DNA of 64,000 nt. Origin: Methanobacteriota archaeon (GTDB lineage: Archaea > Halobacteriota > Methanomicrobia > Methanomicrobiales > Methanoculleaceae). The stretch lies in assembly GCA_016841955.1 (NCBI GenBank), contig JAENYE010000001.1:694025-758024 (forward strand). The letters are read 5' to 3'. The notes under the pieces are model-generated. The model did no database searches. It saw only the letters and a program-made list of their open reading frames with translations, and was not told the origin of the DNA. Positions 1 through 64,000 of this stretch are shown in pieces (position 1 is the first letter of the stretch; the number at the start of each line of letters is the position of its first letter). Made by a program: the position numbers and the translations under genes.

Positions 1-648
1 CGCGGCGAGCTGGGTGTCGTCGGCGAAGTACTGGAGGAACATCGTCCCCGCCGTGAAGAGGGAGGAGAGGGCGACGCCGGCGAGCACCATCACCTCGGGA
101 GACGCTCCGCGTATCCGGGAGATGAGCAGGATCACCGCGGTGGCGAGGAGACAGAAGACGAACGCCACCATCGTCGTCAGGTAGGGGTTGTTCAGGGTGA
201 CGGCGTCGGCAACCGTCGAATGCATCTCTCCCGCGCCGAGGAGGATGACCGAGACGGCCGCCCCGAAGGCGCCGGCGTTCGAGATGCCGAGCGTAAACGG
301 CGATCCGAGCGGGTTTCGGAGGATCGACTGCATGGCGACGCCCGCCACCGAGAGCCCTATCCCGGCGACGATCGCGGCAAGCGCCTGCGGGAGGCGGATG
401 TTCCAGACGATCCGGTCGGTGCTGGAAACGCTTGCTACGGTGCCGGGGTGGATAAACGCGTCGATCCGATCGATAATACCGTTCACGATGGAGAGAAAGA
501 CCTCGGACGGGGGGATGCCGACCGCGCCGACCGATATGGATACGATCAGGAGGAGGAAGAGGAGGACTATCCCCCCGAGTATCCAGAGGTGCTTCTTCCG
601 CACGTAGCCCAGGTAGTCTTTTGGGATGACCCCGTCTGCAAAGTGCAT
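1..648 (-). CDS. FecCD-family ABC transporter permease (partial)
   Basis: The reading frame on the minus strand starts at an ATG at 648 and stays open to the window edge, giving 216 residues of a protein that continues outside. After a short cytoplasmic N-terminus there is a hydrophobic segment (about residues 22-42), then the stretch IRLPQALAAIVAGIGLSVAG and MQSILRNPLGSPFTLGIS, which are hallmarks of FecCD/BtuC permeases for iron-siderophore or cobalamin import. A GAGGG-like site lies about 10 bases upstream of the start. It follows the binding-protein gene by 30 bases, so the two form one transcription unit; the ATPase gene would be expected beyond base 1. Substrate (ferric chelate, haem or B12) cannot be decided from the sequence. 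Confidence 0.93.
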   Translation of the reverse strand, partial: MHFADGVIPKDYLGYVRKKHLWILGGIVLLFLLLIVSISVGAVGIPPSEVFLSIVNGIIDRIDAFIHPGTVASVSSTDRIVWNIRLPQALAAIVAGIGLSVAGVAMQSILRNPLGSPFTLGISNAGAFGAAVSVILLGAGEMHSTVADAVTLNNPYLTTMVAFVFCLLATAVILLISRIRGASPEVMVLAGVALSSLFTAGTMFLQYFADDTQLAA

Positions 649-678
649 CTCTTCATACCCTCCTGTTCGAGCCCGACG

Positions 679-1845
679 CTACAGCTGGATCTCCGCGAAC
701 CCAAGGTTCCTGTACTGGCTGTTGTGGTCCTCAAAGACCGGTTTCCCGACGAAGAACGTGTAGATCTCGTTCGCTTTTTCCTCCGGGTCGACGTCGGCGA
801 ACCGGTCGGGGTACAGGGTCTTGCCGATGAAGTAGGCGTCGGCAAGTATGGTCTCGTAGTTCACGCTGTAGTAGTTGTACGGGAGGACGCCGTAGACCCT
901 GCCTTCCTTCGCGGCAGAGAGGCCCTGGAGTGCGGGATCGGTCTTGAGCTCGCCGATCGCCCCGTCATTCTCCATCTGGGTCGTGCCGGTATCGATGAAG
1001 ATGTACCCGGGGTCCCAGTCGACGAGGGCCTCTTTCGCGACGTCGGCGTGGGCCGTGCCGAGTCCTGCGGCGACGTTGTTTGCGTTGACCCAGAGGAACG
1101 GCGGGTAGGCTGGTTCGGTGGAGATGATGCCGTGGGCGCCTGCCGAGGAGACGCCGCCGATATAGACCGTCTTCTGGTCCGCTTCGGGGATGTCCGCGGT
1201 CCGGTTTTCAAGGTCGGCTATCGTCGCCTCGACGTAGGCGATCACCTCTTCCGCCCGGTCCTGCTTACCGAGGACCTGACCCATCGTGCGGAGGCCGCCG
1301 TACAACTCGGCCTTCTCGACGTCGTTCCTGAGCGACCCGTAGGGGAACGCCACGACCGGGATGCCCGTCCTCTCCTGGAGTTCGTCGGCCTCGGCGGCAC
1401 TGGTTGCGTATGCCGTTCCGGACGACCCCGTCTTGAAGATGACCGAGGGATCGATACCGAGGATCTTCTCGGGATCGTCCTTACCCCGGAACTCGCCGAT
1501 CAGGGGGAGGTCCCTGAACTGTGCTCCGTAGGCAAGGGTATAGGGCCGCCCTTCTATCGTCTGTTCCTCTTTCTCGATGCTGTCGACGCCGACAGTGAGG
1601 TCCTGGCTCTGCAGGTAGACGAGGTAGCGGAGGCACCCGGCACCCGAGCAGACGGCGCTTTGTGGGGGCGACGAGACGGTGACCGTCCGGTTGAACCCGT
1701 CGACAATCGAGGCTGTCGTGTCGGTGTCCCCCTGGGGGACGGTCGAACCGGTATCGGTGCCGGTGCATCCGGCGGCGAACATAGCGAGAACGAGGGCCGC
1801 AAGCACCGCGGCCGCGAGAAGACCTGTGTATCGAAACGGTGACAT
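679..1845 (-). CDS. ABC transporter substrate-binding lipoprotein (iron-complex/B12 type)
   Basis: 388 residues. The N-terminus has a hydrophobic segment ending in FAAGC, a lipobox, so the mature protein should be lipid-anchored outside the membrane. The rest matches the class III periplasmic-binding fold (PF01497) that feeds FecCD permeases: an N-terminal lobe, a long connecting helix near the middle (GGLRTMGQVLGKQDRAEEVI), and a C-terminal lobe. No ribosome site precedes the ATG at 1845, but a TATA element lies about 30 bases upstream, so the mRNA is probably leaderless. The permease gene follows directly. Two palindromes just upstream of the TATA element suggest metal-dependent control. 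Confidence 0.93.
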   Translation of the reverse strand: MSPFRYTGLLAAAVLAALVLAMFAAGCTGTDTGSTVPQGDTDTTASIVDGFNRTVTVSSPPQSAVCSGAGCLRYLVYLQSQDLTVGVDSIEKEEQTIEGRPYTLAYGAQFRDLPLIGEFRGKDDPEKILGIDPSVIFKTGSSGTAYATSAAEADELQERTGIPVVAFPYGSLRNDVEKAELYGGLRTMGQVLGKQDRAEEVIAYVEATIADLENRTADIPEADQKTVYIGGVSSAGAHGIISTEPAYPPFLWVNANNVAAGLGTAHADVAKEALVDWDPGYIFIDTGTTQMENDGAIGELKTDPALQGLSAAKEGRVYGVLPYNYYSVNYETILADAYFIGKTLYPDRFADVDPEEKANEIYTFFVGKPVFEDHNSQYRNLGFAEIQL

Positions 1846-1870
1846 ACTAATACCAATAGTCGTAACACTG

Positions 1871-1924
1871 TTTATTATAGTTATCGAATTAGCACCTATC
1901 TGGTGTGACTAATTGAAAATTAGT
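1871..1924 (-). promoter_or_regulatory. promoter with two overlapping operator-like palindromes
   Basis: Read on the minus strand, a TATA element (ACTATAATAAAC region, 1871-1881) lies about 30 bases upstream of the ATG at 1845. Directly upstream of it are two dyads. The first spans 1887-1914 (AATTAGCACC ... GGTG TGA CTAATT, imperfect). The second, 1908-1924, is perfect: ACTAATT gaa AATTAGT. They share the CTAATT half-site. This arrangement resembles sites of DtxR/IdeR/MntR-type archaeal metal regulators, and the gene controlled is a metal-chelate importer; the regulator's identity is inference. Confidence 0.6.
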
Positions 1925-2116
1925 ATTACCTGCGCCGGTGGTCGGCCGTGCCGGTTCATGAGCCCAAACCGTGTATGCCGCATCTGCCGCGCTCTCCGGC
2001 GGAAATCGGGTCCACTCCCGCAAGACGGATAACTATTATGGGCGACCGGGCTAATCCCTGGAACAGGACACCGGTCATGCAACCCCGGCACGACCGGCAT
2101 ACAACGAGGGATATGC

Positions 2117-4213
2117 ATGCCGGAGAGAATGTTAACCGAATCTGAGGGATATCGCCTGCTGGACTCGTGCGGGATACCTGTGCCGCCCCACCACCTGGCT
2201 ACCAGCGCCGGCGATGCACGGGCGGCCGCAGGGCGGATAGGCTACCCCGTCGTCATGAAGGTCATCTCTCCGCAGATCGTCCACAAAAGCGACGTCGGCG
2301 GAGTCATCACCGGGATCGAGGGGCCCGATGAGGCTGAAGAAGCGTTCCGGGCTATCATGCAGAACAGTGCCGCCCGGGCCCCGGAGGCGAAGGTCGCCGG
2401 TATCATCGTGGAGAAGCAGATGCCCGGAGGACTCGAGGTGCTGATCGGCGGGAAGACCGACCCGTCGTTCGGGAAGGTCATCACGTTCGGTCTCGGAGGG
2501 AAACTGGTGGAACTCCTTGAAGACGTCTCCATCCGCATGCTCCCCGTCACCGACGACGAGATCCGCAGGATGATCCGGGAGATCGAGGGCTACCGGCTCA
2601 TCCGGGGATACCGGGGAGAGCCCCCGAAGGACGAGGAGGCGCTTGTCCGCATCATCGCCGCGATGGCACAGAACTTCATCGAGGACCCGCGAATCCGGGA
2701 GTTCGACTTGAACCCGGTCATCGTGTACGAGGAAGGAGCCAGCGTCGTCGATGCGAGGATCATCGTAGGGGATACCGCCGGGGGCGAGGCCGCCCGCCTC
2801 AGGGTCCGGGCACCCCCGGATATCTTCTACCCGGACTCCATCGCCGTGATCGGCGCCTCCGCAAGCCCGAACAAGGTTGGCTACTCCGTCCTCCGGAACC
2901 TGCTCTCCTTTCCCGGGAACCTCTATCCGGTCAACCCGGCGCGGACGGAACTCTTCGGGCGAAAGACATACCCTTCCGTGAAAGAGATCCCGGGCCCGGT
3001 CGACTGGGCGGTCATCGCCGTGCCGGCCCGCCTCGTCCCGGGGGTGATGGAGGAGTGCGGGGAGAAAGGCGTCAGGCTCGCTGTCATCGTCACCGCCGGG
3101 TTCCGCGAGATCGGCGGCGCCGGCGCGGCCCTCGAAGAGGAGGTCGTGACGATAGCAAAACGGCACTCTATCCGGATCATCGGCCCGAACTGCCTCGGGA
3201 TCATGATGCCGCACCAGGGGATCAATGCCACGTTCGACCCGGTCTCGCCGAGGGCCGGGGACGTCGCCTTCATCTCCCAGAGCGGCGCGATCATCACCAC
3301 CGTCGTCGACTGGAGCCTCCCGGAAGAGTTCGGGTTCTCGAGCGTCATCAGCGTCGGCAACCAGGCGGACCTCGGGTTTGAGCACTACCTCAGGTTCGCC
3401 GAGCAGGACCCAAAGACCCGGTCGGTCACCCTGTACGTCGAGGAGATCCAGGACGGGCGCGGTTTTGCGCAGATCGTGCGTGAGGTCGCCGGGAGAAAGC
3501 CGGTGGTGGCGGTGAAGTCCGGGTCGTCCCGGAAGGGCAAGGCTGCGGCATCGTCCCATACCGGCTCGCTTGCCGGGAGTTACGATGTCTATGTCGCGGC
3601 GTTCAGGCAGGCGGGGGTGATCCCGGCCAGGAGCCTGCGGGATGCCTTTAACCTGGCGGAACTCCTGGCGTCCGAGGGCTGCCCGCGGGGAAAGCGCGCG
3701 ATCGCCGTCACCAGTGCGGGAGGGTTCGCCGTCCTCGCCTCCGACTACGCCGAGACGCACGGGGTCGATATGGTCGACCTCCCTGAAGACGTGCTTCGTG
3801 AACTCAACGCGTTCCTGCCGCCGTTCTGGAACCACGCGAACCCCATGGATATCCTCGGGGATGCCGACGCCACGCGGTTCGCCGCTCTCTTCGACGTGCT
3901 GATCCGGCACCAGGACTTCTGGGATATCGCGTTCGTGATCGCCGTGCCGACCACGCTCGTCGATCCGGCACACGTTGCAAATGAGATCGTCCGGTTCTCC
4001 CGGAACACGAAGAAGATGGTGGTGGGCTGTATGCTTGGCGGCGACAGCATCAGGAGCGGCCTGCGCATCCTCCGGGGTTCCCGGATCCCGAACTTCTCGG
4101 AGCTTGAGGATGCGTTCAAGGCGGTGGGAAGCATCCTTGAGGTCAGGGCCGCATGGCAGGGTGAGCGGTCCCGCCTGCCCCACGACGACCGTTATCCGGG
4201 CGGCGGACAGTAA
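2117..4213 (+). CDS. ADP-forming acyl-CoA synthetase, fused beta-alpha form
   Basis: 698 residues. Residues about 1-225 are the ATP-grasp (beta) part, with IVHKSDVGGV (His56) near the nucleotide-binding region. Residues about 235-690 are the CoA-binding and ligase (alpha) part, with the GASASPNKVGYSVLRNL nucleotide/CoA-binding motif, GPNCLGI, and SSHTGSLAG near residue 481, which carries the histidine expected to be phosphorylated in this family. The enzyme class interconverts acyl-CoA, ADP and phosphate with acid, CoA and ATP. In a methanogen it probably handles acetyl-CoA or branched/aryl acyl-CoA from 2-oxoacid oxidoreductases. GAGGG six bases before the ATG supports the start. Domain order beta-alpha in one chain differs from the separate subunits of Pyrococcus. 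Confidence 0.93.
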   Translation: MPERMLTESEGYRLLDSCGIPVPPHHLATSAGDARAAAGRIGYPVVMKVISPQIVHKSDVGGVITGIEGPDEAEEAFRAIMQNSAARAPEAKVAGIIVEKQMPGGLEVLIGGKTDPSFGKVITFGLGGKLVELLEDVSIRMLPVTDDEIRRMIREIEGYRLIRGYRGEPPKDEEALVRIIAAMAQNFIEDPRIREFDLNPVIVYEEGASVVDARIIVGDTAGGEAARLRVRAPPDIFYPDSIAVIGASASPNKVGYSVLRNLLSFPGNLYPVNPARTELFGRKTYPSVKEIPGPVDWAVIAVPARLVPGVMEECGEKGVRLAVIVTAGFREIGGAGAALEEEVVTIAKRHSIRIIGPNCLGIMMPHQGINATFDPVSPRAGDVAFISQSGAIITTVVDWSLPEEFGFSSVISVGNQADLGFEHYLRFAEQDPKTRSVTLYVEEIQDGRGFAQIVREVAGRKPVVAVKSGSSRKGKAAASSHTGSLAGSYDVYVAAFRQAGVIPARSLRDAFNLAELLASEGCPRGKRAIAVTSAGGFAVLASDYAETHGVDMVDLPEDVLRELNAFLPPFWNHANPMDILGDADATRFAALFDVLIRHQDFWDIAFVIAVPTTLVDPAHVANEIVRFSRNTKKMVVGCMLGGDSIRSGLRILRGSRIPNFSELEDAFKAVGSILEVRAAWQGERSRLPHDDRYPGGGQ

Positions 4214-4242
4214 CGTCTATTCCCCCTCCGTATTCCCGGAAA

Positions 4243-4252
4243 CCTTTTATAT
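4243..4252 (+). promoter_or_regulatory. TATA element of the MBL-rhodanese gene
   Basis: CCTTTTATAT lies in the 104-base gap before the next gene. Initiation would fall near 4275, leaving a leader of about 40 bases that contains the GGGAG ribosome site at 4303-4307. Confidence 0.55.
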
Positions 4253-4317
4253 GCCTCTCCCGTATTCCGGCGCATCGGAACGGGGGACGGGACCCATCAC
4301 CCGGGAGATGAATACGG

Positions 4318-5688
4318 ATGCTGTTTGAGAAGATAAAATCCGAGATTCTTGCTCACAATTCATATGTCATCGGGGCGGGCGGAGAGATGGCGGTCATCGA
4401 TCCGAGGCGTGACTGCCAGGTCTACGCGAACATCGCCGAGCACGAGAACATGAAGATCACGAAGATCTTTGAGACGCATAAGAACGAGGACTATGTCATC
4501 GGCTCGCGGGAGCTCGCCCGTCCGACCGGGGCGGAGATCTTCCACGGGGCACGGGAAGAATTCGGGTTCGGCACCCCTGTCCGGGAAGGGGAGACATTCA
4601 GGCTCGGTCCCCTCGAGCTTGAGGTCCTGGAGACCCCCGGCCACACCGCAGAAAGCATATCGCTCCTGCTCCGTGACCGATCCGTCTCCGACGACCCGTT
4701 GATGGTCTTTACCGGCGATGCGCTCTTTGCCGGTGATGTCGGGAGGACCGATCTCGCCGGCGAGGACCGGCGGCGGGAGATGTCGGAGATGCTGTATGCG
4801 AGCCTGCACGAGAAACTTCTCCCGCTCCCCGACGGCGTGATCGTCTGCCCCGCCCACGGCGCCGGTTCGGTCTGCGGCGGGAATATCAGCGACCGGGAGT
4901 ACACGACCATCGGGTTTGAGGCGGCGACGAATCGGCTGCTCTCGATGGAGAGGGAAGAGTTCGTCGAGTACAAGGTGAGCGAACGGCTCTACGAGCCGCC
5001 GTATTTTACGGTGATGCGAAAACTCAACCGGGAAGGCCCGCCCCTGATCTACAACCTGCCGCACCTGCGGGCCTATACGGCCCGGGAGCTACGATCGCTC
5101 CTGAACCAGAAGGCGCAGGTCGTCGACATCCGGTCTCCGACGAGCTTCGCCGGCGGACACATCCCCGGGACCATCAACATCTGGCGGAAAGGCCTTCCCC
5201 TCTACATGGGTTACTACTTGAACTACGAGGATCCGATCGTCCTCGTGGACGACTTCAACCTGGACATGGATCACGTGGTGCGCCACTTCGTGAGGCTCGG
5301 CTACGACAACATCGCGGGATACCTCTCGGGCGGGTTTCCGGCCTGGTTCAAGCAGGGTGAGGAGATCGAGAGGACCGGCACCTGGTCCTCCTCCGACCTT
5401 GCGGAGCACCTGGACGACCCGCCGGTCTGGGTTCTCGACGTGCGCAACGTCAACCACCGGGAGGAGGACGGCCACATCGCGGGCTCCCACCATATCTACG
5501 TCGGGCAACTCGAAGAGCACCTGGCGGAGATCCCGGAGGAGAAGCAGATCGTCGTCCACTGCGACGCCGGGTTCAAGGGGAGCCTCGCGGCAAGCATCCT
5601 CCAGAAGCACGGGTTCCGGCACGTCATCAACCTGCTCGGCGGCACCATCGGCTGGGAAGCGGCGAATTATCCGCTGGTTAAGGACTGA
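4318..5688 (+). CDS. persulfide-dioxygenase-like MBL protein with two rhodanese domains
   Basis: 456 residues: metallo-beta-lactamase fold (about 1-240), rhodanese domain 1 (about 255-345) and rhodanese domain 2 (about 358-455). The family oxidises glutathione or low-molecular-weight persulfides and moves sulfane sulfur. The usual HxHxDH motif reads ETHKNEDY, so the second His is Asn56 and the last is Tyr59. The three positions matching the iron ligands of human ETHE1 are kept: His54, His109 (TPGHT) and Asp134 (FTGD). Rhodanese 1 lacks its cysteine; rhodanese 2 has HCDAGFKGS with Cys415. This suggests a mononuclear-iron enzyme with one active sulfurtransferase domain, but activity is inferred. 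ATG at 4318 follows GGGAG by 10 bases. Confidence 0.88.
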   Translation: MLFEKIKSEILAHNSYVIGAGGEMAVIDPRRDCQVYANIAEHENMKITKIFETHKNEDYVIGSRELARPTGAEIFHGAREEFGFGTPVREGETFRLGPLELEVLETPGHTAESISLLLRDRSVSDDPLMVFTGDALFAGDVGRTDLAGEDRRREMSEMLYASLHEKLLPLPDGVIVCPAHGAGSVCGGNISDREYTTIGFEAATNRLLSMEREEFVEYKVSERLYEPPYFTVMRKLNREGPPLIYNLPHLRAYTARELRSLLNQKAQVVDIRSPTSFAGGHIPGTINIWRKGLPLYMGYYLNYEDPIVLVDDFNLDMDHVVRHFVRLGYDNIAGYLSGGFPAWFKQGEEIERTGTWSSSDLAEHLDDPPVWVLDVRNVNHREEDGHIAGSHHIYVGQLEEHLAEIPEEKQIVVHCDAGFKGSLAASILQKHGFRHVINLLGGTIGWEAANYPLVKD

Positions 5689-5779
5689 TCCATTTCCATT
5701 ATTTCTTTCCCGGGTTTTCTCAAAAGGGGGTCCCGCCGGGCAGTCCAGTGACGGGCGTCTCTCTTCGGTGCACCATTCC

Positions 5780-5839
5780 TTCACGCGAAGACGCGAAGTC
5801 CGTATGGCCGCTGGCGGTCCCCTTCGCGCCTTCGCGTGA
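5780..5839. repeat. long inverted repeat (TTCACGCGAAG family)
   Basis: TTCACGCGAAGACGCGAAG (5780-5798) pairs with CTTCGCGCCTTCGCGTGA (5822-5839) with one mismatch, around a 23-base loop. It lies between the convergent ends of the MBL-rhodanese and OsmC genes and may act as a bidirectional terminator. A second copy of the same family is at 39676-39764. Confidence 0.8.
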
Positions 5840-5872
5840 GATCCTGTCCTCGCCCTCCTACCGCCCGACCCC

Positions 5873-6571
5873 TCACGCCGCCCTCGTCTCCTCCCACCCG
5901 ATACAGACCCTGATCGGCACCCTGCCTTCAAGCGAAGCCGCGACCGGGGAGCGCCGGTAGCCGTGATGCACGAGTTCCTCGATCTTCTCCCGCGGTGCGT
6001 CTGCATCCACCCGGACGGTCAGGCGGATCTCCTCCAGGCCGGGTCGCGGCTCACGGTGCTCCAGCTCCTGTCCTTCGGACAGTCGCCGCTCGAAAACGCT
6101 TCGCGTTTTCTCGTGCTCCGTTCCTCGAAACCCTGCGGGTTTCTCGAACTCCTGTCCTACGGACAGTCGTTCTCCGGAACGTCGCGGCTCGAAGCCTGAC
6201 GGCTTCTCGAGCTCCTGTCCTTCGGACAGTCGCACCTCAAAGAACCCCCCAAGATCGAGGTCGCCCTCGACATCGATCTCGATCGAATCGACCTCGATCC
6301 CGTCTTCAGCCGCGCTGTAGGCGATACCGACCGCGATGCAGGCGGAAAGACCCGTCAGCACCAGTTCCGTCGGGCTTGCTCCCCGGTTGGTCCCGCCGAG
6401 GAGGACCGGTTCGTCGGCCGGAATGGCGAAGTTCCGGACGATCGTGGTGGAGTGCGCACCGCCGTTCCAGCTCGTGATGCCGGAGAGGGTTCTCCTGCCC
6501 ACCGCCGCATCCTTCCGCATTGCCTCCGTGAGGGCGTTCACCCTCTCCATATCGACACCGTTTCGCATCAT
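5873..6571 (-). CDS. OsmC-family protein with in-frame palindromic-repeat insertion
   Basis: 232 residues from the ATG at 6571, chosen because GAGGAG lies nine bases upstream; the frame extends 20 codons further without a ribosome site. OsmC/Ohr proteins reduce organic hydroperoxides or are single-cysteine relatives of unclear role. The first half has SPTELVLTGLSACIAVGIAY with the conserved cysteine; the place of the second cysteine reads RRSPVAASL, so only one reactive Cys remains. Between GGFFEV and RPGLEEIRLTV the protein holds about 62 extra residues made of repeats such as RLSEGQELEKPSGFE and RLSVGQEFEKPAGF. At DNA level this insert (about 6047-6232) is a chain of tri-loop hairpins and its length is a multiple of three. 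Confidence 0.88.
   Translation of the reverse strand: MMRNGVDMERVNALTEAMRKDAAVGRRTLSGITSWNGGAHSTTIVRNFAIPADEPVLLGGTNRGASPTELVLTGLSACIAVGIAYSAAEDGIEVDSIEIDVEGDLDLGGFFEVRLSEGQELEKPSGFEPRRSGERLSVGQEFEKPAGFRGTEHEKTRSVFERRLSEGQELEHREPRPGLEEIRLTVRVDADAPREKIEELVHHGYRRSPVAASLEGRVPIRVCIGWEETRAA
6047..6232. repeat. in-frame array of tri-loop hairpins inside the OsmC gene
   Basis: About 186 bases with at least six short hairpins: CTGTCC-TTC-GGACAG (twice), CTGTCC-TAC-GGACAG, GAAAACGC-TTC-GCGTTTTC, GAAACCC-TGC-GGGTTTC and GAAGCC-TGAC-GGCTTC. They are separated by short spacers of the type TCG-nn-CTC (TCGAACTC, TCGAGCTC). The same modules occur outside genes near 22.3 kb, 39.6 kb, 46.1 kb and 54.4 kb. 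The interruption keeps the OsmC frame. Confidence 0.85.
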
Positions 6572-6644
6572 CGTACCAGACTCCTCGCAAGGCTGCAGTA
6601 CCCGCCGGCGTATCTCTCGCCGGACGGGCACCGGAATCCTGCTA

Positions 6645-8810
6645 TCAGGTGATAGGTTCCGGCGATTTCCCTGTCGACCTTACGAGCCGCAACATCTCGT
6701 CGGGATCGGTCGTCGGGATGTCGCAGGCGTAGTTGGTGCAGACGTATGCCGTCGCCCTCCCTTCGACCATCTCGATATCCCGGGTAAACCCGGCTATCCC
6801 CACAATCTCCGGGCTCTCCTCGTCGGCGGGGCGGAAGATGACGATAGCGTCGGGTGCATAGTGCGACCGGATGGCGCTGACCATCGCTTTTGTGTCCTCC
6901 GCGCCCGGGACCCCGGATATGATCACCTCGAAGTTCGGCCCCAGCATGAACTCAAGGCCGGTGAGGAAGTGGGCGTAGGCGGGAGGGGACTCGCCAACCG
7001 TATCGGCAAAGACCTGCCGCATCCGCTCGCTCGTCTCCTCGAGTTCGAGGTTCGCCGTCATCCGGCCGAGGGCGAAGAGGGCATACATGGCCACGCTGTT
7101 GCCGGAGGGTATCGCCCCGTCATAGACCGGTTTCTGGCGGACGGGGACGTCACTGTCGTCCGGCACAAAGAAGAATCCTCCATGGTTGCAGTCCCAGTAG
7201 TGGGCGACGAGATCCCGGGAGAGTTCTGTGGCGGTCCGGAGATAGCCGGGGGAGAACGATGCCTCGTAGATCTCGATGAGAGCCCAGATCATGAACGCGT
7301 AATCGTCGAGGGTCGCCGGCAGGCCGGCCTCACCGTTCCGGTAGCGGTGGAGGAGCCGCCCGTCCGGCCGGCGAAGATTGGCGAGGACGAACGCGGCTCC
7401 CCTCTCCGCGGCCGCCAGGTAATCCGGGTCGTCGAAGACCCGGGCCGCCTTTGCCAGGGCGGCGATCATGAGGGCGTTCCAGTCGGTGAGGATCTTGTCG
7501 TCCTTCCCCGGGCGGACCCGCTCTTTTTGGGCTGCAAAGAGTTTCTGCCGGGCCCCCTCCACGAACCACGCCAGGTCCTCTTCCGAGGTCGAGAACACGT
7601 GGACCCAGGATGCCAGAGGGCGCCGCAGGCGGAGGATGTTTTTGCCCGTCTTCCTCCCGCCGGGCTCCTCCCGGTAGTTGCCGGGATCCGTGACGCCGAA
7701 GATCCGGGAGAACCGCTCCCCGTCCTCTTCCCCGAGGATCCGGAGGATCTCGTCCTTCGTCCAGACGTAGAACTTCCCCTCCTCGCCCTCGCTGTCCGCG
7801 TCCTCCGCCGAGTAGAAACCACCGCCCGGATCGGTCATCTCCCGCATGACGTAGGCGATCACCTCCCGGGCGGTCCTGGCGAACTCCTCCCTCCCTGTCG
7901 CGAGGTAGGCCTCCGTATATGCTACGACGAGAAGCGCCTGGTCGTAGAGCATCTTCTCGAAGTGCGGGACGAACCACTCCGCGTCCGTCGAGTAGCGGTG
8001 GAACCCATAGCCGAGCTGGTCGAAGAGCCCGCCCCGTCGCATGGCATGCAGCGTCTTCTCGACCATCGAGTACGCCGGCTCCTTCCCGGTCCTGTTCCCG
8101 TACCGGAGCAGGAATATGAGGTTGTGCGGGGTCGGAAACTTGGGTGCATCCCCGAACCCCCCGTTCTCCCCGTCGAAGATCCGGAAGAAGGTATCGTAGG
8201 CCTCATCAAGGGCCGCTTCGGAGAGCTCGCTCTCCCCGGGAGGGGTGCGGGCAGCGCTCTGCAGCGCTTCCAGCACCTGGTCGCCGGCGCTCTCGAGTTC
8301 CTGCCGCTGGCTCTGCCAGATCTTGTTGATCCGGGGGATGAGGTCCAGGAGACCCGTCATCCCGTAGCGGCTCTCCTTTGGGATGTAACTCGCTGCAAAG
8401 AACGGTTTTTGGTCGGCGGTCATGAAGATGGTGAGCGGCCATCCTCCGGCCCCGGTCAGCGTGTGGGCGGCCGCCATGTAGACCTGATCGATATCCGGCC
8501 GCTCCTCGCGGTCAACCTTGATGCAGACGAAGACGTCGTTTAAGAGTTTCGCGACCTGCGGGTCTGCAAACGACTCTTCCTCCATGACGTGGCACCAGTG
8601 GCAGGCCGAGTAGCCGATGGAGAGGAATATCGGTTTGCCCTCCTCCCGCGCCCGGAGAAAAGCTTCTTCACCCCAGGGATACCAGTCGACGGGGTTATGG
8701 GCGTGCTGGAGTAGATATGGGCTCTGTTCTCGGATCAGCCGGTTCGGTGGCGATTCTTCCCGCACCGGCGCTCCTGGCGCTTCCGGGTCGTGTCCGCGTG
8801 CCGGGTTCAT
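6645..8810 (-). CDS. thioredoxin-fold/six-hairpin protein of the YyaL (DUF255) family
   Basis: 721 residues from the ATG at 8810. This start is favoured because AGGGGT lies just before it and a TATA-like CTTTATTAG is about 30 bases upstream; the frame runs 53 codons further upstream without conserved sequence. The N-terminal domain (to about residue 190) is thioredoxin-like with [10 protein letters not shown] (Cys70, Cys73). The remainder is the alpha/alpha-barrel typical of the family (SSP411/YyaL, spermatogenesis-associated protein 20). The biochemical role of the family is not settled. It seems monocistronic and points away from the Hsp20 gene's 3' end. Confidence 0.92.
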
Positions 8811-8965
8811 ACCCCTGACGTGCTGATGCAGGCTAATAAAGGTGACTCTTCCCGGCGGAAGAGTCGCTCCCGGAATGGAACCCCCCCCACTTTCACCGCC
8901 GGGGTGGAGAGTACCTGACGGCGCCCCGTGGAAAAAAGGGAAGAGATCCCGGCCGGTGGCCTTCT

Positions 8966-9268
8966 TCACTCCGCGATGGGGATCTCCTTCGTCTCCTCCG
9001 CGACCGGCTGTATATAGGGGACATCCACGGCAAGCAGGCCGTTCCTGAAGGTCGCCTTTGCCTTGTTGGTATCGACGGGACAGCCGACCGCGTAGGTGCC
9101 GACGTAGCGGACGTCGCCGCGGGACGCGTCGACGGAGAAGCTGGTCTCCTGCATCTTAAAGGTGATATCCTTCTTCTCAACGCCCGGCAGTTCAATCTCG
9201 ATGTGAAGATTCTCTCCGTTCTCATCCGAGTAAGCACAGACATAGGGTGCGACTCTCAATGCTGCCAT
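8966..9268 (-). CDS. Hsp20/alpha-crystallin small heat-shock protein
   Basis: 100 residues from the ATG at 9268, which follows AGGAGG by eight bases; an earlier in-frame ATG at 9301 lacks a ribosome site. The chain contains [18 protein letters not shown] and a late [12 protein letters not shown], the beta-strand signature (GxLxxxxP-like) of the alpha-crystallin domain. It is short, with almost no N-terminal arm and a brief C-terminal tail ending KEIPIAE, whose IPI matches the I-x-I oligomerisation motif. Expected role: ATP-independent holdase. A TATA-like element lies about 43 bases upstream. Confidence 0.9.
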
Positions 9269-9428
9269 CTCATAACCTCCTGAACGGCAACAGAGGTGCA
9301 TGAGTGCTATTTAACGTTTATCTTTGTTCGGTCTTCTCACACTCGCACTCCCGGGCGGCGGATCTCGGACTGTGCAGCACGTGGTACGGGTGAGGGAGGT
9401 TTTATCAGAGAGGCGTCAAGTATCATGC

Positions 9429-9818
9429 ATGAGTGAGCGGTTCATCTTCACCCGGCACCGCACCAACTGCTACCACTGCGGCGAGGATGCCGACCAGATC
9501 ATAAAAGCGGTTTCGGCGCAGGCGCAGGTGATCTGCTCTGCCTGCGGGGCGACACGGATCTTCATCCCACTGTTTGAGAACAGCAAGGCGATCGGGGTCT
9601 GCACACCTATCGGGTGTTACGACGTGTGGGACATTGAGGCCTGCGGGCAGTGTAAAAATTGCGGGGTCGCGGGCCCGCACGACCTCACGATCGGGTGCAG
9701 CCACTTCACGACCCGGTGCCGCAACTGCGGCTACACGCACTTCTACCGGTTCAACCTGGAGTATATGGCGAGATGCCCCATCGGCGAGGAGGAGGTCAGC
9801 GTTCCTCGCGCACCATAG
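9429..9818 (+). CDS. double zinc-ribbon protein of unknown function
   Basis: 129 residues from the ATG at 9429; a TATA-like GGTTTTATC lies about 30 bases upstream. The protein has four CxxC knuckles: CYHC, CSAC, CGQCKNC and CRNC, enough for two zinc ribbons, with a hydrophobic-charged linker between. It shows no membrane segment or enzyme motif. Zinc ribbons of this sort usually bind nucleic acid or act as structural subunits. Its 3' end overlaps the convergent porD gene by 23 bases, so the two mRNAs are antisense at their ends. Confidence 0.75.
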   Translation: MSERFIFTRHRTNCYHCGEDADQIIKAVSAQAQVICSACGATRIFIPLFENSKAIGVCTPIGCYDVWDIEACGQCKNCGVAGPHDLTIGCSHFTTRCRNCGYTHFYRFNLEYMARCPIGEEEVSVPRAP

Positions 9819-10041
9819 CGATGGCCTGTTTCGGGCACTCGTTCGCGCAGATGCCGCACCCCTTGCAGTAGTCGAGGTCGATATTAAGTTCCTCGTCGAT
9901 GACGCCGTCCGGGCAGTACTGGGCGCAGAGCCCGCAGGCGTTGCACGCCTCCTTGTCCACCACGGGCCGGAACGTCCGCCAGGAACCCGTCTTCCCTGAA
10001 GAGGCCTCCGTTGGCCTGCTGAGCGCAAGTCTCTTTCTCAT
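9796..10041 (-). CDS. porD: pyruvate:ferredoxin oxidoreductase delta subunit
   Basis: 81 residues with two [4Fe-4S] ferredoxin motifs, CNACGLCAQYC and CKGCGICANEC, each followed by the usual proline. It passes electrons from the catalytic alpha/beta subunits to ferredoxin. The ATG at 10041 overlaps the stop of the gamma gene (ATGA), which fixes the start and implies translational coupling; the frame is open further upstream but that part is antiparallel to the gamma reading. Last gene of the por operon. The 3' end runs 23 bases into the convergent zinc-ribbon gene. Confidence 0.95.
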   Translation of the reverse strand: MRKRLALSRPTEASSGKTGSWRTFRPVVDKEACNACGLCAQYCPDGVIDEELNIDLDYCKGCGICANECPKQAIAMVREER

Positions 10042-10565
10042 ACCTTCAACTCCTCGTACGCCGCTTCGGCGGCCTTCACGTTCCGTTCGTCGGCAAACAT
10101 CTCCCGAATCGCCTTCTCGACCGAGGGGAGGGTGACGATGTCCATCTTCGCGAGCGCCCCGAGCACCGGGGTGTTGAGAATGGGGCTCCCGGCGACCACC
10201 AGGTTCTCCGCGAGCGCGATCCCGGTCAGGTCGACGTGACGGCAGGTCCCGTTGCACCCGGGAAGTGGATGTGCGCTGTTCAGGAGGACCGTTCCGTCGT
10301 CCTTGAGGCCCTGCAGGACGTCGACAACGTCCATGATGCTCGTATCGAGCACGATCACGAGATCCGGTTCATGGATCTGGCTGTAGATCTTGATCGGCTC
10401 GTCATCGATCCGAACAAACGAGACGACCGGCGCCCCGCGCCGCTCCGCCCCGTAGAACGGGCAGGCCGTTGCATATTTCCCGTCCCTGAATGCCGCGAGG
10501 GCGAGGAGCTTCGCGGCGGTGACACCGCCCTGCCCGCCCCGGGAGTGAATCCTGATCTCATACAT
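10038..10565 (-). CDS. porC: pyruvate:ferredoxin oxidoreductase gamma subunit
   Basis: 175 residues. The N-terminus IRIHSRGGQGGVTAAKLLA is the signature of the gamma subunit (2-oxoacid:acceptor oxidoreductase, PF01558), followed by YGAERRGAPVVSFVRI. With alpha, beta and delta it forms the heterotetramer that oxidises pyruvate to acetyl-CoA and CO2, or runs in reverse for pyruvate synthesis from acetyl-CoA in autotrophic methanogens. It overlaps the alpha gene by eight bases and the delta gene by four. Confidence 0.95.
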   Translation of the reverse strand: MYEIRIHSRGGQGGVTAAKLLALAAFRDGKYATACPFYGAERRGAPVVSFVRIDDEPIKIYSQIHEPDLVIVLDTSIMDVVDVLQGLKDDGTVLLNSAHPLPGCNGTCRHVDLTGIALAENLVVAGSPILNTPVLGALAKMDIVTLPSVEKAIREMFADERNVKAAEAAYEELKV

Positions 10566-11670
10566 GGTCGCTCACCCCGAACCATGTCTCCTCACCGGGA
10601 TGCCGGTTCCGGACAAAGTCCGCGATATCGTTGTAGGTGACCTCCTGGCCGCCGAGGCCGGCGATCACGCTGTAGGGCTCGATGCCCGTCTTCGATCTGA
10701 TGGAATGCGCCACCACGCCGCCGAAGCCGAAAGAGTAGTCGCGGTCGATCACCACGACCTCCCGTCCGGCAAGGTCGAGGTCCGGGAAGGGGCGGAACCA
10801 GCGCAGACGCATGGACCCGGCCTTAATCCCCTCGTCGCGGAGGCGGTCGACCGCCACCTCCGCCTCTTTCCCGAGCGTTCCCATGGCGATGACGACGACG
10901 TCGGCATCCTCGCACCGGTAATCCTCGGTGGGACCGTAGGAGCGGCCGAACCGCTCGGCAAACTCGCGCTCGACATCCGCGATCACGCCTCGCGCGTCGC
11001 GCATCGACCGCTCGATATCCCAGCGGAACCGGAAGTAGTCGGCCGGTCCGGTCATGGGGCCGTAGACGCAGGGATTCTCCGTGTCGATGGCGTGCGGGAG
11101 GTGGTAGGGAGGCAGGAAGTCGCCGATCTCGGCCGTTTCGAGCGACTGCATGATGTGGCTCAGCGTGAACCCGTCCAGGTTGACCATCACCGGGAGGAGG
11201 ACTCTCTCGTCCTCGGCGATCTTAAACGCCATCAGGGTGGCGTCGTAGGCCTCCTGGACCGTGCCCACGAAGACCTGCAGCCAGCCCGTGTCGCGCTGGG
11301 AGAAGGCATCGGTGTGTTCCGCCCAGGTGTTCCACCCGGGCCCGAGGGCGCGGTTGACGTTCGCCATGACGATCGGCAGGCGCGCGCCCGCCGCCCAGTG
11401 GACCATCTCGTGCATGTAGAGGAGGCCGTGCGAGCTCGTCGCCGTGAAGGTCCGGACGCCCCCGGCGCTCGCCCCGATGCAGGCAGCCATGGCCGAGTGC
11501 TCGCTCTCTACCGGGATGTACCGGCTCGCAAGTTCGCCGTCGGTGACGTAGTCGGCGATCTGCTCGACGATCTCGGTCTGGGGGGTGATCGGGTACGCGG
11601 CGATGACGCCCGGGTTTGCGGCTTTCACCGCGGCCGCCACCGCTTTGTTGCCGGTCGCGATCGTCAGCAT
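10558..11670 (-). CDS. porA: pyruvate:ferredoxin oxidoreductase alpha subunit
   Basis: 370 residues. GNKAVAAAVKAANPGVIAAYPITPQTEIVE is represented here by its key part YPITPQTEIVE, the pyrimidine-binding signature of the alpha subunit; EHSAMAACIGASAGGVRTFT and SSHGL follow. The C-terminal third contains the transketolase C-like domain (VVVIDRDYSFGFGG). It overlaps the beta gene by seven bases and the gamma gene by eight, consistent with one operon. The active site lies at the alpha-beta interface with thiamine diphosphate in beta. Confidence 0.95.
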   Translation of the reverse strand: MLTIATGNKAVAAAVKAANPGVIAAYPITPQTEIVEQIADYVTDGELASRYIPVESEHSAMAACIGASAGGVRTFTATSSHGLLYMHEMVHWAAGARLPIVMANVNRALGPGWNTWAEHTDAFSQRDTGWLQVFVGTVQEAYDATLMAFKIAEDERVLLPVMVNLDGFTLSHIMQSLETAEIGDFLPPYHLPHAIDTENPCVYGPMTGPADYFRFRWDIERSMRDARGVIADVEREFAERFGRSYGPTEDYRCEDADVVVIAMGTLGKEAEVAVDRLRDEGIKAGSMRLRWFRPFPDLDLAGREVVVIDRDYSFGFGGVVAHSIRSKTGIEPYSVIAGLGGQEVTYNDIADFVRNRHPGEETWFGVSDHV

Positions 11671-12545
11671 ACGCCGGCCTCCTCGCGGGAAAGGCGCTGG
11701 ATGTTGTGTTCCACCTGCTGCCGCATCTCGTCAAAGACTTCAGGGCTCAGGTTCTTGAACCGGCCCTGGCCCTTGATATAGTCCTCGAGAGGCGCGGGTT
11801 TCTTCATCGCTGCCTTTGACGGCCCGCTGATCGCGAGTTTCCCGAACTCACGCTCGTAGAGGATCCACGTCCCGGTCTTCACCGCGAGTTTGCCCATCTC
11901 GACGGTCTTCTCCGTGGGGTAGCGCCACCCGGGCGGGCACGGCGCCAGGATATGGATGAACTTTGGCCCCTCGATCGAGAGCGCCTTCTTCACCTTCTTG
12001 TAGAGGTCGAGAGGGTAGGCGCTACAGGCGGTCGCCATGTAGGGGGGGTTATGCGCCTCGACGATCCGGTCGAGGTCCTTTTTGGCCGTGGGCTTGCCGC
12101 CGGGGGTCGTGGTGGTACGCGCCCCGAGTGGCGTCGAACCCGACCGCTGCATGCCGGTGTTGCCGTACGCCTCGTTGTCGTAGCAGATGTAGAGGAAATT
12201 GGTGCCACGCTCAAAAGCCCCGGAGAGCGCCTGGATCCCGATATCGACCGTCCCGCCGTCACCCGCGTAGACGATGACGTTGGTCTCTTTTCCGAGCGCA
12301 GCGAGCGCCTCGCTCATGCCGGAAGCGCAGGCGGCGGCTGCGGCAAACGCTATGTTATAGACGGGCACGTTCATCGCCGTACCGGGATACATCCCCTGGA
12401 TGACGCTGGTGCAACAGGCGGGCACGACCAGGACAGAGTCGGGGCCGGCGGCTTTGAGCACATAACGCAGGCACAGGGAAGAGCTGCACCCCGCGCAGGC
12501 GGACGTGCACTTATAGAGATACTCCTCCTTTGGAATCGCTGACAA
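11664..12545 (-). CDS. porB: pyruvate:ferredoxin oxidoreductase beta subunit
   Basis: 293 residues from a TTG at 12545, preferred because GAGAGGAG lies ten bases upstream and the protein then begins SAIPKEEYLYK, as in other PorB; an in-frame ATG at 12578 is the alternative but sits next to the TATA element. Motifs: CTSACAGCSSSLCLR and SVLVVPACCTS (cluster cysteines), YAGDGGTVDIG and NEAYGNTGMQRSG (thiamine diphosphate and Mg binding), APCPPGW. The C-terminal tail QGRFKNLSPEVFDEMRQ is typical of pyruvate rather than 2-oxoglutarate enzymes. First gene of the operon, so the order is beta-alpha-gamma-delta rather than the common gamma-delta-alpha-beta. Confidence 0.94.
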   Translation of the reverse strand: MSAIPKEEYLYKCTSACAGCSSSLCLRYVLKAAGPDSVLVVPACCTSVIQGMYPGTAMNVPVYNIAFAAAAACASGMSEALAALGKETNVIVYAGDGGTVDIGIQALSGAFERGTNFLYICYDNEAYGNTGMQRSGSTPLGARTTTTPGGKPTAKKDLDRIVEAHNPPYMATACSAYPLDLYKKVKKALSIEGPKFIHILAPCPPGWRYPTEKTVEMGKLAVKTGTWILYEREFGKLAISGPSKAAMKKPAPLEDYIKGQGRFKNLSPEVFDEMRQQVEHNIQRLSREEAGVC

Positions 12546-12563
12546 ATTGCTTACACTCCTCTC

Positions 12564-12574
12564 GTTTATATTTG
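12564..12574 (-). promoter_or_regulatory. TATA element of the por operon
   Basis: Reads CAAATATAAAC on the minus strand. Initiation would be expected about 25 bases downstream, close to the TTG at 12545, so the mRNA may have only a very short leader. Confidence 0.5.
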
Positions 12575-12735
12575 TCATCGGTTGTAATGAGAGTTTTGCG
12601 ATCCTGTTTCCGGACACCCGGTGGCCTTCCCGGGGAATGACCGGTAAAAGTATGTCAGAATGAAGTATGCGTCAAAAACGAGCCGGGGACGGAGTCCGGT
12701 TAAACCGGAGCCCTGCCCGTCCCCGTTATCCCTGT

Positions 12736-13845
12736 TCAGTTCCCGGCATTCTGTCCGGGAGCGCGCCTCCTGCGCGCCAGCTCCGGGCGAAACAACCGGC
12801 GGACCAGGCCGGCGCAGCACTTCAGGCAGAAGGGCGTGCAGAACCAGGCCCCCATCTCCAGGAGGGGAAAGAGACCTTTGCGGCGTATCCGGTAACGGTA
12901 ACTCTCAAGGTTCATCTTCATGTAGACCGGCGCGATCTCCTCGAACCACCGGGCTCTGGTGAGCCTGCCTTCGGCGACCGGCCGCGAGATCTCGGCAAGA
13001 AAGTCCAGGATCTCTTCACCCAGGGCCCCCTCTATGGGGCGAGGTATGAAATCGTCGTCGATGATGAGTGGTGTCGCCTCGTGCTCCCCGACGACGCCGT
13101 CTTTTTGCAGGTCGACCGAGAGGATGATCGCCTCCCGTGAGATGTTGTGAGGCCAGCGTGGCTCGAACTGGAACATGCCGAGCGAGTAGGCGATGAGCCC
13201 CCCGCGGTAGCGTTCGATCGCCTGCATGGTATGGGGATGGTGCCCGAGGATCAGGGTGGCCCCTGCATCGATGAGCCGGTGAGCGAGGTCGATCTGCTCG
13301 GGGGACGGGTAGTAGGCCATCTCCGTCCCCCAATGCAGCGAGACGGCGACATGGTCGCACTGGCCCTTAAGGGAAGCGATATCCTTGAAGATATCCTCCT
13401 CAACCAGCCGGTTGACCGAGACCTCGCGTGATATGGCGAGTTTGCCGATCGTATAGCCCGCAAACCCGATCGAGATGCCGTTCTTCTCGAGGATAACCGG
13501 CTCCTGCCGGTCCTCTGTTGCCGATCCACCGATGGCGAGGATGCCCCGGCTCTCGAGCGCATTCAGAGTGTTCTTGAAACCCTCGACACCGAGGTCGCCG
13601 GAATGGTTGTTTGCAACGCTCATTACGTCGAACCCGGCCTCCACCAGATGCCGGGCCGCATCCGGGCATGTGAAGATCACATGGTGCTTCTCTGCCGGAT
13701 CTCCCGTATCCGAGAGGGTGGTCTCCAGGTTCCCGAAGAGGACGTCCTTATCCCGGATGAGATGCTTGACCTCCTCGAACGGGTACCGGTTGTTCGCTGT
13801 CCGAGCCCATGTATCTCCTACTGCCGTTAATCTGAGTTTTTGCAT
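12736..13845 (-). CDS. CapA-like metallophosphatase-fold protein (PGA_cap)
   Basis: 369 residues from the ATG at 13845. It starts LRLTAVGDTW and contains LFGNLETTLS, SVANNHSGDLG, VSLHWGTEM and LILGHHPHTMQ, the metal-binding motifs of the calcineurin-like CapA family used in poly-gamma-glutamate capsule synthesis. The C-terminus has a hydrophobic stretch (about residues 330-350) and an arginine-rich tail, so it may attach to the membrane. Its start lies five bases after the stop of the CapK-like gene, so they are co-transcribed. In archaea such proteins commonly sit in surface-polymer clusters; substrate unknown. Confidence 0.88.
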   Translation of the reverse strand: MQKLRLTAVGDTWARTANNRYPFEEVKHLIRDKDVLFGNLETTLSDTGDPAEKHHVIFTCPDAARHLVEAGFDVMSVANNHSGDLGVEGFKNTLNALESRGILAIGGSATEDRQEPVILEKNGISIGFAGYTIGKLAISREVSVNRLVEEDIFKDIASLKGQCDHVAVSLHWGTEMAYYPSPEQIDLAHRLIDAGATLILGHHPHTMQAIERYRGGLIAYSLGMFQFEPRWPHNISREAIILSVDLQKDGVVGEHEATPLIIDDDFIPRPIEGALGEEILDFLAEISRPVAEGRLTRARWFEEIAPVYMKMNLESYRYRIRRKGLFPLLEMGAWFCTPFCLKCCAGLVRRLFRPELARRRRAPGQNAGN

Positions 13846-13850
13846 GTTTC

Positions 13851-15257
13851 TCACACCGAAATGCCCCACTGGCCCAGCGGCAGGTCCTGTATCAGGAACT
13901 GATACTTGCCGCGGGGGGTGCGGGGGATAGTTCCGACGAAGCGGATGGTCACGTCCACGTCGCCTTCAAATTTTCTGTCGAGTTCCCGGAGAATGCGTTC
14001 CGTGTCCCGGTCGGTATACCCCGGTTTCTTCACAACCCTCATCAGAACCTCTCCTTCCTTCCTCTGGTAAAACTGGAACTGTGCAACGTTGTCAAAGACG
14101 TCGGAGTGCATATTCACTGCCGTCATCGATATGAACCGGTGATCCTTCGTCACGATGAACTCCTGAAGCCTTCCCTCCACCCTCTCGAGCATTGGGTAGG
14201 CACGGCCGCAGGTGCAGAGGCCCTCCCCGAGAATCGCAACGTCCATGGTCCGGTAGCGGATGAGAGGGCAGATGGGGTTTACGAGGCTCGTCGTGACGAC
14301 CTCTCCCATCGCGCCCGGCCCCTCGACGGGCCGGCCATCTCGCCCGATCAGTTCGACGATCCCGTACTCGGGGAAGATGTGGTACCGGGTGCTCTCCTCG
14401 CACTCTCCGGCGAGCACCGTCTGCTCGGAGTTCCCGTACCAGGAGAAGACCCGGCACCCGAAAGATTCGGTGAGCAGGTCCCGCTGCCAGGGGTAGAGGT
14501 TCTCGGACCCGCAGAGGACCGCTTTCACGGTGGGGAACGGCTCGATGTCGTGCTCCCGCATATACCGGGCCAGGAGCACGGCCACCGAGGGATATGCCTG
14601 GATGAACCGGGGCTTGAACTTCCGGATCCGGTCGATGTAGGCCGGCATGGTCTCCTCGGTCATGTGATGGGAGGACATCAGCAGCCACCGGCCGCAGAGC
14701 GTCTTCTTCCAGAAGATGCCGTCTTCGGCGGACCCGACGACGTAGCCCCGGAGGACGACGCACCGGTCGGCGAACCGGTAGCCGACGCGGTCCCACTGGG
14801 TCTTCATGAACGCCCATTCCCGGGCCCGGGAGACTCCTTTCTCGTAATAGAAGCCGACCGGGATGCCGGTGGAGCCGCCGGTGGTGACGTACTCGAAGGC
14901 CGCCTCCGGGTAGTTTCTGGCTTTCAGGTCGGCGAGGTTGTTCTGCAGGTCTTCCCGGGTCAGGAAGGGGAGGAGGGCAAGGTCTTCGGGGGTCTGGATA
15001 TCCCCGGGCACGAGGCCCCGCTCGCGAAAGACCCGGCGGTAGTAGGGAACGTTCTCGTAGGCGTGGTCGAGCAGGCACGAGAGCGCCTGCGCCTGGTAGG
15101 CCGCGAGTTCCTCCCGGCTCCACCGCCGGGACCGCTTGAGGAGGGTGTAAGTTTCTTTGTACGCAGAGTATGCGGGGAGGATGCGAAGTGCCCTCGCCGT
15201 CACAGAATCTTCAAGTCGGAGAGCCTTCAATCCCCGATGATTCATCCGCACACCCAT
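13851..15257 (-). CDS. CapK/phenylacetate-CoA-ligase-like adenylate-forming enzyme, copy 1
   Basis: About 468 residues; start uncertain among GTG 15263, ATG 15257 and ATG 15245. The acyl-adenylate motifs are VTTGGSTGIPVGFYYEKG (P-loop), FSWYGNSEQ, YRTMDVA and RTPRGKYQF with the likely catalytic lysine. Related genes are annotated as phenylacetate-CoA ligase, coenzyme F390 synthetase or CapK; in capsule clusters the family is thought to activate an acyl or amino acid group for glycan modification. It precedes the CapA-like gene in one unit. A 740-base stretch (14338-15077) is identical to copy 3, pointing to gene conversion. Confidence 0.88.
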   Translation of the reverse strand: MGVRMNHRGLKALRLEDSVTARALRILPAYSAYKETYTLLKRSRRWSREELAAYQAQALSCLLDHAYENVPYYRRVFRERGLVPGDIQTPEDLALLPFLTREDLQNNLADLKARNYPEAAFEYVTTGGSTGIPVGFYYEKGVSRAREWAFMKTQWDRVGYRFADRCVVLRGYVVGSAEDGIFWKKTLCGRWLLMSSHHMTEETMPAYIDRIRKFKPRFIQAYPSVAVLLARYMREHDIEPFPTVKAVLCGSENLYPWQRDLLTESFGCRVFSWYGNSEQTVLAGECEESTRYHIFPEYGIVELIGRDGRPVEGPGAMGEVVTTSLVNPICPLIRYRTMDVAILGEGLCTCGRAYPMLERVEGRLQEFIVTKDHRFISMTAVNMHSDVFDNVAQFQFYQRKEGEVLMRVVKKPGYTDRDTERILRELDRKFEGDVDVTIRFVGTIPRTPRGKYQFLIQDLPLGQWGISV

Positions 15258-15364
15258 CGCCACTGCTCATGTTGATACTCCGCATTAAACATTTTGCTCT
15301 CGCTGAGGGGGAATGACACCGGCAACACGGTGGCGACGGCGGGCGTCCCCCGACATGCATATGT

Positions 15365-15556
15365 TTAGAAGAAGTTCTCGGAGTACGGGATGGAGACCAG
15401 ATCCCGACCGGATGCACGGCAAAAATGTTTCAGGAACTCGGGAAAGAGATTTTTCTCCGAGATGATCACCCAGATGTCACCGTACGCACCCGATCCGTTG
15501 CCCTCCCATGAGCGAAACGAGACGTCGTCCATGGCAAGGAGGCGGAGTGCGACCAT
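15365..15556 (-). CDS. small conserved-looking protein, 63 residues
   Basis: ATG at 15556 is preceded by GGTAGGGGC and by a TATA-like ATTATATACGG about 28 bases upstream, a convincing initiation region. The sequence reads as a folded protein (FRSWEGNGSGAYGDIWVII, then FLKHFCRASGRDLVSIPY), without membrane segment. I do not recognise a family. It lies between the divergent CapK copy 1 and FemAB-like genes. It could also be the tail of a degraded larger gene, but the promoter argues for a real small gene. Confidence 0.5.
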   Translation of the reverse strand: MVALRLLAMDDVSFRSWEGNGSGAYGDIWVIISEKNLFPEFLKHFCRASGRDLVSIPYSENFF

Positions 15557-15630
15557 GCCCCTACCTCATGTGTCGCCGTATATAATGATTCCTGTCAGGT
15601 CGGGCATCGCGACCCGGGGCACCCGGAGAA

Positions 15631-15640
15631 AGGTATATAT
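15631..15640 (+). promoter_or_regulatory. TATA element of the FemAB-like gene
   Basis: AGGTATATAT lies about 60-70 bases upstream of the FemAB-like start and reads towards it. Confidence 0.5.
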
Positions 15641-15698
15641 GGACCCGGGAGGTGATTAGAGGTCGCCTGGCAGCAGACCGCGCAACAGGGCCGGGGTG

Positions 15699-16724
15699 AT
15701 GGAAGGAATGACCGCGAGCAGAGTTGACGACAGAGATGCCTGGGACACCTTCGTTGACGACAGCCCCTCAGGACTCCTCTTTCATAAGTGGGACTACCTG
15801 CACCTGACGGCAAAGCATACGGAGAGCACGCTCCTCCCGTACGCGGTCTATAATGGGGACGAACCGATCTGTATATTCCCGCTCTTTTGCAGGCGGATAC
15901 GTGGCATTAACGCTGTTTTCTCCCCTCCCCCGCTCACGGTGATACCCCACCTCGGGTGCGTGATGAGCAGGAGGTTTGGGGGGCTTAAACAGAGCAAGAA
16001 GGAGTCCCTCCTCGGGATGGTTGCGGGGGAGATCCGCCAGGAGATCCGGAACCTCTCGCCGAACTACCTCTCGATTGCCTTCGTCCCGGAGTTCAACGAT
16101 ATACGCCACTACCTCTGGGACCGGTGCGACGCACGAGTCCGGTATACCTACACCATCAACCTCGAGCGGCCGCTCGAGGACCTCTGGAACAACTTCCACT
16201 ACAAGCTCCGGAACAAACTGAAGAAAGAGGCGAAAGCCGGTCTCCGGCTGGAGAGGAGCGGGGATGTCTCCACGCTCCACCAACTCGTCTCCGATCGTTA
16301 CCGGGACCCGTCGCTTGGCATCCCGCCGATCAGGCGGGACTACCTCGAAGACCTCGTGCGCGCCTACCCGGACAGGATCGGGATCTACAGCCTCTACGAT
16401 GCGGAGGACGAGATCGCGGCCGTGGTGGCAGCTCATGAGTACAAGCGGTTCCTGCTCTGGATGGGGACGCCGAAGGTCGAGACCGCCCATGCCGGAAACG
16501 AGTATCTCCAGTGGCTCCTGATCCAGCGTGCGCAGGCCGAAGGCTACCGGACCTTTGAGAACATGGGTGCGAACAACCCGGATCTGGTCTTCTTCAAGTC
16601 GAGGTTCAACCCGGACCTTACGATGTACTTCGAGATCGAAAAGAAAGATGCCCTCGGGGCGGTCTCCGAGTGGGCATACCTCTCCTTCGTCAAGAAACTG
16701 ATGGTGGCAACCGACAGGATTTAG
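15699..16724 (+). CDS. FemAB-like GNAT acyltransferase
   Basis: 341 residues from the ATG at 15699 (GTG 15696 and ATG 15708 are alternatives). It has the two-domain GNAT layout of the FemAB/Acetyltransf_6 group: DDSPSGLLFHKWDYLHL near the N-terminus, FHYKLRNKLKKEAKAGL in the middle, and the C-terminal GTPKVETAHAGNEYLQWLLI and YRTFENMGANNPDLVFFKSRF. FemAB proteins add amino acids to peptidoglycan bridges in bacteria; archaeal ones occur in surface-glycan clusters, presumably adding an acyl or amino acid group to a sugar. Placed between CapK-like genes, it fits the same modification pathway. Confidence 0.82.
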   Translation: MEGMTASRVDDRDAWDTFVDDSPSGLLFHKWDYLHLTAKHTESTLLPYAVYNGDEPICIFPLFCRRIRGINAVFSPPPLTVIPHLGCVMSRRFGGLKQSKKESLLGMVAGEIRQEIRNLSPNYLSIAFVPEFNDIRHYLWDRCDARVRYTYTINLERPLEDLWNNFHYKLRNKLKKEAKAGLRLERSGDVSTLHQLVSDRYRDPSLGIPPIRRDYLEDLVRAYPDRIGIYSLYDAEDEIAAVVAAHEYKRFLLWMGTPKVETAHAGNEYLQWLLIQRAQAEGYRTFENMGANNPDLVFFKSRFNPDLTMYFEIEKKDALGAVSEWAYLSFVKKLMVATDRI

Positions 16725-16944
16725 GCTTCGCTGCCGGTCCCGTCGGGCGCCGGGCAATGTATACAATCGTGAAACTCCCGGTCCCAAACTCCTGCTGATC
16801 GGGAAGGCCGGGAGGGACACCGGGTTTCTACGGCACCCGGGGCTCTGTGCCCCGCCATGGCTCCGGCGACCGCTAACTTTATATGGGAAACCGCAGGAGG
16901 TAAAGGCAGGTCGGAGCGTTCCGGCAGGGCGGAGGAACAACAGG

Positions 16945-17417
16945 TTGCCAGTTGAGATCATCGCTGACAAAGAGATCTGGGACGCGTTCATCGATGCCAG
17001 CCCGTCGGGACTCCTCTTTCACCGGTGGGACTTCTTAGCGATTACACAGCGGCATACCGGGTACGCCGTTCACCCCTACGGCATCTACAAGGGCAAAGAA
17101 CTCGTCGCTGTCTGCCCCCTCTTTTGAGGCAGACAAACGGGATCCCCATTGTGCTCTCGCCGCCGCCCATGCAGGCGGTCATCCCCTACCAGGGCATCAT
17201 CCCGGTGAAGGAGTTTGACACGCTGAAACTGTACCTGGAGAACATCGGAGCGAATACGCCGGACCTGAACTTCTTCAAATCCAGGTTCTGTTCGGGCCTT
17301 GGCATGTACATAGAGATCTTCCGGAAGGATATGGTCGGAACCCTGGCTGAATGGGCATACAGCACCATAGTCAATAAACCCTGGCTGAAACGCAGGATCG
17401 TCTCCTACATCGACTGA
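16945..17417 (+). pseudogene. broken second FemAB-like gene
   Basis: A TTG at 16945 with GGAGGA eight bases upstream starts a protein matching the intact copy (DASPSGLLFHRWDF). At 17125-17127 the frame breaks: TTTTGAGG here corresponds to TTTTGCAGG in the intact gene, so one C is missing. After the shift the homology continues (GIPIVLSPPPMQAVIPYQG) and then jumps to the C-terminal motif IGANTPDLNFFKSRF, so about 190 codons of the middle are deleted. The end, WAYSTIVNKPWLKRRI, still aligns. Two independent lesions make it non-functional. Confidence 0.85.
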
Positions 17418-17421
17418 TCCG

Positions 17422-18858
17422 TCAGAGATCCCCGATCGAGATCGGGAGTTTCTGGATGAGGTACCGGAACTTGCCGCCTTCGGTGCGGGGGATCTCGTCG
17501 ACGAAGCGGACATGGACGTTCACCTCGTCGCCGAGCTGCCACCGGAGCTCGCTGGTCAGCTGCCGGGTGTCCTCCTCGGTGTAGGCCGGCTTTCTGACGA
17601 CCTTTATGACGAGTTCGCCCATCTCTTCCTGGTACATCTGGAACTGCCTGATGTTCTCGAACGCTTCCGATTCGTAGTTGATGGGGGTGACGGAGATCAG
17701 GTGCCCGCTCCGGGTTACGATGAACTCCTGAAGCCTTCCCTCCACCTTCTCGAGCAGGGGATACTGCCTCCCGCACGAGCACTGCTTCTCGGTGGCGACC
17801 GCAACGTCCATGGTCCGGTAGCGGATGAGGGGGCAGACGAAGTTGGTGAGATTTGTCGTGACGACCTCTCCCATCGCGCCCGGCCCTTCGACAGGCCGAC
17901 AGTCCCTGCCAATCAGTTCGACGATCCCGTACTCGGGGAAGATGTGGTACCGGGTGCTCTCCTCGCACTCTCCGGCGAGCACCGTCTGCTCGGAGTTCCC
18001 GTACCAGGAGAAGACCCGGCACCCGAACACCTCTGCAAGCAGGTTCCGCTGCCAGGGGTAGAGATTCTCGGACCCGCAAAGGACCGCTTTCACGGTGGGG
18101 AACGGTTCGATCTCGTGCTCCCGCATATACCGGGCCAGGATCACGGCCGTGGAGGGGTAGGCGTGGATGAACCGGGGCTTGAACCTCCGGATCCGGTCGA
18201 TGTAGGCCGGCAGCACCTCTTCGGTCATCTGGTGGGAGGACATGATCAACCACCGGCCGAAGAGCGCTTGCCTCCAGTAGACGCCGCTTGATGCCGCGTC
18301 CACGACGTGTCCACGGAGGATGACGCACCGGTCGGTGAACCGGTAGCCGACGCGGTCCCACTGGGTCTTCATGAACGCCCACTCCCGGGCCCGGGACGCC
18401 CCTCTCTCGTAGTAGAAGCCCATGGGAGTTCCGGTGGAGCCGGATGTGCATACATACTCGAAGGCTGTCTCCGGGTAGTTCCGGGCTTTCAGGTCGGGAA
18501 GGTTGGCCTGGACGATCCCCTTGGTCAGGAATGGGAGGAGTTCGAGGTCTCCGGGGGTCTGGATGTCCCCGGGCACGAGACAGCGCTCGCGAAAGATCCT
18601 GCGGTAGTAGGGGACGTTCTCGTAGGCGTGGTCGAGCAGGCGCGAGAGCGCCTGCGCCTGGTAGGCCGCGAGTTCTTCCCGGCTCCACCACTGGGACTGC
18701 TGGAGAAGCGTGTACATCTGCCGGTATGTACGGTAAGCCGGCACCAGGCTGAGCGCTTTTACGGTGAGCGGATTCGCACGAGATGCCCATCTCAGAAGAC
18801 CGATCTTCGTGTGCACACCTCCCGGGTCAGACGGGTATGTCGGATGATACACGCTCAA
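17422..18858 (-). CDS. CapK/phenylacetate-CoA-ligase-like enzyme, copy 2
   Basis: Up to 478 residues; the listed start is a TTG at 18858 and a GTG at 18852 is possible. Motifs parallel copy 1: VCTSGSTGTPMGFYYERG, FSWYGNSEQ, YRTMDVA, RTEGGKFRYL. It overlaps the 3' end of copy 3 by about 30 bases, so translation is probably coupled. It is clearly diverged from copies 1 and 3 at the N-terminus but shares long near-identical blocks. The convergent FemAB-like pseudogene ends five bases away. Confidence 0.86.
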   Translation of the reverse strand: MSVYHPTYPSDPGGVHTKIGLLRWASRANPLTVKALSLVPAYRTYRQMYTLLQQSQWWSREELAAYQAQALSRLLDHAYENVPYYRRIFRERCLVPGDIQTPGDLELLPFLTKGIVQANLPDLKARNYPETAFEYVCTSGSTGTPMGFYYERGASRAREWAFMKTQWDRVGYRFTDRCVILRGHVVDAASSGVYWRQALFGRWLIMSSHQMTEEVLPAYIDRIRRFKPRFIHAYPSTAVILARYMREHEIEPFPTVKAVLCGSENLYPWQRNLLAEVFGCRVFSWYGNSEQTVLAGECEESTRYHIFPEYGIVELIGRDCRPVEGPGAMGEVVTTNLTNFVCPLIRYRTMDVAVATEKQCSCGRQYPLLEKVEGRLQEFIVTRSGHLISVTPINYESEAFENIRQFQMYQEEMGELVIKVVRKPAYTEEDTRQLTSELRWQLGDEVNVHVRFVDEIPRTEGGKFRYLIQKLPISIGDL

Positions 18859-20290
18859 CCTTTACCCCTTCTCGTTCGTTGAAGCGTATAGGCAGGTCCT
18901 GGACGAAGTAGCGGTACTTGCCGCGGGGGGTGAGCGGTATGTTGTCGACGTACCTGATGGTGATGGTAACGTCGTCACCGCAGCTCCGGCTCACTTCCTG
19001 GTAGAGGTACTCCGCGTCCTGCTTGCTGAATGCCGATTTTCTCACGATATTCAGGACGACTTCCCCAACTTTCTCCTGGTAGAACTGAAACTGTTTAACG
19101 TTATCGAACGCATCGGTGTCGATGTTCATGGCAATCCCGGGGAGAAATTCCCCTTTGCCCGTCACGATGAAGTCCTGAACCCGGCCTTCCACGCGCTCGA
19201 GCAGCGGGTACCTCCGCCCGCAGGTGCAGACCCCCCCGGCTGCTGTGGCAAGGTCCATGGTCCGGTAACGGATGAGGGGGCAGACGAAGTTGGTGAGGCT
19301 CGTCGCAACCACCTCTCCCATCGCGCCCGGCCCCTCGACGGGCCGGCCGTCTCGCCCGATCAGTTCGACGATCCCGTACTCGGGGAAGATGTGGTACCGG
19401 GTGCTCTCCTCGCACTCTCCGGCGAGCACCGTCTGCTCGGAGTTCCCGTACCAGGAGAAGACCCGGCACCCGAAAGATTCGGTGAGCAGGTCCCGCTGCC
19501 AGGGGTAGAGGTTCTCGGACCCGCAGAGGACCGCTTTCACGGTGGGGAACGGCTCGATGTCGTGCTCCCGCATATACCGGGCCAGGAGCACGGCCACCGA
19601 GGGATATGCCTGGATGAACCGGGGCTTGAACTTCCGGATCCGGTCGATGTAGGCCGGCATGGTCTCCTCGGTCATGTGATGGGAGGACATCAGCAGCCAC
19701 CGGCCGCAGAGCGTCTTCTTCCAGAAGATGCCGTCTTCGGCGGACCCGACGACGTAGCCCCGGAGGACGACGCACCGGTCGGCGAACCGGTAGCCGACGC
19801 GGTCCCACTGGGTCTTCATGAACGCCCATTCCCGGGCCCGGGAGACTCCTTTCTCGTAATAGAAGCCGACCGGGATGCCGGTGGAGCCGCCGGTGGTGAC
19901 GTACTCGAAGGCCGCCTCCGGGTAGTTTCTGGCTTTCAGGTCGGCGAGGTTGTTCTGCAGGTCTTCCCGGGTCAGGAAGGGGAGGAGGGCAAGGTCTTCG
20001 GGGGTCTGGATATCCCCGGGCACGAGGCCCCGCTCGCGAAAGACCCGGCGGTAGTAGGGAACGTTCTCGTAGGCGTGGTCGAGCAGGCGCGAGAGCGCCT
20101 GCGCCTGGTAGGCCGCGAGTTCCTCGGGGCTCCACCGCCGGGACTGCTTGAGGAGGGCATGGGTCTTTCGATAGACGTTGTAGGCGGGGAGGATGCTGAG
20201 GGCTTTTGCTGTGAACGATTCCCTGCCGCAGAGCCTCTCCCCCAGACGTATCAGGATCTTCTCTCCCCTTCTCATGGACTCTTCTGCCAT
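18827..20290 (-). CDS. CapK/phenylacetate-CoA-ligase-like enzyme, copy 3
   Basis: 487 residues from the ATG at 20290; the frame is open to 20578 but that part reads as non-conserved. An ATG at 20392 is also possible, because a TATA element at 20416-20427 lies about 28 bases before it. Motifs: VTTGGSTGIPVGFYYEKG, FSWYGNSEQ, YRTMDLA, LTPRGKYRYF. The segment 19350-20089 is base-for-base identical, as far as I can read, to 14338-15077 of copy 1, while both flanks have diverged. Heads a two-gene unit with copy 2. Confidence 0.87.
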   Translation of the reverse strand: MAEESMRRGEKILIRLGERLCGRESFTAKALSILPAYNVYRKTHALLKQSRRWSPEELAAYQAQALSRLLDHAYENVPYYRRVFRERGLVPGDIQTPEDLALLPFLTREDLQNNLADLKARNYPEAAFEYVTTGGSTGIPVGFYYEKGVSRAREWAFMKTQWDRVGYRFADRCVVLRGYVVGSAEDGIFWKKTLCGRWLLMSSHHMTEETMPAYIDRIRKFKPRFIQAYPSVAVLLARYMREHDIEPFPTVKAVLCGSENLYPWQRDLLTESFGCRVFSWYGNSEQTVLAGECEESTRYHIFPEYGIVELIGRDGRPVEGPGAMGEVVATSLTNFVCPLIRYRTMDLATAAGGVCTCGRRYPLLERVEGRVQDFIVTGKGEFLPGIAMNIDTDAFDNVKQFQFYQEKVGEVVLNIVRKSAFSKQDAEYLYQEVSRSCGDDVTITIRYVDNIPLTPRGKYRYFVQDLPIRFNEREGVKVERVSSDIPV

Positions 20291-20698
20291 ACGTACCGGA
20301 ACGGCACTGTTATACCGCCTTTTTGTCTCATCGCTTCCCGGGCAGTCTGCCGGGGGCACCACCCCCGCAGGCGACGCCCCCTCCCGGTGCATCGAGCTAG
20401 TATACCCCTGAACAACGTATATAAAAATTGGCATGCTGTCATCAGTTCCATTTGAGATCAGGGTTCTATAGATGCACGGATAGCCCTCCGGAAGAATCAC
20501 AGTGGGGGTGCAGATCCGGCTCTTTTCGGCGGACAGTCTGATTTCCTCGATTTCTCGATAAATAATACCGTTTGGCAAACATGGCCCGATGAAGTGAGTA
20601 TTTGGATAAACTATAAATATCCGAAAGCCTATCAGGGGTATGTCTTAGCAAGATAAGGCGACAGTCACCGGAGCCGTGCACACCCGACTTGACGGTGC
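20291..20698. other. divergent intergenic region with two promoters
   Basis: The stretch holds a GC-rich stem around 20338-20395, a TATA element for CapK copy 3 (TTTTTATATACG on the minus strand, 20416-20427) and one for the radical SAM gene (ACTATAAATATCC, 20610-20622). The latter sits in an imperfect palindrome TTTGGATA ... TATCCGAAA (20601-20626) that could be an operator. Nothing else is recognised. Confidence 0.5.
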
Positions 20699-21910
20699 AT
20701 GCCCGGGACGGGGGGGATAATTATTCTTCAGAAGGCCGTACCTGATAGCAGTAGCAATGCGGAGATCTTCACGGGTCTCCCAACAGAGAATGACGTTCTG
20801 GACGAAATACGGGCACTGGCCGGCGGGCTGCGCAGGCAGAATGGAGATGCCCCGCAAAACATCGATTTTACGGTCCCCATCGGCTGGGAGGAGCGGGTAG
20901 GCTACCTTGATGGCCGGCCCATCAGACGGTTGATCATCTTCCTCCGCTCCACGGGTTGCGAGTGGGTCGAGAAGACCGGGGGATGTACCATGTGCGGGTT
21001 TTACTGTGCGACATCCCGGGGTAGGGAGGTCTCGGCGGAGGAGTACGTCGCACAGTTCGAGTACGTGATGGACGCCGTCGATCTGGGGGATTACCCGATC
21101 GTCTCGATATATAACGATGGAAATATTTTTAACGAACACGAGATGCCGGTTGCCGCCATCGAGAAGATCTGCTCGTATATCGATGGTTACAGGAACATCC
21201 AGAAGGTGGTTGTCGAGTCGAGGATCGATTACTCGCCGGACGAGCACGTAGCAAAGATGAAGAAGGCCCTGAACGGGCGGCAGCTTGAGGTGGCGTTCGG
21301 GTTTGAGTCCGCAAACTCTCAGGTGATGAACCTCTGCATCAACAAGGGGTTCTCGGCCAACAACTTCGATCTCTTCCATTCGAGGATGCAGGATATGGGC
21401 GTGCTGACAAAACCGCTCCTCCTCGTAAAACCGCCGTTCCTTACCGAGGCGGAGGCTATAGGCGATATCCTGCAGACCATAGCCTACTGCATCTCCCGTG
21501 GAATCGACTACGTGGACCTCGAGGTGACGACGGTCGAGAAGAACACCGTCGTGCACGAGCTCTGGAAGAACAACCTCTACCGCCCGCCGTGGCTCTGGAG
21601 CCTCGTCGACCTCCTGCAGCAGTGTCGGGAGCGGTTCGGGGATCGTGCCCGCGTCTACGTCAGCCCCTGGAACTACTCGGTCGAGTCCCTCGACTGGGCC
21701 CGGAACTGCGGGAAGTGCGATGCTGAGATCACCGGAGCGATCGAGCGCTACAACTGCCACTTCGATACGGCGGAGTTCGATGGGCTGGATTGTTCGTGCC
21801 GTGACGACGAGTGGGAGGAGGCCGTTGGGGCGGAAGACCCCCGCCCGATCCCGGAGAGGATCCGCGAGCAGCTCGCGTATGTGCGTTCATCCCGGCTCTC
21901 GTCTCCGTAA
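20699..21910 (+). CDS. Elp3/RaSEA-type radical SAM protein
   Basis: 403 residues. The radical SAM cluster lies in TGCEWVEKTGGCTMCGFYC (Cys87, Cys96, Cys99), with the long CX8CX2C spacing of the Elp3-related group that includes the archaeosine synthase partner RaSEA. Further motifs: SIYNDGNIFNEHEMP (glycine-rich SAM contact), VESRIDY, and EVAFGFESANSQVM. The C-terminus has extra cysteines (NCGKCDAE, DCSC) that may bind zinc. A role in tRNA archaeosine formation is plausible but no partner gene is nearby, so the family assignment is firmer than the function. The exact start is not decided by a ribosome site. Confidence 0.75.
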   Translation: MPGTGGIIILQKAVPDSSSNAEIFTGLPTENDVLDEIRALAGGLRRQNGDAPQNIDFTVPIGWEERVGYLDGRPIRRLIIFLRSTGCEWVEKTGGCTMCGFYCATSRGREVSAEEYVAQFEYVMDAVDLGDYPIVSIYNDGNIFNEHEMPVAAIEKICSYIDGYRNIQKVVVESRIDYSPDEHVAKMKKALNGRQLEVAFGFESANSQVMNLCINKGFSANNFDLFHSRMQDMGVLTKPLLLVKPPFLTEAEAIGDILQTIAYCISRGIDYVDLEVTTVEKNTVVHELWKNNLYRPPWLWSLVDLLQQCRERFGDRARVYVSPWNYSVESLDWARNCGKCDAEITGAIERYNCHFDTAEFDGLDCSCRDDEWEEAVGAEDPRPIPERIREQLAYVRSSRLSSP

Positions 21911-22889
21911 AACCTCTCACACCTACCTTTCCATTGTGAACCTCCCGATGAGTCGGGTGCCGGCGAGGCTCGGGTTCGCTCCGGGTGCTTTTTTTGTGCG
22001 CGACGGGCCGAAGGGCCGGAGCGGGAGCACCGCCAGGTGCGACTTACGACGGACGTTCTGTCAGAAGTTTGAGCACCGTTAGGTGGGAAGCACGACGCAG
22101 TGAGCAAAGCGGGAAAATCCCAATGCAGTGGACCGTGGGAGCTCCGCACCTTCGGCGCTCGAACTCCGCCTGCCCCCTGGGGCGCGCGTCGTTTATCGCC
22201 ACGGGGGGTGTGCGACTGTCGGGACGCGACTGGCCGTAGGGCAGAAGCGGGAGCACTGAAGGTGCGGAACGACAGGAGCACGAGCACCGTTAGGTGCGAG
22301 GGGACAGGGGAGGGGGGAGACCCCCCTCCCCGTCAGCCCCTCCTTCGAAACCCTTCGGGTTTCTCGAACTCCCCCCTCCCCGTCAGCCCCTCCTTCGAAA
22401 CCCTTCGGGTTTCTCGAACTCCTGCCGTTCCGGCAGTCGTTCCCCCAAACGCGACATCCCCACGAAATCCGTGCTAGGGCAACTTATGGAAATTGACAGG
22501 TGCGATGCACGACAGTTCACAGGACAGGAATTATGCATCGTTAAGTGCGAATGGTGCAGCCTGATGGAGATGGTTGATGGGTTTATGCGAACGCGAGGGG
22601 GTCGTCCCAAAATGCCTCTGCCGGGAGGGGGACACCCGCTCGCACCTGGCGGTGCTCAAGCTCCCTCCGGTCGCACCTCCCCGGCCCCTCCCCCGCGTGG
22701 CGATACCTGGTGGGAAGCCGTGTCAGGGATCTTGCGCAAAATTTCGCTTAATTATCCTAGAGCGCACATAAGAGCGTTCAAAATCATGTGGGTCTTCAAC
22801 CACGAGTACTTTTAGGATGACTTCGAGCAGAGGTAGCGGTTCAACAAAGCCTGACAAAGGGAACTTCGGAGGTGGCCCCCTGTCCAGCC
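21911..22889. repeat. repeat-rich intergenic region with dispersed hairpins
   Basis: No gene is supported. After a T-tract at about 21988-21994 the region is filled with short hairpins of the family also seen in the OsmC gene: GAGCACCG-TT-AGGTGCGA variants (several), GGCC-GAA-GGGCC, GAAACCC-TTC-GGGTTTC followed by TCGAACTC, and CTGCCG-TTC-CGGCAG. A 50-base unit is tandemly duplicated at 22321-22370 and 22371-22420. The part 22480-22890 holds further fragments (TCGCACCTGGCGGTGCTC near 22640) and no recognisable protein. Confidence 0.75.
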
Positions 22890-25037
22890 CTACAGCCCGA
22901 CCTTCCCGAGATCGATCTCCCGGGGCGCCCCGGTATCGATCGACTCCCATGCCGCAAACGTCGCAAGCGTCGTCGCGACGTTGCCGACGAAATCCGGCTC
23001 CTCGCCCTTCACGAACGCCAGGAGCTCTTCGGCAAACCCTTTCTCCTGGGTGAGCCACCGCCTCTCCCGCGACGCCTTTCCGTCCCGCCGGAGCTCGAGG
23101 TCGCGGAAGTCGGTGATCCTCCCGACAGCGTTGTCGCAGAAGACCTCGACCGTCTCCTTCGGGTAGGATCGGTCGCCGAGCGTCGTGTAGGTGACGGTGC
23201 CGAGCGACCCGTCGTCGAAGGTCAGGGTAGTCTGGAAGTTGTCGTACTTCCGGAGGGTTCCGGTCGGCTCGATGGCCCGGGCATAGACCTGGACCGGCCG
23301 TGCCCCGGTGATGTACTGCATGAAGTCGATGAAGTGGCAGCACTCCGAGATCAACATGCCGCCGCCCTGCTCGTCGTCGTGTACCCAGTGCTCGGGAGGG
23401 ATCTGCCCGGCGTTGACGCGGTAGTGCAGGACCGCAGGGGTTGCCCTGTTTCCGAAGAACTCCTTCATCCTCCGCGAGAGCGGGGAGTAGCGCCGGTTGA
23501 ACCCGACCATCAGCCGTTGCCCTGACTCGTTCTGGGCCGTGACGATCCTTCTTAACCCGTCGATATCGGTGGCGAGCGGCTTCTCCACGAAGACATCTTT
23601 CCCGGCATGCAGCGCGTCGACCGCCATGGGCGCGTGGAGGTCGTTCCGGGTCGCGATCATCACCGCGTCGATCCCGGGGTCCTCGAGGATCTTGTGGTAG
23701 TCGGTGGTGCAGTAGGAGAACCCGTACTTCTTCGCCACCGCCTGCGCCGAGAGTCCCGTCGCGGTCGCAAGCCCCGCGAGGTTCACCGGGAGTCGGGGCA
23801 GGTGGGGGTAGAGGGCGCTCTGTGCGTGGACCCCGGCACCGATGCACCCGAGCGTCCGGGCTCCGGCCGGAACCTTCCGCCTCGGCGCGCGAGGCTCCGG
23901 GAGGCGGGTGACGGTGCCGGAGGCACCCGAACCGTTCGGGCTGTACTGCAGGAGGACCCCGATAAACCGCTCTTTTCCGGTGTTGATGAGGTTGTAGGCT
24001 TCCGGCGCGTCATCGAGCGGGAAGGTATGGGTGATCAGGCGGTCGAGGTCGATCCTCTTCTGCCGCACCAGTTCCAGGAACGCCTCCATGTTCCTCCGCT
24101 CCGTCCACCGGACATAGATCGGGTAGTCGACCCCTCGTTCCTCGTAGTTCCGGTCGTAGCGGCCGGGGCCGTAGGACCGGGAGACGACGACCTCCGCCTC
24201 CTTCTCGTAGAAGATGTCGCGGGGCACATCCATGCCCACGTTCCCGACGACCACGACCCTGCCCTTATCCCTGACCAGGCGGCCGGCGGCCTCGATGGGA
24301 GCGCTCGACCGGGTAGCCGCGGTGATGACGACCGCGTCCGCTCCGAACGGCGAGAAGGCGCTCATCCTCTCGGAGAGGCCGTCGTAGTTCGAGACGACGT
24401 CGGCACCGAGGCTTGCTGCGAGCGCAAGCTTCTCCCGGTCGATATCGATCCCGATGACCCGGCACCCCGCGGCTTTGAGGATCTGCACGCAAAGAAGCCC
24501 GATCAGCCCGAGGCCGATCACCGCAACGTTCTCGCCCACCGTAACTTCTGCGTTCCGAACACCGTGCATCGCGATCGACCCGACGGTCGTGAACGCCGCT
24601 TCCCTGAAACCGACGCCGTCGGGGATCCTGACGCAAAGGTTCTTCGGGACCGCGACGTACTCGGCATGCACCGCATACCCGGCCCCGGCGCAGGCGACGC
24701 GGTCGCCGACCTCGAAGTCGTCGGATCCGGTCGTCACCACGGTGCCCGCACAGCTGTAGCCGAGCGGCTCCGGTTTTGAGAGGCGGCTCATCGCCTGCTG
24801 GTACGCCGAGAGCGGGCCGTCCGTCCCGACCTTCTGGAGAACTTTCTTCACGTCGTCGGGACGGGCTTTTGCCTTGCCGACGAGCGACTGCTGTGCGAGA
24901 TTGATCAGCGACGACTCCGTGCCGGCGCTGATGAGGGAGTAGGCGTTCTCGACGACGACCCCCCTCGTTACGGCGGGAACGGGGACGTTCTCCACCTGGA
25001 TAGACCCTGACTGCAGGTCGAGTAATACCTGTTTCAT
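22890..25037 (-). CDS. bidomain oxidoreductase (MDR dehydrogenase fused to Gfo/Idh/MocA)
   Basis: 715 residues from the ATG at 25037, which overlaps the previous stop (ATGA) and follows GGGGG by seven bases. Residues about 1-360 are a medium-chain dehydrogenase (GYSCAGTVV, VAVIGLGLIGLLCVQIL). From about 390 the chain is Gfo/Idh/MocA-like: TLGCIGAGVHAQSALYPHLP (NAD binding), VFVEKPLATD (the EKP motif) and ISECCHFIDFMQYI. Such fusions occur in exopolysaccharide clusters next to heparinase- or toroid-fold proteins and probably modify a sugar nucleotide or uronic acid. Last gene of the polysaccharide operon. Confidence 0.9.
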   Translation of the reverse strand: MKQVLLDLQSGSIQVENVPVPAVTRGVVVENAYSLISAGTESSLINLAQQSLVGKAKARPDDVKKVLQKVGTDGPLSAYQQAMSRLSKPEPLGYSCAGTVVTTGSDDFEVGDRVACAGAGYAVHAEYVAVPKNLCVRIPDGVGFREAAFTTVGSIAMHGVRNAEVTVGENVAVIGLGLIGLLCVQILKAAGCRVIGIDIDREKLALAASLGADVVSNYDGLSERMSAFSPFGADAVVITAATRSSAPIEAAGRLVRDKGRVVVVGNVGMDVPRDIFYEKEAEVVVSRSYGPGRYDRNYEERGVDYPIYVRWTERRNMEAFLELVRQKRIDLDRLITHTFPLDDAPEAYNLINTGKERFIGVLLQYSPNGSGASGTVTRLPEPRAPRRKVPAGARTLGCIGAGVHAQSALYPHLPRLPVNLAGLATATGLSAQAVAKKYGFSYCTTDYHKILEDPGIDAVMIATRNDLHAPMAVDALHAGKDVFVEKPLATDIDGLRRIVTAQNESGQRLMVGFNRRYSPLSRRMKEFFGNRATPAVLHYRVNAGQIPPEHWVHDDEQGGGMLISECCHFIDFMQYITGARPVQVYARAIEPTGTLRKYDNFQTTLTFDDGSLGTVTYTTLGDRSYPKETVEVFCDNAVGRITDFRDLELRRDGKASRERRWLTQEKGFAEELLAFVKGEEPDFVGNVATTLATFAAWESIDTGAPREIDLGKVGL

Positions 25038-26224
25038 ACATATTCCCCCCATACTCCTGACTGGCTGAGGCAGTCGAGCATCTCCGATGTCATGAAGAGA
25101 TCGGGGAAGTTATTCGACGGTTCCACGGTCGACGACCGGATCCCGAGCAGCCGGCAGAGGGCCTCAAAAGACCGCGTCTCCACGGTCTCGCCGTAACGCC
25201 TGCGTGCGATCTCGCGGTACATGCCGTAGCCGAACCGGAACGCCCGGTGCCGTAGCGGGTATTCCCCAAGCGTTGCCGTCTTCGCTGCCGTGGCGACGGA
25301 CGGGAGTAGATCGATCCAGGGGCCGGGCTCCCACCGAGGGGCGAGCCCCTGCACGTCCTTCTCGAGCCAATCAAGGCAGAGGCCGGCGTGCTCCCGGTAA
25401 CGATCGTCCATCCGTGACGCATAGACAAAGGAGGCCTGAGCAAACGCATATGCCCCGGAAAGGTAGTAAGCGAAGGAAAGGCCGCTCTTCGACCAGTCAA
25501 ACCGCCCGTCGGGACGCTGGGCGGCCGCGAGCCACCGGGCACCCCTCGCGAGGCTCCGGTCGATCCGGTCGTCCTTGAGCACATCGTTCGTCTTTGCGAG
25601 GTAGTACGTCGTCACTCCCTGGTAGTGCACGCAGGGGAGGTCGAAGACGTACGGGTAGGTCCCCCTGTCGACCGCATAGGGGTAGACGCCGTCGTGGCGC
25701 TGGTGGCGGACAATGTTCTCCGCCGCCCGCCGGGCAGCCGCACGGGCGTTCTCATCGCCGTACCGTTCCGCATACCGGGCAAGGAACGCCCCGCATGAGG
25801 CGTCGACGTTCAGGTGGTCGGCGGTGTACCCCGAGGACTTCAGGAAATACCCCGGCCTTCGTTCGGATGCGAGGACGAAGTCACGGGCCTTCCGGAGTGC
25901 CTCCTCGTGCGGATACCGGTCCGCCGCCTCCAGGAGCGCGTCGCCGATAAACGCGGTGATCAGGGCCGAAGGCTCGTTGTAGTTGACGTGGATCTCGTTT
26001 AAAGACCCGTCCGGGTTCTGGCACGCCACGACATAGTTCAGGATCGGGCCCACGAGCGGGTCGCCGCCCAACCGAAGCATCGCCTTGCAGACCTCGGCGT
26101 GCACGCGGTTCCGGATAATGCCAAAGACCGGGTCGCGGATGTACGCGGTCTCGCCGTCGTCGACGGCGAGCTCGCGGACCTCCCCGATAACCCGGGAAAG
26201 AAGCGATCTCAGACGCCCGTCCAT
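25034..26224 (-). CDS. alpha/alpha-toroid protein of a surface-polysaccharide cluster
   Basis: 396 residues. ATG at 26224 overlaps the GT4 gene by 16 bases. Repeating helix pairs with VACQNPDGSLNE, VRHQRHDGVYPYAVDRG and LAAAQRPDGRFDW show a six-hairpin or terpene-cyclase-like toroid, as in polysaccharide lyases and glycoside hydrolases. No signal peptide or lipobox is visible, so it appears cytoplasmic. Its steady pairing with the bidomain oxidoreductase suggests a shared step in glycan precursor processing; the reaction is unknown. Confidence 0.7.
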   Translation of the reverse strand: MDGRLRSLLSRVIGEVRELAVDDGETAYIRDPVFGIIRNRVHAEVCKAMLRLGGDPLVGPILNYVVACQNPDGSLNEIHVNYNEPSALITAFIGDALLEAADRYPHEEALRKARDFVLASERRPGYFLKSSGYTADHLNVDASCGAFLARYAERYGDENARAAARRAAENIVRHQRHDGVYPYAVDRGTYPYVFDLPCVHYQGVTTYYLAKTNDVLKDDRIDRSLARGARWLAAAQRPDGRFDWSKSGLSFAYYLSGAYAFAQASFVYASRMDDRYREHAGLCLDWLEKDVQGLAPRWEPGPWIDLLPSVATAAKTATLGEYPLRHRAFRFGYGMYREIARRRYGETVETRSFEALCRLLGIRSSTVEPSNNFPDLFMTSEMLDCLSQSGVWGEYV

Positions 26225-27417
26225 GTCATCCTCTCGATACAGTGCTTCAGTTTCAGGGCGACCGATCGCCGGTCGTAGTGCTCTGCGACGTACTCCCGGC
26301 CCCGGCGACCCATCTCCTCCATCCTCTCCGGGTCGTCCAGGAGCGCCGAAAGCGTCGCGGCGATCGCCTCCGGCGTGTTATCGGCGATGACCCCCCCGCC
26401 CGACTCCTTTGCGAGATGGGCGATCTCACCGCTTCCGCAGCCGACGAAGGGTATCCCGCATGCCATGTACTCGTAGGCCTTGGTGGGGGCGGCGTACTCG
26501 AGGTTCGCGAGCCTCTTTAAGGGCGCCACTCCTACGAGCGACTCGGAGAGCAACTGCGGGATCTCCTCACGCGGAAGGGTGCCCGTGAAGACGATCGAGT
26601 CGGTCAGGCTCTCCGCTTTCACCAGCCGTTCAAGGTTCTCCCTCGTGTCCCCGTCGCCGACGATGAGAAACTTCAGGTTGTAGGTGCCGTTCATCGACTT
26701 GACGGCGAGAGCCACCTTATCGAGGTCCTGGGCATGCCCGACGTTGCCGGCGTAGATGATCTGCCGTTTCTTTCCGCCGTTTGTGGGGCGGAAGAAGTCG
26801 GTGTTGACGCCGTTGGGCATCAGCTCCATCGGGGCCGTGACCCGGTAGCGCGACGAGATCCTCCGCCCGAGTTCTTCCGTCGTGACCCCGACGAGATCCG
26901 CCTGCGCAAGGCACATCTGCTCGAACCTCCGGCTTATCCTTTCGTAGATGCTCCCCTCCCGGAGGAAACCGAGACTTATCGATGCGTCGATCCAGAGGTC
27001 GCGGACATCAAGGATCCATCTCGCCCCAAAGATCCGTTTCAGGGCGTATCCCGGGATCCCGGTGAAGAGGGGCGGTGCCGACGTGACGATCGCATCGAAC
27101 CGGTTCCTGGTGAAAAGGAGCCAGAGTGCGGCGTGGAGCGGGAAGAGGAGGTAGTAGGCCATCCTGCTTGCAAACCCCGGATCCCCTGAGCCCGGCTGCC
27201 AGGTCCAGAGATTTACAACCCGGATTCCGTCGATATCCTGCACTTCCGACCGTTTCCAGGTACGGGGGAACGAGCCGGTGGGAAACGTGGGGTGCGGCGC
27301 GAGCACGGTCACGTCGATACCCAGTTTTGCTAGATGCGCGGCGGTGTCATGGATGCGTGATGCGTTTCCTGATTTTTCCGGTGGAAAATGTTGTGATACG
27401 ATGCATACCTGTTTCAT
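26209..27417 (-). CDS. glycosyltransferase family 4
   Basis: 402 residues from the ATG at 27417, five bases after GAGGAG. The GT-B fold shows CIVSQHFPPEKSGNASRI at the N-terminus, MPNGVNTDFFRP in the middle, and the nucleotide-sugar motif EYAAPTKAYEYMACGIPFVG (E-x7-E) near residue 330. A hydrophobic segment around residues 85-105 may dock on the membrane. Resembles WbuB-type transferases that use N-acetylated hexosamines, in keeping with the WecB/WecC genes just upstream. Confidence 0.9.
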   Translation of the reverse strand: MKQVCIVSQHFPPEKSGNASRIHDTAAHLAKLGIDVTVLAPHPTFPTGSFPRTWKRSEVQDIDGIRVVNLWTWQPGSGDPGFASRMAYYLLFPLHAALWLLFTRNRFDAIVTSAPPLFTGIPGYALKRIFGARWILDVRDLWIDASISLGFLREGSIYERISRRFEQMCLAQADLVGVTTEELGRRISSRYRVTAPMELMPNGVNTDFFRPTNGGKKRQIIYAGNVGHAQDLDKVALAVKSMNGTYNLKFLIVGDGDTRENLERLVKAESLTDSIVFTGTLPREEIPQLLSESLVGVAPLKRLANLEYAAPTKAYEYMACGIPFVGCGSGEIAHLAKESGGGVIADNTPEAIAATLSALLDDPERMEEMGRRGREYVAEHYDRRSVALKLKHCIERMTWTGV

Positions 27418-27494
27418 GCAACTCCTCGTGATATCTGGATACGGTTGCCGGAGGGTGGTTGTTGATCTTTTCCCTGTCAAACCGTGTGCGGGGA

Positions 27495-28868
27495 CTAAAG
27501 GAAGTCCTCCCGCCCGTTCGGAGAGAGCAGGGAAACAGACGGCGTCGATGGAGATGCGATCGATCGCGCAGCACCTGCAGGATACAGGCTTGCCGGGGGC
27601 GTGATCTCGTCCAGCGGTGCCGGCTGCACCAACGAACCGTCACCCAGTATGCGGACGGCAAAACCCTGGTCGGTCCACTTCTCATGGTCGAGGATGTTCC
27701 GGGCGTCTATGACGAACTTCGTTCTCATCTGAAACCCTGCCGGTTCGATCGTGTGGAAGCATTCGTGATCGGTGAGGATAACGATACAGTCGCTTCCGGT
27801 CGTTGCATCCGCCGCATCCATGAGGGAGTACGGGAATTCCGCCACGTGCGGGTCGTGGCACCTGATGGCATACCCTTCGTTCTCGGCAAGCTGGATGAAT
27901 TTGAATGCCGGGCTCTCCCGGGTGTCGCCGATGTTGCCCTTGTAGGCGACACCGAAGATGCTGATCGTCGGGTTTCTGATGCCGGAAAGCAGGCTGCGGG
28001 TGACGTGCAGCACGTAGTTCGGCATGGAATCGTTGACCTCCCGCGCCGTGGAGACCATCCTGCACCGTGTTGAGTTCTCGGTCAGGAACCAGGGATCGAT
28101 GGCGATGCAGTGCCCTCCAACGCCCGGGCCGGGATTGAGGACGGTGACCCGGGGGTGCTTGTTGGCGAGGGTGATGGCCTCCCAGACGTTGATCCTGCAT
28201 TCCTCCGCGAGCTGGGCGAACTCGTTCGCGAGCGCGATGTTCACGTCGCGGCAGGTGTTCTCCATCAGCTTGACGAACTCCGCCGTCCGCGTATTGGTCT
28301 GGTATATCTGCCCGCGGACAAAGGTCCGGTAGATCGAGGTCGCCCGGTCGGTGGATTCCCGGTCGTACCCGCCGATGATGCGGCTGTTGCCCGCCATCTC
28401 CTGCAGGGTCCGCCCGGGGATTGCCCGTTCCGGACAGTGAGCGTACAGAAAGTCTCCGACGGCAACACCGCTCTTCTCAAGCCTGGGGATGACGACCCGC
28501 TCGCTGGTTCCGGGCGGGACGGTCGATTCAAGGATAACCAGGTTCCCCCCGGCAAGGTGGGGGGCGATCATGTCGGCTGCTCTCTTGACGTACGAAAGGT
28601 TGGAAACCTTCGTTGCCGGATCCAGGGGCGTCGGCACGGCAATCAGGAATACGTCCGCGGCTTGGGGTTCGGTCCTGGCGCAAAACCGCCCTTTAGCCTC
28701 GCGGTACAGGTCCTCGAGCCCCGGCTCCCTGAACGGCAGGTTCCCGTGATTCAGACTATCCACCACGCTCTGCTTCACGTCGACGCCTACAACATCCGCC
28801 CCGTGAGCCGCAAACAGCAGTGCGGTCGGCAATCCTATGTATCCTAATCCCATCACGCAAATCTTCAT
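27495..28868 (-). CDS. wecC: UDP-N-acetyl-D-mannosaminuronate dehydrogenase
   Basis: 457 residues from the ATG at 28868 (GGAAG nine bases upstream). N-terminal NAD domain KICVMGLGYIGLPTALLFA; catalytic cysteine in PGPGVGGHCIAIDPWF; C-terminal UDP-binding domain with FGVAYKGNIGDTRESPAF. It oxidises UDP-ManNAc to UDP-ManNAcA in two NAD-dependent steps, using the product of the adjacent WecB. After VRILGDGSL the chain carries about 45 extra residues rich in Pro, Ala and Ser that are not part of the enzyme fold. Confidence 0.92.
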   Translation of the reverse strand: MKICVMGLGYIGLPTALLFAAHGADVVGVDVKQSVVDSLNHGNLPFREPGLEDLYREAKGRFCARTEPQAADVFLIAVPTPLDPATKVSNLSYVKRAADMIAPHLAGGNLVILESTVPPGTSERVVIPRLEKSGVAVGDFLYAHCPERAIPGRTLQEMAGNSRIIGGYDRESTDRATSIYRTFVRGQIYQTNTRTAEFVKLMENTCRDVNIALANEFAQLAEECRINVWEAITLANKHPRVTVLNPGPGVGGHCIAIDPWFLTENSTRCRMVSTAREVNDSMPNYVLHVTRSLLSGIRNPTISIFGVAYKGNIGDTRESPAFKFIQLAENEGYAIRCHDPHVAEFPYSLMDAADATTGSDCIVILTDHECFHTIEPAGFQMRTKFVIDARNILDHEKWTDQGFAVRILGDGSLVQPAPLDEITPPASLYPAGAARSIASPSTPSVSLLSPNGREDFL

Positions 28869-28887
28869 GTGTATCTTCCTTGAGCAG

Positions 28888-29967
28888 TCATTGGGACCGT
28901 GCGGCAGCACAGACCATGACAATCATTTTTCCGGCGATTCCGTCGCCATAGGGGTTCTTCCAGCCGGACTTCCAGGCAGCTATCGAGCGGACCCCTTCAA
29001 GGATCTTCCCTGAGTCGGCCCCCACCAGGATGTTCGATCCGACGTCCAGCGTCTCGGGGCGCTCCGTGTCGTAGCGCATCGTAGCGCAGGGGACACCGAG
29101 AACGCAGGTCTCCTCCTGGACACCGCCGGAATCGGTCAGCACGAGTTTCGCCTGCGACTCCAGTTGCAGGAACTCCAGGAACCCGAAGGGTTTGGTGAGG
29201 TTCAACCCGTCTACCCCGATGCCCAGTTCCTTGATCCGTTTCTCGGTCCTCGGGTGGACCGGGAAGACGACCGGCAGGGAGAACTCCTTCTGCACCCCCT
29301 CGAGGCCCTTTAAGATCTCCTTGAGCCGTGTCCGGTTGTCCACGTTCTCCTGCCGGTGGGCGGTGACGAGGAAGTATTCACGTGGCTCGAGGTCGAGGTC
29401 TTTTAAGACGTTGCCTTTTTTCTTCGATATGTCGAGGTTCTGGTATATCGCATCGACGACGGTGTTGCCGGTCACGCAGATCTTCCGGTCCACGATGCCC
29501 TCCGCGAGGAGGTTCTCCCGGGCGCTCTCTGTCGGGGCAAAGAGGTAATCAGAGATATGGTCGGTGAGTACCCGGTTGATCTCCTCCGGCATCCAGCGAT
29601 TGAAACTCCGGAGACCCGCTTCGATGTGCCCCACCCGCACATGCAGTTTCGATGCCGCGAGGGCCCCGGCCATGACGGTGTTCGTGTCCCCCTGCACCAG
29701 GACGACGTCGGGTGACTCCTTCACCAGGACGTCCTCGACGCCGGTCATGATCTTCGCCGTCTGGCCGGCGTGGGTTCCGGAACCCACATCGAGGCTGTGG
29801 TCCGGGTCCGGGAGTTCAAGCTCCTCGAAGAAGAGCCGGTCCATCTCGTAGGAGTAGTGCTGCCCGGTATGTAGGATAAAGTAGTCAATGCCCCTGCGTT
29901 CACACTCCCTGATGACGGGAGACATCTTGATGATCTCCGGTCGCGTGCCGAGTATCACTCCGATCAT
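28888..29967 (-). CDS. wecB: UDP-N-acetylglucosamine 2-epimerase
   Basis: 359 residues from the ATG at 29967, preceded by GAAGAGG. Diagnostic motifs are GTRPEIIKMSPVI, LHTGQHYSYEMD, VQGDTNTVMAGAL, HIEAGLRSF and LTDSGGVQEE. It converts UDP-GlcNAc to UDP-ManNAc, feeding WecC 19 bases downstream. The C-terminus (after NPYGDGIAGKMIV) ends with a short unrelated tail. Four-base proximity to the GT2 gene end (ATG region near 30006) is not an overlap; the gap is 38 bases. Confidence 0.95.
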   Translation of the reverse strand: MIGVILGTRPEIIKMSPVIRECERRGIDYFILHTGQHYSYEMDRLFFEELELPDPDHSLDVGSGTHAGQTAKIMTGVEDVLVKESPDVVLVQGDTNTVMAGALAASKLHVRVGHIEAGLRSFNRWMPEEINRVLTDHISDYLFAPTESARENLLAEGIVDRKICVTGNTVVDAIYQNLDISKKKGNVLKDLDLEPREYFLVTAHRQENVDNRTRLKEILKGLEGVQKEFSLPVVFPVHPRTEKRIKELGIGVDGLNLTKPFGFLEFLQLESQAKLVLTDSGGVQEETCVLGVPCATMRYDTERPETLDVGSNILVGADSGKILEGVRSIAAWKSGWKNPYGDGIAGKMIVMVCAAARSQ

Positions 29968-30005
29968 TCTACACCTCTTCTCTGCATCGTACCTTTCACT
30001 CCTGC

Positions 30006-31160
30006 TCACTCCCGCATTCTTGCAATGAGGGCCAGCATCAGGCCCAGCACGAGTGCGATGGTCCCCGGGATCAGGAGGAACGATGCAAGCATGCCCTGTT
30101 CGATCGGGACGAGACCCGTTTCACTGAAGCCCCGGAGGAACTGAAGCAGGAAAAAGACCCCGGCAAGCATCGCGGCGAGCCCCGGCAGGCCGATGTGCAG
30201 GAGAGGCCTCTTCTCCACGGCGAGCCAGAATATCGATTCGAGTACTTCCATCCCGTGAGATAAGGGGTTCTTTGTGGATGTGTCGAAATCGCCGTATCTG
30301 CAGTTGATCGCTGTCTCCCCGATGCGCAGGTGTTTCTCCTGGGCGATCCAGAGCATCTCCGATTCGGTCGAAAAGTCATCCTTTCGTAGCGCACCGAGCA
30401 TCGACTCCATGGTCTTCCTGTTCAGTGCCCTAAAGCCGCACTGTGAGTCCGTTATCGAACTGCCGGTGCTGGAGGCGATATCGAGCACTGCCCGGCCGAA
30501 CCGCCGGTAGAAGGGCATCTGGTCGAAGGTTCGAAAGCCGATGACGAGGTCGGCGGTGTCGGCGAGGATCGGCTCAACCAGAAGGGGGATCTCCCCGGGG
30601 TCGTGCTGGCCGTCTCCGTCCATGAAGACCAGACAGTCGTAGTTGTGATCGACTGCATATCGAAGAGCGCTCTTGATACCCTGTCCTTTCCCCTTCCGGG
30701 TTCCGTGCGAGATGACGGTCGCCCCGGCATCCCGGGCAACCTTCACGGTGTTGTCCGTACAGCCGTCATCGATCACCAGGACCTCGTCGACATGTTGCCG
30801 GGCTCTCAGGACAACGGAACCGATCGCAACCTCCTCGTCGAAACAGGGGATCGCCGCGAGTGTCCTCATCATGCTCGACCGGCGGGACGGGATGGCGGCA
30901 GCCTCGGCCGTCTCGTTCACCATCCGCCGGTTTCCCGGAGCCCCCGGCGTCCGCAGAGGGTTGACCTGCTCCTGGACCTCATAGCGGAGGGCAGGGACGT
31001 CTATCGGGCTCTCCTGTCCGATGCTCCGGGGCACATGTCGTTCGATCCATCTGTCTCTTTCTGCACCTATGTACTGTGGCAACGGCACAGTTGTTTCTTC
31101 GGCGAACCCCCCCTCCACGTGAGCGGGTGGCCTCGCCCGAACCGGATCCTTGTCGTACAT
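30006..31160 (-). CDS. glycosyltransferase family 2 (polyprenyl-phosphate type) with N-terminal extension
   Basis: 384 residues from the ATG at 31160, which follows AAGAGGGG. Residues about 97-310 form the GT-A domain: LAAIPCFDEEVAIGSVVL, VIDDGCTDNT, FMDGDGQHDP and GFRALNRKTMESM. Two C-terminal hydrophobic helices (about 325-345 and 355-378) resemble dolichol-phosphate mannosyltransferase-like proteins. The first 95 residues are polar, unrelated to the family, and might be spurious; however the internal ATG pair at 30872 has no ribosome site. First gene of a six-gene operon. Confidence 0.87.
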   Translation of the reverse strand: MYDKDPVRARPPAHVEGGFAEETTVPLPQYIGAERDRWIERHVPRSIGQESPIDVPALRYEVQEQVNPLRTPGAPGNRRMVNETAEAAAIPSRRSSMMRTLAAIPCFDEEVAIGSVVLRARQHVDEVLVIDDGCTDNTVKVARDAGATVISHGTRKGKGQGIKSALRYAVDHNYDCLVFMDGDGQHDPGEIPLLVEPILADTADLVIGFRTFDQMPFYRRFGRAVLDIASSTGSSITDSQCGFRALNRKTMESMLGALRKDDFSTESEMLWIAQEKHLRIGETAINCRYGDFDTSTKNPLSHGMEVLESIFWLAVEKRPLLHIGLPGLAAMLAGVFFLLQFLRGFSETGLVPIEQGMLASFLLIPGTIALVLGLMLALIARMRE

Positions 31161-31565
31161 CCGCTTTCCCCTCTTGACGTACTGAAACGGGACTGTGCTG
31201 GCATATATTAATAGGTTATTATTAAACATATATCCTTAACTATCTTGAAAAAAAGATCTAATTAAATTAACAAATGTGTGCTCAAAACTGTATCGGGATA
31301 TTTAAGCTGTTCGGATTGGGAAAAGGAATCTGTTATCCGCAGTATGAAAGGATAAAGTATCCATGTGTTACGATTCCGGCGATGTTCGGTTTTACCGGGT
31401 ATCACTATCCGGAAACGTTAAGTTCGGCAGCCCTGAATGGTGGGCGGAACGTCCGATTTCCCCTGCCGCACCGCCTTCGGTAGATCCATTGCCTGCGGTC
31501 TGATCTTTCCAAAACAGCGATAATACGAAGGGTCTGTTTCTCGATCCTCTCTGAACCCCATTGCC
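31161..31565. other. AT-rich intergenic region carrying the polysaccharide operon promoter
   Basis: The minus-strand TATA element is TAATATATGC at 31201-31210, about 45 bases before the GT2 start. The adjacent 31211-31300 is AT-rich and might hold regulator sites. From 31300 to 31565, between the promoter and the TruA stop, I see no gene, tRNA or repeat. Confidence 0.5.
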
Positions 31566-32378
31566 TTATTGGGAAGTTTTATATTGGGGTGTGTCCGGCG
31601 CAAGGCGTGCGGACACCTCCGCCATGAGAGCGTGGTAGCGATGGCGGTCGGCAAGATGCCGGCGACTCTTCTCATCGATCGGGAGTGGTGTAAAGGAGAC
31701 CCCGCAATCGATATCCCAGAGGACCAGCCCCTCGGGAGGAGCCGCAGGGATTCTCCGCTTCGCCGGTCCTGTAAGGAGCCGTGCGATCTCCCCGGCGCCG
31801 GCCTCGCCCCTCCCCACCTGTTCAAGCGCTGTCGCCATGCACCGGACCATATTCCAGAGGAAACTCTCACCCGTCACCTCGAAGACGGCAAACGGTCCGT
31901 CCTCAAAGACCCGTGCCGCAAGGATCCTCCTCTCCGGGTTCCGGTCACCGGCGCGGGCGAACGAGGAGAAGTCGTGCCGCCCGAGAAATTCCTGTGCCGC
32001 TTCGTGCATGGCAGCGACGTCGCCCGGGGCAGGGAAGAAGTAGTAGCGGTAGGTCCTCGATGCGGCGCTGTACCGGGGGTGGAACCTGTCCGGCACCCCG
32101 GCCCACGCCGTACACCAGATGTCGGCAGGGAGCACCTGGTTCAGTGCCGCGACCGCCCGATCCGGCTTATCGGTCAAAAACGAGCAGACCTGACACCGGG
32201 CGTGCACCCCGCGATCGGTGCGGCCGGCGGTGACAAAGCTTGCCTCCCGCCAGTCGTCGAAGAGCTGGAGACGCCTGCAGGCCTCGATGAACTCGCCCTC
32301 CACGGTGCGGAGCAGGGGCTGCATCTGCGAGCCGAAGAAACGGTCCCCGAAATACGAGAAGCGGAACGCCAGATTCAT
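31566..32378 (-). CDS. truA: tRNA pseudouridine(38-40) synthase
   Basis: 270 residues. The catalytic aspartate is in [16 protein letters not shown] near residue 55; [15 protein letters not shown] and FLWNMVRCM are further TruA landmarks. It converts uridines 38-40 of tRNA anticodon arms. The ATG at 32378 overlaps the stop of the PHP gene (ATGA), which sets the start although the frame is open far upstream. Confidence 0.94.
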
Positions 32379-33040
32379 TGCTGTACCGTTCGCCGTATCC
32401 TGCGGAGAGCGCCCCTGATGGACTGGCGGGTGTAGGTGTGGAGCGGGGTCATCCTCCCTCCCGCCATCGTCCGCCCTTCCCGGATAGCGGAGAGAATAGA
32501 GGCCGCATCCGGCTCGGCCGTGACGTACGTTACCCCGAACCCGACGTAGCGCGCGTTGTGGGCGTCGCTCCCGGCAACGCCGGGTTTTCCGAATCTCCGT
32601 GCGATGACTGCGGCCTTCCGGTTTGCCGACCCGGTGATGTAGCGGCTGTTGAAGACTTCCACAGCATCCACCGCTCCGATACCGGCCGCGAGTCTTCTCC
32701 CGACGCCGTGGCGCCAGCGGTGGTAGGGGTGCGGGAGGATGAGGAGGGCGCCCCGGGCACGGGCCAGGGCGACGGTCTCGAAGAAGTCGCGTCCTGCCGG
32801 CAGGGGCTCGGTGACCCCGAGAGCGAGCAGGTGGCCCTGTCTTGTCGATATCTCGGTGCCCGGGATCACGGTCACGGAGGTGTCGCACTCGAGGGCGTAG
32901 CGGGCGCCTTCCACCGTATCGTGATCGGTGATCGCGATGGCGTCGAGGCCGACGGCCCCCGCTCTGCGCAGGATATCCTCCACACTACTCTCTCCGTCCC
33001 TGGAGTACCTTGTGTGGACATGCAGATCGCACCGCAGCAT
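32375..33040 (-). CDS. PHP-domain phosphoesterase
   Basis: 221 residues. The metal motifs [28 protein letters not shown] and GVAGSDAH are all present in order. Small stand-alone PHP proteins include histidinol phosphatase and nucleotide 3',5'-bisphosphate or RNA-end hydrolases (TrpH/YciV), so the substrate is open. A TATA-like TTATTATTC about 31 bases upstream suggests a leaderless mRNA. Divergent from the DHPS-like gene with 44 bases between starts; co-transcribed with truA. Confidence 0.9.
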
Positions 33041-33084
33041 GAGATCAGATTATTTGTCATCCTCTGAATAATAAGTGAAGTGTT

Positions 33085-34509
33085 ATGCGCATTCTCCTCC
33101 CGACCGGATCGGCAACAGTCGGAATCGTGAAGGCGGCGGCTGAGCGGTTCAGCGACCGCTATGAGATAGATGTGGCGGTTACCGGGGATATCGCGTCGTT
33201 TCTTGCCCCCGGCGACCTCCGGAAGTTGCTTTTCGGCGGCGACTACGATATGGCTATCGTCTCCGGGATGTGCACCGCATCCTTTGCCGGCGTCGAGCGC
33301 GAGACCGGCGTCCCGGTCTACCGGGGCCCGCGGCATGCGGCCGACCTCCCGCTGGTCCTTTCGGTGCTCCGTCGCGTCCAGCTCTCAAAGACCGTCCCCG
33401 CCGACGAGTTCCTCGCACAGACACGTCGCGAGGAGGCCTGCCGGCAGGTGGCGCTCCGCGAGGCGGAGGCGGAGGCGGACTTCACCATCCGGGGCACAAA
33501 GATCGGCGGGGGTTCGAGGATGAAGGTGCTCGCGGAGATCATGGACGCGCATAAGCGCGATGATCTCCTCGCCGATGTCCGGCAGTTCTTTGCCGACGGG
33601 GCCGATATCGTTGACCTGGGGTTCGGTTTCGACGCGACCCCCGGCGACGTCGAGCGGTGTTTTTCGGCCCTCGCGGAGGTTGAAGGGCCTCTCGCCGTCG
33701 ATACGCAGGATCCTCTCCTCATCGCGGCGTCGCTCTTCCGCGCCGACCTGGTGCTCTCCCTGCACGAGGGAAACATCCCAGTCGTCGGGGAGGCGGTCGC
33801 AAAAGCCGGGGCGGCCGCGGTCGTGGTGCCGTGTGAACGGACGCTTCAAGAGAACCTTGCCGCCGCAGAGGACGCCGGGATCCGCTGCCTGATCGCCGAT
33901 CCCCTTCTCCAGCCGGTGGGGTCCGGGCTGACGGGATCGCTCGACGGGTTCCGGGAGGCTCCAGGCCCGCTCTTCTTCGGCGCGGGCAACGTGGTGGAAC
34001 TGCTGGACGCCGACTCTCCCGGGGCGAACGCGCTGCTCGCGGGGATGGCGCACGAGGTCGGGGCCGCCGTCGTCTTCACGAGCGAACACAGCGACAAGAC
34101 CACCGGATCGGTAGCGGAGATGCGGCGGGCAACCGATATGATGGCCCTCGCGACCGACCGCCCGTATCCCAAGGACCTGGGGCTCGACCTCCTGATCCTG
34201 AAGGAGAAACGGCGACGGCGCGAACCTCCGCTGGAGTACGACAGTATCATGGATGCGCACCCCGTGCCGGACGAGATCACCTACGACCCCCTCGGGTGCA
34301 TCCGCATCGGCATCGAGGGGGACTGTATCGTCGCGGTCCATCGCGGCCGTGCCGTGCGGGGGAGGCGCTGGGAAGACGTCTTTTACACGCTTCTCGAGGA
34401 CGGGAGCCTCTCACGGCTCGACCACGCCGCCTACCTCGGAAAAGAGCTCTTCAAGGCGGAACTCGCCATCCGGTACAAGAGGAGTTTCGAGCAGGACGGG
34501 CCGTTCTGA
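33085..34509 (+). CDS. archaeal dihydropteroate-synthase-like protein
   Basis: 474 residues. The central part has a TIM-barrel pterin-binding layout: FADGADIVDLGFGFDATP, PLAVDTQDPLLIAAS, LVLSLHEGN and VVFTSEHSDKT. The N-terminal 150 residues form an extra domain seen in the archaeal DHPS-related group (TIGR00284). Family members have been discussed in connection with pterin and tetrahydromethanopterin synthesis; direct proof for this type is not known to me. An AT-rich element about 30 bases before the ATG suggests a leaderless start. Confidence 0.87.
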   Translation: MRILLPTGSATVGIVKAAAERFSDRYEIDVAVTGDIASFLAPGDLRKLLFGGDYDMAIVSGMCTASFAGVERETGVPVYRGPRHAADLPLVLSVLRRVQLSKTVPADEFLAQTRREEACRQVALREAEAEADFTIRGTKIGGGSRMKVLAEIMDAHKRDDLLADVRQFFADGADIVDLGFGFDATPGDVERCFSALAEVEGPLAVDTQDPLLIAASLFRADLVLSLHEGNIPVVGEAVAKAGAAAVVVPCERTLQENLAAAEDAGIRCLIADPLLQPVGSGLTGSLDGFREAPGPLFFGAGNVVELLDADSPGANALLAGMAHEVGAAVVFTSEHSDKTTGSVAEMRRATDMMALATDRPYPKDLGLDLLILKEKRRRREPPLEYDSIMDAHPVPDEITYDPLGCIRIGIEGDCIVAVHRGRAVRGRRWEDVFYTLLEDGSLSRLDHAAYLGKELFKAELAIRYKRSFEQDGPF

Positions 34510-34580
34510 ACGGTCTGCTCCCGTGGATTCTTCACGGTAGAGGGGGCCGGCCCCGGTCCGGGGTTTTTGCCTCTCGAAAT

Positions 34581-34602
34581 ATAATAATATTTATATATTT
34601 AC
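34581..34602 (+). promoter_or_regulatory. TATA-rich promoter of the fasciclin gene
   Basis: An AT-only run containing TTTATATATTT (34590-34600) stands out in GC-rich surroundings and lies about 155 bases upstream of the start, implying a leader of about 130 bases unless a nearer promoter was missed. Confidence 0.5.
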
Positions 34603-34754
34603 GTGATTATTTTCCGGTCCGTGGCAGCGGCGAGCGGTGCCGAACTCTTCGGGCGGTATCATGAACCACCGGCGATGAGAAGTGTGTTCAGGGGTCCGAC
34701 TCCGGGATGCCGGCCGTTCTCCCTGCCGTGGTTCATAAAACGTGGTGAGACTGC

Positions 34755-36035
34755 ATGAGAAGGAATTCAACTATACTCGGGCTTGTAGCGGTCCTGGCCA
34801 TCGGACTCGTTGCCCTGCCGGTTCTCGCGGCGACCGCCGACGTCGGTATCCGCGGCGGTGCGTACATCCCCGCCTCGCTCACGGTCGAGGGCGATACAAC
34901 GGTAATCTGGACGAATTACGACGAGGTAAGCCATACCGTCACCAGCACGGGAGGGCTCTTTGACTCCGGGCCGATTGAAGAGAACGAGACGTTCAATTAC
35001 ACGTTCAACGATACGGGGACCTACCCGTACGGCTGTACGCTTAACGCCTCGACGCAACGGACACCCATGCAGGGTGTCGTCATCGTCGTCCCCGAGGGGA
35101 TGATGGTCGCTCCGGACGAGAACGTGACCCCCGGGGAAGAGCCGGCGAACGTGACGCTGGCCGACCTGGTCGCCGGGAGTGATGATCTGACCTCCTTTGC
35201 GGATGCCGTCGGGGAGGCCGGACTCACGCAGACGGTGCTCGCCGGCGGAGGGCCGTATACGGTCTTTGCCCCGGACGATGCCGCCTTTGAGGCTCTCGGC
35301 AACGAGACTCTTGCCGGACTCTCGAACGATACGGAGACGCTTGATGCCCTGCTCATGTACCATGTGGTGAGGGGGAACTATACCGCAGAAGACCTGGTGA
35401 CAGAGGTAAACGCCACCGGAAACGAGACGGTTCTTGAGACGCTCACCGGGGACAACCTCACCGTCGGGGCGGCTGACGGCAACCTCACGGTAGGGAACGC
35501 TACCGTCGTCGCATCGGATATCACGGCCGGCAACGGCATCGTCCACATCATCGACACGGTTCTTGTGCCACCGGGTCTCGTGCTGCCGGAGAATGCGACC
35601 CCGGCCGGGAACGAGACCGTTGAGGCAAACGTCACCATCGTTGAACCCGTGGAGGGTGCCAGCGTCACTGCCGGGAACGTCACGGTGAGCGTGAACGTCA
35701 CGAACTTCACGCTGATCGAGCCCACCGGGCAGCCGAACGCAGCGGGCGAGGGGCACCTGCACTACTACCTGGACGCCCCGGTGCCGACGAACGCAAGCGC
35801 GCCTGCCATCCCGGAGACAGGGGACTACGTCGTCTCCGCGAACACCTCCTACACCTGGGAGAACGTGACGGCGGGCGAGCACAACCTCTCGGTCCAGCTG
35901 GTCAATAATGACCACACGCCGCTCATCCCGCTCATGTTTGAGACGGTGAACGTCACCGCTGATGGGAACGTGACTCCGATGCTTACAGAAAACGTAACCC
36001 CGGAGGCCTCGCCGGAACGAAGGGTCATCCCTTAA
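34755..36035 (+). CDS. secreted cupredoxin-like/fasciclin/DUF4399-like surface protein
   Basis: 426 residues. A signal peptide (hydrophobic to about residue 24, ending PVLAA) leads into a cupredoxin-like domain (about 26-112) with VSHTVTS and PYGCTLNAS...PMQG. The usual second copper His after the Cys is Asn, so type-1 copper binding is doubtful. A fasciclin domain follows (about 135-268: YTVFAPDDAAF and NGIVHIIDTVLVPP), then a C-terminal domain with GEGHLHYYLD like DUF4399. Dozens of N-x-S/T sequons suggest heavy N-glycosylation. There is no clear C-terminal anchor. Confidence 0.86.
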   Translation: MRRNSTILGLVAVLAIGLVALPVLAATADVGIRGGAYIPASLTVEGDTTVIWTNYDEVSHTVTSTGGLFDSGPIEENETFNYTFNDTGTYPYGCTLNASTQRTPMQGVVIVVPEGMMVAPDENVTPGEEPANVTLADLVAGSDDLTSFADAVGEAGLTQTVLAGGGPYTVFAPDDAAFEALGNETLAGLSNDTETLDALLMYHVVRGNYTAEDLVTEVNATGNETVLETLTGDNLTVGAADGNLTVGNATVVASDITAGNGIVHIIDTVLVPPGLVLPENATPAGNETVEANVTIVEPVEGASVTAGNVTVSVNVTNFTLIEPTGQPNAAGEGHLHYYLDAPVPTNASAPAIPETGDYVVSANTSYTWENVTAGEHNLSVQLVNNDHTPLIPLMFETVNVTADGNVTPMLTENVTPEASPERRVIP

Positions 36036-36045
36036 ACGATCCCAC

Positions 36046-36051
36046 TTTTTT
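36046..36051 (+). terminator. poly-T terminator after the fasciclin gene
   Basis: Six Ts follow the stop codon by ten bases, a typical archaeal terminator. Confidence 0.45.
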
Positions 36052-36130
36052 CCTTCCGGACTCCCGGCGCCCCGGGCATGCATGCCGAACGCGAGGGCTT
36101 ATGTTTCCTCCTCTCCTACCATTCAGTAGA

Positions 36131-36502
36131 ATGGCCATATGCGGGATCAGCAGGGATCTGCTTGCGATGCTCTTCGAACTTGGGCGGGAACATCACCCGA
36201 ACGAGTTCGTTGCCGTGCTGCGGGAGCAGGACGGCATTATCCGGGACCTCGACCTGGTGCCCGGCACCATCGTCGGGGAAGAGAGCGCCTCGTTCTTCCT
36301 CGATATGCTCCCGCTGGACATCCACCAGGCCGGCAGCGCCCATAGCCACCCGAACGGCGTCCTCTCCCCGTCGCCGGCGGACCTCAGGTTCTTCCCCACG
36401 GTGGGGCGGTACCACATCATCGTCGGGTACCCCTACACAGAGAAGGACTGGCGGTGCTACCGTGCGGACGGCAGCGCGACGCTTCTTGAGGTGGTCGATT
36501 GA
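36131..36502 (+). CDS. JAMM/MPN-domain metalloprotease
   Basis: 123 residues from the ATG at 36131; an ATG at 36101 is the alternative. It has the full JAMM site: a glutamate in NEFVAVL and HSHPNGVLSPSPADL (HxHP...S..D). Prokaryotic JAMM proteins cleave isopeptide-linked or fused ubiquitin-like SAMP proteins or act in sulfur-carrier maturation. The next gene starts inside its stop codon region, so the two are coupled, but no functional link between them is known to me. Confidence 0.86.
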   Translation: MAICGISRDLLAMLFELGREHHPNEFVAVLREQDGIIRDLDLVPGTIVGEESASFFLDMLPLDIHQAGSAHSHPNGVLSPSPADLRFFPTVGRYHIIVGYPYTEKDWRCYRADGSATLLEVVD

Positions 36503-36948
36503 TCCGCGTGGTCGCAACGGGGACGTTCGATATCCTCCATCCCGGGCACCTCTACTACCTTGAGGAGTCCCGGAGACTCGGCGACGAACTCTCCGTGATC
36601 GTGGCGCGGGACACGAACGTGAAGCATAAGCCGAGACCGATCCTCCCGGAGGTGCAAAGGCTCCGGATGGTGCAGGCACTAAAACCGGTCGACCACGCGC
36701 TTCTCGGCGATCTCCACGATATGTTCAGGCCGATCGCGGAGATCCGGCCCGACATCATCACGCTCGGGTTTAACCAGCATTTCGACGAGGAGCATCTTCG
36801 GCAGAGACTCCGGGACCGCGGGCTCGACGCGGACGTCGTCCGGATACCCGGGTATCCCGGCTCGCTTGCCAGTTCGTCAAAGATCATCGAACGTATCCTG
36901 AATACCCGGGGTCCCTCCGGTCCCACCAGCCCTGCCGGTGAGGAGTGA
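36499..36948 (+). CDS. ribL: FAD synthetase, archaeal RibL type
   Basis: 149 residues. Cytidylyltransferase signature VVATGTFDILHPGHLYYLEE, with DTNVKHKPRPILPE and RLRMVQALKPVD; archaeal RibL transfers the AMP of ATP to FMN. The start is a TTG at 36499 overlapping the JAMM stop (TTGA). The C-terminal SSSKIIERIL replaces the ISSTxI motif of the superfamily. Confidence 0.87.
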   Translation: MIRVVATGTFDILHPGHLYYLEESRRLGDELSVIVARDTNVKHKPRPILPEVQRLRMVQALKPVDHALLGDLHDMFRPIAEIRPDIITLGFNQHFDEEHLRQRLRDRGLDADVVRIPGYPGSLASSSKIIERILNTRGPSGPTSPAGEE

Positions 36949-36996
36949 CTCCGGCCCCGGGAAGCGCGGGTACTCGCCCGCAGGTGATGGCGGTTC

Positions 36997-37677
36997 ATGT
37001 GGCAGATCGATGTATGGGGTGATGACGGCGCTGACGGCCGGGTGAACTGGCTGAAGGTCTCGGTTCCGTTCCTGCTCTGCGGGCTCTTTCTTGCCGTCGT
37101 ATGGTTCTTCCTCACGGCTGAGCAGTGGCTCCTGCTCGTCGGGATGATGGCCGCCTATATCGCCCCGCCGCTCGGCAGGGAGACGATTATCCCGGTCTGC
37201 ATCCTTCTCGGGATCCCCTGGTGGCTGACCGCGTTTGCCCTGGCGTTCCTGGACTTCGCCGGCGGGCTCTTCATGGCCTGGAACTTTCCGCTGGTCCTGC
37301 GTATCCCCTACATCGGCCCCTGGGTCAGCCGCTTTGTGGCGGCAGGCAGGACCTTCCTGGACCGGCGGCCGTGGCTCGAACGGCTCTACTTTGTCGGTCT
37401 CATCGCCTTCGTGAGCCTCCCCTTTGACGGGTCGGGGAGCATCGTCGGCTCCGTCGTCGGGAGAATGCTCGGGATGACGAAGACGGAGGTCCTCTCCTGC
37501 ATCACAATCGGCGGCATCATCGGCAGCTTCGGGATCGCTCTCGGCATCGACTATATCGTGAACCTCATCCCGGCGGGGACCGGGTTCTGGGTGTCGCTTG
37601 CCGTCTTCCTCCTGATCGGCACCGCACTCCTGGTGATGTACAGGAGTTACTCGCGGAGACCGGAGGCCGACGCCTGA
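36997..37677 (+). CDS. small multidrug-export-family membrane protein
   Basis: 226 residues with about five hydrophobic segments. The motif IAPPLGRETIIPVCILLGIP and the pattern of helices match PF06695 (putative small multi-drug export protein). Transport function is only suggested by the family name. The 49-base gap after ribL could still allow co-transcription. Confidence 0.8.
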   Translation: MWQIDVWGDDGADGRVNWLKVSVPFLLCGLFLAVVWFFLTAEQWLLLVGMMAAYIAPPLGRETIIPVCILLGIPWWLTAFALAFLDFAGGLFMAWNFPLVLRIPYIGPWVSRFVAAGRTFLDRRPWLERLYFVGLIAFVSLPFDGSGSIVGSVVGRMLGMTKTEVLSCITIGGIIGSFGIALGIDYIVNLIPAGTGFWVSLAVFLLIGTALLVMYRSYSRRPEADA

Positions 37678-37893
37678 TCCCGCGGTCCCTCTCCCGGTGT
37701 TTTATGCGAGGCAGAAGCCCTCCCCCGGGCCTGAGTCAACGCAATGCAAACAGAAACTATAATACGCGGTCCGGGGGATTGATCATCCTATCCCGTCCGA
37801 AAAAACCCGGGAGAGAGATCCGGAAAGCGGCAGTGCGCAGCCTCTCCGGAACGGCGAGGGGCGGCTCCGTTCTGCCGCCCGGGACGATCAGGT
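37678..37893. other. intergenic region before the sensor gene
   Basis: The 216 bases contain an A-rich patch (37740-37765, AAACTATAATACG) that could be the TATA element of the sensor gene; nothing else is recognised. Confidence 0.35.
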
Positions 37894-39513
37894 ATGGATC
37901 AGCATTCAACGAACCGTTTGACGGCAGATGTTCCTCCGGAGCAGCACGGTGGCGATCCGGACTGTCGGGGAGAAGGAAGTCCTGTCGCCGGCGAAACCCC
38001 GGCCAGGATGCCCGGCGTTACTACCGCAATGCTGCAGCAGGTGATCGAGACCTCGCTCTCCGGGATCTGCATCGTCGACCAGAAGGGATGCATCGCCTTT
38101 GCCAACGCTTCGCTGCTTGCCATGTGGGGATATGCGCTGCAGGAGATGGTCGGAAAGCCCATGACTCTCCTCTGGCTCTCCCCGGGAGAGGGGCGGGACT
38201 GCATCGACTGCGCCATCTCCTCCGGCCGGTGGAACGGGACGGTTGCCGCCCGGCGGAGAGATTCATCGTCTTTTGACGTCAGGATATCGGTCAGCACCGT
38301 CCGTGACACCTGGACCGCCGATGTCTGGCTCCTCCTCTCCTGCATCGACGTCACTGTGCAGCGCAGGGCCGAGGACGCACCCGGTCCCCGCCGCAGCCTT
38401 GAAGGGGCCGTTGCGGCGATGCCTGCACGGTTCATGGACCCCGCGCAGATCGATCCGGCTATCGACGACTCGCTTGAGGACCTCGGCCGCGCGTGCGGGG
38501 CAAGCAGGGCCTATCTCTCCCTCTTCAACGATCCCCGGACGCTTCTTGGCACAACGCACGAGTGGTGCCGGCCGGAGCAGAACCCCCGGCGGGGGAAGTC
38601 CCGGAAGTTCCTCGCGAGCGACCTTCCCTGGTGGGTCGCACGGATCCTCGAAGGCGAGACCGTGCTCGTGGACGGAGCGTCCGGGAAAGGGCGGCCGCGC
38701 GGGGAGGAGCGCGAGTTCCTGAAGCGGCGCGGCGCTACCGCGACGCTGATGGTTCCACTCCGGTTGAAAGGGGTGGTCGTCGGCTTTGTCGGATTCGACC
38801 TGAATACCAGCGATGCCCCGTTCGAGGACGAGGATGTGGCGCTCCTCTCTGTGGCCGTCCACATCATCGCGGGCGCACTCGACCGGAAACAGTCCGAGTA
38901 CCTCTTCCGGGAGTCGGAAGGCCTCTACCAGATCGTTCTTGACGCCATCACCGACACCGTCACCGTCGTCGATACCCGGCTCACACTTCTTCTCGCGAAC
39001 GACGCCTTCATCGCCTGGTGCGAAGACCTCGGGCTCGCGACGGACGTCGTCGGAAGGGATCTCTTCGCCGTCCTGCCGTTCCTCCCTCCCGCCACCTGGC
39101 AGCTGTACGAGCGTGTCATACGGACCGGTCGGCCGCTGACGTCGGAGCGGTCTCTCAAGTGCGGTGACCGGACCATGATCCTCCGGGAGATGCGGGTCCC
39201 GATCTTCGAGCACGGCGAGGTCGCGAGGATCGTCACCGTCTCCCGGGACATCACCGCCCAGAAGGAGGTTGAGGACCTGAAATTAAAGGCCTACACCCAG
39301 ATCGAGCGGAACATGGAACAGTTCGCCCTGCTCGCCGATCATATCCGGAACCCGCTCCAGGCGATCATGGGGCGTGCCGAACTGCTCGACGATCCCGGGA
39401 CGACGGAACAGATCCGGCAGCAGGTGCAGCGGATCAACGGAATCATCGATCAGCTCGACGAGCGGTGGGCGGAGTCGAGAAAGCTCTCCATGTTCTGGCG
39501 GAAGTACTCCTGA
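37894..39513 (+). CDS. PAS-GAF-PAS sensor protein with H-box but no ATPase domain
   Basis: 539 residues. PAS 1 (about 45-165), GAF-like domain (about 185-330, ending FEDEDVALLSVAVHIIAGAL), PAS 2 (about 345-465, ending IVTVSRDITAQKE), then a short dimerisation helix region with LADHIRNPLQAIMGRAELL, a histidine-kinase H-box. The protein stops about 45 residues later, so no HATPase domain exists. It may be phosphorylated by, or dimerise with, another kinase. No membrane segments, so signals are sensed inside the cell. Confidence 0.86.
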   Translation: MDQHSTNRLTADVPPEQHGGDPDCRGEGSPVAGETPARMPGVTTAMLQQVIETSLSGICIVDQKGCIAFANASLLAMWGYALQEMVGKPMTLLWLSPGEGRDCIDCAISSGRWNGTVAARRRDSSSFDVRISVSTVRDTWTADVWLLLSCIDVTVQRRAEDAPGPRRSLEGAVAAMPARFMDPAQIDPAIDDSLEDLGRACGASRAYLSLFNDPRTLLGTTHEWCRPEQNPRRGKSRKFLASDLPWWVARILEGETVLVDGASGKGRPRGEEREFLKRRGATATLMVPLRLKGVVVGFVGFDLNTSDAPFEDEDVALLSVAVHIIAGALDRKQSEYLFRESEGLYQIVLDAITDTVTVVDTRLTLLLANDAFIAWCEDLGLATDVVGRDLFAVLPFLPPATWQLYERVIRTGRPLTSERSLKCGDRTMILREMRVPIFEHGEVARIVTVSRDITAQKEVEDLKLKAYTQIERNMEQFALLADHIRNPLQAIMGRAELLDDPGTTEQIRQQVQRINGIIDQLDERWAESRKLSMFWRKYS

Positions 39514-39839
39514 TACCCAGTACTTCGCTAATTTTGGCGTCCGGCATCAAACGATGCGGTCTCGCGCAACGCCGTAATGAAGAGCTGGCGGTACCCTGGA
39601 TACTGGACTTCGTACCTGGCGGTGCTCAAACTCCCGCCCTTCGGCCAGTCGTTCCTGACGGAACGTCGCATTTCGCGTTCTTCGCGTCTTCGCGTCTTCG
39701 CGTGAGCTCACCTGCGTGGATAGCGATATAGCTTCACGCGAAAGACGCGAAGCCGCGAAGAACGATGGGCCGAAGGCAGGTCGATGGTTTGACCTTCGGG
39801 GGGCATCCTCAGAACTTTAGCGGAGTACTGATACCCCGT
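39514..39839. repeat. dispersed-repeat region with long inverted repeat
   Basis: No gene is supported. Between 39600 and 39670 are hairpin modules of the family inserted in the OsmC gene (GGTGCTCAAACTC, CCCTTCGGCCAGTCG, GTTCC-TGAC-GGAAC). From 39676 to 39764 is a long inverted repeat: CGTTCTTCGCGTCTTCGCG ... GCGAAGAACG, related to the one at 5780-5839. Confidence 0.75.
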
Positions 39840-40523
39840 TCACCCCGTATCCCGCAGTGTTCCCCATATCCGGTTTCGTTCGAGGATGACCCAGTAGCGC
39901 CGCAGCTCGGCTTCCGCCGCCCCGTATCCGGGGTAATGGTCGCCGACGAGACGCCAGAACCGCTTCGAGTGGTTCGGCTCGCGGAGGTGCGCAGCCTCGT
40001 GGACGACGACGTATTCCCGCAGGGGGTCGGGAAGGGCTATGACGCGCAGGTTGACGTTCAGGTTGCCGAGCGTCGAGCAACTCCCCCACCGGGTCTTCTG
40101 CATCTTCACCGCGATCCGCCCCCGCCTCCGGCCCGCAAGGTCCGGGTAGGCCTCCAGGCGATCCAGGACCTCCTCCTTCAGCATCCGGGAGAGGTTTCTT
40201 TTGAGGGCGGGAACGGACGGGCAGGCGACGGTCCCGCAGGTCTCGTCGATCAAGAACCGCGCACCCGGGGCCAGGCGGTGGAACCGCCCGTGCAGGAGGA
40301 GCAGGTCCTCCCGCCCGCACCCTTCGGCGGCCAGCCGGTTGAGTTCCTCACGCCGCTTCTCAATCCAGGCCGCGTTGCGCTGCAGGAACCCCCCGATGTC
40401 GAACGATGGGGGAGCGACCACCCGCAGGGTCCCGTCCGGCCGCACCTGAAGGCGGGCAGACCGCACCGCCTTCCGGACAACGGTCATGCCGTCCGGGACG
40501 CTCTCCTTCGCTCCCCTGTTCAT
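39840..40523 (-). CDS. YgjP/WLM-like zinc metalloprotease (DUF45)
   Basis: 227 residues from the ATG at 40523; other starts are possible because no strong ribosome site is seen. The zinc site is VVHEAAHLREPNHSKRFW (HExxH-like with a third His), and KTRWGSCSTLGNLNVN precedes it as in the YgjP-like family. Substrate unknown; the family is predicted to be a cytoplasmic metal-dependent hydrolase. Confidence 0.87.
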   Translation of the reverse strand: MNRGAKESVPDGMTVVRKAVRSARLQVRPDGTLRVVAPPSFDIGGFLQRNAAWIEKRREELNRLAAEGCGREDLLLLHGRFHRLAPGARFLIDETCGTVACPSVPALKRNLSRMLKEEVLDRLEAYPDLAGRRRGRIAVKMQKTRWGSCSTLGNLNVNLRVIALPDPLREYVVVHEAAHLREPNHSKRFWRLVGDHYPGYGAAEAELRRYWVILERNRIWGTLRDTG

Positions 40524-40647
40524 TGTACCATTACTCGGACGGCGGCGAGAAAAACCCCGTGATCCGGCACGCACCTATACCTGATGACGACAAAGAGTTA
40601 CGGTAGGGCTCCCGCTCGAGCGTGGAGCGGGTGCGGAGGATGGTATC

Positions 40648-41247
40648 ATGAGCGAGAAGGAACTGAAGATCGGGGATATCGCGCACCTCACCGGGATCTC
40701 CGAGCAGGAGGTCCGGACACTCGTCCAGACCTACGAAAGCCTCTTTACCTACCGGACCATCGGCCCGGTCAGGCTCTTCCCGCCAAAGGCGGTCAGGATT
40801 GTCCGGGAACTTATAGAACTCTCCGGGAGGGGTCTCGTGCCGGAGGAGATCGCCGAAGAGGTCAGATCCGGCAAAAAATCGGCCGCACAGGAAGAACCGG
40901 CAAAAGAGGTCGGCCGAACAGCTGTCCCGCTCCCGCCCGAGGTGGTGGCCGACTTCCGGGTGATGCAGGATACGCTGGCCCGGCAGGAACGCCGGATTGC
41001 ACGCCTGGTCGAGGAACTCGAGCGGGAACAGGAACTGAGGATAGAGGAGTTCGGCCGGCTCCAGAAAACCCTCGACGACCTGCAGGAACGACTTTCCGGG
41101 CAGCAGGAGCAGCTCGCGGTCGTTGCGGAGTGGGTGGACTACTTCGACCGGCAGATGGACGAGGTCACCCGTCCGGTGCTTGAGAGGGTCCGGCGAACCG
41201 TCGCGAAGAAGAACGATCCCGGGCAGCCGTCCGGCCGCTCCGGCTGA
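40648..41247 (+). CDS. MerR-like DNA-binding protein with coiled coil
   Basis: 199 residues. The N-terminus (LKIGDIAHLTGISEQEVRTL ... RLFPPKAVRIVRELIEL) is a MerR-type winged helix. After a charged linker comes a long coiled coil (about residues 95-165, with LARQERRIARLVEELEREQE). The C-terminus is basic. No ligand-binding domain is present, so it resembles structural or chromosome-organising MerR-like proteins more than metal sensors. A GGATGG-like site precedes the ATG. Confidence 0.75.
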   Translation: MSEKELKIGDIAHLTGISEQEVRTLVQTYESLFTYRTIGPVRLFPPKAVRIVRELIELSGRGLVPEEIAEEVRSGKKSAAQEEPAKEVGRTAVPLPPEVVADFRVMQDTLARQERRIARLVEELEREQELRIEEFGRLQKTLDDLQERLSGQQEQLAVVAEWVDYFDRQMDEVTRPVLERVRRTVAKKNDPGQPSGRSG

Positions 41248-41412
41248 CGGGGCGGTCGTTCCCGTCCCTGCTCACCCGGCGCGGCTATCCCCGGAAACCG
41301 GATGCACGGTCGCCGCCTCTTCGCTCCGTATGGCGCATCTGTAGCAAAATATAATATTTAATACTATAAAATTAGCAAAATTTAAATAGGATCCCCGCCA
41401 CCGGCACGCGAG

Positions 41413-41691
41413 GTGATCGAGATCTCTCAACAGAAGATGGCCCTGGTATTGACCGTCGCCATTCAAACCCTGGTCGTTGGCGGGTTGATAGCCTGCATCG
41501 TCGTCGGAACACAGGATCGGCCGTCTTCAATGGTTTCACCGGCCGATGAAACCCGGTACGTGGATTACCAGCCCGAGAGTGCCTCGCCGGCCGCGTACCC
41601 CGTCGTCGGCCACCGGCCGGAGGGCATGCCGGGCACCGGAGAGAAGAACGTCTCTCTTTTTGTGCAGGACCGTTCTTCTAGCCCATCATGA
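41413..41691 (+). CDS. small single-pass membrane protein
   Basis: 92 residues from a GTG at 41413 (ATG 41437 is the alternative). One hydrophobic helix, residues about 9-31, is followed by a hydrophilic Pro/Ser-rich domain. An AT-rich element AATTTAAATAGG lies 20-30 bases upstream. The 3' end overlaps the convergent DUF61 gene by 14 bases. Function unknown and coding status moderately certain. Confidence 0.5.
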   Translation: MIEISQQKMALVLTVAIQTLVVGGLIACIVVGTQDRPSSMVSPADETRYVDYQPESASPAAYPVVGHRPEGMPGTGEKNVSLFVQDRSSSPS

Positions 41692-42109
41692 TCTGCACGG
41701 CCGTCGGGTACCTGTTCATTATGGCGTACACGAGAGGTTTCGCTATCCAGAGCCTCCCGCCCTGCATCCTCCGGAGAGGGCTGATCTCCCGGAGGCTCTG
41801 GAGAGCCTGCACCGCAGCCTCGTCCGCGAGGAAGAAACTGTCCGGGACCGTGGAGTCGAAGTAGAAGAGGATCGGAAGCCGGAGTCGTCTCTGCAACTCC
41901 TCCGGGATGGCCTGCTCCAGCCGGAGGAGGACGTCCCGGTCGAAGTCGTACCGGCTCCCGCCCTTCGTGACGGACGACGGGTTCTCCTCAGAGAGGAGCC
42001 GGGAGAGACGTTTGCGTTCCGCAACGACGCCGTCGTTGATCCTGCCGATCTCAAGCCGCATCCACCGCAAAAGGGTCGACTCGTCGCCTGCTGATGGTCT
42101 GTTAGGCAT
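41678..42109 (-). CDS. DUF61 (UPF0216) family protein
   Basis: 143 residues. The archaeal UPF0216 pattern is visible: LRLEIGRINDG-like start (MRLEIGRINDGVVAERK), GGSRYDFDRDVLLRL, LPILFYFDSTVPDSFFL and the final RLWIAKPLVYAIM. GGAG seven bases before the ATG and a TATA element (GGTATATATTCC on the minus strand, about 42165) support the start. Function is unknown across the archaea. Confidence 0.85.
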   Translation of the reverse strand: MPNRPSAGDESTLLRWMRLEIGRINDGVVAERKRLSRLLSEENPSSVTKGGSRYDFDRDVLLRLEQAIPEELQRRLRLPILFYFDSTVPDSFFLADEAAVQALQSLREISPLRRMQGGRLWIAKPLVYAIMNRYPTAVQIMMG

Positions 42110-42333
42110 GTATGCTCCGGTGGTGATCTGTCCCCTGGTCGGGTTGAGAAACCTGTCTCTGCCATGGAATATATACCTGGCCCCGGGAGGCCCTTCTCCG
42201 GCGGCAGGAGCCAGGGCGTTATTTCAGCGATTCGAGCCGGACTGGAGCCCTCTCCCGGATCACAAACATCTCACTGCCCGGGCGAAAGTATATATCTACA
42301 CCCCTCCTTTCGGCTTCCTCTACGTGATCATGC

Positions 42334-43353
42334 ATGAGACGTGATTCAGCGCACGACAGGTGCACCCGACGGCATGCCCGCTTCCGGGGGATGCTACTCT
42401 ACGTTCTGCTGCTCGCCGGCGTAACGGTTCTCCTCGTAGCCGCGCCGGTGGGCGCCACCGGCACATCCAGGGAGGAGTATGATCCCGCCATCGCCGCAAT
42501 GCTCGCAGAGATCGATGAATCCGAACTCAGGAACACGACATACGATCTGCAGAACTTTTCGACCCGGGCGTTCGGCTCCGCCGGAAACCGGGAGGCGGGC
42601 GAGTACCTCTACCGGAGGCTTGCAAGCGTTCCCGGGCTCGAGGTGGAGTTCCAGGGTGGGGAACTCAACAACGTCGTCGCCACGCTCCCCGGGAGCGACA
42701 CCGCCTCCGACGGGGTCGTGGTGGTGGGGGCGCACTACGACAGCAAGTCCTCGGACCCCGCCCGGGCTCCCGGGGCTACCGACAACGGGTGCGGCGTTGC
42801 GATCGTCCTGGAACTCGCCCGGGTGATGAGCCGGCACTCGTTTAATCGGACGGTGCAGTTTGCGTTCTGGAACGCCGAAGAGGTCGGTCGTTACGGCAGC
42901 GCCGACTATGCCGGGAACGTGACGGTCCCGGTCGTGCTCTACTTCAACTACGACTCGGCCTGCTACGATCCCATGAACCGCTCGGTCCTCGATATCGTCT
43001 ACGACGAGCGTTCCGCGGATATCGCGGCACTCATGGCGGACTATAACGCCCTCTACGGCATGAACTTCACCCTGACCGAGAACAGGCATACCTGTGAGTC
43101 GGACCATATCCCCTTCCGGGCCCTGGGGTTCCCGGCCGTGACGACCCACTGCGAGGAGCACGGTCCGGCCCATACCCCGGACGACACCATCGACCGTGTG
43201 TCGTTTGGATATGCGAAGAGGAACGCGCAACTGGGCCTTTCGGTGCTCGCGAAGGTGGCCGGGCTCCGGGACGAGGGAGCTGGTGCCGCCGTCCCGGAGG
43301 CCCCGGTGATGATAGTATGGGACATCTTCGGAAGGCTGGACGGGGCGGGTTGA
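42334..43353 (+). CDS. secreted M28-family zinc aminopeptidase, copy 1
   Basis: 339 residues. A long n-region and hydrophobic core (about 20-42, ending GATG) form a signal peptide; ATG 42391 is an alternative start. The zinc site is complete: GAHYDS (His), ATDNGCG (Asp), WNAEE (Glu pair), YFNYDS (Asp) and PAHTPDDT (His). Several N-glycosylation sequons occur. It probably degrades extracellular peptides. A TATA element (AGTATATATCT, about 42286) lies upstream. Heads a tandem pair. Confidence 0.9.
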   Translation: MRRDSAHDRCTRRHARFRGMLLYVLLLAGVTVLLVAAPVGATGTSREEYDPAIAAMLAEIDESELRNTTYDLQNFSTRAFGSAGNREAGEYLYRRLASVPGLEVEFQGGELNNVVATLPGSDTASDGVVVVGAHYDSKSSDPARAPGATDNGCGVAIVLELARVMSRHSFNRTVQFAFWNAEEVGRYGSADYAGNVTVPVVLYFNYDSACYDPMNRSVLDIVYDERSADIAALMADYNALYGMNFTLTENRHTCESDHIPFRALGFPAVTTHCEEHGPAHTPDDTIDRVSFGYAKRNAQLGLSVLAKVAGLRDEGAGAAVPEAPVMIVWDIFGRLDGAG

Positions 43354-44366
43354 CGTCCCGGAGGTTCCGGCCTCATCGCCGGGCGGCGCCGTCATCCGGG
43401 GTCGGCGTGCAGTTTCTGGTCCTCGCGGCCTTCGGGGTTGCGGCAGCCCTCACAACAGCGGCAGCGGCGGCCGACCTCTCCGAACCGCCGGAGTATGACC
43501 CGGCTATCGCTGCGATACTCGCAGAGGTCGATGAATCCGAACTACGGAACACAACCTGCGATCTGCAGAATTTCTCCACCCGGGCGTTCGGCTCCGCCGG
43601 AAACCGGGAGGCGGGCGAGTACCTCTATGGGAGGCTTGATGGGATCCCGGGGCTTCTTGTGGAGTTCCAGGGTGGGGATCTCCGGAACGTCGTTGCGACC
43701 CTTCCCGGGAGCGATACCGCCTCCGACGGGGTCGTGGTGGTGGGGGCGCACTACGACAGCAGGTCTTTTGACCCCGGCCGGGCTCCCGGGGTTACCGATA
43801 ACGGGTGCGGTGTCGCGATCGTCCTGGAACTCGCCCGGGTGATGAGCCGGCACTCGTTCGACCGGACGGTACAGTTTGCACTCTGGAACGCGGAGGAGAA
43901 CGGCAGGCAAGGCAGCCGCAGGTACTTGCAGACCGCAGCCGGCCGGACGCCGGAGATCCTGCTCTACCTCAACTACGACTCAACATGCCGCGGCCATCCG
44001 GACCGTCCGGTCGCGAACCTCCTCTTCAACAGGGAGGCCCGTGGGACGGCGACGCTGATGGTGTATCACAATGCTCTCTACGGGACGAACTTCACCCTGA
44101 CCCGGAGGGCGGGCCCGTACGTATCCGACCACACATCGTTCTGGGCCCGGGGATATCCTGCGATCATGGTGCACGCTCTGCCGCAGTGGCCCGCCCACAC
44201 GCCGGACGATACCGTGGAGAGGGCGTCGTTCCGCTACGCAGAGAAGAACGCTCAGCTGGGCCTTTCTGTGCTCGCCAGGGTTGCGGAGATGCAGGAAGCC
44301 ACTCCGCTCCTCTCCCCGGTCGCGACGTCTCCGAACTGCACCGGAGGGCCGGAGACGGCGGGTTGA
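43350..44366 (+). CDS. secreted M28-family zinc aminopeptidase, copy 2
   Basis: 338 residues from a TTG at 43350 that overlaps the previous stop (TTGA); ATG 43317 is the alternative. Signal-like hydrophobic region (about 20-42). Zinc ligands are conserved: GAHYDS, VTDNGCG, WNAEE, YLNYDS, PAHTPDDT. The first two thirds are nearly identical to copy 1 at the DNA level, with shared blocks around 42655-42840 and 43670-43855, whereas the substrate-side loops near the end differ. Confidence 0.88.
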   Translation: MTSRRFRPHRRAAPSSGVGVQFLVLAAFGVAAALTTAAAAADLSEPPEYDPAIAAILAEVDESELRNTTCDLQNFSTRAFGSAGNREAGEYLYGRLDGIPGLLVEFQGGDLRNVVATLPGSDTASDGVVVVGAHYDSRSFDPGRAPGVTDNGCGVAIVLELARVMSRHSFDRTVQFALWNAEENGRQGSRRYLQTAAGRTPEILLYLNYDSTCRGHPDRPVANLLFNREARGTATLMVYHNALYGTNFTLTRRAGPYVSDHTSFWARGYPAIMVHALPQWPAHTPDDTVERASFRYAEKNAQLGLSVLARVAEMQEATPLLSPVATSPNCTGGPETAG

Positions 44367-44562
44367 CGGCTGCCGGGCGGAAGTGCGGGATCCGTCCTGC
44401 CGCGAGCCGCGGCATGGGGCAAGCTTATTATTAGGAGGGGGCCCAGAGGAGGTGGCTCCCGGGAGTGAGGCGGGTTCCCCGGCGGGCGGAGAAGGCAGCC
44501 TCTCGTTATCCCGGGGGGCCGCGCAGAACCGCGAGGGCCCGCACACGTCCGGGTGATGAGGA

Positions 44563-44862
44563 ATGCGTATGAGAGGCGAAGCGGAAGAGAAGATGGCGGA
44601 AGAATCGGGACCGGTCACGTTTACCTGCTATCGTGTCACCCCGGGAGAGAAGGAGGGTGCCCCCGAGGAGGATATGAACACCTACAGCGTCGTGGTGCTG
44701 CTGCCCGACGGGGATGTCAAGCACCAGGTCGTCTGGGCGTCGGCGCCCGAGGATATCGGCGACGCAATCCGGGTTCCCCCCGGTTCGAGGGTGATCATGA
44801 CCGAGATGAAGAACACCCTCGTATGGGACAGCGAGGAGGTTGAGGCCGCACCGGCCTCCTGA
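44563..44862 (+). CDS. small acidic hypothetical protein
   Basis: 99 residues; ATG 44563 follows GATGAGGA, with ATG 44569 and 44593 also possible. The centre (NTYSVVVLLPDGDVKHQVVW) looks like a beta-rich fold. No membrane segment, no known motif. Not recognised. Confidence 0.6.
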   Translation: MRMRGEAEEKMAEESGPVTFTCYRVTPGEKEGAPEEDMNTYSVVVLLPDGDVKHQVVWASAPEDIGDAIRVPPGSRVIMTEMKNTLVWDSEEVEAAPAS

Positions 44863-45003
44863 CCTCTTTTGAGACCGGACCCCTGCGGCCGTCTCGTCCC
44901 GCCCTGAAGGCCGGGCCGGAACATTCGCGCGCGCCCCTATCCCGAGAGGCCACGCAGGGTGGTGACCGTTGAAACGGGCCTTTTTCTCCCCTGCCCCTTG
45001 CTG

Positions 45004-45696
45004 TTAGCAAACTGTGCTTTCCACTCTTCTAGGAGTTATAATGGTCAGATCGTCGATAACATCCACCACGCCCGTCGTGAACTCTGCAGCTTCCACCGCC
45101 GCCTGTCGGGCCTCCCGGTTCGTAACAGATCCGGAGAGTCTGACCACCCTGTCCTCTACCTCGATATCCACATCCTCAATGTTCACGTTCCTGTTTCGCT
45201 CAATCGCTGCCTGGACGTCATCGGCAATTGCTTTGTCAGCGATGCTCAGGGTCGGGACCACGGTGAGCTCGTTAGTGATGTCGCGGACTCCCCGGGCTCT
45301 ACGTGCGATCCGTCCGGCCTCCCACTTCTTCCAGTACTCGTCCACCGAGCCTTTCAGGATGACGTTCCCGTCCTGGACTGAGACGCGGATATCGGTCGGA
45401 TCCATATCGGGGTCCGCGGACAGCAGGTTCTCCACCGAGCGTTCAATGTCGGTGCCGCCCGGGGCAGGGGCGGTAGGCGAGTATTGAACGATGATGCGGT
45501 TGTCCACCCAGGCGACATCCGGAATCCGGTATGCATCCTCCCCTACCCGAACCCGGGCGGAATAACTTGGAACAGTTCCCGTGAGCGTCACACGGCCGTT
45601 ATCAGCTTTGACCAGAACTTTTGAGGCGTCGACACGTGTATCCCAGTAGAGTTCGTCGACGACGCGTTTCTTGATCACTTCATCCGAAAGGACCAT
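45004..45696 (-). CDS. protein of three BON domains
   Basis: 230 residues built from three BON domains (about 5-72, 82-148 and 155-222). Each has the typical GRVTLTGTV / GNVILKGSV / RVVRLSGSV strand. BON domains bind lipid or membranes in OsmY-like proteins. No signal peptide is present, so it is probably cytoplasmic or uses another route. A TATA element (ATCTTTATAC, 45761-45770 on the minus strand) lies 65 bases upstream. Confidence 0.9.
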   Translation of the reverse strand: MVLSDEVIKKRVVDELYWDTRVDASKVLVKADNGRVTLTGTVPSYSARVRVGEDAYRIPDVAWVDNRIIVQYSPTAPAPGGTDIERSVENLLSADPDMDPTDIRVSVQDGNVILKGSVDEYWKKWEAGRIARRARGVRDITNELTVVPTLSIADKAIADDVQAAIERNRNVNIEDVDIEVEDRVVRLSGSVTNREARQAAVEAAEFTTGVVDVIDDLTIITPRRVESTVC

Positions 45697-46272
45697 CTTT
45701 CTTTCACCCCGTTGTTTGACTCTCTGACTGCAGGAGTCCTTCAGGTGGTATCGTCAGGATGTATAAAGATTGTCGAACCGGCGAGCAGATTGTATCCAGG
45801 CGGTGTTTTTGTGTGGCTGCGATGCTGTCCGGGCCTTCGTTCTTGTCGGTGACCATTCTGTAGGCTGCTCGTGCCCGGGGTGGGAGGTTGCACGGCCCGT
45901 CACTCCGTACGCGAAGATTGACGGGAAGAGGCGTGACTTTCTACCTGAGGAGGATACTGTAACTGTTGGAAAAAGAGGCTTTGTTGAAACCCTCTGCTCT
46001 CTTTGGGAGGAGTTTCAGGGCAGCCTTGTTCCACTCGCGCAACCCCCATCAACCGGTATTCCCGGACTACGCACCTCGCACCGAAGGTGCGATTGACGAC
46101 TTCCCCGAAGGGGAAGGAGGCCGAGCACCATCAGGTGCGAAGGAGGAGCGCGAAGCGCGGGCGGGGTGGGGGCTACGAGGAGGGACTTACGAGGTCTGCC
46201 TTGTGGGGGATCTCCCTGCATCCCCAACCACGACTGGAACAAGGTTTCAACAGAGCAGAAAAAAGGGATTAT
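45697..46272. repeat. intergenic region with dispersed hairpins
   Basis: After the BON promoter no gene is supported. From about 46070 to 46185 lie modules of the dispersed hairpin family: CTCGCACC-GAA-GGTGCGA, CTTCCCC-GAA-GGGGAAG, GAGCACCATCAGGTGCGAAG and GCGC-GAA-GCGC. The part 45780-46060 shows no recognisable protein. Confidence 0.6.
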
Positions 46273-47235
46273 TCAGGGAACCGGAGAGGGGAACGATGCA
46301 TCCTCCCCGGTGATCTCGCTCAGGTAGACGCCGGAACCGACCCACCAGGTCTCATCGACCGGGAGGACGTACCCGATCTTGAGTTCTTCGCGGTTCTCCT
46401 GCTCCGGATTCGGCCAGACGAAGACGATGAACCCTCCTCCCGACTGTGCGGTATCCCTGAGCGCCCGGATGTTCTTCATCCCGAACGGGTCCTGCCTCTC
46501 GATCAGGCTCGTTCCTATCGAGGCCTGCAGGTGGGGATGGGCAAGAAGCGTTCCGTTGTAGTCGTAGGCGTAGAGGTAGTGCCCTGCCGGGTCGACAAAC
46601 ATTCCCGACGCATTCGAGATCTCGGAAAACGCTGCTTCTGCTCCCTGTTCCCGGCCGTAGGCGGCACCGCGCTCGACGAGGTCGATCATCGCCGATACCG
46701 GCTCCGGATACGGCTGCCGGCCGGGACCGGTCGTATCGGAGAGGTAGATGCCCGATGCCACCCACCACGTCGCCCCGGCAGGGGCGACGTAGCCGATCTT
46801 CGGGACGTACGTATCCCCTGCCGACTCGTCGATGGACCCGTTCTCCGGTGCCGGGTAGAGGTAGGTGATGAAACCGCCGCCGTTTGCTGCCGTATGTGCA
46901 CCGATGCGGATCACCGGCAGTCCCCGCACGTCGGTCCAGTTCCCACGGTCCGTGCCGACCGCCGCCTTTTCGTAGGGGTGCGCAAGAAGCGTCCCGTTGT
47001 AATCGTAGGCATATACGTACAGTGCTCCCTGCGAGAACCGGCCGGACTCGTCGTTGAACTCAGCGAGGGCTGCATCCTTCCCGGCAGTCTCCGCGTAGGC
47101 GGCGGCGTCCCGGACGAGATCAGCAAGGTCTCCCGGGGTCGTATTCTCTTCCACGGTCTCCTGTTCGCCGGGGCTGCTGCACCCGGCCACGAGCACCAGG
47201 AGGCAGACGATACCGACGAGATAGCATCTTTTCAT
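46273..47235 (-). CDS. lipoprotein with two Cache-type sensor domains
   Basis: 320 residues from the ATG at 47235. The signal peptide ends LVAGC (lipobox). Two homologous domains follow (about 38-165 and 185-310), each with AYDYNGTLLAHP and a later WWVASGIYLS / WWVGSGVYLS, typical of single Cache domains. There is no transmembrane helix beyond the anchor and no signalling domain, so it would bind a ligand outside the cell and pass it to a partner or act as a binding protein. Confidence 0.85.
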   Translation of the reverse strand: MKRCYLVGIVCLLVLVAGCSSPGEQETVEENTTPGDLADLVRDAAAYAETAGKDAALAEFNDESGRFSQGALYVYAYDYNGTLLAHPYEKAAVGTDRGNWTDVRGLPVIRIGAHTAANGGGFITYLYPAPENGSIDESAGDTYVPKIGYVAPAGATWWVASGIYLSDTTGPGRQPYPEPVSAMIDLVERGAAYGREQGAEAAFSEISNASGMFVDPAGHYLYAYDYNGTLLAHPHLQASIGTSLIERQDPFGMKNIRALRDTAQSGGGFIVFVWPNPEQENREELKIGYVLPVDETWWVGSGVYLSEITGEDASFPSPVP

Positions 47236-47401
47236 ACTCTTTTGTGGGAGGGCGTGCCTGAAAAACACGCCGGAATCTTCCTCCCCGGGGGAAACGGCGT
47301 GATCCCCTCCCCCGGTCCTCGCGGCCGGGTGCCTGCCCCGTGCGGCCCGGCCCATGGAGAGGTATATGTGGGATCGCATCCCCCGTCCCCGGGGTGATCG
47401 G

Positions 47402-48094
47402 ATGGCGAATGTTGGCCAGCAGATGGCAAAAGTTACGGAGTACAGTGCGGTCAACCTGTTGAAGGATGCCGGGGTGGACAGAGAACGATGGAGCCGGATG
47501 CCGGACGACGCGACGATCGAGAGGACTGTTGCAGCGATCGAGGCCCGGAACATCAGGGTGATCCTCGCGGATACGGCAGGGGACGCGCTCCGGGCCGTCG
47601 TCGACCTGCTGCCCGAAGGAGCCGAAGTCATGAACGGCTACTCGACGACCCTGATCGAGATCGGGTTCGACCGGGCGCTCAAGGAGAACAGGAAGGGATG
47701 GCGTGACTATCATGCGGTCATCACGGCCGAGGACGATACGGAGAAGCGGCACGCGCTCCGCCGAAAGAGCGTGACCGCCGAATACTTCCTCTCCGGTGTG
47801 CAGGCGATCGCCGCCTCAGGCGAGGTCGTGGGGTGCGACAAGAGCGGGAGCCGGACGGGGGCGTGGCCTCACGCGGCGGCACATCTCATCCTCGTCTCCG
47901 GGACGAACAAGATCGTGCCGGCGCTCGACGACGCGCTCCGGCGGTGCCGGGAGTATGCCCTGCCCCTCGAGAACCAGCGTGCACAGCATGCCTACGGCAT
48001 CGGGAGTTATATCGGCAAATACGTGATCCTCGAGAACGAAGTTACCGAGGGGAGGATAACTCTGGTCCTGATCCGGGAACAGCTCGGTTACTGA
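47402..48094 (+). CDS. LUD-domain protein (LutC/YkgG-like)
   Basis: 230 residues from the ATG at 47402; a TATA-like GAGGTATATG (about 47350) lies 50 bases upstream. The sequence EVMNGYSTTLIEIGF, YFLSGVQAIAASGEVVGCD and LVSGTNKIVPALDDAL matches the LUD fold used in lactate utilisation proteins. No lutA or lutB partner is nearby, so the role is open. Converges with the RNase gene, 16 bases between stops. Confidence 0.86.
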   Translation: MANVGQQMAKVTEYSAVNLLKDAGVDRERWSRMPDDATIERTVAAIEARNIRVILADTAGDALRAVVDLLPEGAEVMNGYSTTLIEIGFDRALKENRKGWRDYHAVITAEDDTEKRHALRRKSVTAEYFLSGVQAIAASGEVVGCDKSGSRTGAWPHAAAHLILVSGTNKIVPALDDALRRCREYALPLENQRAQHAYGIGSYIGKYVILENEVTEGRITLVLIREQLGY

Positions 48095-48110
48095 ACGGGG
48101 GTAATCCCAC

Positions 48111-49580
48111 TCACCAGGTACGTCCGAAGTCGATGAAGCCTTTGTACGGGTCTGTCGCCATCAGGCGGACGCGCACCCTCTGGCCGACCCTGAGACCCTG
48201 CTCGCCCAGCACGACCCTCCCTTCGGCAGGCGGGTCGATCAGCCTGACGTACGTTCCCTTCTCCGAGGCGCCGGTGACGAACGCCTCAAACGTTTCGCCG
48301 ATCCTCTCCCGGAGCAGGACCGCGGCCGCCGCCTTCCGGACGAAGCGCTCGACCTTCTGGGACGCTTTCTCCCGGTCGGTCAGCCGGACGGCGAGGTCGT
48401 CGAGTTCGGCCGGCGTGTAGGGGGTGTAGGGCTCGGCGTCGACGACCGATTTGATCAAACGCTGAATGATGAGATCGACGTAGCGCCGGTTCGGGGCGGT
48501 GCCGTGGGTGTAGTCGGTGACGGCGAGGGCGAAGTGGCCGACCGGCACGTCGCCCGGCCGGAACGCCACGTACTCGCCGGCCCCCATCAGTTTCACCACG
48601 GTCAGGGAGAGGTCGGGGAAGCGGTCGGGGTCGGCCGCCTTCTGCCGGATGAGGAACCGGGTGAGCGCCTCCGCGTCCGGCTCGGCGGGCAGCGTCTCGC
48701 CGCGTTCCGTTGCCTCCGCAACAATCCCCTCCCAGTTCTTCGGTGTGCGGACGACCCGGTGGATCATGGGAAGCCCGGCGCCGCCCAGGAACGCCGTCAC
48801 GCTGCCGTTCGCCGCGACCATGAACTCCTCGATCAGGCACCGCGCGCGGTTCTGCTGCTGGATGACGAGGCCGCCGACCCGGCCGTCCACCATGACCGGT
48901 TCGGCCTCGATCGTCTCGAGGGCGAGCGCTCCCTGCTCCGTCCGGCGCTTTTTGAGCAGCATGGCGGCCCTGTCCTGGAGAAGGACCTGCTCCGCGAGGC
49001 CCGGCGTCTCCCGGACCGTCCGGGGGGCAGGATCGCTCCCCTCCAGCCAGTCGCCGACCTCCTCGTAGACGAGTTTTGCCCGGTTCATGACGATTGCCCG
49101 ATAGACGTCGCCGGGTATCGTGCTCCCGTCCGGGAGGACGGTGTACTCGATGACGACCGCCATCCGGTCCCGGCCGGGCAGGAGCGAGGTGATGCCTGCC
49201 GAGAGGCGTTCGGGCAGCATCGGGAAGGTCGTAACGCCGGTGTAGACCGACGCCCCGTTATGGGCGGCATGCCGGTCCGTCTCCGAGTCTTTGGGGACGT
49301 AGACGTCGACGTCGGCGATCGCAACCCTGACCCGGATCTCCCCGTCCGGCCCTTCTTCGCAGACCTCAATCTGGTCGAGGTCCTCTGAATCGTGGTTGTC
49401 GATCGAGGACCAGAGGAGCGACCGGAGGTCGCGGGGGTCGTCGAGGGTGTCCGGGAAGACTTTCGCGGCGAGAGCCTCGACTTCCCGGAGGACGGACGGC
49501 GGAAACCCGGGGATAAAACCGTACTGCCGCATCGCCGCCCACGCGATGGCGTTCAGGTCGACGGGCTGCTGGTTCTGCAT
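48111..49580 (-). CDS. RNB-domain exoribonuclease (RNase II/R family)
   Basis: 489 residues from the ATG at 49580. The catalytic RNB region begins near residue 55 with SSIDNHDSEDLDQIEV, which holds the clustered Mg-binding aspartates; YRAIVMNRAKLVYEEV and FMVAANGSVTAFL follow, and RRYVDLIIQRLIKSV is the conserved exit segment. The last 70 residues form a small S1-like beta domain. The cold-shock domains of bacterial RNase II are missing. An ATG at 49607 lies inside the TATA element CTTTATATG, so 49580, about 28 bases downstream of that element, is the likely leaderless start. Confidence 0.9.
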   Translation of the reverse strand: MQNQQPVDLNAIAWAAMRQYGFIPGFPPSVLREVEALAAKVFPDTLDDPRDLRSLLWSSIDNHDSEDLDQIEVCEEGPDGEIRVRVAIADVDVYVPKDSETDRHAAHNGASVYTGVTTFPMLPERLSAGITSLLPGRDRMAVVIEYTVLPDGSTIPGDVYRAIVMNRAKLVYEEVGDWLEGSDPAPRTVRETPGLAEQVLLQDRAAMLLKKRRTEQGALALETIEAEPVMVDGRVGGLVIQQQNRARCLIEEFMVAANGSVTAFLGGAGLPMIHRVVRTPKNWEGIVAEATERGETLPAEPDAEALTRFLIRQKAADPDRFPDLSLTVVKLMGAGEYVAFRPGDVPVGHFALAVTDYTHGTAPNRRYVDLIIQRLIKSVVDAEPYTPYTPAELDDLAVRLTDREKASQKVERFVRKAAAAVLLRERIGETFEAFVTGASEKGTYVRLIDPPAEGRVVLGEQGLRVGQRVRVRLMATDPYKGFIDFGRTW

Positions 49581-49604
49581 CTGATGGAGAGATTCGTTTG
49601 CGGG

Positions 49605-49613
49605 CATATAAAG
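49605..49613 (-). promoter_or_regulatory. TATA element of the RNB gene
   Basis: CTTTATATG on the minus strand; its distance to ATG 49580 fits leaderless initiation. Confidence 0.6.
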
Positions 49614-49668
49614 TAGGAGAGTCGCCCATCCTGCGACCGTGAGTGATCCGGCGAGTGATCGCTCCCGG

Positions 49669-50508
49669 TCATCTGTTCTCTTTTTCCCACCAGACCGCTG
49701 CGGTCGGCCGTACCGTCGTCTCGACGTACTTCCCTGACTCGTTCCTGCGGAGCGTCCGGGCGAAATACTCCCTGACGGGAGAGAGATCCTCCATGTCGGG
49801 GTTGTGCATCGCCGCCCAGGTCCGGGCGGCCTCTTCGACGGAGTCGTAGACCGCGTCCCAGACGGCACGGTAGATCCTGACGTTCGGGTGGATCCCGGCG
49901 TCGTGGAGGATGTTGACGGGGTAGATGTAGTCCGGATACCCCTTCCGCATGGCCGCCTCCTCCCCGAAGACCGCCCGGTACAGCGCCATCTCGTCGGGGC
50001 CCCGCCACTCTCCCGCATGCCAGAAGATGTAGACCGTCCGGAGAGCCGCGGCGTCGAGCTTCTCCAGGGCGGCGGCGAGATCGTAGAACCCGAGCGAGAA
50101 CGCCGCGACGACCACGTCGTGCGGCTCAATATCCCTGCCGATCACGGTGTCCTCCCAGCGCATCTTAACACAGGAGTAGTTCGTGCGCCCCTCCGCCGCC
50201 ATCCGCTCCCGGAGGACGGAGAGCATGCCTCCCGACGGATCGAGGGCCGTCACGTGGGCGGCGGTACGCGCAATCGGCACGGCAAGCCTTCCCGTCCCCG
50301 CACCCATATCGAGCACGGTGTCGCCGGCCGCGAGGTCCAGGATCCCGAGTTCATGCTCGGTCGCCTTCTTCTCGTCGCGGGTGACCCGCTGGTAGGCGGC
50401 GGCGCGTTTGTCCCAGACGGCGGCGGGATCCTGGTCTTTTTCGACACGCTCGGACGAACCCGCGTGGAGCGCTTTCCAGAGCTCGTTCCAGTCGATGATC
50501 CGGTGCAT
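49669..50508 (-). CDS. class I SAM-dependent methyltransferase
   Basis: 279 residues from the ATG at 50508, preceded by GAGAGGAGAG. Motif I is VLDMGAGTGRLAVPIA, followed by VTALDPSGGMLSVL and VVAAFSLGFYDL. Methanogen proteins of this shape sometimes sit in corrinoid or cofactor clusters, but here the neighbours give no hint. Substrate unknown. Confidence 0.88.
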   Translation of the reverse strand: MHRIIDWNELWKALHAGSSERVEKDQDPAAVWDKRAAAYQRVTRDEKKATEHELGILDLAAGDTVLDMGAGTGRLAVPIARTAAHVTALDPSGGMLSVLRERMAAEGRTNYSCVKMRWEDTVIGRDIEPHDVVVAAFSLGFYDLAAALEKLDAAALRTVYIFWHAGEWRGPDEMALYRAVFGEEAAMRKGYPDYIYPVNILHDAGIHPNVRIYRAVWDAVYDSVEEAARTWAAMHNPDMEDLSPVREYFARTLRRNESGKYVETTVRPTAAVWWEKENR

Positions 50509-50586
50509 GCATCTCTCCTCTCTCTGAGACCGTATAAGCGCTTCTCCGACGACGCAGTAAAGAAACGACATTCTACCGCAATCGTA

Positions 50587-51798
50587 TCAGGCATACTCCG
50601 TGAGAATGCTTTTTGCACCGAACGAGGCAAGAAAACGCCCGATGAAGAGGTTGCTGTACGTCATGCGAAGGAGCGGATACCGGATCGCCATCTGCAGCCG
50701 TGACGCGGGAACAAACTGGTGTGCGAACCTCTTCGCGTCATCCTGCTTCTTCGTAACGAACGGTTTTAGGAATCGCTCGTATGCCGGGAAGGCGCGCCGA
50801 TGATCGCCGCCGGACCGCTGGAGCTCCCGTGAGAGGACGTATGCGCCGGCCATGGCCATATGCGATCCCTGCCCTGCAAGCGGTGTCAGGCATCCGCACG
50901 CATCCCCGAGAAGCGCAATGCGTCCTGTCTGCCAGGCCGGCATACCGATCTGCGTCATGGCATCGAAGTAAGGCGGTTCGGCAGCAGGGACATCCTGCAG
51001 CACCTGTTCAGCAATCCACCCCGCTCCTGCAAACTGTGTGCGCACGAATGCAAGACGCTCTTCGTGGGCAAGCCGCCCGACGTCGTCGTGCCGGAAGAAG
51101 TACACGGCATCCATACTCTGCTCGTCCAGCGGATAGCACCAGAGAACACGCCCCGGTTCTTCATATATCTTCAGCGAACGGCCGATACCATACTCGCGGC
51201 GCGGGACATGAAACCCTGCGATGTAGTAGCCGAGAAAGCGGTCGAATTGCGACTCCCGCCCGAAGACCAGTTCCCTGACCCGTGAATGCACCCCGTCGGC
51301 ACCGAAGAGCAACCGGAACGTATCCGACGTCCCGTCGCTGAACGTCACCTGCACTCCGGCACCGGTCTCCTGCACCGACCGTATGGTGGTGTCAAAAAGC
51401 ACCGGTACGCCCGCTCCCGAAGCGCGATGAAAGAGAATACGCTCCAGGTCGGAACGGCGCAAATACGTGTATTTCCCACCAAAAGCCCGGCGCACACGCT
51501 CGATGGGCACGGCAGGGAACGTTGGGCTGCCGCTTTTGTCGACGTACTCCAGAGCATCTATCGGATACCGGACCTCCCGGATCTCGCGCACCAGTCCCAT
51601 CCGCTCGGCTACATCCCATCCGGTCCCGAAGAAATCCATCATGTAGCCTTCGGTTCGCATCGCGGGAGCGCGTTCGATCACGACCGGATCCCAGCCGCTC
51701 TCCCTGAGCAGGATGGCGAGCGTCAGCCCGGCAATGCCGCCCCCTGATATGAGTACTCTCCCGTCACCGATGCCGTGAACGTCGGACGCCGGGTTCAT
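50587..51798 (-). CDS. FAD-dependent monooxygenase
   Basis: 403 residues from the ATG at 51798 (AGGAGG directly before it; an upstream GGAGAG at a better distance also exists). It has RVLISGGGIAGLTLAILL (dinucleotide binding), a DG-type motif FGADGVHSRVREL, and GDACGCLTPLAGQGSHMAM. The family (UbiH/TetX-like hydroxylases) uses NAD(P)H and oxygen. That is odd in a strict anaerobe, so a role in oxygen or quinone detoxification or a recently acquired gene is possible. Confidence 0.87.
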   Translation of the reverse strand: MNPASDVHGIGDGRVLISGGGIAGLTLAILLRESGWDPVVIERAPAMRTEGYMMDFFGTGWDVAERMGLVREIREVRYPIDALEYVDKSGSPTFPAVPIERVRRAFGGKYTYLRRSDLERILFHRASGAGVPVLFDTTIRSVQETGAGVQVTFSDGTSDTFRLLFGADGVHSRVRELVFGRESQFDRFLGYYIAGFHVPRREYGIGRSLKIYEEPGRVLWCYPLDEQSMDAVYFFRHDDVGRLAHEERLAFVRTQFAGAGWIAEQVLQDVPAAEPPYFDAMTQIGMPAWQTGRIALLGDACGCLTPLAGQGSHMAMAGAYVLSRELQRSGGDHRRAFPAYERFLKPFVTKKQDDAKRFAHQFVPASRLQMAIRYPLLRMTYSNLFIGRFLASFGAKSILTEYA

Positions 51799-51873
51799 CC
51801 TCCTTAAGTATCTCTCCGGAGTAATTATGTTTGGGGTCCTGGAGATACACACCGCAGAACCGTGCTCGAAGTT

Positions 51874-52268
51874 CTTACTCCGGCGCCTGCTTAGTCAGGC
51901 GTATCGTCATGGTCGAGTCGAGCAGCCCGTCGACCGTGTCCACGTACTCGACGGTCATCTTATCGGGGCTCACCACCCGGATAGTGAAAATCCTCCCGAA
52001 ACGGCTTCCTTCCCTTCAGCCCGTCGTACCTCCCGTGCAGGGTTTTTTCGTCTGGCCAGAACGCGGTATGATCGAGCGTCTCCGCCATACTGGTGAGACT
52101 GCAGACGTGCAGTGTCAGGTTTTTTGCGACTGCTCCGGGCTCGTTCCAGAACACGCAGGCCGGATCAGAGTCATCATCTCCGTCCGAGATTGAGGGTGAC
52201 GATTCCTCCGGCTCCCCAGTGACGATAGACACCGGTGCCGAAAACGGTTTGCTCCCGGGGAACCGCAT
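51874..52268 (-). pseudogene. frameshifted gene of unknown function
   Basis: From an ATG at 52268 the minus strand reads MRFPGSKPFSAPVSIVTGE, later AVAKNLTLHVCSLTSMAETL and FWPDEKTLHGRYDGLKGRK, then quickly stops at 51960. In the +1 frame from about 52005 the text continues as a plausible C-terminus (RFGRIFTIRVVSPDKMTVEY, then STMTIRLTKQAPE) ending at TAA 51874. A single-base shift near GGAAGGAAGCC would join them. I do not recognise the family. Could also be a sequencing error. Confidence 0.45.
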
Positions 52269-52384
52269 GCAGCGGTGACGTGTTGCAGCGGCATCCGCCT
52301 GCACCGGGGCAGGCGGAAGACGGATTATTCCCGCTTTCTGTTCCGTTGCACGCCGGTTCGCGCCCCTCCCCACGCAATGCCAGA

Positions 52385-52396
52385 ACAGATATATAG
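52385..52396 (+). promoter_or_regulatory. TATA element upstream of the secreted protein gene
   Basis: CAGATATATAGG; symmetric enough to read in both directions, so it might also have served the broken minus-strand gene. Confidence 0.4.
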
Positions 52397-52535
52397 GATG
52401 GATATCAGTGGGGGTTCCCGGTAGTGGCCTTGCAGATCCCATCCCGCGGGTATCCTCAGGAAATGTTTGAGTATCTCCAGGAAGCGGTTGGGCACGTTCA
52501 GGAAATGTTCGGGCCGCTGTCAAGGAGAATTGGCT

Positions 52536-53723
52536 ATGAGATTGTATCGTGGTCTGATTTTGGTAACGGTCGTTATTCTCTTCTTCGGCGTTGCGGCGTC
52601 GGCACAAGAGGCGGGGAATGCGACGGAATCAAACAGTGTTGCCCCTGCTCCTGCCTCTGTCGGAGCGGATGTGCCCCTGACTTACTTTGGCCCTGCACCG
52701 TCGACGTTCGATCCCCAGCTTGTCGGTCCCAACCAGCTGCTGCGAGCCGGACCGATCGACCTGGATGCCAGCACAATCACCCTGCCGCTGTATGAGGGCC
52801 AGCTTGCAGACGGCAGAAAGGTATGGTACATACTCACGGATACGGACGATAAAGGGAATGCGGACGCTCTGGGTCTGAACTGGGCACCCAAACTGACGTA
52901 CACGGATGTCGGCCGGGGAGCAAGAACAGCAACGCTCGAGGAGAATGCAACGTTAACGTTTGCGAGCGGAACCGTAGATTTCCAGCCTGAACGCGAGGTT
53001 GTGCCCGGGCCTGCTCCGAATGCTTTCCCGCCAACGAATGCCACGCCCGGATCGATGGGAGATGAAAATTACAGCCCCCTGGTCCGCATTGAGAATGCCG
53101 GCGGCGCTATCTACAATGCGCCCATGATCGCCTTCGATGTCGAGCGCGAAGCACTCAACTTCCCCAATGGAACCCCCGATTACAGCATCGTGCACGATAA
53201 AGTGGTAAGCATCGATCCGACCGTGAATAATACGGTCACGATCGCACTCACGCAGGGATTCAGCTTCTCGAAACCCGTACTCTACCTGAGCACCGACGCC
53301 AGCGATACCCTTGCAGCCTCCCTCGAAGGCGCAACCTATGCGCCGGCACTTGCCGACATTCCGGTCGGGGGAGATGACAGCGCTTTCAGCGGCATAGAGA
53401 GAATCTTCGTCTTCATCAACGGGCCGACCGGTGTGGACAATCCACAGCGGCAGGGATTGAACAGCGCTCTGATCGATAACCGTTCGCCCCTGAATGTGTT
53501 CGGGGGTATCCCCTCTGTCGCCAACGATTACAGCCCCCTGTGGGACATGAACCTGGGCGAATGGACGAATGAGTCCGTTGAGAATGGCTACCGGTCCCGG
53601 TTGACGGAAGAGTTCCAGATTCTGGGATTTGTCGAGGACGGATGGATCACCGGACCCGAAGGGGCGCCTTACGGCTCGGTCGGCATCATCGTGAACTGCC
53701 CGATTGCGTACCGTTTCCTCTGA
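52536..53723 (+). CDS. secreted protein of unknown function
   Basis: 395 residues from the ATG at 52536 (AGGAGA eight bases upstream). The signal peptide is clear (hydrophobic residues 7-23, ending AASAQ). The mature chain is beta-rich and polar with several N-x-S/T sites: PLYEGQLADGRKVWYILTDT, NWAPKLTYTDVGRG, FSFSKPVLYLSTDASD, EFQILGFVEDGWITGPEG and a last cysteine in IVNCPIAYRFL. I do not recognise a named domain. A seven-T tract follows the gene. Confidence 0.8.
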   Translation: MRLYRGLILVTVVILFFGVAASAQEAGNATESNSVAPAPASVGADVPLTYFGPAPSTFDPQLVGPNQLLRAGPIDLDASTITLPLYEGQLADGRKVWYILTDTDDKGNADALGLNWAPKLTYTDVGRGARTATLEENATLTFASGTVDFQPEREVVPGPAPNAFPPTNATPGSMGDENYSPLVRIENAGGAIYNAPMIAFDVEREALNFPNGTPDYSIVHDKVVSIDPTVNNTVTIALTQGFSFSKPVLYLSTDASDTLAASLEGATYAPALADIPVGGDDSAFSGIERIFVFINGPTGVDNPQRQGLNSALIDNRSPLNVFGGIPSVANDYSPLWDMNLGEWTNESVENGYRSRLTEEFQILGFVEDGWITGPEGAPYGSVGIIVNCPIAYRFL

Positions 53724-53745
53724 GCCGGTACGCCCAGGTCACTCC

Positions 53746-53752
53746 TTTTTTT
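53746..53752 (+). terminator. poly-T terminator after the secreted protein gene
   Basis: Seven Ts begin 22 bases after the stop codon. Confidence 0.5.
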
Positions 53753-54488
53753 CAAAATCCCGCACCACTTCAGATACAGGAAAGCGCCGTATCGATATGC
53801 TTAACATATTTTCTGCGCCTGATTACCTGATTATTGCGGATACCCTCGTCTACGCCGGTTCCTTCATAAGTATACTCCGGGTTCGGCACCTATTGCTCCG
53901 GTGAAATCGGTTGTTGCCGGGTTCGGTCCGATATCGGAGAATAATCACAATGGAAGGGGTTATGGAGGGGTTGACACCCGCCTTCATCGATGCCCTTGCA
54001 GCTCTCGCTGCTTTTTCAGGCGGAGTGGAGAACCCCGTTTCCATCATCGTATTCCGGTCTTCCGCTGCAATACTGATCGTGCTGGCGGTACGGTCTTCTC
54101 CGCCGGGTGAACGCAGGCAGGCGCGGTCGGCCGATGTGCGGCTTCGTGGGAGGAGGTGCTTCGGGATAATTTCCCGGAGTTCGTCGTCGATTCCCCGAAA
54201 TACCATGGCCGGGAATTTATCTGGTGGATGAGGACGTCCCAAAACGATCTGCAAACTGTACCTTGATCGGAACGTTTCCGTGTAAGGTTCCTGCTATCCG
54301 AACCATAACCGCGGTCAGAACGTGAACAGGGCTGTTACTCTGGAGTCGCAGCCTTGCGCTGCTCCTGCTCTGTTCCCTTCGGAACATCGCATATCGCCAT
54401 GTGGGGGAGGGGGTCTCCCCCTCCCGTCAGAGGATATTGGGACGACCTCGATCTTATAATCTTGGGGCCACCCCCGGAGGGAAGAGTT
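53753..54488. other. decayed intergenic region
   Basis: No intact gene is supported. It contains the tail of a broken plus-strand gene (see 54147-54266) and, at about 54345-54425, hairpin modules of the dispersed family (GTTCCC-TTC-GGAAC ATCGC and GGGGGAGGGGG-TCT-CCCCCTCCC). A further weak plus-strand frame around 53950-54080 (LTPAFIDALAALAAF) may belong to the same degraded gene. Confidence 0.45.
54147..54266 (+). pseudogene. C-terminal remnant of an unidentified gene
   Basis: The plus strand reads WEEVLRDNFPEFVVDSPKYH then REFIWWMRTSQNDLQTVP and a stop, a clearly protein-like stretch of 39 codons without a start and with an in-frame stop 18 codons upstream. Family not recognised; probably the end of a gene destroyed by deletion. 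Confidence 0.4.
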
Positions 54489-54830
54489 TTACATCTTCAG
54501 CATCGCGTCGAAACGCTGGGCTTTCTCATTTCCCATGAGGCAGAAAGACTGGTACTTCAGCCCCATCTGATTCGCCACCGGACAAGTGGGACAGAGGCAA
54601 CCTTTGTTTTCGGTGATGCAGTGAAAGCTCCGTCCCGTTGAACAGAACAAAGTTTCTTTGGCATTTTTCGCACATTCATTGTTGGTGGGACACTGTGGGC
54701 ATATGCACATCGTCTTGAGCTCACTCACCTTCTTCATAATCTGGTCCAGGGGCATCGCCACCATCTGTTTCTGCATTTTCACGTACATGTCTTCCGGCGG
54801 CATTTCCTCTTTCGTTCCAAAAGGTGTCAT
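54489..54830 (-). CDS. DUF2769 cysteine-rich protein
   Basis: 113 residues. Two cysteine groups, MCICPQCPTNNEC and CLCPTCPVANQMG with FCSTG and FCLMG, match DUF2769, a methanogen-enriched family likely to bind metal. The ATG at 54830 has no ribosome site but lies about 26 bases after the TATA element TTTATAAAAC (54851-54860), so the mRNA is probably leaderless. Function unknown. Confidence 0.85.
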   Translation of the reverse strand: MTPFGTKEEMPPEDMYVKMQKQMVAMPLDQIMKKVSELKTMCICPQCPTNNECAKNAKETLFCSTGRSFHCITENKGCLCPTCPVANQMGLKYQSFCLMGNEKAQRFDAMLKM

Positions 54831-54850
54831 AACGGGGTGACATAATCAAG

Positions 54851-54860
54851 GTTTTATAAA
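54851..54860 (-). promoter_or_regulatory. TATA element of the DUF2769 gene
   Basis: TTTATAAAAC on the minus strand, placed for leaderless initiation at 54830. Confidence 0.6.
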
Positions 54861-54886
54861 AAATTTGTGGCAGTCCCTGTCCAGTC

Positions 54887-55450
54887 TTGGATATTTCAGT
54901 GAATTTAGATTTGAATCCAGAGGAGGGGGACGATGCCAATCCCGGGTCGGAGACACGGCCCTGGAGAACGCTCCAGTATGCAGTAGACCAGGTGCAACCG
55001 GGTGATATCATCAGTGTGCACAACGGTACGTATGATGAAGAGGTTCGGATCGTCCGCTCCGGCACTGATGCCAGCCCGATTCTCCTTCAGGGGTTTTCTA
55101 ACGATTCGGTGTCCATCAGGAGCATCGAGTTTGCTCCAGGAGCATCGCATTACCGGATAGACGGATGCTCGATAACGGGATACGAGGTCTGGGGTATTAC
55201 CCTCTACGGCAATAACAGCAGGATTCACCTATCCGACCTGGATGTCGGCGGAGGAGAAGTGGGAATCCGCCTGACTGTCGGAGGGAACGAGGGCCCCCCC
55301 GAGTACGGTCCCGTGTCAGAGGTCACTGTGGAGGACTCTGTCATCTATGACTGCATATATCGAGTCGCACATGTGAATGAGGTCACTCACACTCCAGGAG
55401 AGATCGCTACTACCCATCCGCAAGATTCTGGTTCGTGCAGGCTCTCCATC
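54887..55450 (+). pseudogene. N-terminal fragment of a right-handed beta-helix surface protein
   Basis: The frame from a TTG at 54887 reads DANPGSETRPWRTLQYAVDQ, then PGDIISVHNGTYDEEV and repeated helix turns (RIHLSDLDVGGGEVGIRL, VTVEDSVIYDC). This is the typical opening of secreted parallel beta-helix (NosD/DUF1565-like) proteins, but there is no signal peptide and no start with a ribosome site. After about 55370 the sequence loses protein character although the frame stays open to 55591. The rest of the helix is gone. Confidence 0.6.
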
Positions 55451-55566
55451 GTCCTCTGTTCCGGGTTACTACCTGCCCCCCTCTCAAAAAAGGGGGGATG
55501 CCGTGTGGTAAGGCACTCCCGCAGCACACCTGCTCTTGAGCGCCCACTACTTTCGCTCTCCTTCTG

Positions 55567-56922
55567 CTACCCGCCGGCAGGGGCACGATAGATCTCCCAG
55601 TGACCGGTATTGTTGCCCATCCAGACTATCTCGCCGTTGGAGACGTCCGGGTAGGATTGATCGTACTGGTCCTGCGTGACCGGCGTTTCCATTCCGGTGG
55701 GGATATTGTACATGTAGATGTCGTGGTTTCCGGTCCGCAGATCCGAGTAGACCACGAGGTTTCCATCGACCGCGACGGAGTCCGGCAGTGCGGATTCTCC
55801 GGTTATTTGTGTTGTATTATTCTCCACCGTGTCATAGAGGTAGACGGCACTCCGGTTCTCGAGGACGTTGATCCAGGCAACGTACCGGCCGTCGCTCGAG
55901 ACATCGGGATAGCGATCGTCACCCGAATTGCCCAGGAAGATTCCTTCCGATTGCCCGAGGGGTGCTACTACGATGTCGAAGTCTCCGCCCTCGGTCTGAT
56001 TATCCGCCCAGGCCGTCGTATTTCCACCGATAGCCGTCTCCATCTGGTAGTAGGGATTGGTGACTACGGGCATGGTGTTTCCGCTTGAAATCTGGTAGAG
56101 GTATACATCGCTTGACGCGTTCGTAAGATTCGTCCAGATGATGTAGTCCTGCGAGACACCCGGATCCAGCTGCATCCCGGCGCCGTCTTCCGTCACCTGC
56201 TGCAGTTGCCCCGAAGCGGCGTCGTAGAGGTAGATATTCGTGCCTCCTGTCTGCGGATTTGTTCCCGACCAAACCGCGTTATTTTCAGCGATGGCAAGTT
56301 GGTACGGCATGGCGAGAGGAATCGATGTGGCATTGGATATGGTTGTGGTGTCTCCCGAGGACGCATTATAGAGCTGCACCGAGGATGATTCGTTTACCGA
56401 ATCGTTGTTAACCCAGACGATACTATTTCCGGATATCGCAGGGTACATATTGTCCCCCGGGCCGCTCGATACCTGCATCCCGGCACCTGCCGTGACGTTC
56501 TGCTGGGGCTGCGTCGTCGGCGCTTGCGGAACTGCAACTGTCGGCGGTGGCGGTCGCAGAGGTGTGACCGTTTGCGATGGAGGTTGCGTAGGCATGACCG
56601 TCGGCGTCTGAGGTTGTGTCGGCGTGACTGTCGGTGTCTGGGTTGGCGTAGGCGTAACCGTTGGTGTTTGAGGTTGTGTCGGCGTAACCGTCGGCGTTTG
56701 AGGCGGCGGAGGTGCGACTACTGGCGGTTCGACTACGATTGTCGGTCCGACTACCGGCGGTCGCGTAGGTGTGGGCGTGACCGTTGGGGGTGGCGGAGGT
56801 TCGACTACCGGCGGTTGCGTGGGCTGCACGGGGCGTAGCTGTGCCGAAGCGAGTCCCGTCGCACAAATGATGGCGATGACGAGAATCGCGGCGGTCATCG
56901 CCCTGAAAGCTATACCTCCCAT
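55567..56922 (-). CDS. secreted beta-propeller protein with Pro/Thr-rich stalk
   Basis: 451 residues from the ATG at 56922 (GGAAGGTG seven bases upstream). A signal peptide ends GLASAQ. Residues about 30-140 are a low-complexity stalk of PTVTPTQPQT-type repeats. The remainder is a propeller of TolB/WD40-like blades with recurrent YPAISGNSIVWVNN, YPDVSSDGRYVAWIN and YPDVSNGEIVWMGN. N-glycosylation sequons are frequent. The stalk and lack of an anchor suggest a protein extending from the cell surface or released. Partner unknown. Confidence 0.85.
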   Translation of the reverse strand: MGGIAFRAMTAAILVIAIICATGLASAQLRPVQPTQPPVVEPPPPPTVTPTPTRPPVVGPTIVVEPPVVAPPPPQTPTVTPTQPQTPTVTPTPTQTPTVTPTQPQTPTVMPTQPPSQTVTPLRPPPPTVAVPQAPTTQPQQNVTAGAGMQVSSGPGDNMYPAISGNSIVWVNNDSVNESSSVQLYNASSGDTTTISNATSIPLAMPYQLAIAENNAVWSGTNPQTGGTNIYLYDAASGQLQQVTEDGAGMQLDPGVSQDYIIWTNLTNASSDVYLYQISSGNTMPVVTNPYYQMETAIGGNTTAWADNQTEGGDFDIVVAPLGQSEGIFLGNSGDDRYPDVSSDGRYVAWINVLENRSAVYLYDTVENNTTQITGESALPDSVAVDGNLVVYSDLRTGNHDIYMYNIPTGMETPVTQDQYDQSYPDVSNGEIVWMGNNTGHWEIYRAPAGG

Positions 56923-57765
56923 ACGTATCACCTTCCTTGGCTGTTGCCGGTTCTCCGTCTCTTTTCAGGAGGGAGAGCCCTGTGCATGCGATCACGATCC
57001 CGCGTGCGTTGTCGTGTGCAGACAGGTGACGGGTAGTATCACCGTTTCCCGGGTATCTCTGCTGTTCCGGATGCGCGTATACCTCGTGAACCGCTCTCAA
57101 AAGGGAAGAGCTGTCTGCAGGCGGTGTAGGGCGAAGATGTCCGCAGCATCAATGATCCCACGCCGCGGCAGGATAGAGGAGGGAGTATATATAGATGCCT
57201 GCAGCGGTTGCGGCAGATTTTGTGGGATTCCGGATTGGAAAACGAACTGCAGAGAACGGTTCCGTTCGGCCGGGGTAATGCCGGACTCCCTTCGTCCGCC
57301 GGCACGGCCACGAGAATCTCTATATCCATCAGGTCCGCCCGTTTTAAGGCCATATTCATTGCTACTTTTTCGTTCGGGGCTTCGAAGAGGACGGTGGTTG
57401 TCATCAATTCCGATAAAGGAGAAGATCGACTTCTCGATGCTTTTACCGTGAATGGTACGGAAACGTAAAGCCATTTTTATTAAATGAGCACCGCTCAGCG
57501 GATTTGAACCCCATTCTGGAGGCGTTCCAGAAGATGAGCATGGAACCGGAGATCGCACAGTGGTCTTCCTTCAACACGATGCATCAAGCTTAACTGTGGT
57601 GTAATGTGACATCATGTCCTTATGTGCGGCCCGGCAGGAATTAAAAATCACTTTCGTTCCACACGGCGCGGGAGGATTTATCGTTTGATTACCCTATACG
57701 GCGAACGGGAAACGGTGCTTTTACTTGAAGAGCCTCGAGAAATAACATCCGGGAGTTAATAATTC
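56923..57765. other. intergenic region with one gene fragment
   Basis: Apart from the GYD-like fragment at 57170-57404 no gene is supported. A TATA-like GGAGTATATATAG occurs at 57180-57192 with nothing convincing downstream on either strand. 57480-57765 shows no recognisable feature except GGGAG before the immunity gene. Confidence 0.4.
57170..57404 (-). pseudogene. GYD-like domain fragment
   Basis: From an ATG at 57404 the minus strand reads MTTTVLFEAPNEKVAMNMAL and KRADLMDIEILVAVPADE, which resembles the C-terminal half of GYD-family proteins. After that the frame continues without protein-like character. There is no conserved N-terminal half, so this looks like a truncated remnant. Confidence 0.4.
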
Positions 57766-58257
57766 ATGAAAAAATACAGCAAGCAGGACCAGATATCGAT
57801 GGCGACCTGGGCTGCGGACTGCGCCGAACGGGTGCTTGGGCTCTTTGAGAAGGCGTATCCGGAGGACGACCGGCCGCGCAAGGCCATCGAGACGTGCCGG
57901 ACGTGGGTCCGTACGGGCGTATTCAGGATGGACGAGATACGCGGAGCTTCTCTTGGGGCTCATGCCGCCGCCCGCGATGCGAAGGAAAATGATGCAGCCT
58001 GCTTTGCGGCGCGAGCCGCGGGCCAGGCGGTGGCGACTGCGCATGTCCCCCAGCACGCCTTCGGGGGCGCTTACTATGCCCTCAAAGCCGTCGCAGCGGC
58101 TGATCCGGCGAATGCCGGGGTTAATGTTGCCGGGGAACGCGATTGGCAGTCGCAGCGCCTTCCTGAGGGTCTGAGGGAGGAGATAATGAGTAAAATTGTT
58201 ATTCAGGAACTTGGGGGCGGGGTTTCTGTTAAACTGCGGAAGGGGGAGGGTTTTTGA
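57766..58257 (+). CDS. putative immunity protein (Imm-5-like)
   Basis: 163 residues; GGGAG ten bases before the ATG. The sequence MATWAADCAERVLGLFEKAY, PEDDRPRKAIETCRTWVRTG and AARAAGQAVATAHVPQHAFG matches an alanine-rich helical family annotated as putative immunity protein of polymorphic toxin systems. No toxin gene is visible near it, so it may be a solitary immunity gene or have another role. It marks the start of the accessory segment. Confidence 0.8.
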   Translation: MKKYSKQDQISMATWAADCAERVLGLFEKAYPEDDRPRKAIETCRTWVRTGVFRMDEIRGASLGAHAAARDAKENDAACFAARAAGQAVATAHVPQHAFGGAYYALKAVAAADPANAGVNVAGERDWQSQRLPEGLREEIMSKIVIQELGGGVSVKLRKGEGF

Positions 58258-58560
58258 CGGTTTCAGTTTTGTTTGTTATGATGTGGGGGGAGTTTTGACG
58301 TGGTGGGGGAAACGGTACCGGGGCGATCTTTCCCTTCATCGGTATACGGTCCTAGCATCCCATAGCAGGGAGTGTCTTTCTGCCTTATGAGTATAAGTCC
58401 GGGGAACAGGGATATGTGAATTGGCGGGGATATTGAAGGCAAAACGTGACAATAAAACGTCACAAGATTCGATCTGAAGCGGTTACAGTATCCGACTTGA
58501 ATAAGGTAACAGATAAGGTGTTGGCGAGGATACTGGGGTTATGCTCATCGGAATGAGCAT
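58258..58560. other. boundary between GC-rich and AT-rich sequence
   Basis: No gene. A short inverted repeat (CGTGACAATAAAACGTCAC, about 58446-58464) is present. Base composition changes from GC-rich to AT-rich around 58400. Confidence 0.4.
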
Positions 58561-59004
58561 TTAAACCTCTATTTGAATAAATTTACCTGGGGCGCCTTTA
58601 TTGGGATCTAATTGGTATTTGAAAACTGAATCATCGATATATTGGAACGATTGCGGCGCAACAAAGTTCGAACTAAGCTTCTTGGGATCGATAGGCTCTT
58701 CAAACAATTCGAAATTGGTTATTTCTATCGCATATCCTTTATCTTTTCCAGAGAAGTACGCATAGAAGTCCTTCTTGGTTAGTCCAGAATACTCATTCAA
58801 TTGTGCCCATAGATTCTCTGGATGGTCATCGAGGATTTTCCCAATCCTAAATTTGCCGATAATTTTTTTCACAGGAGATGTTGAGTAAATGTAGACCTCA
58901 CAAACCGACCGATCTTTGAATATCACCTTGCGAAATTCGTATCTCTTTGTTCCACTGATAATTTTCCGAACGTGTTTTGGCTTAATGGACAGTATAACTC
59001 TCAT
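58561..59004 (-). CDS. ASCH-domain protein
   Basis: 147 residues from the ATG at 59004, seven bases after GAGGTG; the gene overlaps the end of the PIN-GNAT gene by 23 bases. ILSIKPKHVRKIISGTKRYE with FRKVIF is the conserved opening of ASCH domains (PUA-like, predicted to bind RNA or modified nucleotides), followed by YIYSTSPVKKIIGKF. It lies in AT-rich sequence unlike the neighbourhood, suggesting transfer together with its partner. Confidence 0.85.
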   Translation of the reverse strand: MRVILSIKPKHVRKIISGTKRYEFRKVIFKDRSVCEVYIYSTSPVKKIIGKFRIGKILDDHPENLWAQLNEYSGLTKKDFYAYFSGKDKGYAIEITNFELFEEPIDPKKLSSNFVAPQSFQYIDDSVFKYQLDPNKGAPGKFIQIEV

Positions 59005-60499
59005 TAATTCCACCTCGCTGCTTTACCCATGTGTACTTCGTATTATCGATTTCGGTGATTGATTGTGGTGCCCATGAGAGGACGTTAGCTCTTCTTAGCT
59101 CGTTGATTGTTACACTGTGTGGCAGATGGAAATGATGCCTAAATAGAATGACAGTCAGTGGCTTATTAGATCTTTCGATCGCGTCGTGAGAGTAAACACT
59201 TCTTTTCCCTATTATTCGAATGATCTCATCGGTGTCCGAAACATCCGGGAAGACATTGTCAACGACACCTATTGATGTTATTGCTTTATTGTCTCGTGAT
59301 CGGTAGAACAGGATGATATCTCCGGGCTCTATCTTTTTTATCCGGCTATGAGTCAGGTAAGCCTTTCGAATGGTGTTTCCCTCTATACCAAACTCTCCAA
59401 AGTGCTCGTAGATTTTCGTCTGTCTTCCTTTTGAAAAATCGGTGAATAGCAGGTTATGGAATTCTGGTTGGATGGGAACAATATATTTTTTAACCAGATC
59501 TCCATCATAAAAACTTGGGTAATATATCTGTGATACATGGGCTGGCGAAAGAGAGGAGATATCGTGTTCTCGGGCGCAGAGACTTTTCACGTAAACGTCC
59601 TCCTCCCTATTTTCATTTTGGAGGATGCTTGCTTTGCGAAAACCATATTCTGATACGAGATCGATAAGGCGATCCCCTTCAGGCTGAGTAAAGCGAGTGA
59701 GATAGATCTCGGTGATGTCATTTCTTAGTGCAATGTCTACCGAGATCTTCAAGAGCAGTTCACCGATTTTATACCCCACATGTTCAACCTTCATCGTCGC
59801 AATTTTCAACCGTTTCTTTTTTGGGAGGGGAGGAATCGATGGAATAGGCTCATCTTCAATCTTATAGATGAGAATAGCCCCAAGGCTCGCATCGGATCGT
59901 CTATGGATGTAGCATTCTCTCCCCTCTTGAGCCTTTTTTATGAACCATTCGTCGAATCCAGGGTAGTCCACTCTCAACGAGTCGAAGATTGGATCCCTTA
60001 GATCCAGATTGTGCATCCTATCTTTTACAAGCGCAGGAGGCGTGGGGATGATCTCTCGTGAGGGTAGGTACCTGTTGAAATCATGAACTGCTTCGGAGAT
60101 GAGAAATACACGTTCTCCAGCTCCTATTGAATGCGCCTTTTTGTGAATCCCTCTATCTTCAGTGATGAAAAATTCAACTGCATTTCTGTGCACAGCATAT
60201 AGGAGAGCATTATCGATGGCATCATGCGAATTTTTTGCGGGTCCGACGAGCTCACAAAACGATGTATCATTGTTAGGATCTGGTGGTCGCTCTAGATGGG
60301 AGTATGCCTCGATTTTCGAGAGGTTCACTTCTCTGCGCCTGATATCGGAGTCTCTTCGTAGCTCAGAAACTGAAAGAGGATGGATTACAAGTTCCGCTCC
60401 CAATTCGTTGAGTAATCGGAGCAGTTTGGCTAAGTCGTGCGAAAGGGCACGATCTTGTTCACGATAAATGAAGATATTGGTATCAAGTAATATCCTCAT
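58982..60499 (-). CDS. PIN-GNAT-EVE/PUA-like fusion protein
   Basis: 505 residues. Residues 1-145: PIN ribonuclease domain with LLDTNIFIYRE, a mid Glu in SVSELRRD, and DAIDNALLYAV plus FFITEDRGIHKKA, so all acidic metal ligands are present. Residues about 190-305: GNAT-like acetyltransferase fold with KIATMKVEHVGYKIGELLLK (acetyl-CoA loop region) and VSEYGFRKASI. Residues about 330-490: PUA/EVE-like domain with IEPGDIILFYRSRDNKAITS, IGVVDNVFPDV and ANVLSWAPQSI. ATG 60499 lies about 24 bases after an AT-rich TATA-like element, fitting leaderless initiation. The next gene (ASCH) overlaps its end. Function unknown; possibly defence or RNA-modification related. Confidence 0.82.
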   Translation of the reverse strand: MRILLDTNIFIYREQDRALSHDLAKLLRLLNELGAELVIHPLSVSELRRDSDIRRREVNLSKIEAYSHLERPPDPNNDTSFCELVGPAKNSHDAIDNALLYAVHRNAVEFFITEDRGIHKKAHSIGAGERVFLISEAVHDFNRYLPSREIIPTPPALVKDRMHNLDLRDPIFDSLRVDYPGFDEWFIKKAQEGRECYIHRRSDASLGAILIYKIEDEPIPSIPPLPKKKRLKIATMKVEHVGYKIGELLLKISVDIALRNDITEIYLTRFTQPEGDRLIDLVSEYGFRKASILQNENREEDVYVKSLCAREHDISSLSPAHVSQIYYPSFYDGDLVKKYIVPIQPEFHNLLFTDFSKGRQTKIYEHFGEFGIEGNTIRKAYLTHSRIKKIEPGDIILFYRSRDNKAITSIGVVDNVFPDVSDTDEIIRIIGKRSVYSHDAIERSNKPLTVILFRHHFHLPHSVTINELRRANVLSWAPQSITEIDNTKYTWVKQRGGINESYTVH

Positions 60500-60722
60500 C
60501 TGTCACCAACGAAGGTTTAAGGATTAGGTCATTAATAACCCTTCTTTATCTTTTCAGGCATCCAGAAACTGCTGAAGAGACATTATCGTTGTCATATGCG
60601 CCTTTTTTTAATCGTATTTGATAGTGAACCCATCTGATCCGAATTATCTAAAGGCATAAAGTGGGATCAAATGGGGCGCTCCTCTGATGAAAAAAATATA
60701 GGGACTTCGTAAAAAAATCACG

Positions 60723-60890
60723 TCATCTGCTCGTTGGACATCCTCTTCTTCGTAAACATATATCCCACAGGTGCTCTCGGCCGCCTGGCTCCGGGATCTC
60801 CGACCTTTCTTCACGGGCAGTCTTGAGCCAGAGGTCGACGGCCATCTTCACTTCGCGGAGCGCCCCCTCATCTCTCAGTATAACAGGCCA
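60723..60890 (-). pseudogene. HicB-like antitoxin remnant
   Basis: The minus strand reads WPVILRDEGALREVKMAVDL then WLKTAREERSEIPEP and a stop at 60723. The DEGALREVKMAVDLWLKTA...IPEP pattern matches the C-terminal half of HicB antitoxins. The N-terminal half and hicA are missing. Confidence 0.5.
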
Positions 60891-61066
60891 TCCTTCCAAA
60901 AGAATAGCTTATTAAATGGCCTCTCGTATTTCTCCAACACACTTGGATAGAGTGCATCGTATTTGATTTCATTCAAAAGTATATTGAACATAAACGGACC
61001 ATCCTCTGTTGTTCTATCATCATGCTCGGCATACAAGATGGAGGAAATTGTTTTAGATTGGGTAGG
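60875..61066 (-). pseudogene. C-terminal fragment of an unidentified AT-rich gene
   Basis: The minus strand reads SILYAEHDDRTTEDGPFMFN, ILLNEIKYDALYPSVLEKYE and RPFNKLFFWKDGLLY followed by TGA at 60875. This is coherent protein in a frame different from the HicB remnant, with no start codon context. Not recognised. It abuts the HicB remnant, so a deletion has probably joined two broken genes. Confidence 0.45.
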
Positions 61067-61158
61067 ACGTTAAATTACCATCACAACGACCATGGTCGGG
61101 AATGCAGTTCGGGACACCCCGACGGAGAGGGGCATGCGAAGCGGTGTTCTGCTCCGTC

Positions 61159-61420
61159 TCAGCGTGCCGGGGACCGGGTATCCCCGGGAACCAGGCCGGC
61201 CTGTTGCAGAAACGAGAAAAAATTCCAGTAATCCGAGGCCCGCCTGATCTTGCCCTCGCGTAATTCCGTCACCGTGGCGCCCCGGACGGAGAAACTCTTG
61301 CCGGTGGCCGGCGGCATGCCGGGATGCTGGCCGGAATACGGCCCCTGCATGGTCCACTCGGTGACTGCCCAGTCGCCGGTACTGACGCGTAGAGCTATTG
61401 TTATTACCCCCTGTGGGAAA
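61159..61420 (-). pseudogene. SnoaL-like (NTF2-fold) C-terminal fragment
   Basis: The minus strand reads STGDWAVTEWTMQGPYSGQH, GMPPATGKSFSVRGATVTEL and GKIRRASDYWNFFSFLQQAG, the standard second half of SnoaL-like/ester-cyclase proteins. The frame continues upstream to 61614, but that part is the antisense of the kinase gene's 5' region and not conserved. The N-terminal half of the NTF2 fold is missing. Confidence 0.6.
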
Positions 61421-61458
61421 CCCACTGGTACTGCTTTAACTAGGAGTCTCAGATTCGG

Positions 61459-63606
61459 ATGCCTGCACCCCCAGGAACCACACAGAAGAACCCCGATCCC
61501 ACCGGACAGGACGAAGCGGCACAGGACATCTCCCCAGAAGTAGAACGGCTTGTTCACGAGCGGACAGAAGAGATCCGGAAAGAGAATGATGCACTCCGGC
61601 GGGAGAATGCACATCTTCGACGGACTGAGACAACCTTGCGGGAGAGTGAAGCGAAGTACCGGGTGGTAGCTGATTTTACGTATGACTGGGAGGAATGGAT
61701 TGATCCCGAGGGCTCCTATGTCTATGTATCGCCGTCATGCGAACGCATCACGGGTTACTCTGTTGCCGACTTTACTGCTGATCCAATGCTGATTCAAAGG
61801 ATCACTCATCCAGAAGATCAGAAAGTATTGGAAGGGCATACTGAGGAATTTCATACCAATGGGACGGAACCTGCCGATATAGACTTCCGTATCGTTACCA
61901 AGAGCGGGGAGATACGATGGATCAGCCACTATTGCCAACCAGTTTATTCGGCTGAAGGTGTGTTCCGGGGTAGGCGGGGAAGCAATCGAGATATCACCAA
62001 ACGCAAGCGAGCCGAAGAGGCGTTGCGGAAGGCCTATGCCGAGCTCGACGACCGGGTCAGGGAACGGACGGCCGAGCTGGAGCATGCAAATACCCGGCTC
62101 CAGATCGAGATCGAAGAGCGCAAGCATGTGGAGGAGGGCCTGCAGGAGAGTAAGGAGAAACTTCGACCTCTCTTTGATTCGCTGCCGATCGGGATTTCTG
62201 TCCTGGATACCGATCGGAAGATACGGGAAGTGAACCCTGCGCTGGGAAATATCCTTGATATCTCGCAGGAAGACCTCATGCATGGCGCATATACCGGCAG
62301 GCGCTATCTCCGATCGGACGGGACAGAGATGCCCATGGCGGGGTATCCCAGCGTTCGGGCATTCGAAGAGCAAAAGGCAGTACATAACGTTGAGATCGGA
62401 GTGGTGAAAGAGGACGGCACTACCATCTGGACGAACGTGAGCGCTGTCCCGCTCCCGTTTTCAGACTGGCGCGTACTGGTGACCACGTCAGATATCACCG
62501 AGCGGAAGCGGGTCGAAGAGGCGCTTCGAAGTACCAGCGATTACCTCGAGAGCCTGATCAACTATGCGAACGCCCCCATCATTGTCTGGGATTCGGACCA
62601 TACGATCACGAGGTTCAACAACGCTTTTGAGCGCCTGACAGAGTATTCTGCCGGAGAGGTGGTCGGCCGGAAGCTGGACATCTTGTTCTCGGAGGATACC
62701 CGGGACGAGTCGCTGGCCAAGATACAGCGCAGTCAGACGGAACATTGGGAGTCCATCGAGATACCCATTCTCCGAAAGGATGGCGACATGCGCATCGCGC
62801 TCTGGAACTCGGCGAACATATACGACGAAAAGGGCGATCTGCTGGCGACCATTGCGCAGGGCCAGGACATCACCAAGCGCAAGCAGGCCGAGAAAGCACT
62901 CCAGCGCCGCACCGACGACCTTATCGGGCTCAACCAGGAGGTCGAAGCGGCACGCGAGGAGGCGAACATGTACCTCGACATCATGACCCACGACGTCCGG
63001 AATGCGAACAACGTCTCGAGCATGTACGCGGACCTCATGACCGAGCTGGCAGAAGGAACCCTGAAGACCTATGTAGAGAAGCTGCACGACAGCGTCGAGC
63101 GAAGCAGCGAGATCTTGCAGAACGTCGCCACAATCCGCCGGGCCCAGCATGCACCCGGCCGCCTGTTACCGGTGAACCTCGATGCGGCCATCAGGGAGGA
63201 GATCGACGCGTTTCCAGGAGCCACAATCCGATACCGGGTTCCTCCGGTCGAGGTGCTGGCTGACGGTCTCCTCCCGACCGTCTTTAACAACCTCATCAGC
63301 AATGCTGTCAAGTTCGGCGGTCCCGATGTCGAGATCTCCATCCATGTCGAGGAGCAGGACGGCGAGATGTTGGTCTCTGTGGAGGACACCGGCCCGGGTG
63401 TGCCAGAAGAGATGAAGGAGATCCTCTTCCACCGGTTCGAACGGGGCATGGCCAAGGGGAGGGGCGAGGGGCTCGGGCTCTTCATCGTCCGGACGCTTGT
63501 TACGCGCTACGGCGGTACTATCTGGATCGAGGACCGGATGCCGGGCCATCCGGAGGAAGGGGCAACCTTCAGGTTCACGCTTCGAAAAGCCGGGGAAAAC
63601 AGCTGA
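61459..63606 (+). CDS. PAS-domain sensor histidine kinase
   Basis: 715 residues, cytoplasmic. An N-terminal coiled coil (about 25-65) leads to PAS 1 (about 66-185), a second coiled coil (about 190-230), PAS 2 (about 235-350) and PAS 3 (about 355-480). The dimerisation domain has MYLDIMTHDVRNANNVSSMY (phospho-accepting His), and the ATPase domain has NNLISNAVKFGG (N box), EDTGPGVPEEM (G1) and RGEGLGLFIVRTL (G2). AGGAG lies 12 bases upstream of the ATG. No response regulator is adjacent. Common architecture in Methanomicrobiales. Confidence 0.92.
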   Translation: MPAPPGTTQKNPDPTGQDEAAQDISPEVERLVHERTEEIRKENDALRRENAHLRRTETTLRESEAKYRVVADFTYDWEEWIDPEGSYVYVSPSCERITGYSVADFTADPMLIQRITHPEDQKVLEGHTEEFHTNGTEPADIDFRIVTKSGEIRWISHYCQPVYSAEGVFRGRRGSNRDITKRKRAEEALRKAYAELDDRVRERTAELEHANTRLQIEIEERKHVEEGLQESKEKLRPLFDSLPIGISVLDTDRKIREVNPALGNILDISQEDLMHGAYTGRRYLRSDGTEMPMAGYPSVRAFEEQKAVHNVEIGVVKEDGTTIWTNVSAVPLPFSDWRVLVTTSDITERKRVEEALRSTSDYLESLINYANAPIIVWDSDHTITRFNNAFERLTEYSAGEVVGRKLDILFSEDTRDESLAKIQRSQTEHWESIEIPILRKDGDMRIALWNSANIYDEKGDLLATIAQGQDITKRKQAEKALQRRTDDLIGLNQEVEAAREEANMYLDIMTHDVRNANNVSSMYADLMTELAEGTLKTYVEKLHDSVERSSEILQNVATIRRAQHAPGRLLPVNLDAAIREEIDAFPGATIRYRVPPVEVLADGLLPTVFNNLISNAVKFGGPDVEISIHVEEQDGEMLVSVEDTGPGVPEEMKEILFHRFERGMAKGRGEGLGLFIVRTLVTRYGGTIWIEDRMPGHPEEGATFRFTLRKAGENS

Positions 63607-63612
63607 GAGATT

Positions 63613-64000
63613 TGAGGCAAAGGTGATCTCACAGCCGCCATAGAGAGGCCATTTTTCGAGATACCTAATAATGTGCTCAAGAAAGCCAATCTTCTGAAAT
63701 ATGAGATTTCAGGAGATATCGCCGATATCAATACAGAATCCCTAACGAAGCACACCAAGCAATCCTTTGTGATGTTCTTTCCCGCTTCCTTTGTAAATGA
63801 GCTCCGGAATTTCAATCTCTCCACGCCGGGAGATTCGACCTACCTAAAATGAAGCCTCAAACACGGCAATGTATCTTCCAAGACTATCCGAAAGTGGCAC
63901 GTTAACCTGAGGAAGGAAGCCCGGATAGATTCCGCTGTAGCGAATTTCCTGCATGGCAGCCTTAGCGCGATACACCAAATGAGAGAACGGAAAAAGATAA
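63613..64000 (+). pseudogene. broken integrase-like gene fragment (runs off the window)
   Basis: Downstream of the kinase the plus strand reads AIERPFFEIPNNVLKKANLL, KYEISGDIADINTESLTKHT, SFVMFFPASFVNELRNFNL and, after an in-frame TGA at 63850-63852, SSKTIRKWHVNLRKEARIDS and AVANFLHGSLSAIHQMRERK to the window edge. The LRKW-like and NFLHG text resembles the C-terminal catalytic part of archaeal tyrosine recombinases (integrases). The stop codon and lack of a start show a decayed copy. The assignment is tentative. Confidence 0.45.

Follow-up and report, generated by a model that had tools for sequence, protein, structure and literature searches.

The window analysed here, i.e. the whole stretch of 64 000 nt, carries on its minus strand two overlapping genes: a large one encoding a protein of 505 aa, in which a PIN, a GNAT-like and an EVE/PUA-like domain follow one another, and a small one encoding an ASCH protein. 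The first-pass annotation of this DNA had described the pair as AT-rich, and its G+C content is indeed 42.5%, compared with 61.5% in the rest of the window. The features of the locus are as follows.

57766..58257, plus strand: Imm5-like gene (Pfam PF21805, E 1e-41), at the edge of the insertion described below, a chromosomal neighbour
58561..59004, minus strand: ASCH gene, 147 aa, start ATG at 59004, predicted antitoxin, match to PDC-M11B
58982..59004, minus strand: dual-coding overlap of 23 nt, encoding the predicted toxin's tail NESYTVH-stop and the ASCH start MRVILSIKP
58982..60499, minus strand: PIN-GNAT-EVE gene, 505 aa, ATG start, predicted toxin, match to PDC-M11A
58985..59572, minus strand: EVE/PUA-like domain, residues ~310-505 (EVE, E 6.8e-4; best Foldseek match ZmASCH, E 6e-8)
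59010..59016, minus strand: Shine-Dalgarno-like GAGGTGG ahead of the ASCH ATG, within the predicted toxin gene (from the sequence)
59582..60028, minus strand: GNAT-like domain, residues ~158-306, with an unusual V-G-Y-K-I-G loop (Foldseek, hmmsearch)
60065..60499, minus strand: PIN domain, residues ~1-145 (PIN_3, E 0.0056), acidic ligands D6, E46, D96 and D115
60878..61033, minus strand: 3' remnant of a PD-(D/E)XK-like gene, last 52 codons (tblastn, E 2e-25)

Taken alone, the window proteins all score below the Pfam cut-offs (PIN_3, E 0.0056; EVE, E 6.8e-4; ASCH, E 0.065); their relatives give clear Pfam scores for PIN_3, Acetyltransf_1 (GNAT), EVE and ASCH. NCBIfam offers no family name for the 505-aa protein. 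Its AlphaFold2 model, built from 90 family sequences, is confident (pLDDT 91.9, pTM 0.74), and in Foldseek its middle part matches GNAT enzymes (NatC, PaiA and NatD, E ~1e-5), while the best match of the C-terminal domain is ZmASCH of the PUA superfamily (E 6e-8). The first-pass annotation had read GNAT-like and EVE/PUA domains in this chain and had pointed to structure prediction as a check; both the GNAT and the PUA fold are predicted, in agreement with the profile searches, e.g. with a match of the GNAT-like domain to Naa50 (hmmsearch, E 7.8e-5). The PIN assignment rests on sequence, since no PIN structure is present among the 50 Foldseek matches listed for the model. Acidic ligands had been claimed for it, and D6, E46, D96 and D115 are kept across the 66 PIN-bearing members collected (D96 and D115 in 66/66, E46 as E or D in 65/66), with D6 and D115 falling within the search patterns used to collect these members and E46 and D96 outside them. 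In the GNAT-like domain, K213, E215, K232, G242, G246 and E247 are nearly invariant in PIN-bearing and PIN-less forms alike. Its loop in the window, E-H-V-G-Y-K-I-G, lacks the strict acetyl-CoA signature R/Q-x-x-G-x-G/A and only G242 and G246 in it are conserved, so that acetyl-CoA binding is uncertain. The GNAT fold is present in the model, and acetyltransferase activity is putative.

The ORF list calls the ASCH gene at 58561..59013 on the minus strand (150 aa), starting from a GTG at 59013. This GTG lies inside the GAGGTGG motif, and the start is most likely ATG 59004, in the same frame: of the 159 pairs examined, which come from archaea, bacteria and lambdoid phages, 125 have an ATG at an overlap of exactly 23 nt. 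As it lies 23 nt before the end of the large gene's stop codon, the overlap, which the first-pass annotation had recognized, encodes both the end of the large protein and the beginning of the ASCH protein. A subset of Bacteroidota has an overlap of 4 nt instead. This conservation of the overlap geometry from archaea to lambdoid phages is a new observation. Purifying selection acts on both ORFs (dN/dS 0.15-0.21; ~0.18 for the PIN-GNAT-EVE gene), which are therefore real genes.

The ASCH protein was also modelled with confidence (63 family sequences, pLDDT 92.2, pTM 0.85). Profile comparison shows that it is related to the EVE domain of the large protein, and it weakly matches an L22-fusion model in NCBIfam. 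Its closest solved relative is ZmASCH of Zymomonas mobilis (PDB 5guq and 5gus; hmmsearch, E 2.7e-26; Foldseek, E 5e-13, TM ~0.8), which was studied alone and reported to be a Mg-dependent single-strand RNase (PMC5615036). Of the nucleic-acid/RNase residues of ZmASCH, Tyr47 and Ser128 correspond to Y40 (63/63) and S119 (61/63), whereas its Lys53 corresponds to K46, which is present in the window but is a lysine in only 26/63 family sequences. A second relative brings in a writer/eraser scheme of the DarTG kind, in which the GNAT domain would acetylate a base in RNA or DNA, e.g. cytosine at N4, and the ASCH protein would remove the acetyl group as an amidohydrolase. Indeed, N4-acetylcytidine is the substrate of an amidohydrolase of the ASCH type in Escherichia coli, YqfB, with the active site Lys21/Thr24/Arg26 (PMC6972931); K21 and R26 of YqfB have their counterparts in K20 and R25, which 63/63 sequences share. 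However, Thr24, the proposed nucleophile and essential in YqfB, is replaced by an invariant Glu23 (63/63), and the Foldseek match to YqfB (E 7.6e-3) is far weaker than that to ZmASCH. A YqfB-type deacetylase was thus ruled out for lack of the nucleophile, and the writer/eraser scheme as a whole is very unlikely. The closeness to ZmASCH and the absence of this nucleophile are further points new to this analysis.

Turning to the surroundings, the first-pass annotation was right in placing an immunity gene beside the pair, i.e. the Imm5-like gene, but this gene is found in most Methanoculleus genomes at ~80% identity, usually without the pair, and it is therefore a chromosomal landmark and was rejected as part of the unit. 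In different genomes, differing cargo is inserted at this site (57766-58257). In a sister genome, G030, the pair together with an intact PD-(D/E)XK-like gene and a gene for a BglII-like restriction endonuclease makes up ~4.1 kb after the Imm5-like gene, and in another genome, G005, the flanks of this insertion lie only 2 bp apart, representing the empty site. The location of the pair in a 4.1-kb insertion with an observed empty site is likewise new here. Window positions 57764-61033 are common to the block in G030 (84%). The PD-(D/E)XK-like gene, which is named after its PD...ExK motif and has no match in Pfam, PADLOC or the PDB, is intact in G030 (179 aa); the pair does not require it. In G030, it and the BglII-like gene lie upstream of the pair (L183:11418-11957 and 12175-12720), with no obvious methyltransferase beside the latter. 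The integrase remnant and toxin-antitoxin debris reported by the first-pass annotation were not recovered, as none was present near the pair in the 20+ ORFs scanned; the only debris seen there was the truncated PD-(D/E)XK-like gene at 60878-61033.

The family is patchily distributed. Among 232 genomes of the class, the PDC-M11A profile found the large gene in 22, belonging to 11 of 40 genera, compared with 34 for the ASCH gene (PDC-M11B profile). The closest named relative in a scan of public genome contigs was Methanoculleus sp. UBA430, which makes it probable that the window belongs to a Methanoculleus genome. Homologues keep the ASCH partner, a point on which the first-pass annotation had made its proposal depend: in public genomes and viral contigs, ASCH adjoins the large gene in 146 of 151 evaluable loci, and in the remaining five it is fused, truncated or nearby. 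Similarly, both genes of the phage version are present in all 275 E. coli genomes carrying it. The two proteins have also diverged together, mirror-tree correlations of their distances being 0.54-0.84 compared with shuffled maxima of 0.11-0.31. In the tree, Dehalococcoidia/Chloroflexota proteins are nested among those of methanogens (support 97), indicating transfer between domains.

PIN forms are common in cellular genomes and PIN-less forms dominate in viruses, where 10/80 loci have PIN, a contrast that is biased in that the two scans used different search patterns; the public-genome scan used closer sequences as query, so that its set is skewed in favour of members that carry PIN and have a conserved N-terminus. 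The same contrast was described by Bell et al. (PMC7641849), who proposed that the PIN forms protect the host from viral GNAT-EVE toxins by destroying acetylated tRNA. Apart from the bias, such a counter-module is at odds with the retention of the same conserved GNAT and EVE residues in the PIN forms, which also occur in virus psiM100 and on plasmids, and we regard it as extremely unlikely.

Several variations in architecture were encountered. In many prophages (L036, L040-L042, L046, L048-L051 and L053-L056, at ~7970-9030), GNAT and EVE are separate ORFs, their border being marked by an in-frame stop codon or by a stop followed at once by a start, which suggests that the two domains may be able to work as separate chains. 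A Halalkaliarchaeum plasmid (L017:8001-9502) carries PIN-GNAT and EVE ORFs with a 4-nt overlap near type I-B CRISPR genes, and on a Mesorhizobium plasmid (L018:7561-9874) ASCH genes flank the PIN-GNAT-EVE gene on both sides, with an AAA_17 ATPase downstream. Fusions of the ASCH protein include an HTH-ASCH fusion in Rhizobium and, in Euryarchaeota BL5_bin.6 (L124:11502-12401), one to a C-terminal HEPN-like domain that contains an RNRVAH motif, the gene being adjacent to one for PIN-GNAT-EVE. In an ANME-3 genome (L121:2348-4045), the ASCH protein is joined to an additional GNAT whose loop is canonical, to a nuclease-like middle part and to a further PUA domain. Two Methanomicrobia genomes have similar GNAT-X-PUA genes as separate neighbours of the predicted toxin (L192:11852-13114 and L193:11626-12894).

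The two genes are not lost alike. A further new observation is that ASCH often survives alone beside the last codons of the large gene, namely in three archaeal genomes (G052, G002 and G093), where 3'-end scraps of the predicted toxin gene lie ahead of orphan ASCH genes, and in phage psiM2. The latter is nearly identical to psiM100, which carries the whole predicted toxin; psiM2 retains its last 43 codons (100% identity) and ASCH, albeit with a C-terminus altered by a frameshift (loci compared: L003, psiM100, 2554-5346; L233, psiM2, 716-1209). A deletion in psiM2 is therefore a better explanation for the annotated 'inserted fragment IFa' of psiM100. In an additional genome, G010, the large gene is frameshifted at about codon 17 and ASCH is intact. 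An ASCH gene outlasting its partner is the pattern that would be expected if the large protein were harmful without ASCH. The last codons of the large gene may, however, persist only as carrier of the ASCH ribosome-binding site, and ASCH genes that stand alone could serve a function of their own, e.g. with RM systems.

The asymmetric retention of ASCH also bears on whether the pair is a defence effector that senses modification. Here, EVE and/or ASCH would read modified viral nucleic acid, with ASCH as the sensor or specificity subunit, and PIN, with GNAT, would attack viral or host RNA. The first-pass annotation had likewise proposed sensing of modified nucleic acid, a role suggested by the EVE/ASCH fold, both domains being readers of the PUA superfamily. 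The ASCH-HsdS and ASCH-HTH fusions and the proximity to type I RM and CRISPR described by Bell et al. (PMC7641849), as well as the type I-B CRISPR neighbours on the Halalkaliarchaeum plasmid, the restriction-type genes in the G030 insertion and the Rhizobium fusion, would fit such a role. However, we saw neither a methyltransferase nor a modification gene in the unit, defence against modified phage would be less natural in viruses, whose forms are mostly PIN-less (PIN in 10/80 viral loci), and the retention of ASCH suits an antitoxin better. A sensing effector is therefore rather improbable.

We consider it likely that the pair is a mobile two-gene unit of toxin-antitoxin type, belonging to the (PIN)-GNAT-EVE/ASCH family and serving phage defence or the maintenance of an element. 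This reading is based on the domain make-up, the conserved overlap, co-divergence, the patchy mobile distribution, the insertion by restriction genes in one relative, the survival of ASCH and purifying selection, and with it the original proposal of a defence or toxin unit agrees with both the literature and the present evidence. In the mechanism that we infer, covering toxicity, RNA target, acetylation, antitoxin mode and the trigger by infection, the EVE domain would bind an RNA that is probably modified and most likely a tRNA, an amine on this RNA or on the amino acid with which it is charged would be acetylated by the GNAT-like domain, and the PIN domain would add RNA cleavage, together stopping translation. 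The ASCH protein would be the antitoxin, made by coupled translation from within the toxin gene, and would silence the toxin most likely by binding it or by taking the same nucleic-acid ligand via its homologous PUA fold. On virus infection or loss of the element, release of the toxin would lead to arrest or death of the cell. Our confidence in the general toxin-antitoxin or defence reading is much higher than in the specific RNA target and in the way in which the antitoxin would act. Rather than by ordinary protein-protein inhibition, ASCH might act on the RNA target, either as an enzyme, which would remove the modification or degrade the modified RNA, or by mimicking the toxin's EVE domain as a ligand and competing for the modified base; we regard this as unlikely, but if true it would represent a distinct mode of antitoxin action that archaea, bacteria and their viruses have in common. 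Should the toxin be confirmed, the pair would be an archaeal, translation-targeting defence unit with an RNase and an acetyltransferase in a single chain. The family is widespread, being common to methanogens, their viruses and coliphages, and handles for testing it in archaea are provided by the 23-nt dual-coding overlap, by the empty insertion site and by the near-identical viruses psiM100, which has the toxin, and psiM2, which lacks it.

With regard to known systems, both genes match PADLOC profiles over their full length and in identical order, the large gene PDC-M11A (PDLC04422, E 6.2e-166) and the ASCH gene PDC-M11B (PDLC04424, E 1.2e-53); PDC-M11 itself is a phage-defence candidate only. 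Bell et al. 2020 (PMC7641849) described (PIN)-GNAT-EVE operons that are almost always accompanied by ASCH, occur near type I RM and CRISPR and include ASCH fusions to HsdS and to HTH; toxin-antitoxin roles were predicted, no module of the family had been characterized by then, and it was suggested that the role of ASCH may lie in DNA regulation or in the binding of modified DNA and not in neutralizing a toxin. The present pair resembles these systems in domain order, ASCH partner, archaeal and bacterial spread and defence neighbourhoods, whereas the AAA_17 ATPase, HTH and type I RM gene are all absent from the window flanks examined. PIN-less homologues are annotated as GevT toxin and GevA antitoxin in the record of Escherichia phage PhiR47_2 (PV340567.1), i.e. 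by annotation a GNAT-EVE toxin and an ASCH antitoxin with an identical 23-nt overlap. In contrast to the window protein, GevT lacks PIN, shares 27.5% identity over the common 350 residues and has a lambdoid prophage location. Our literature search found nothing relevant on PDC-M11, GevT/GevA or PhiR47. ORFD/ORF5 of the Methanothermobacter prophage psiM100 represents a full-length PIN-GNAT-EVE protein (37.8% identical) with an overlapping ASCH gene, although borne by a tailed archaeal virus. GNAT toxins of the TacT/AtaT type, which act on charged tRNA, share the GNAT fold and the two-gene layout but have a canonical CoA loop and neither PIN nor EVE. Their antitoxins are DNA-binding proteins, not ASCH proteins. 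Considering the PDC-M11 matches, the study by Bell et al. 2020 and the GevT/GevA record, the architecture, the pairing and the proposed role were already known, and it is well supported that the pair is a further example of a catalogued toxin-antitoxin or phage-defence candidate family, not a new kind of system.
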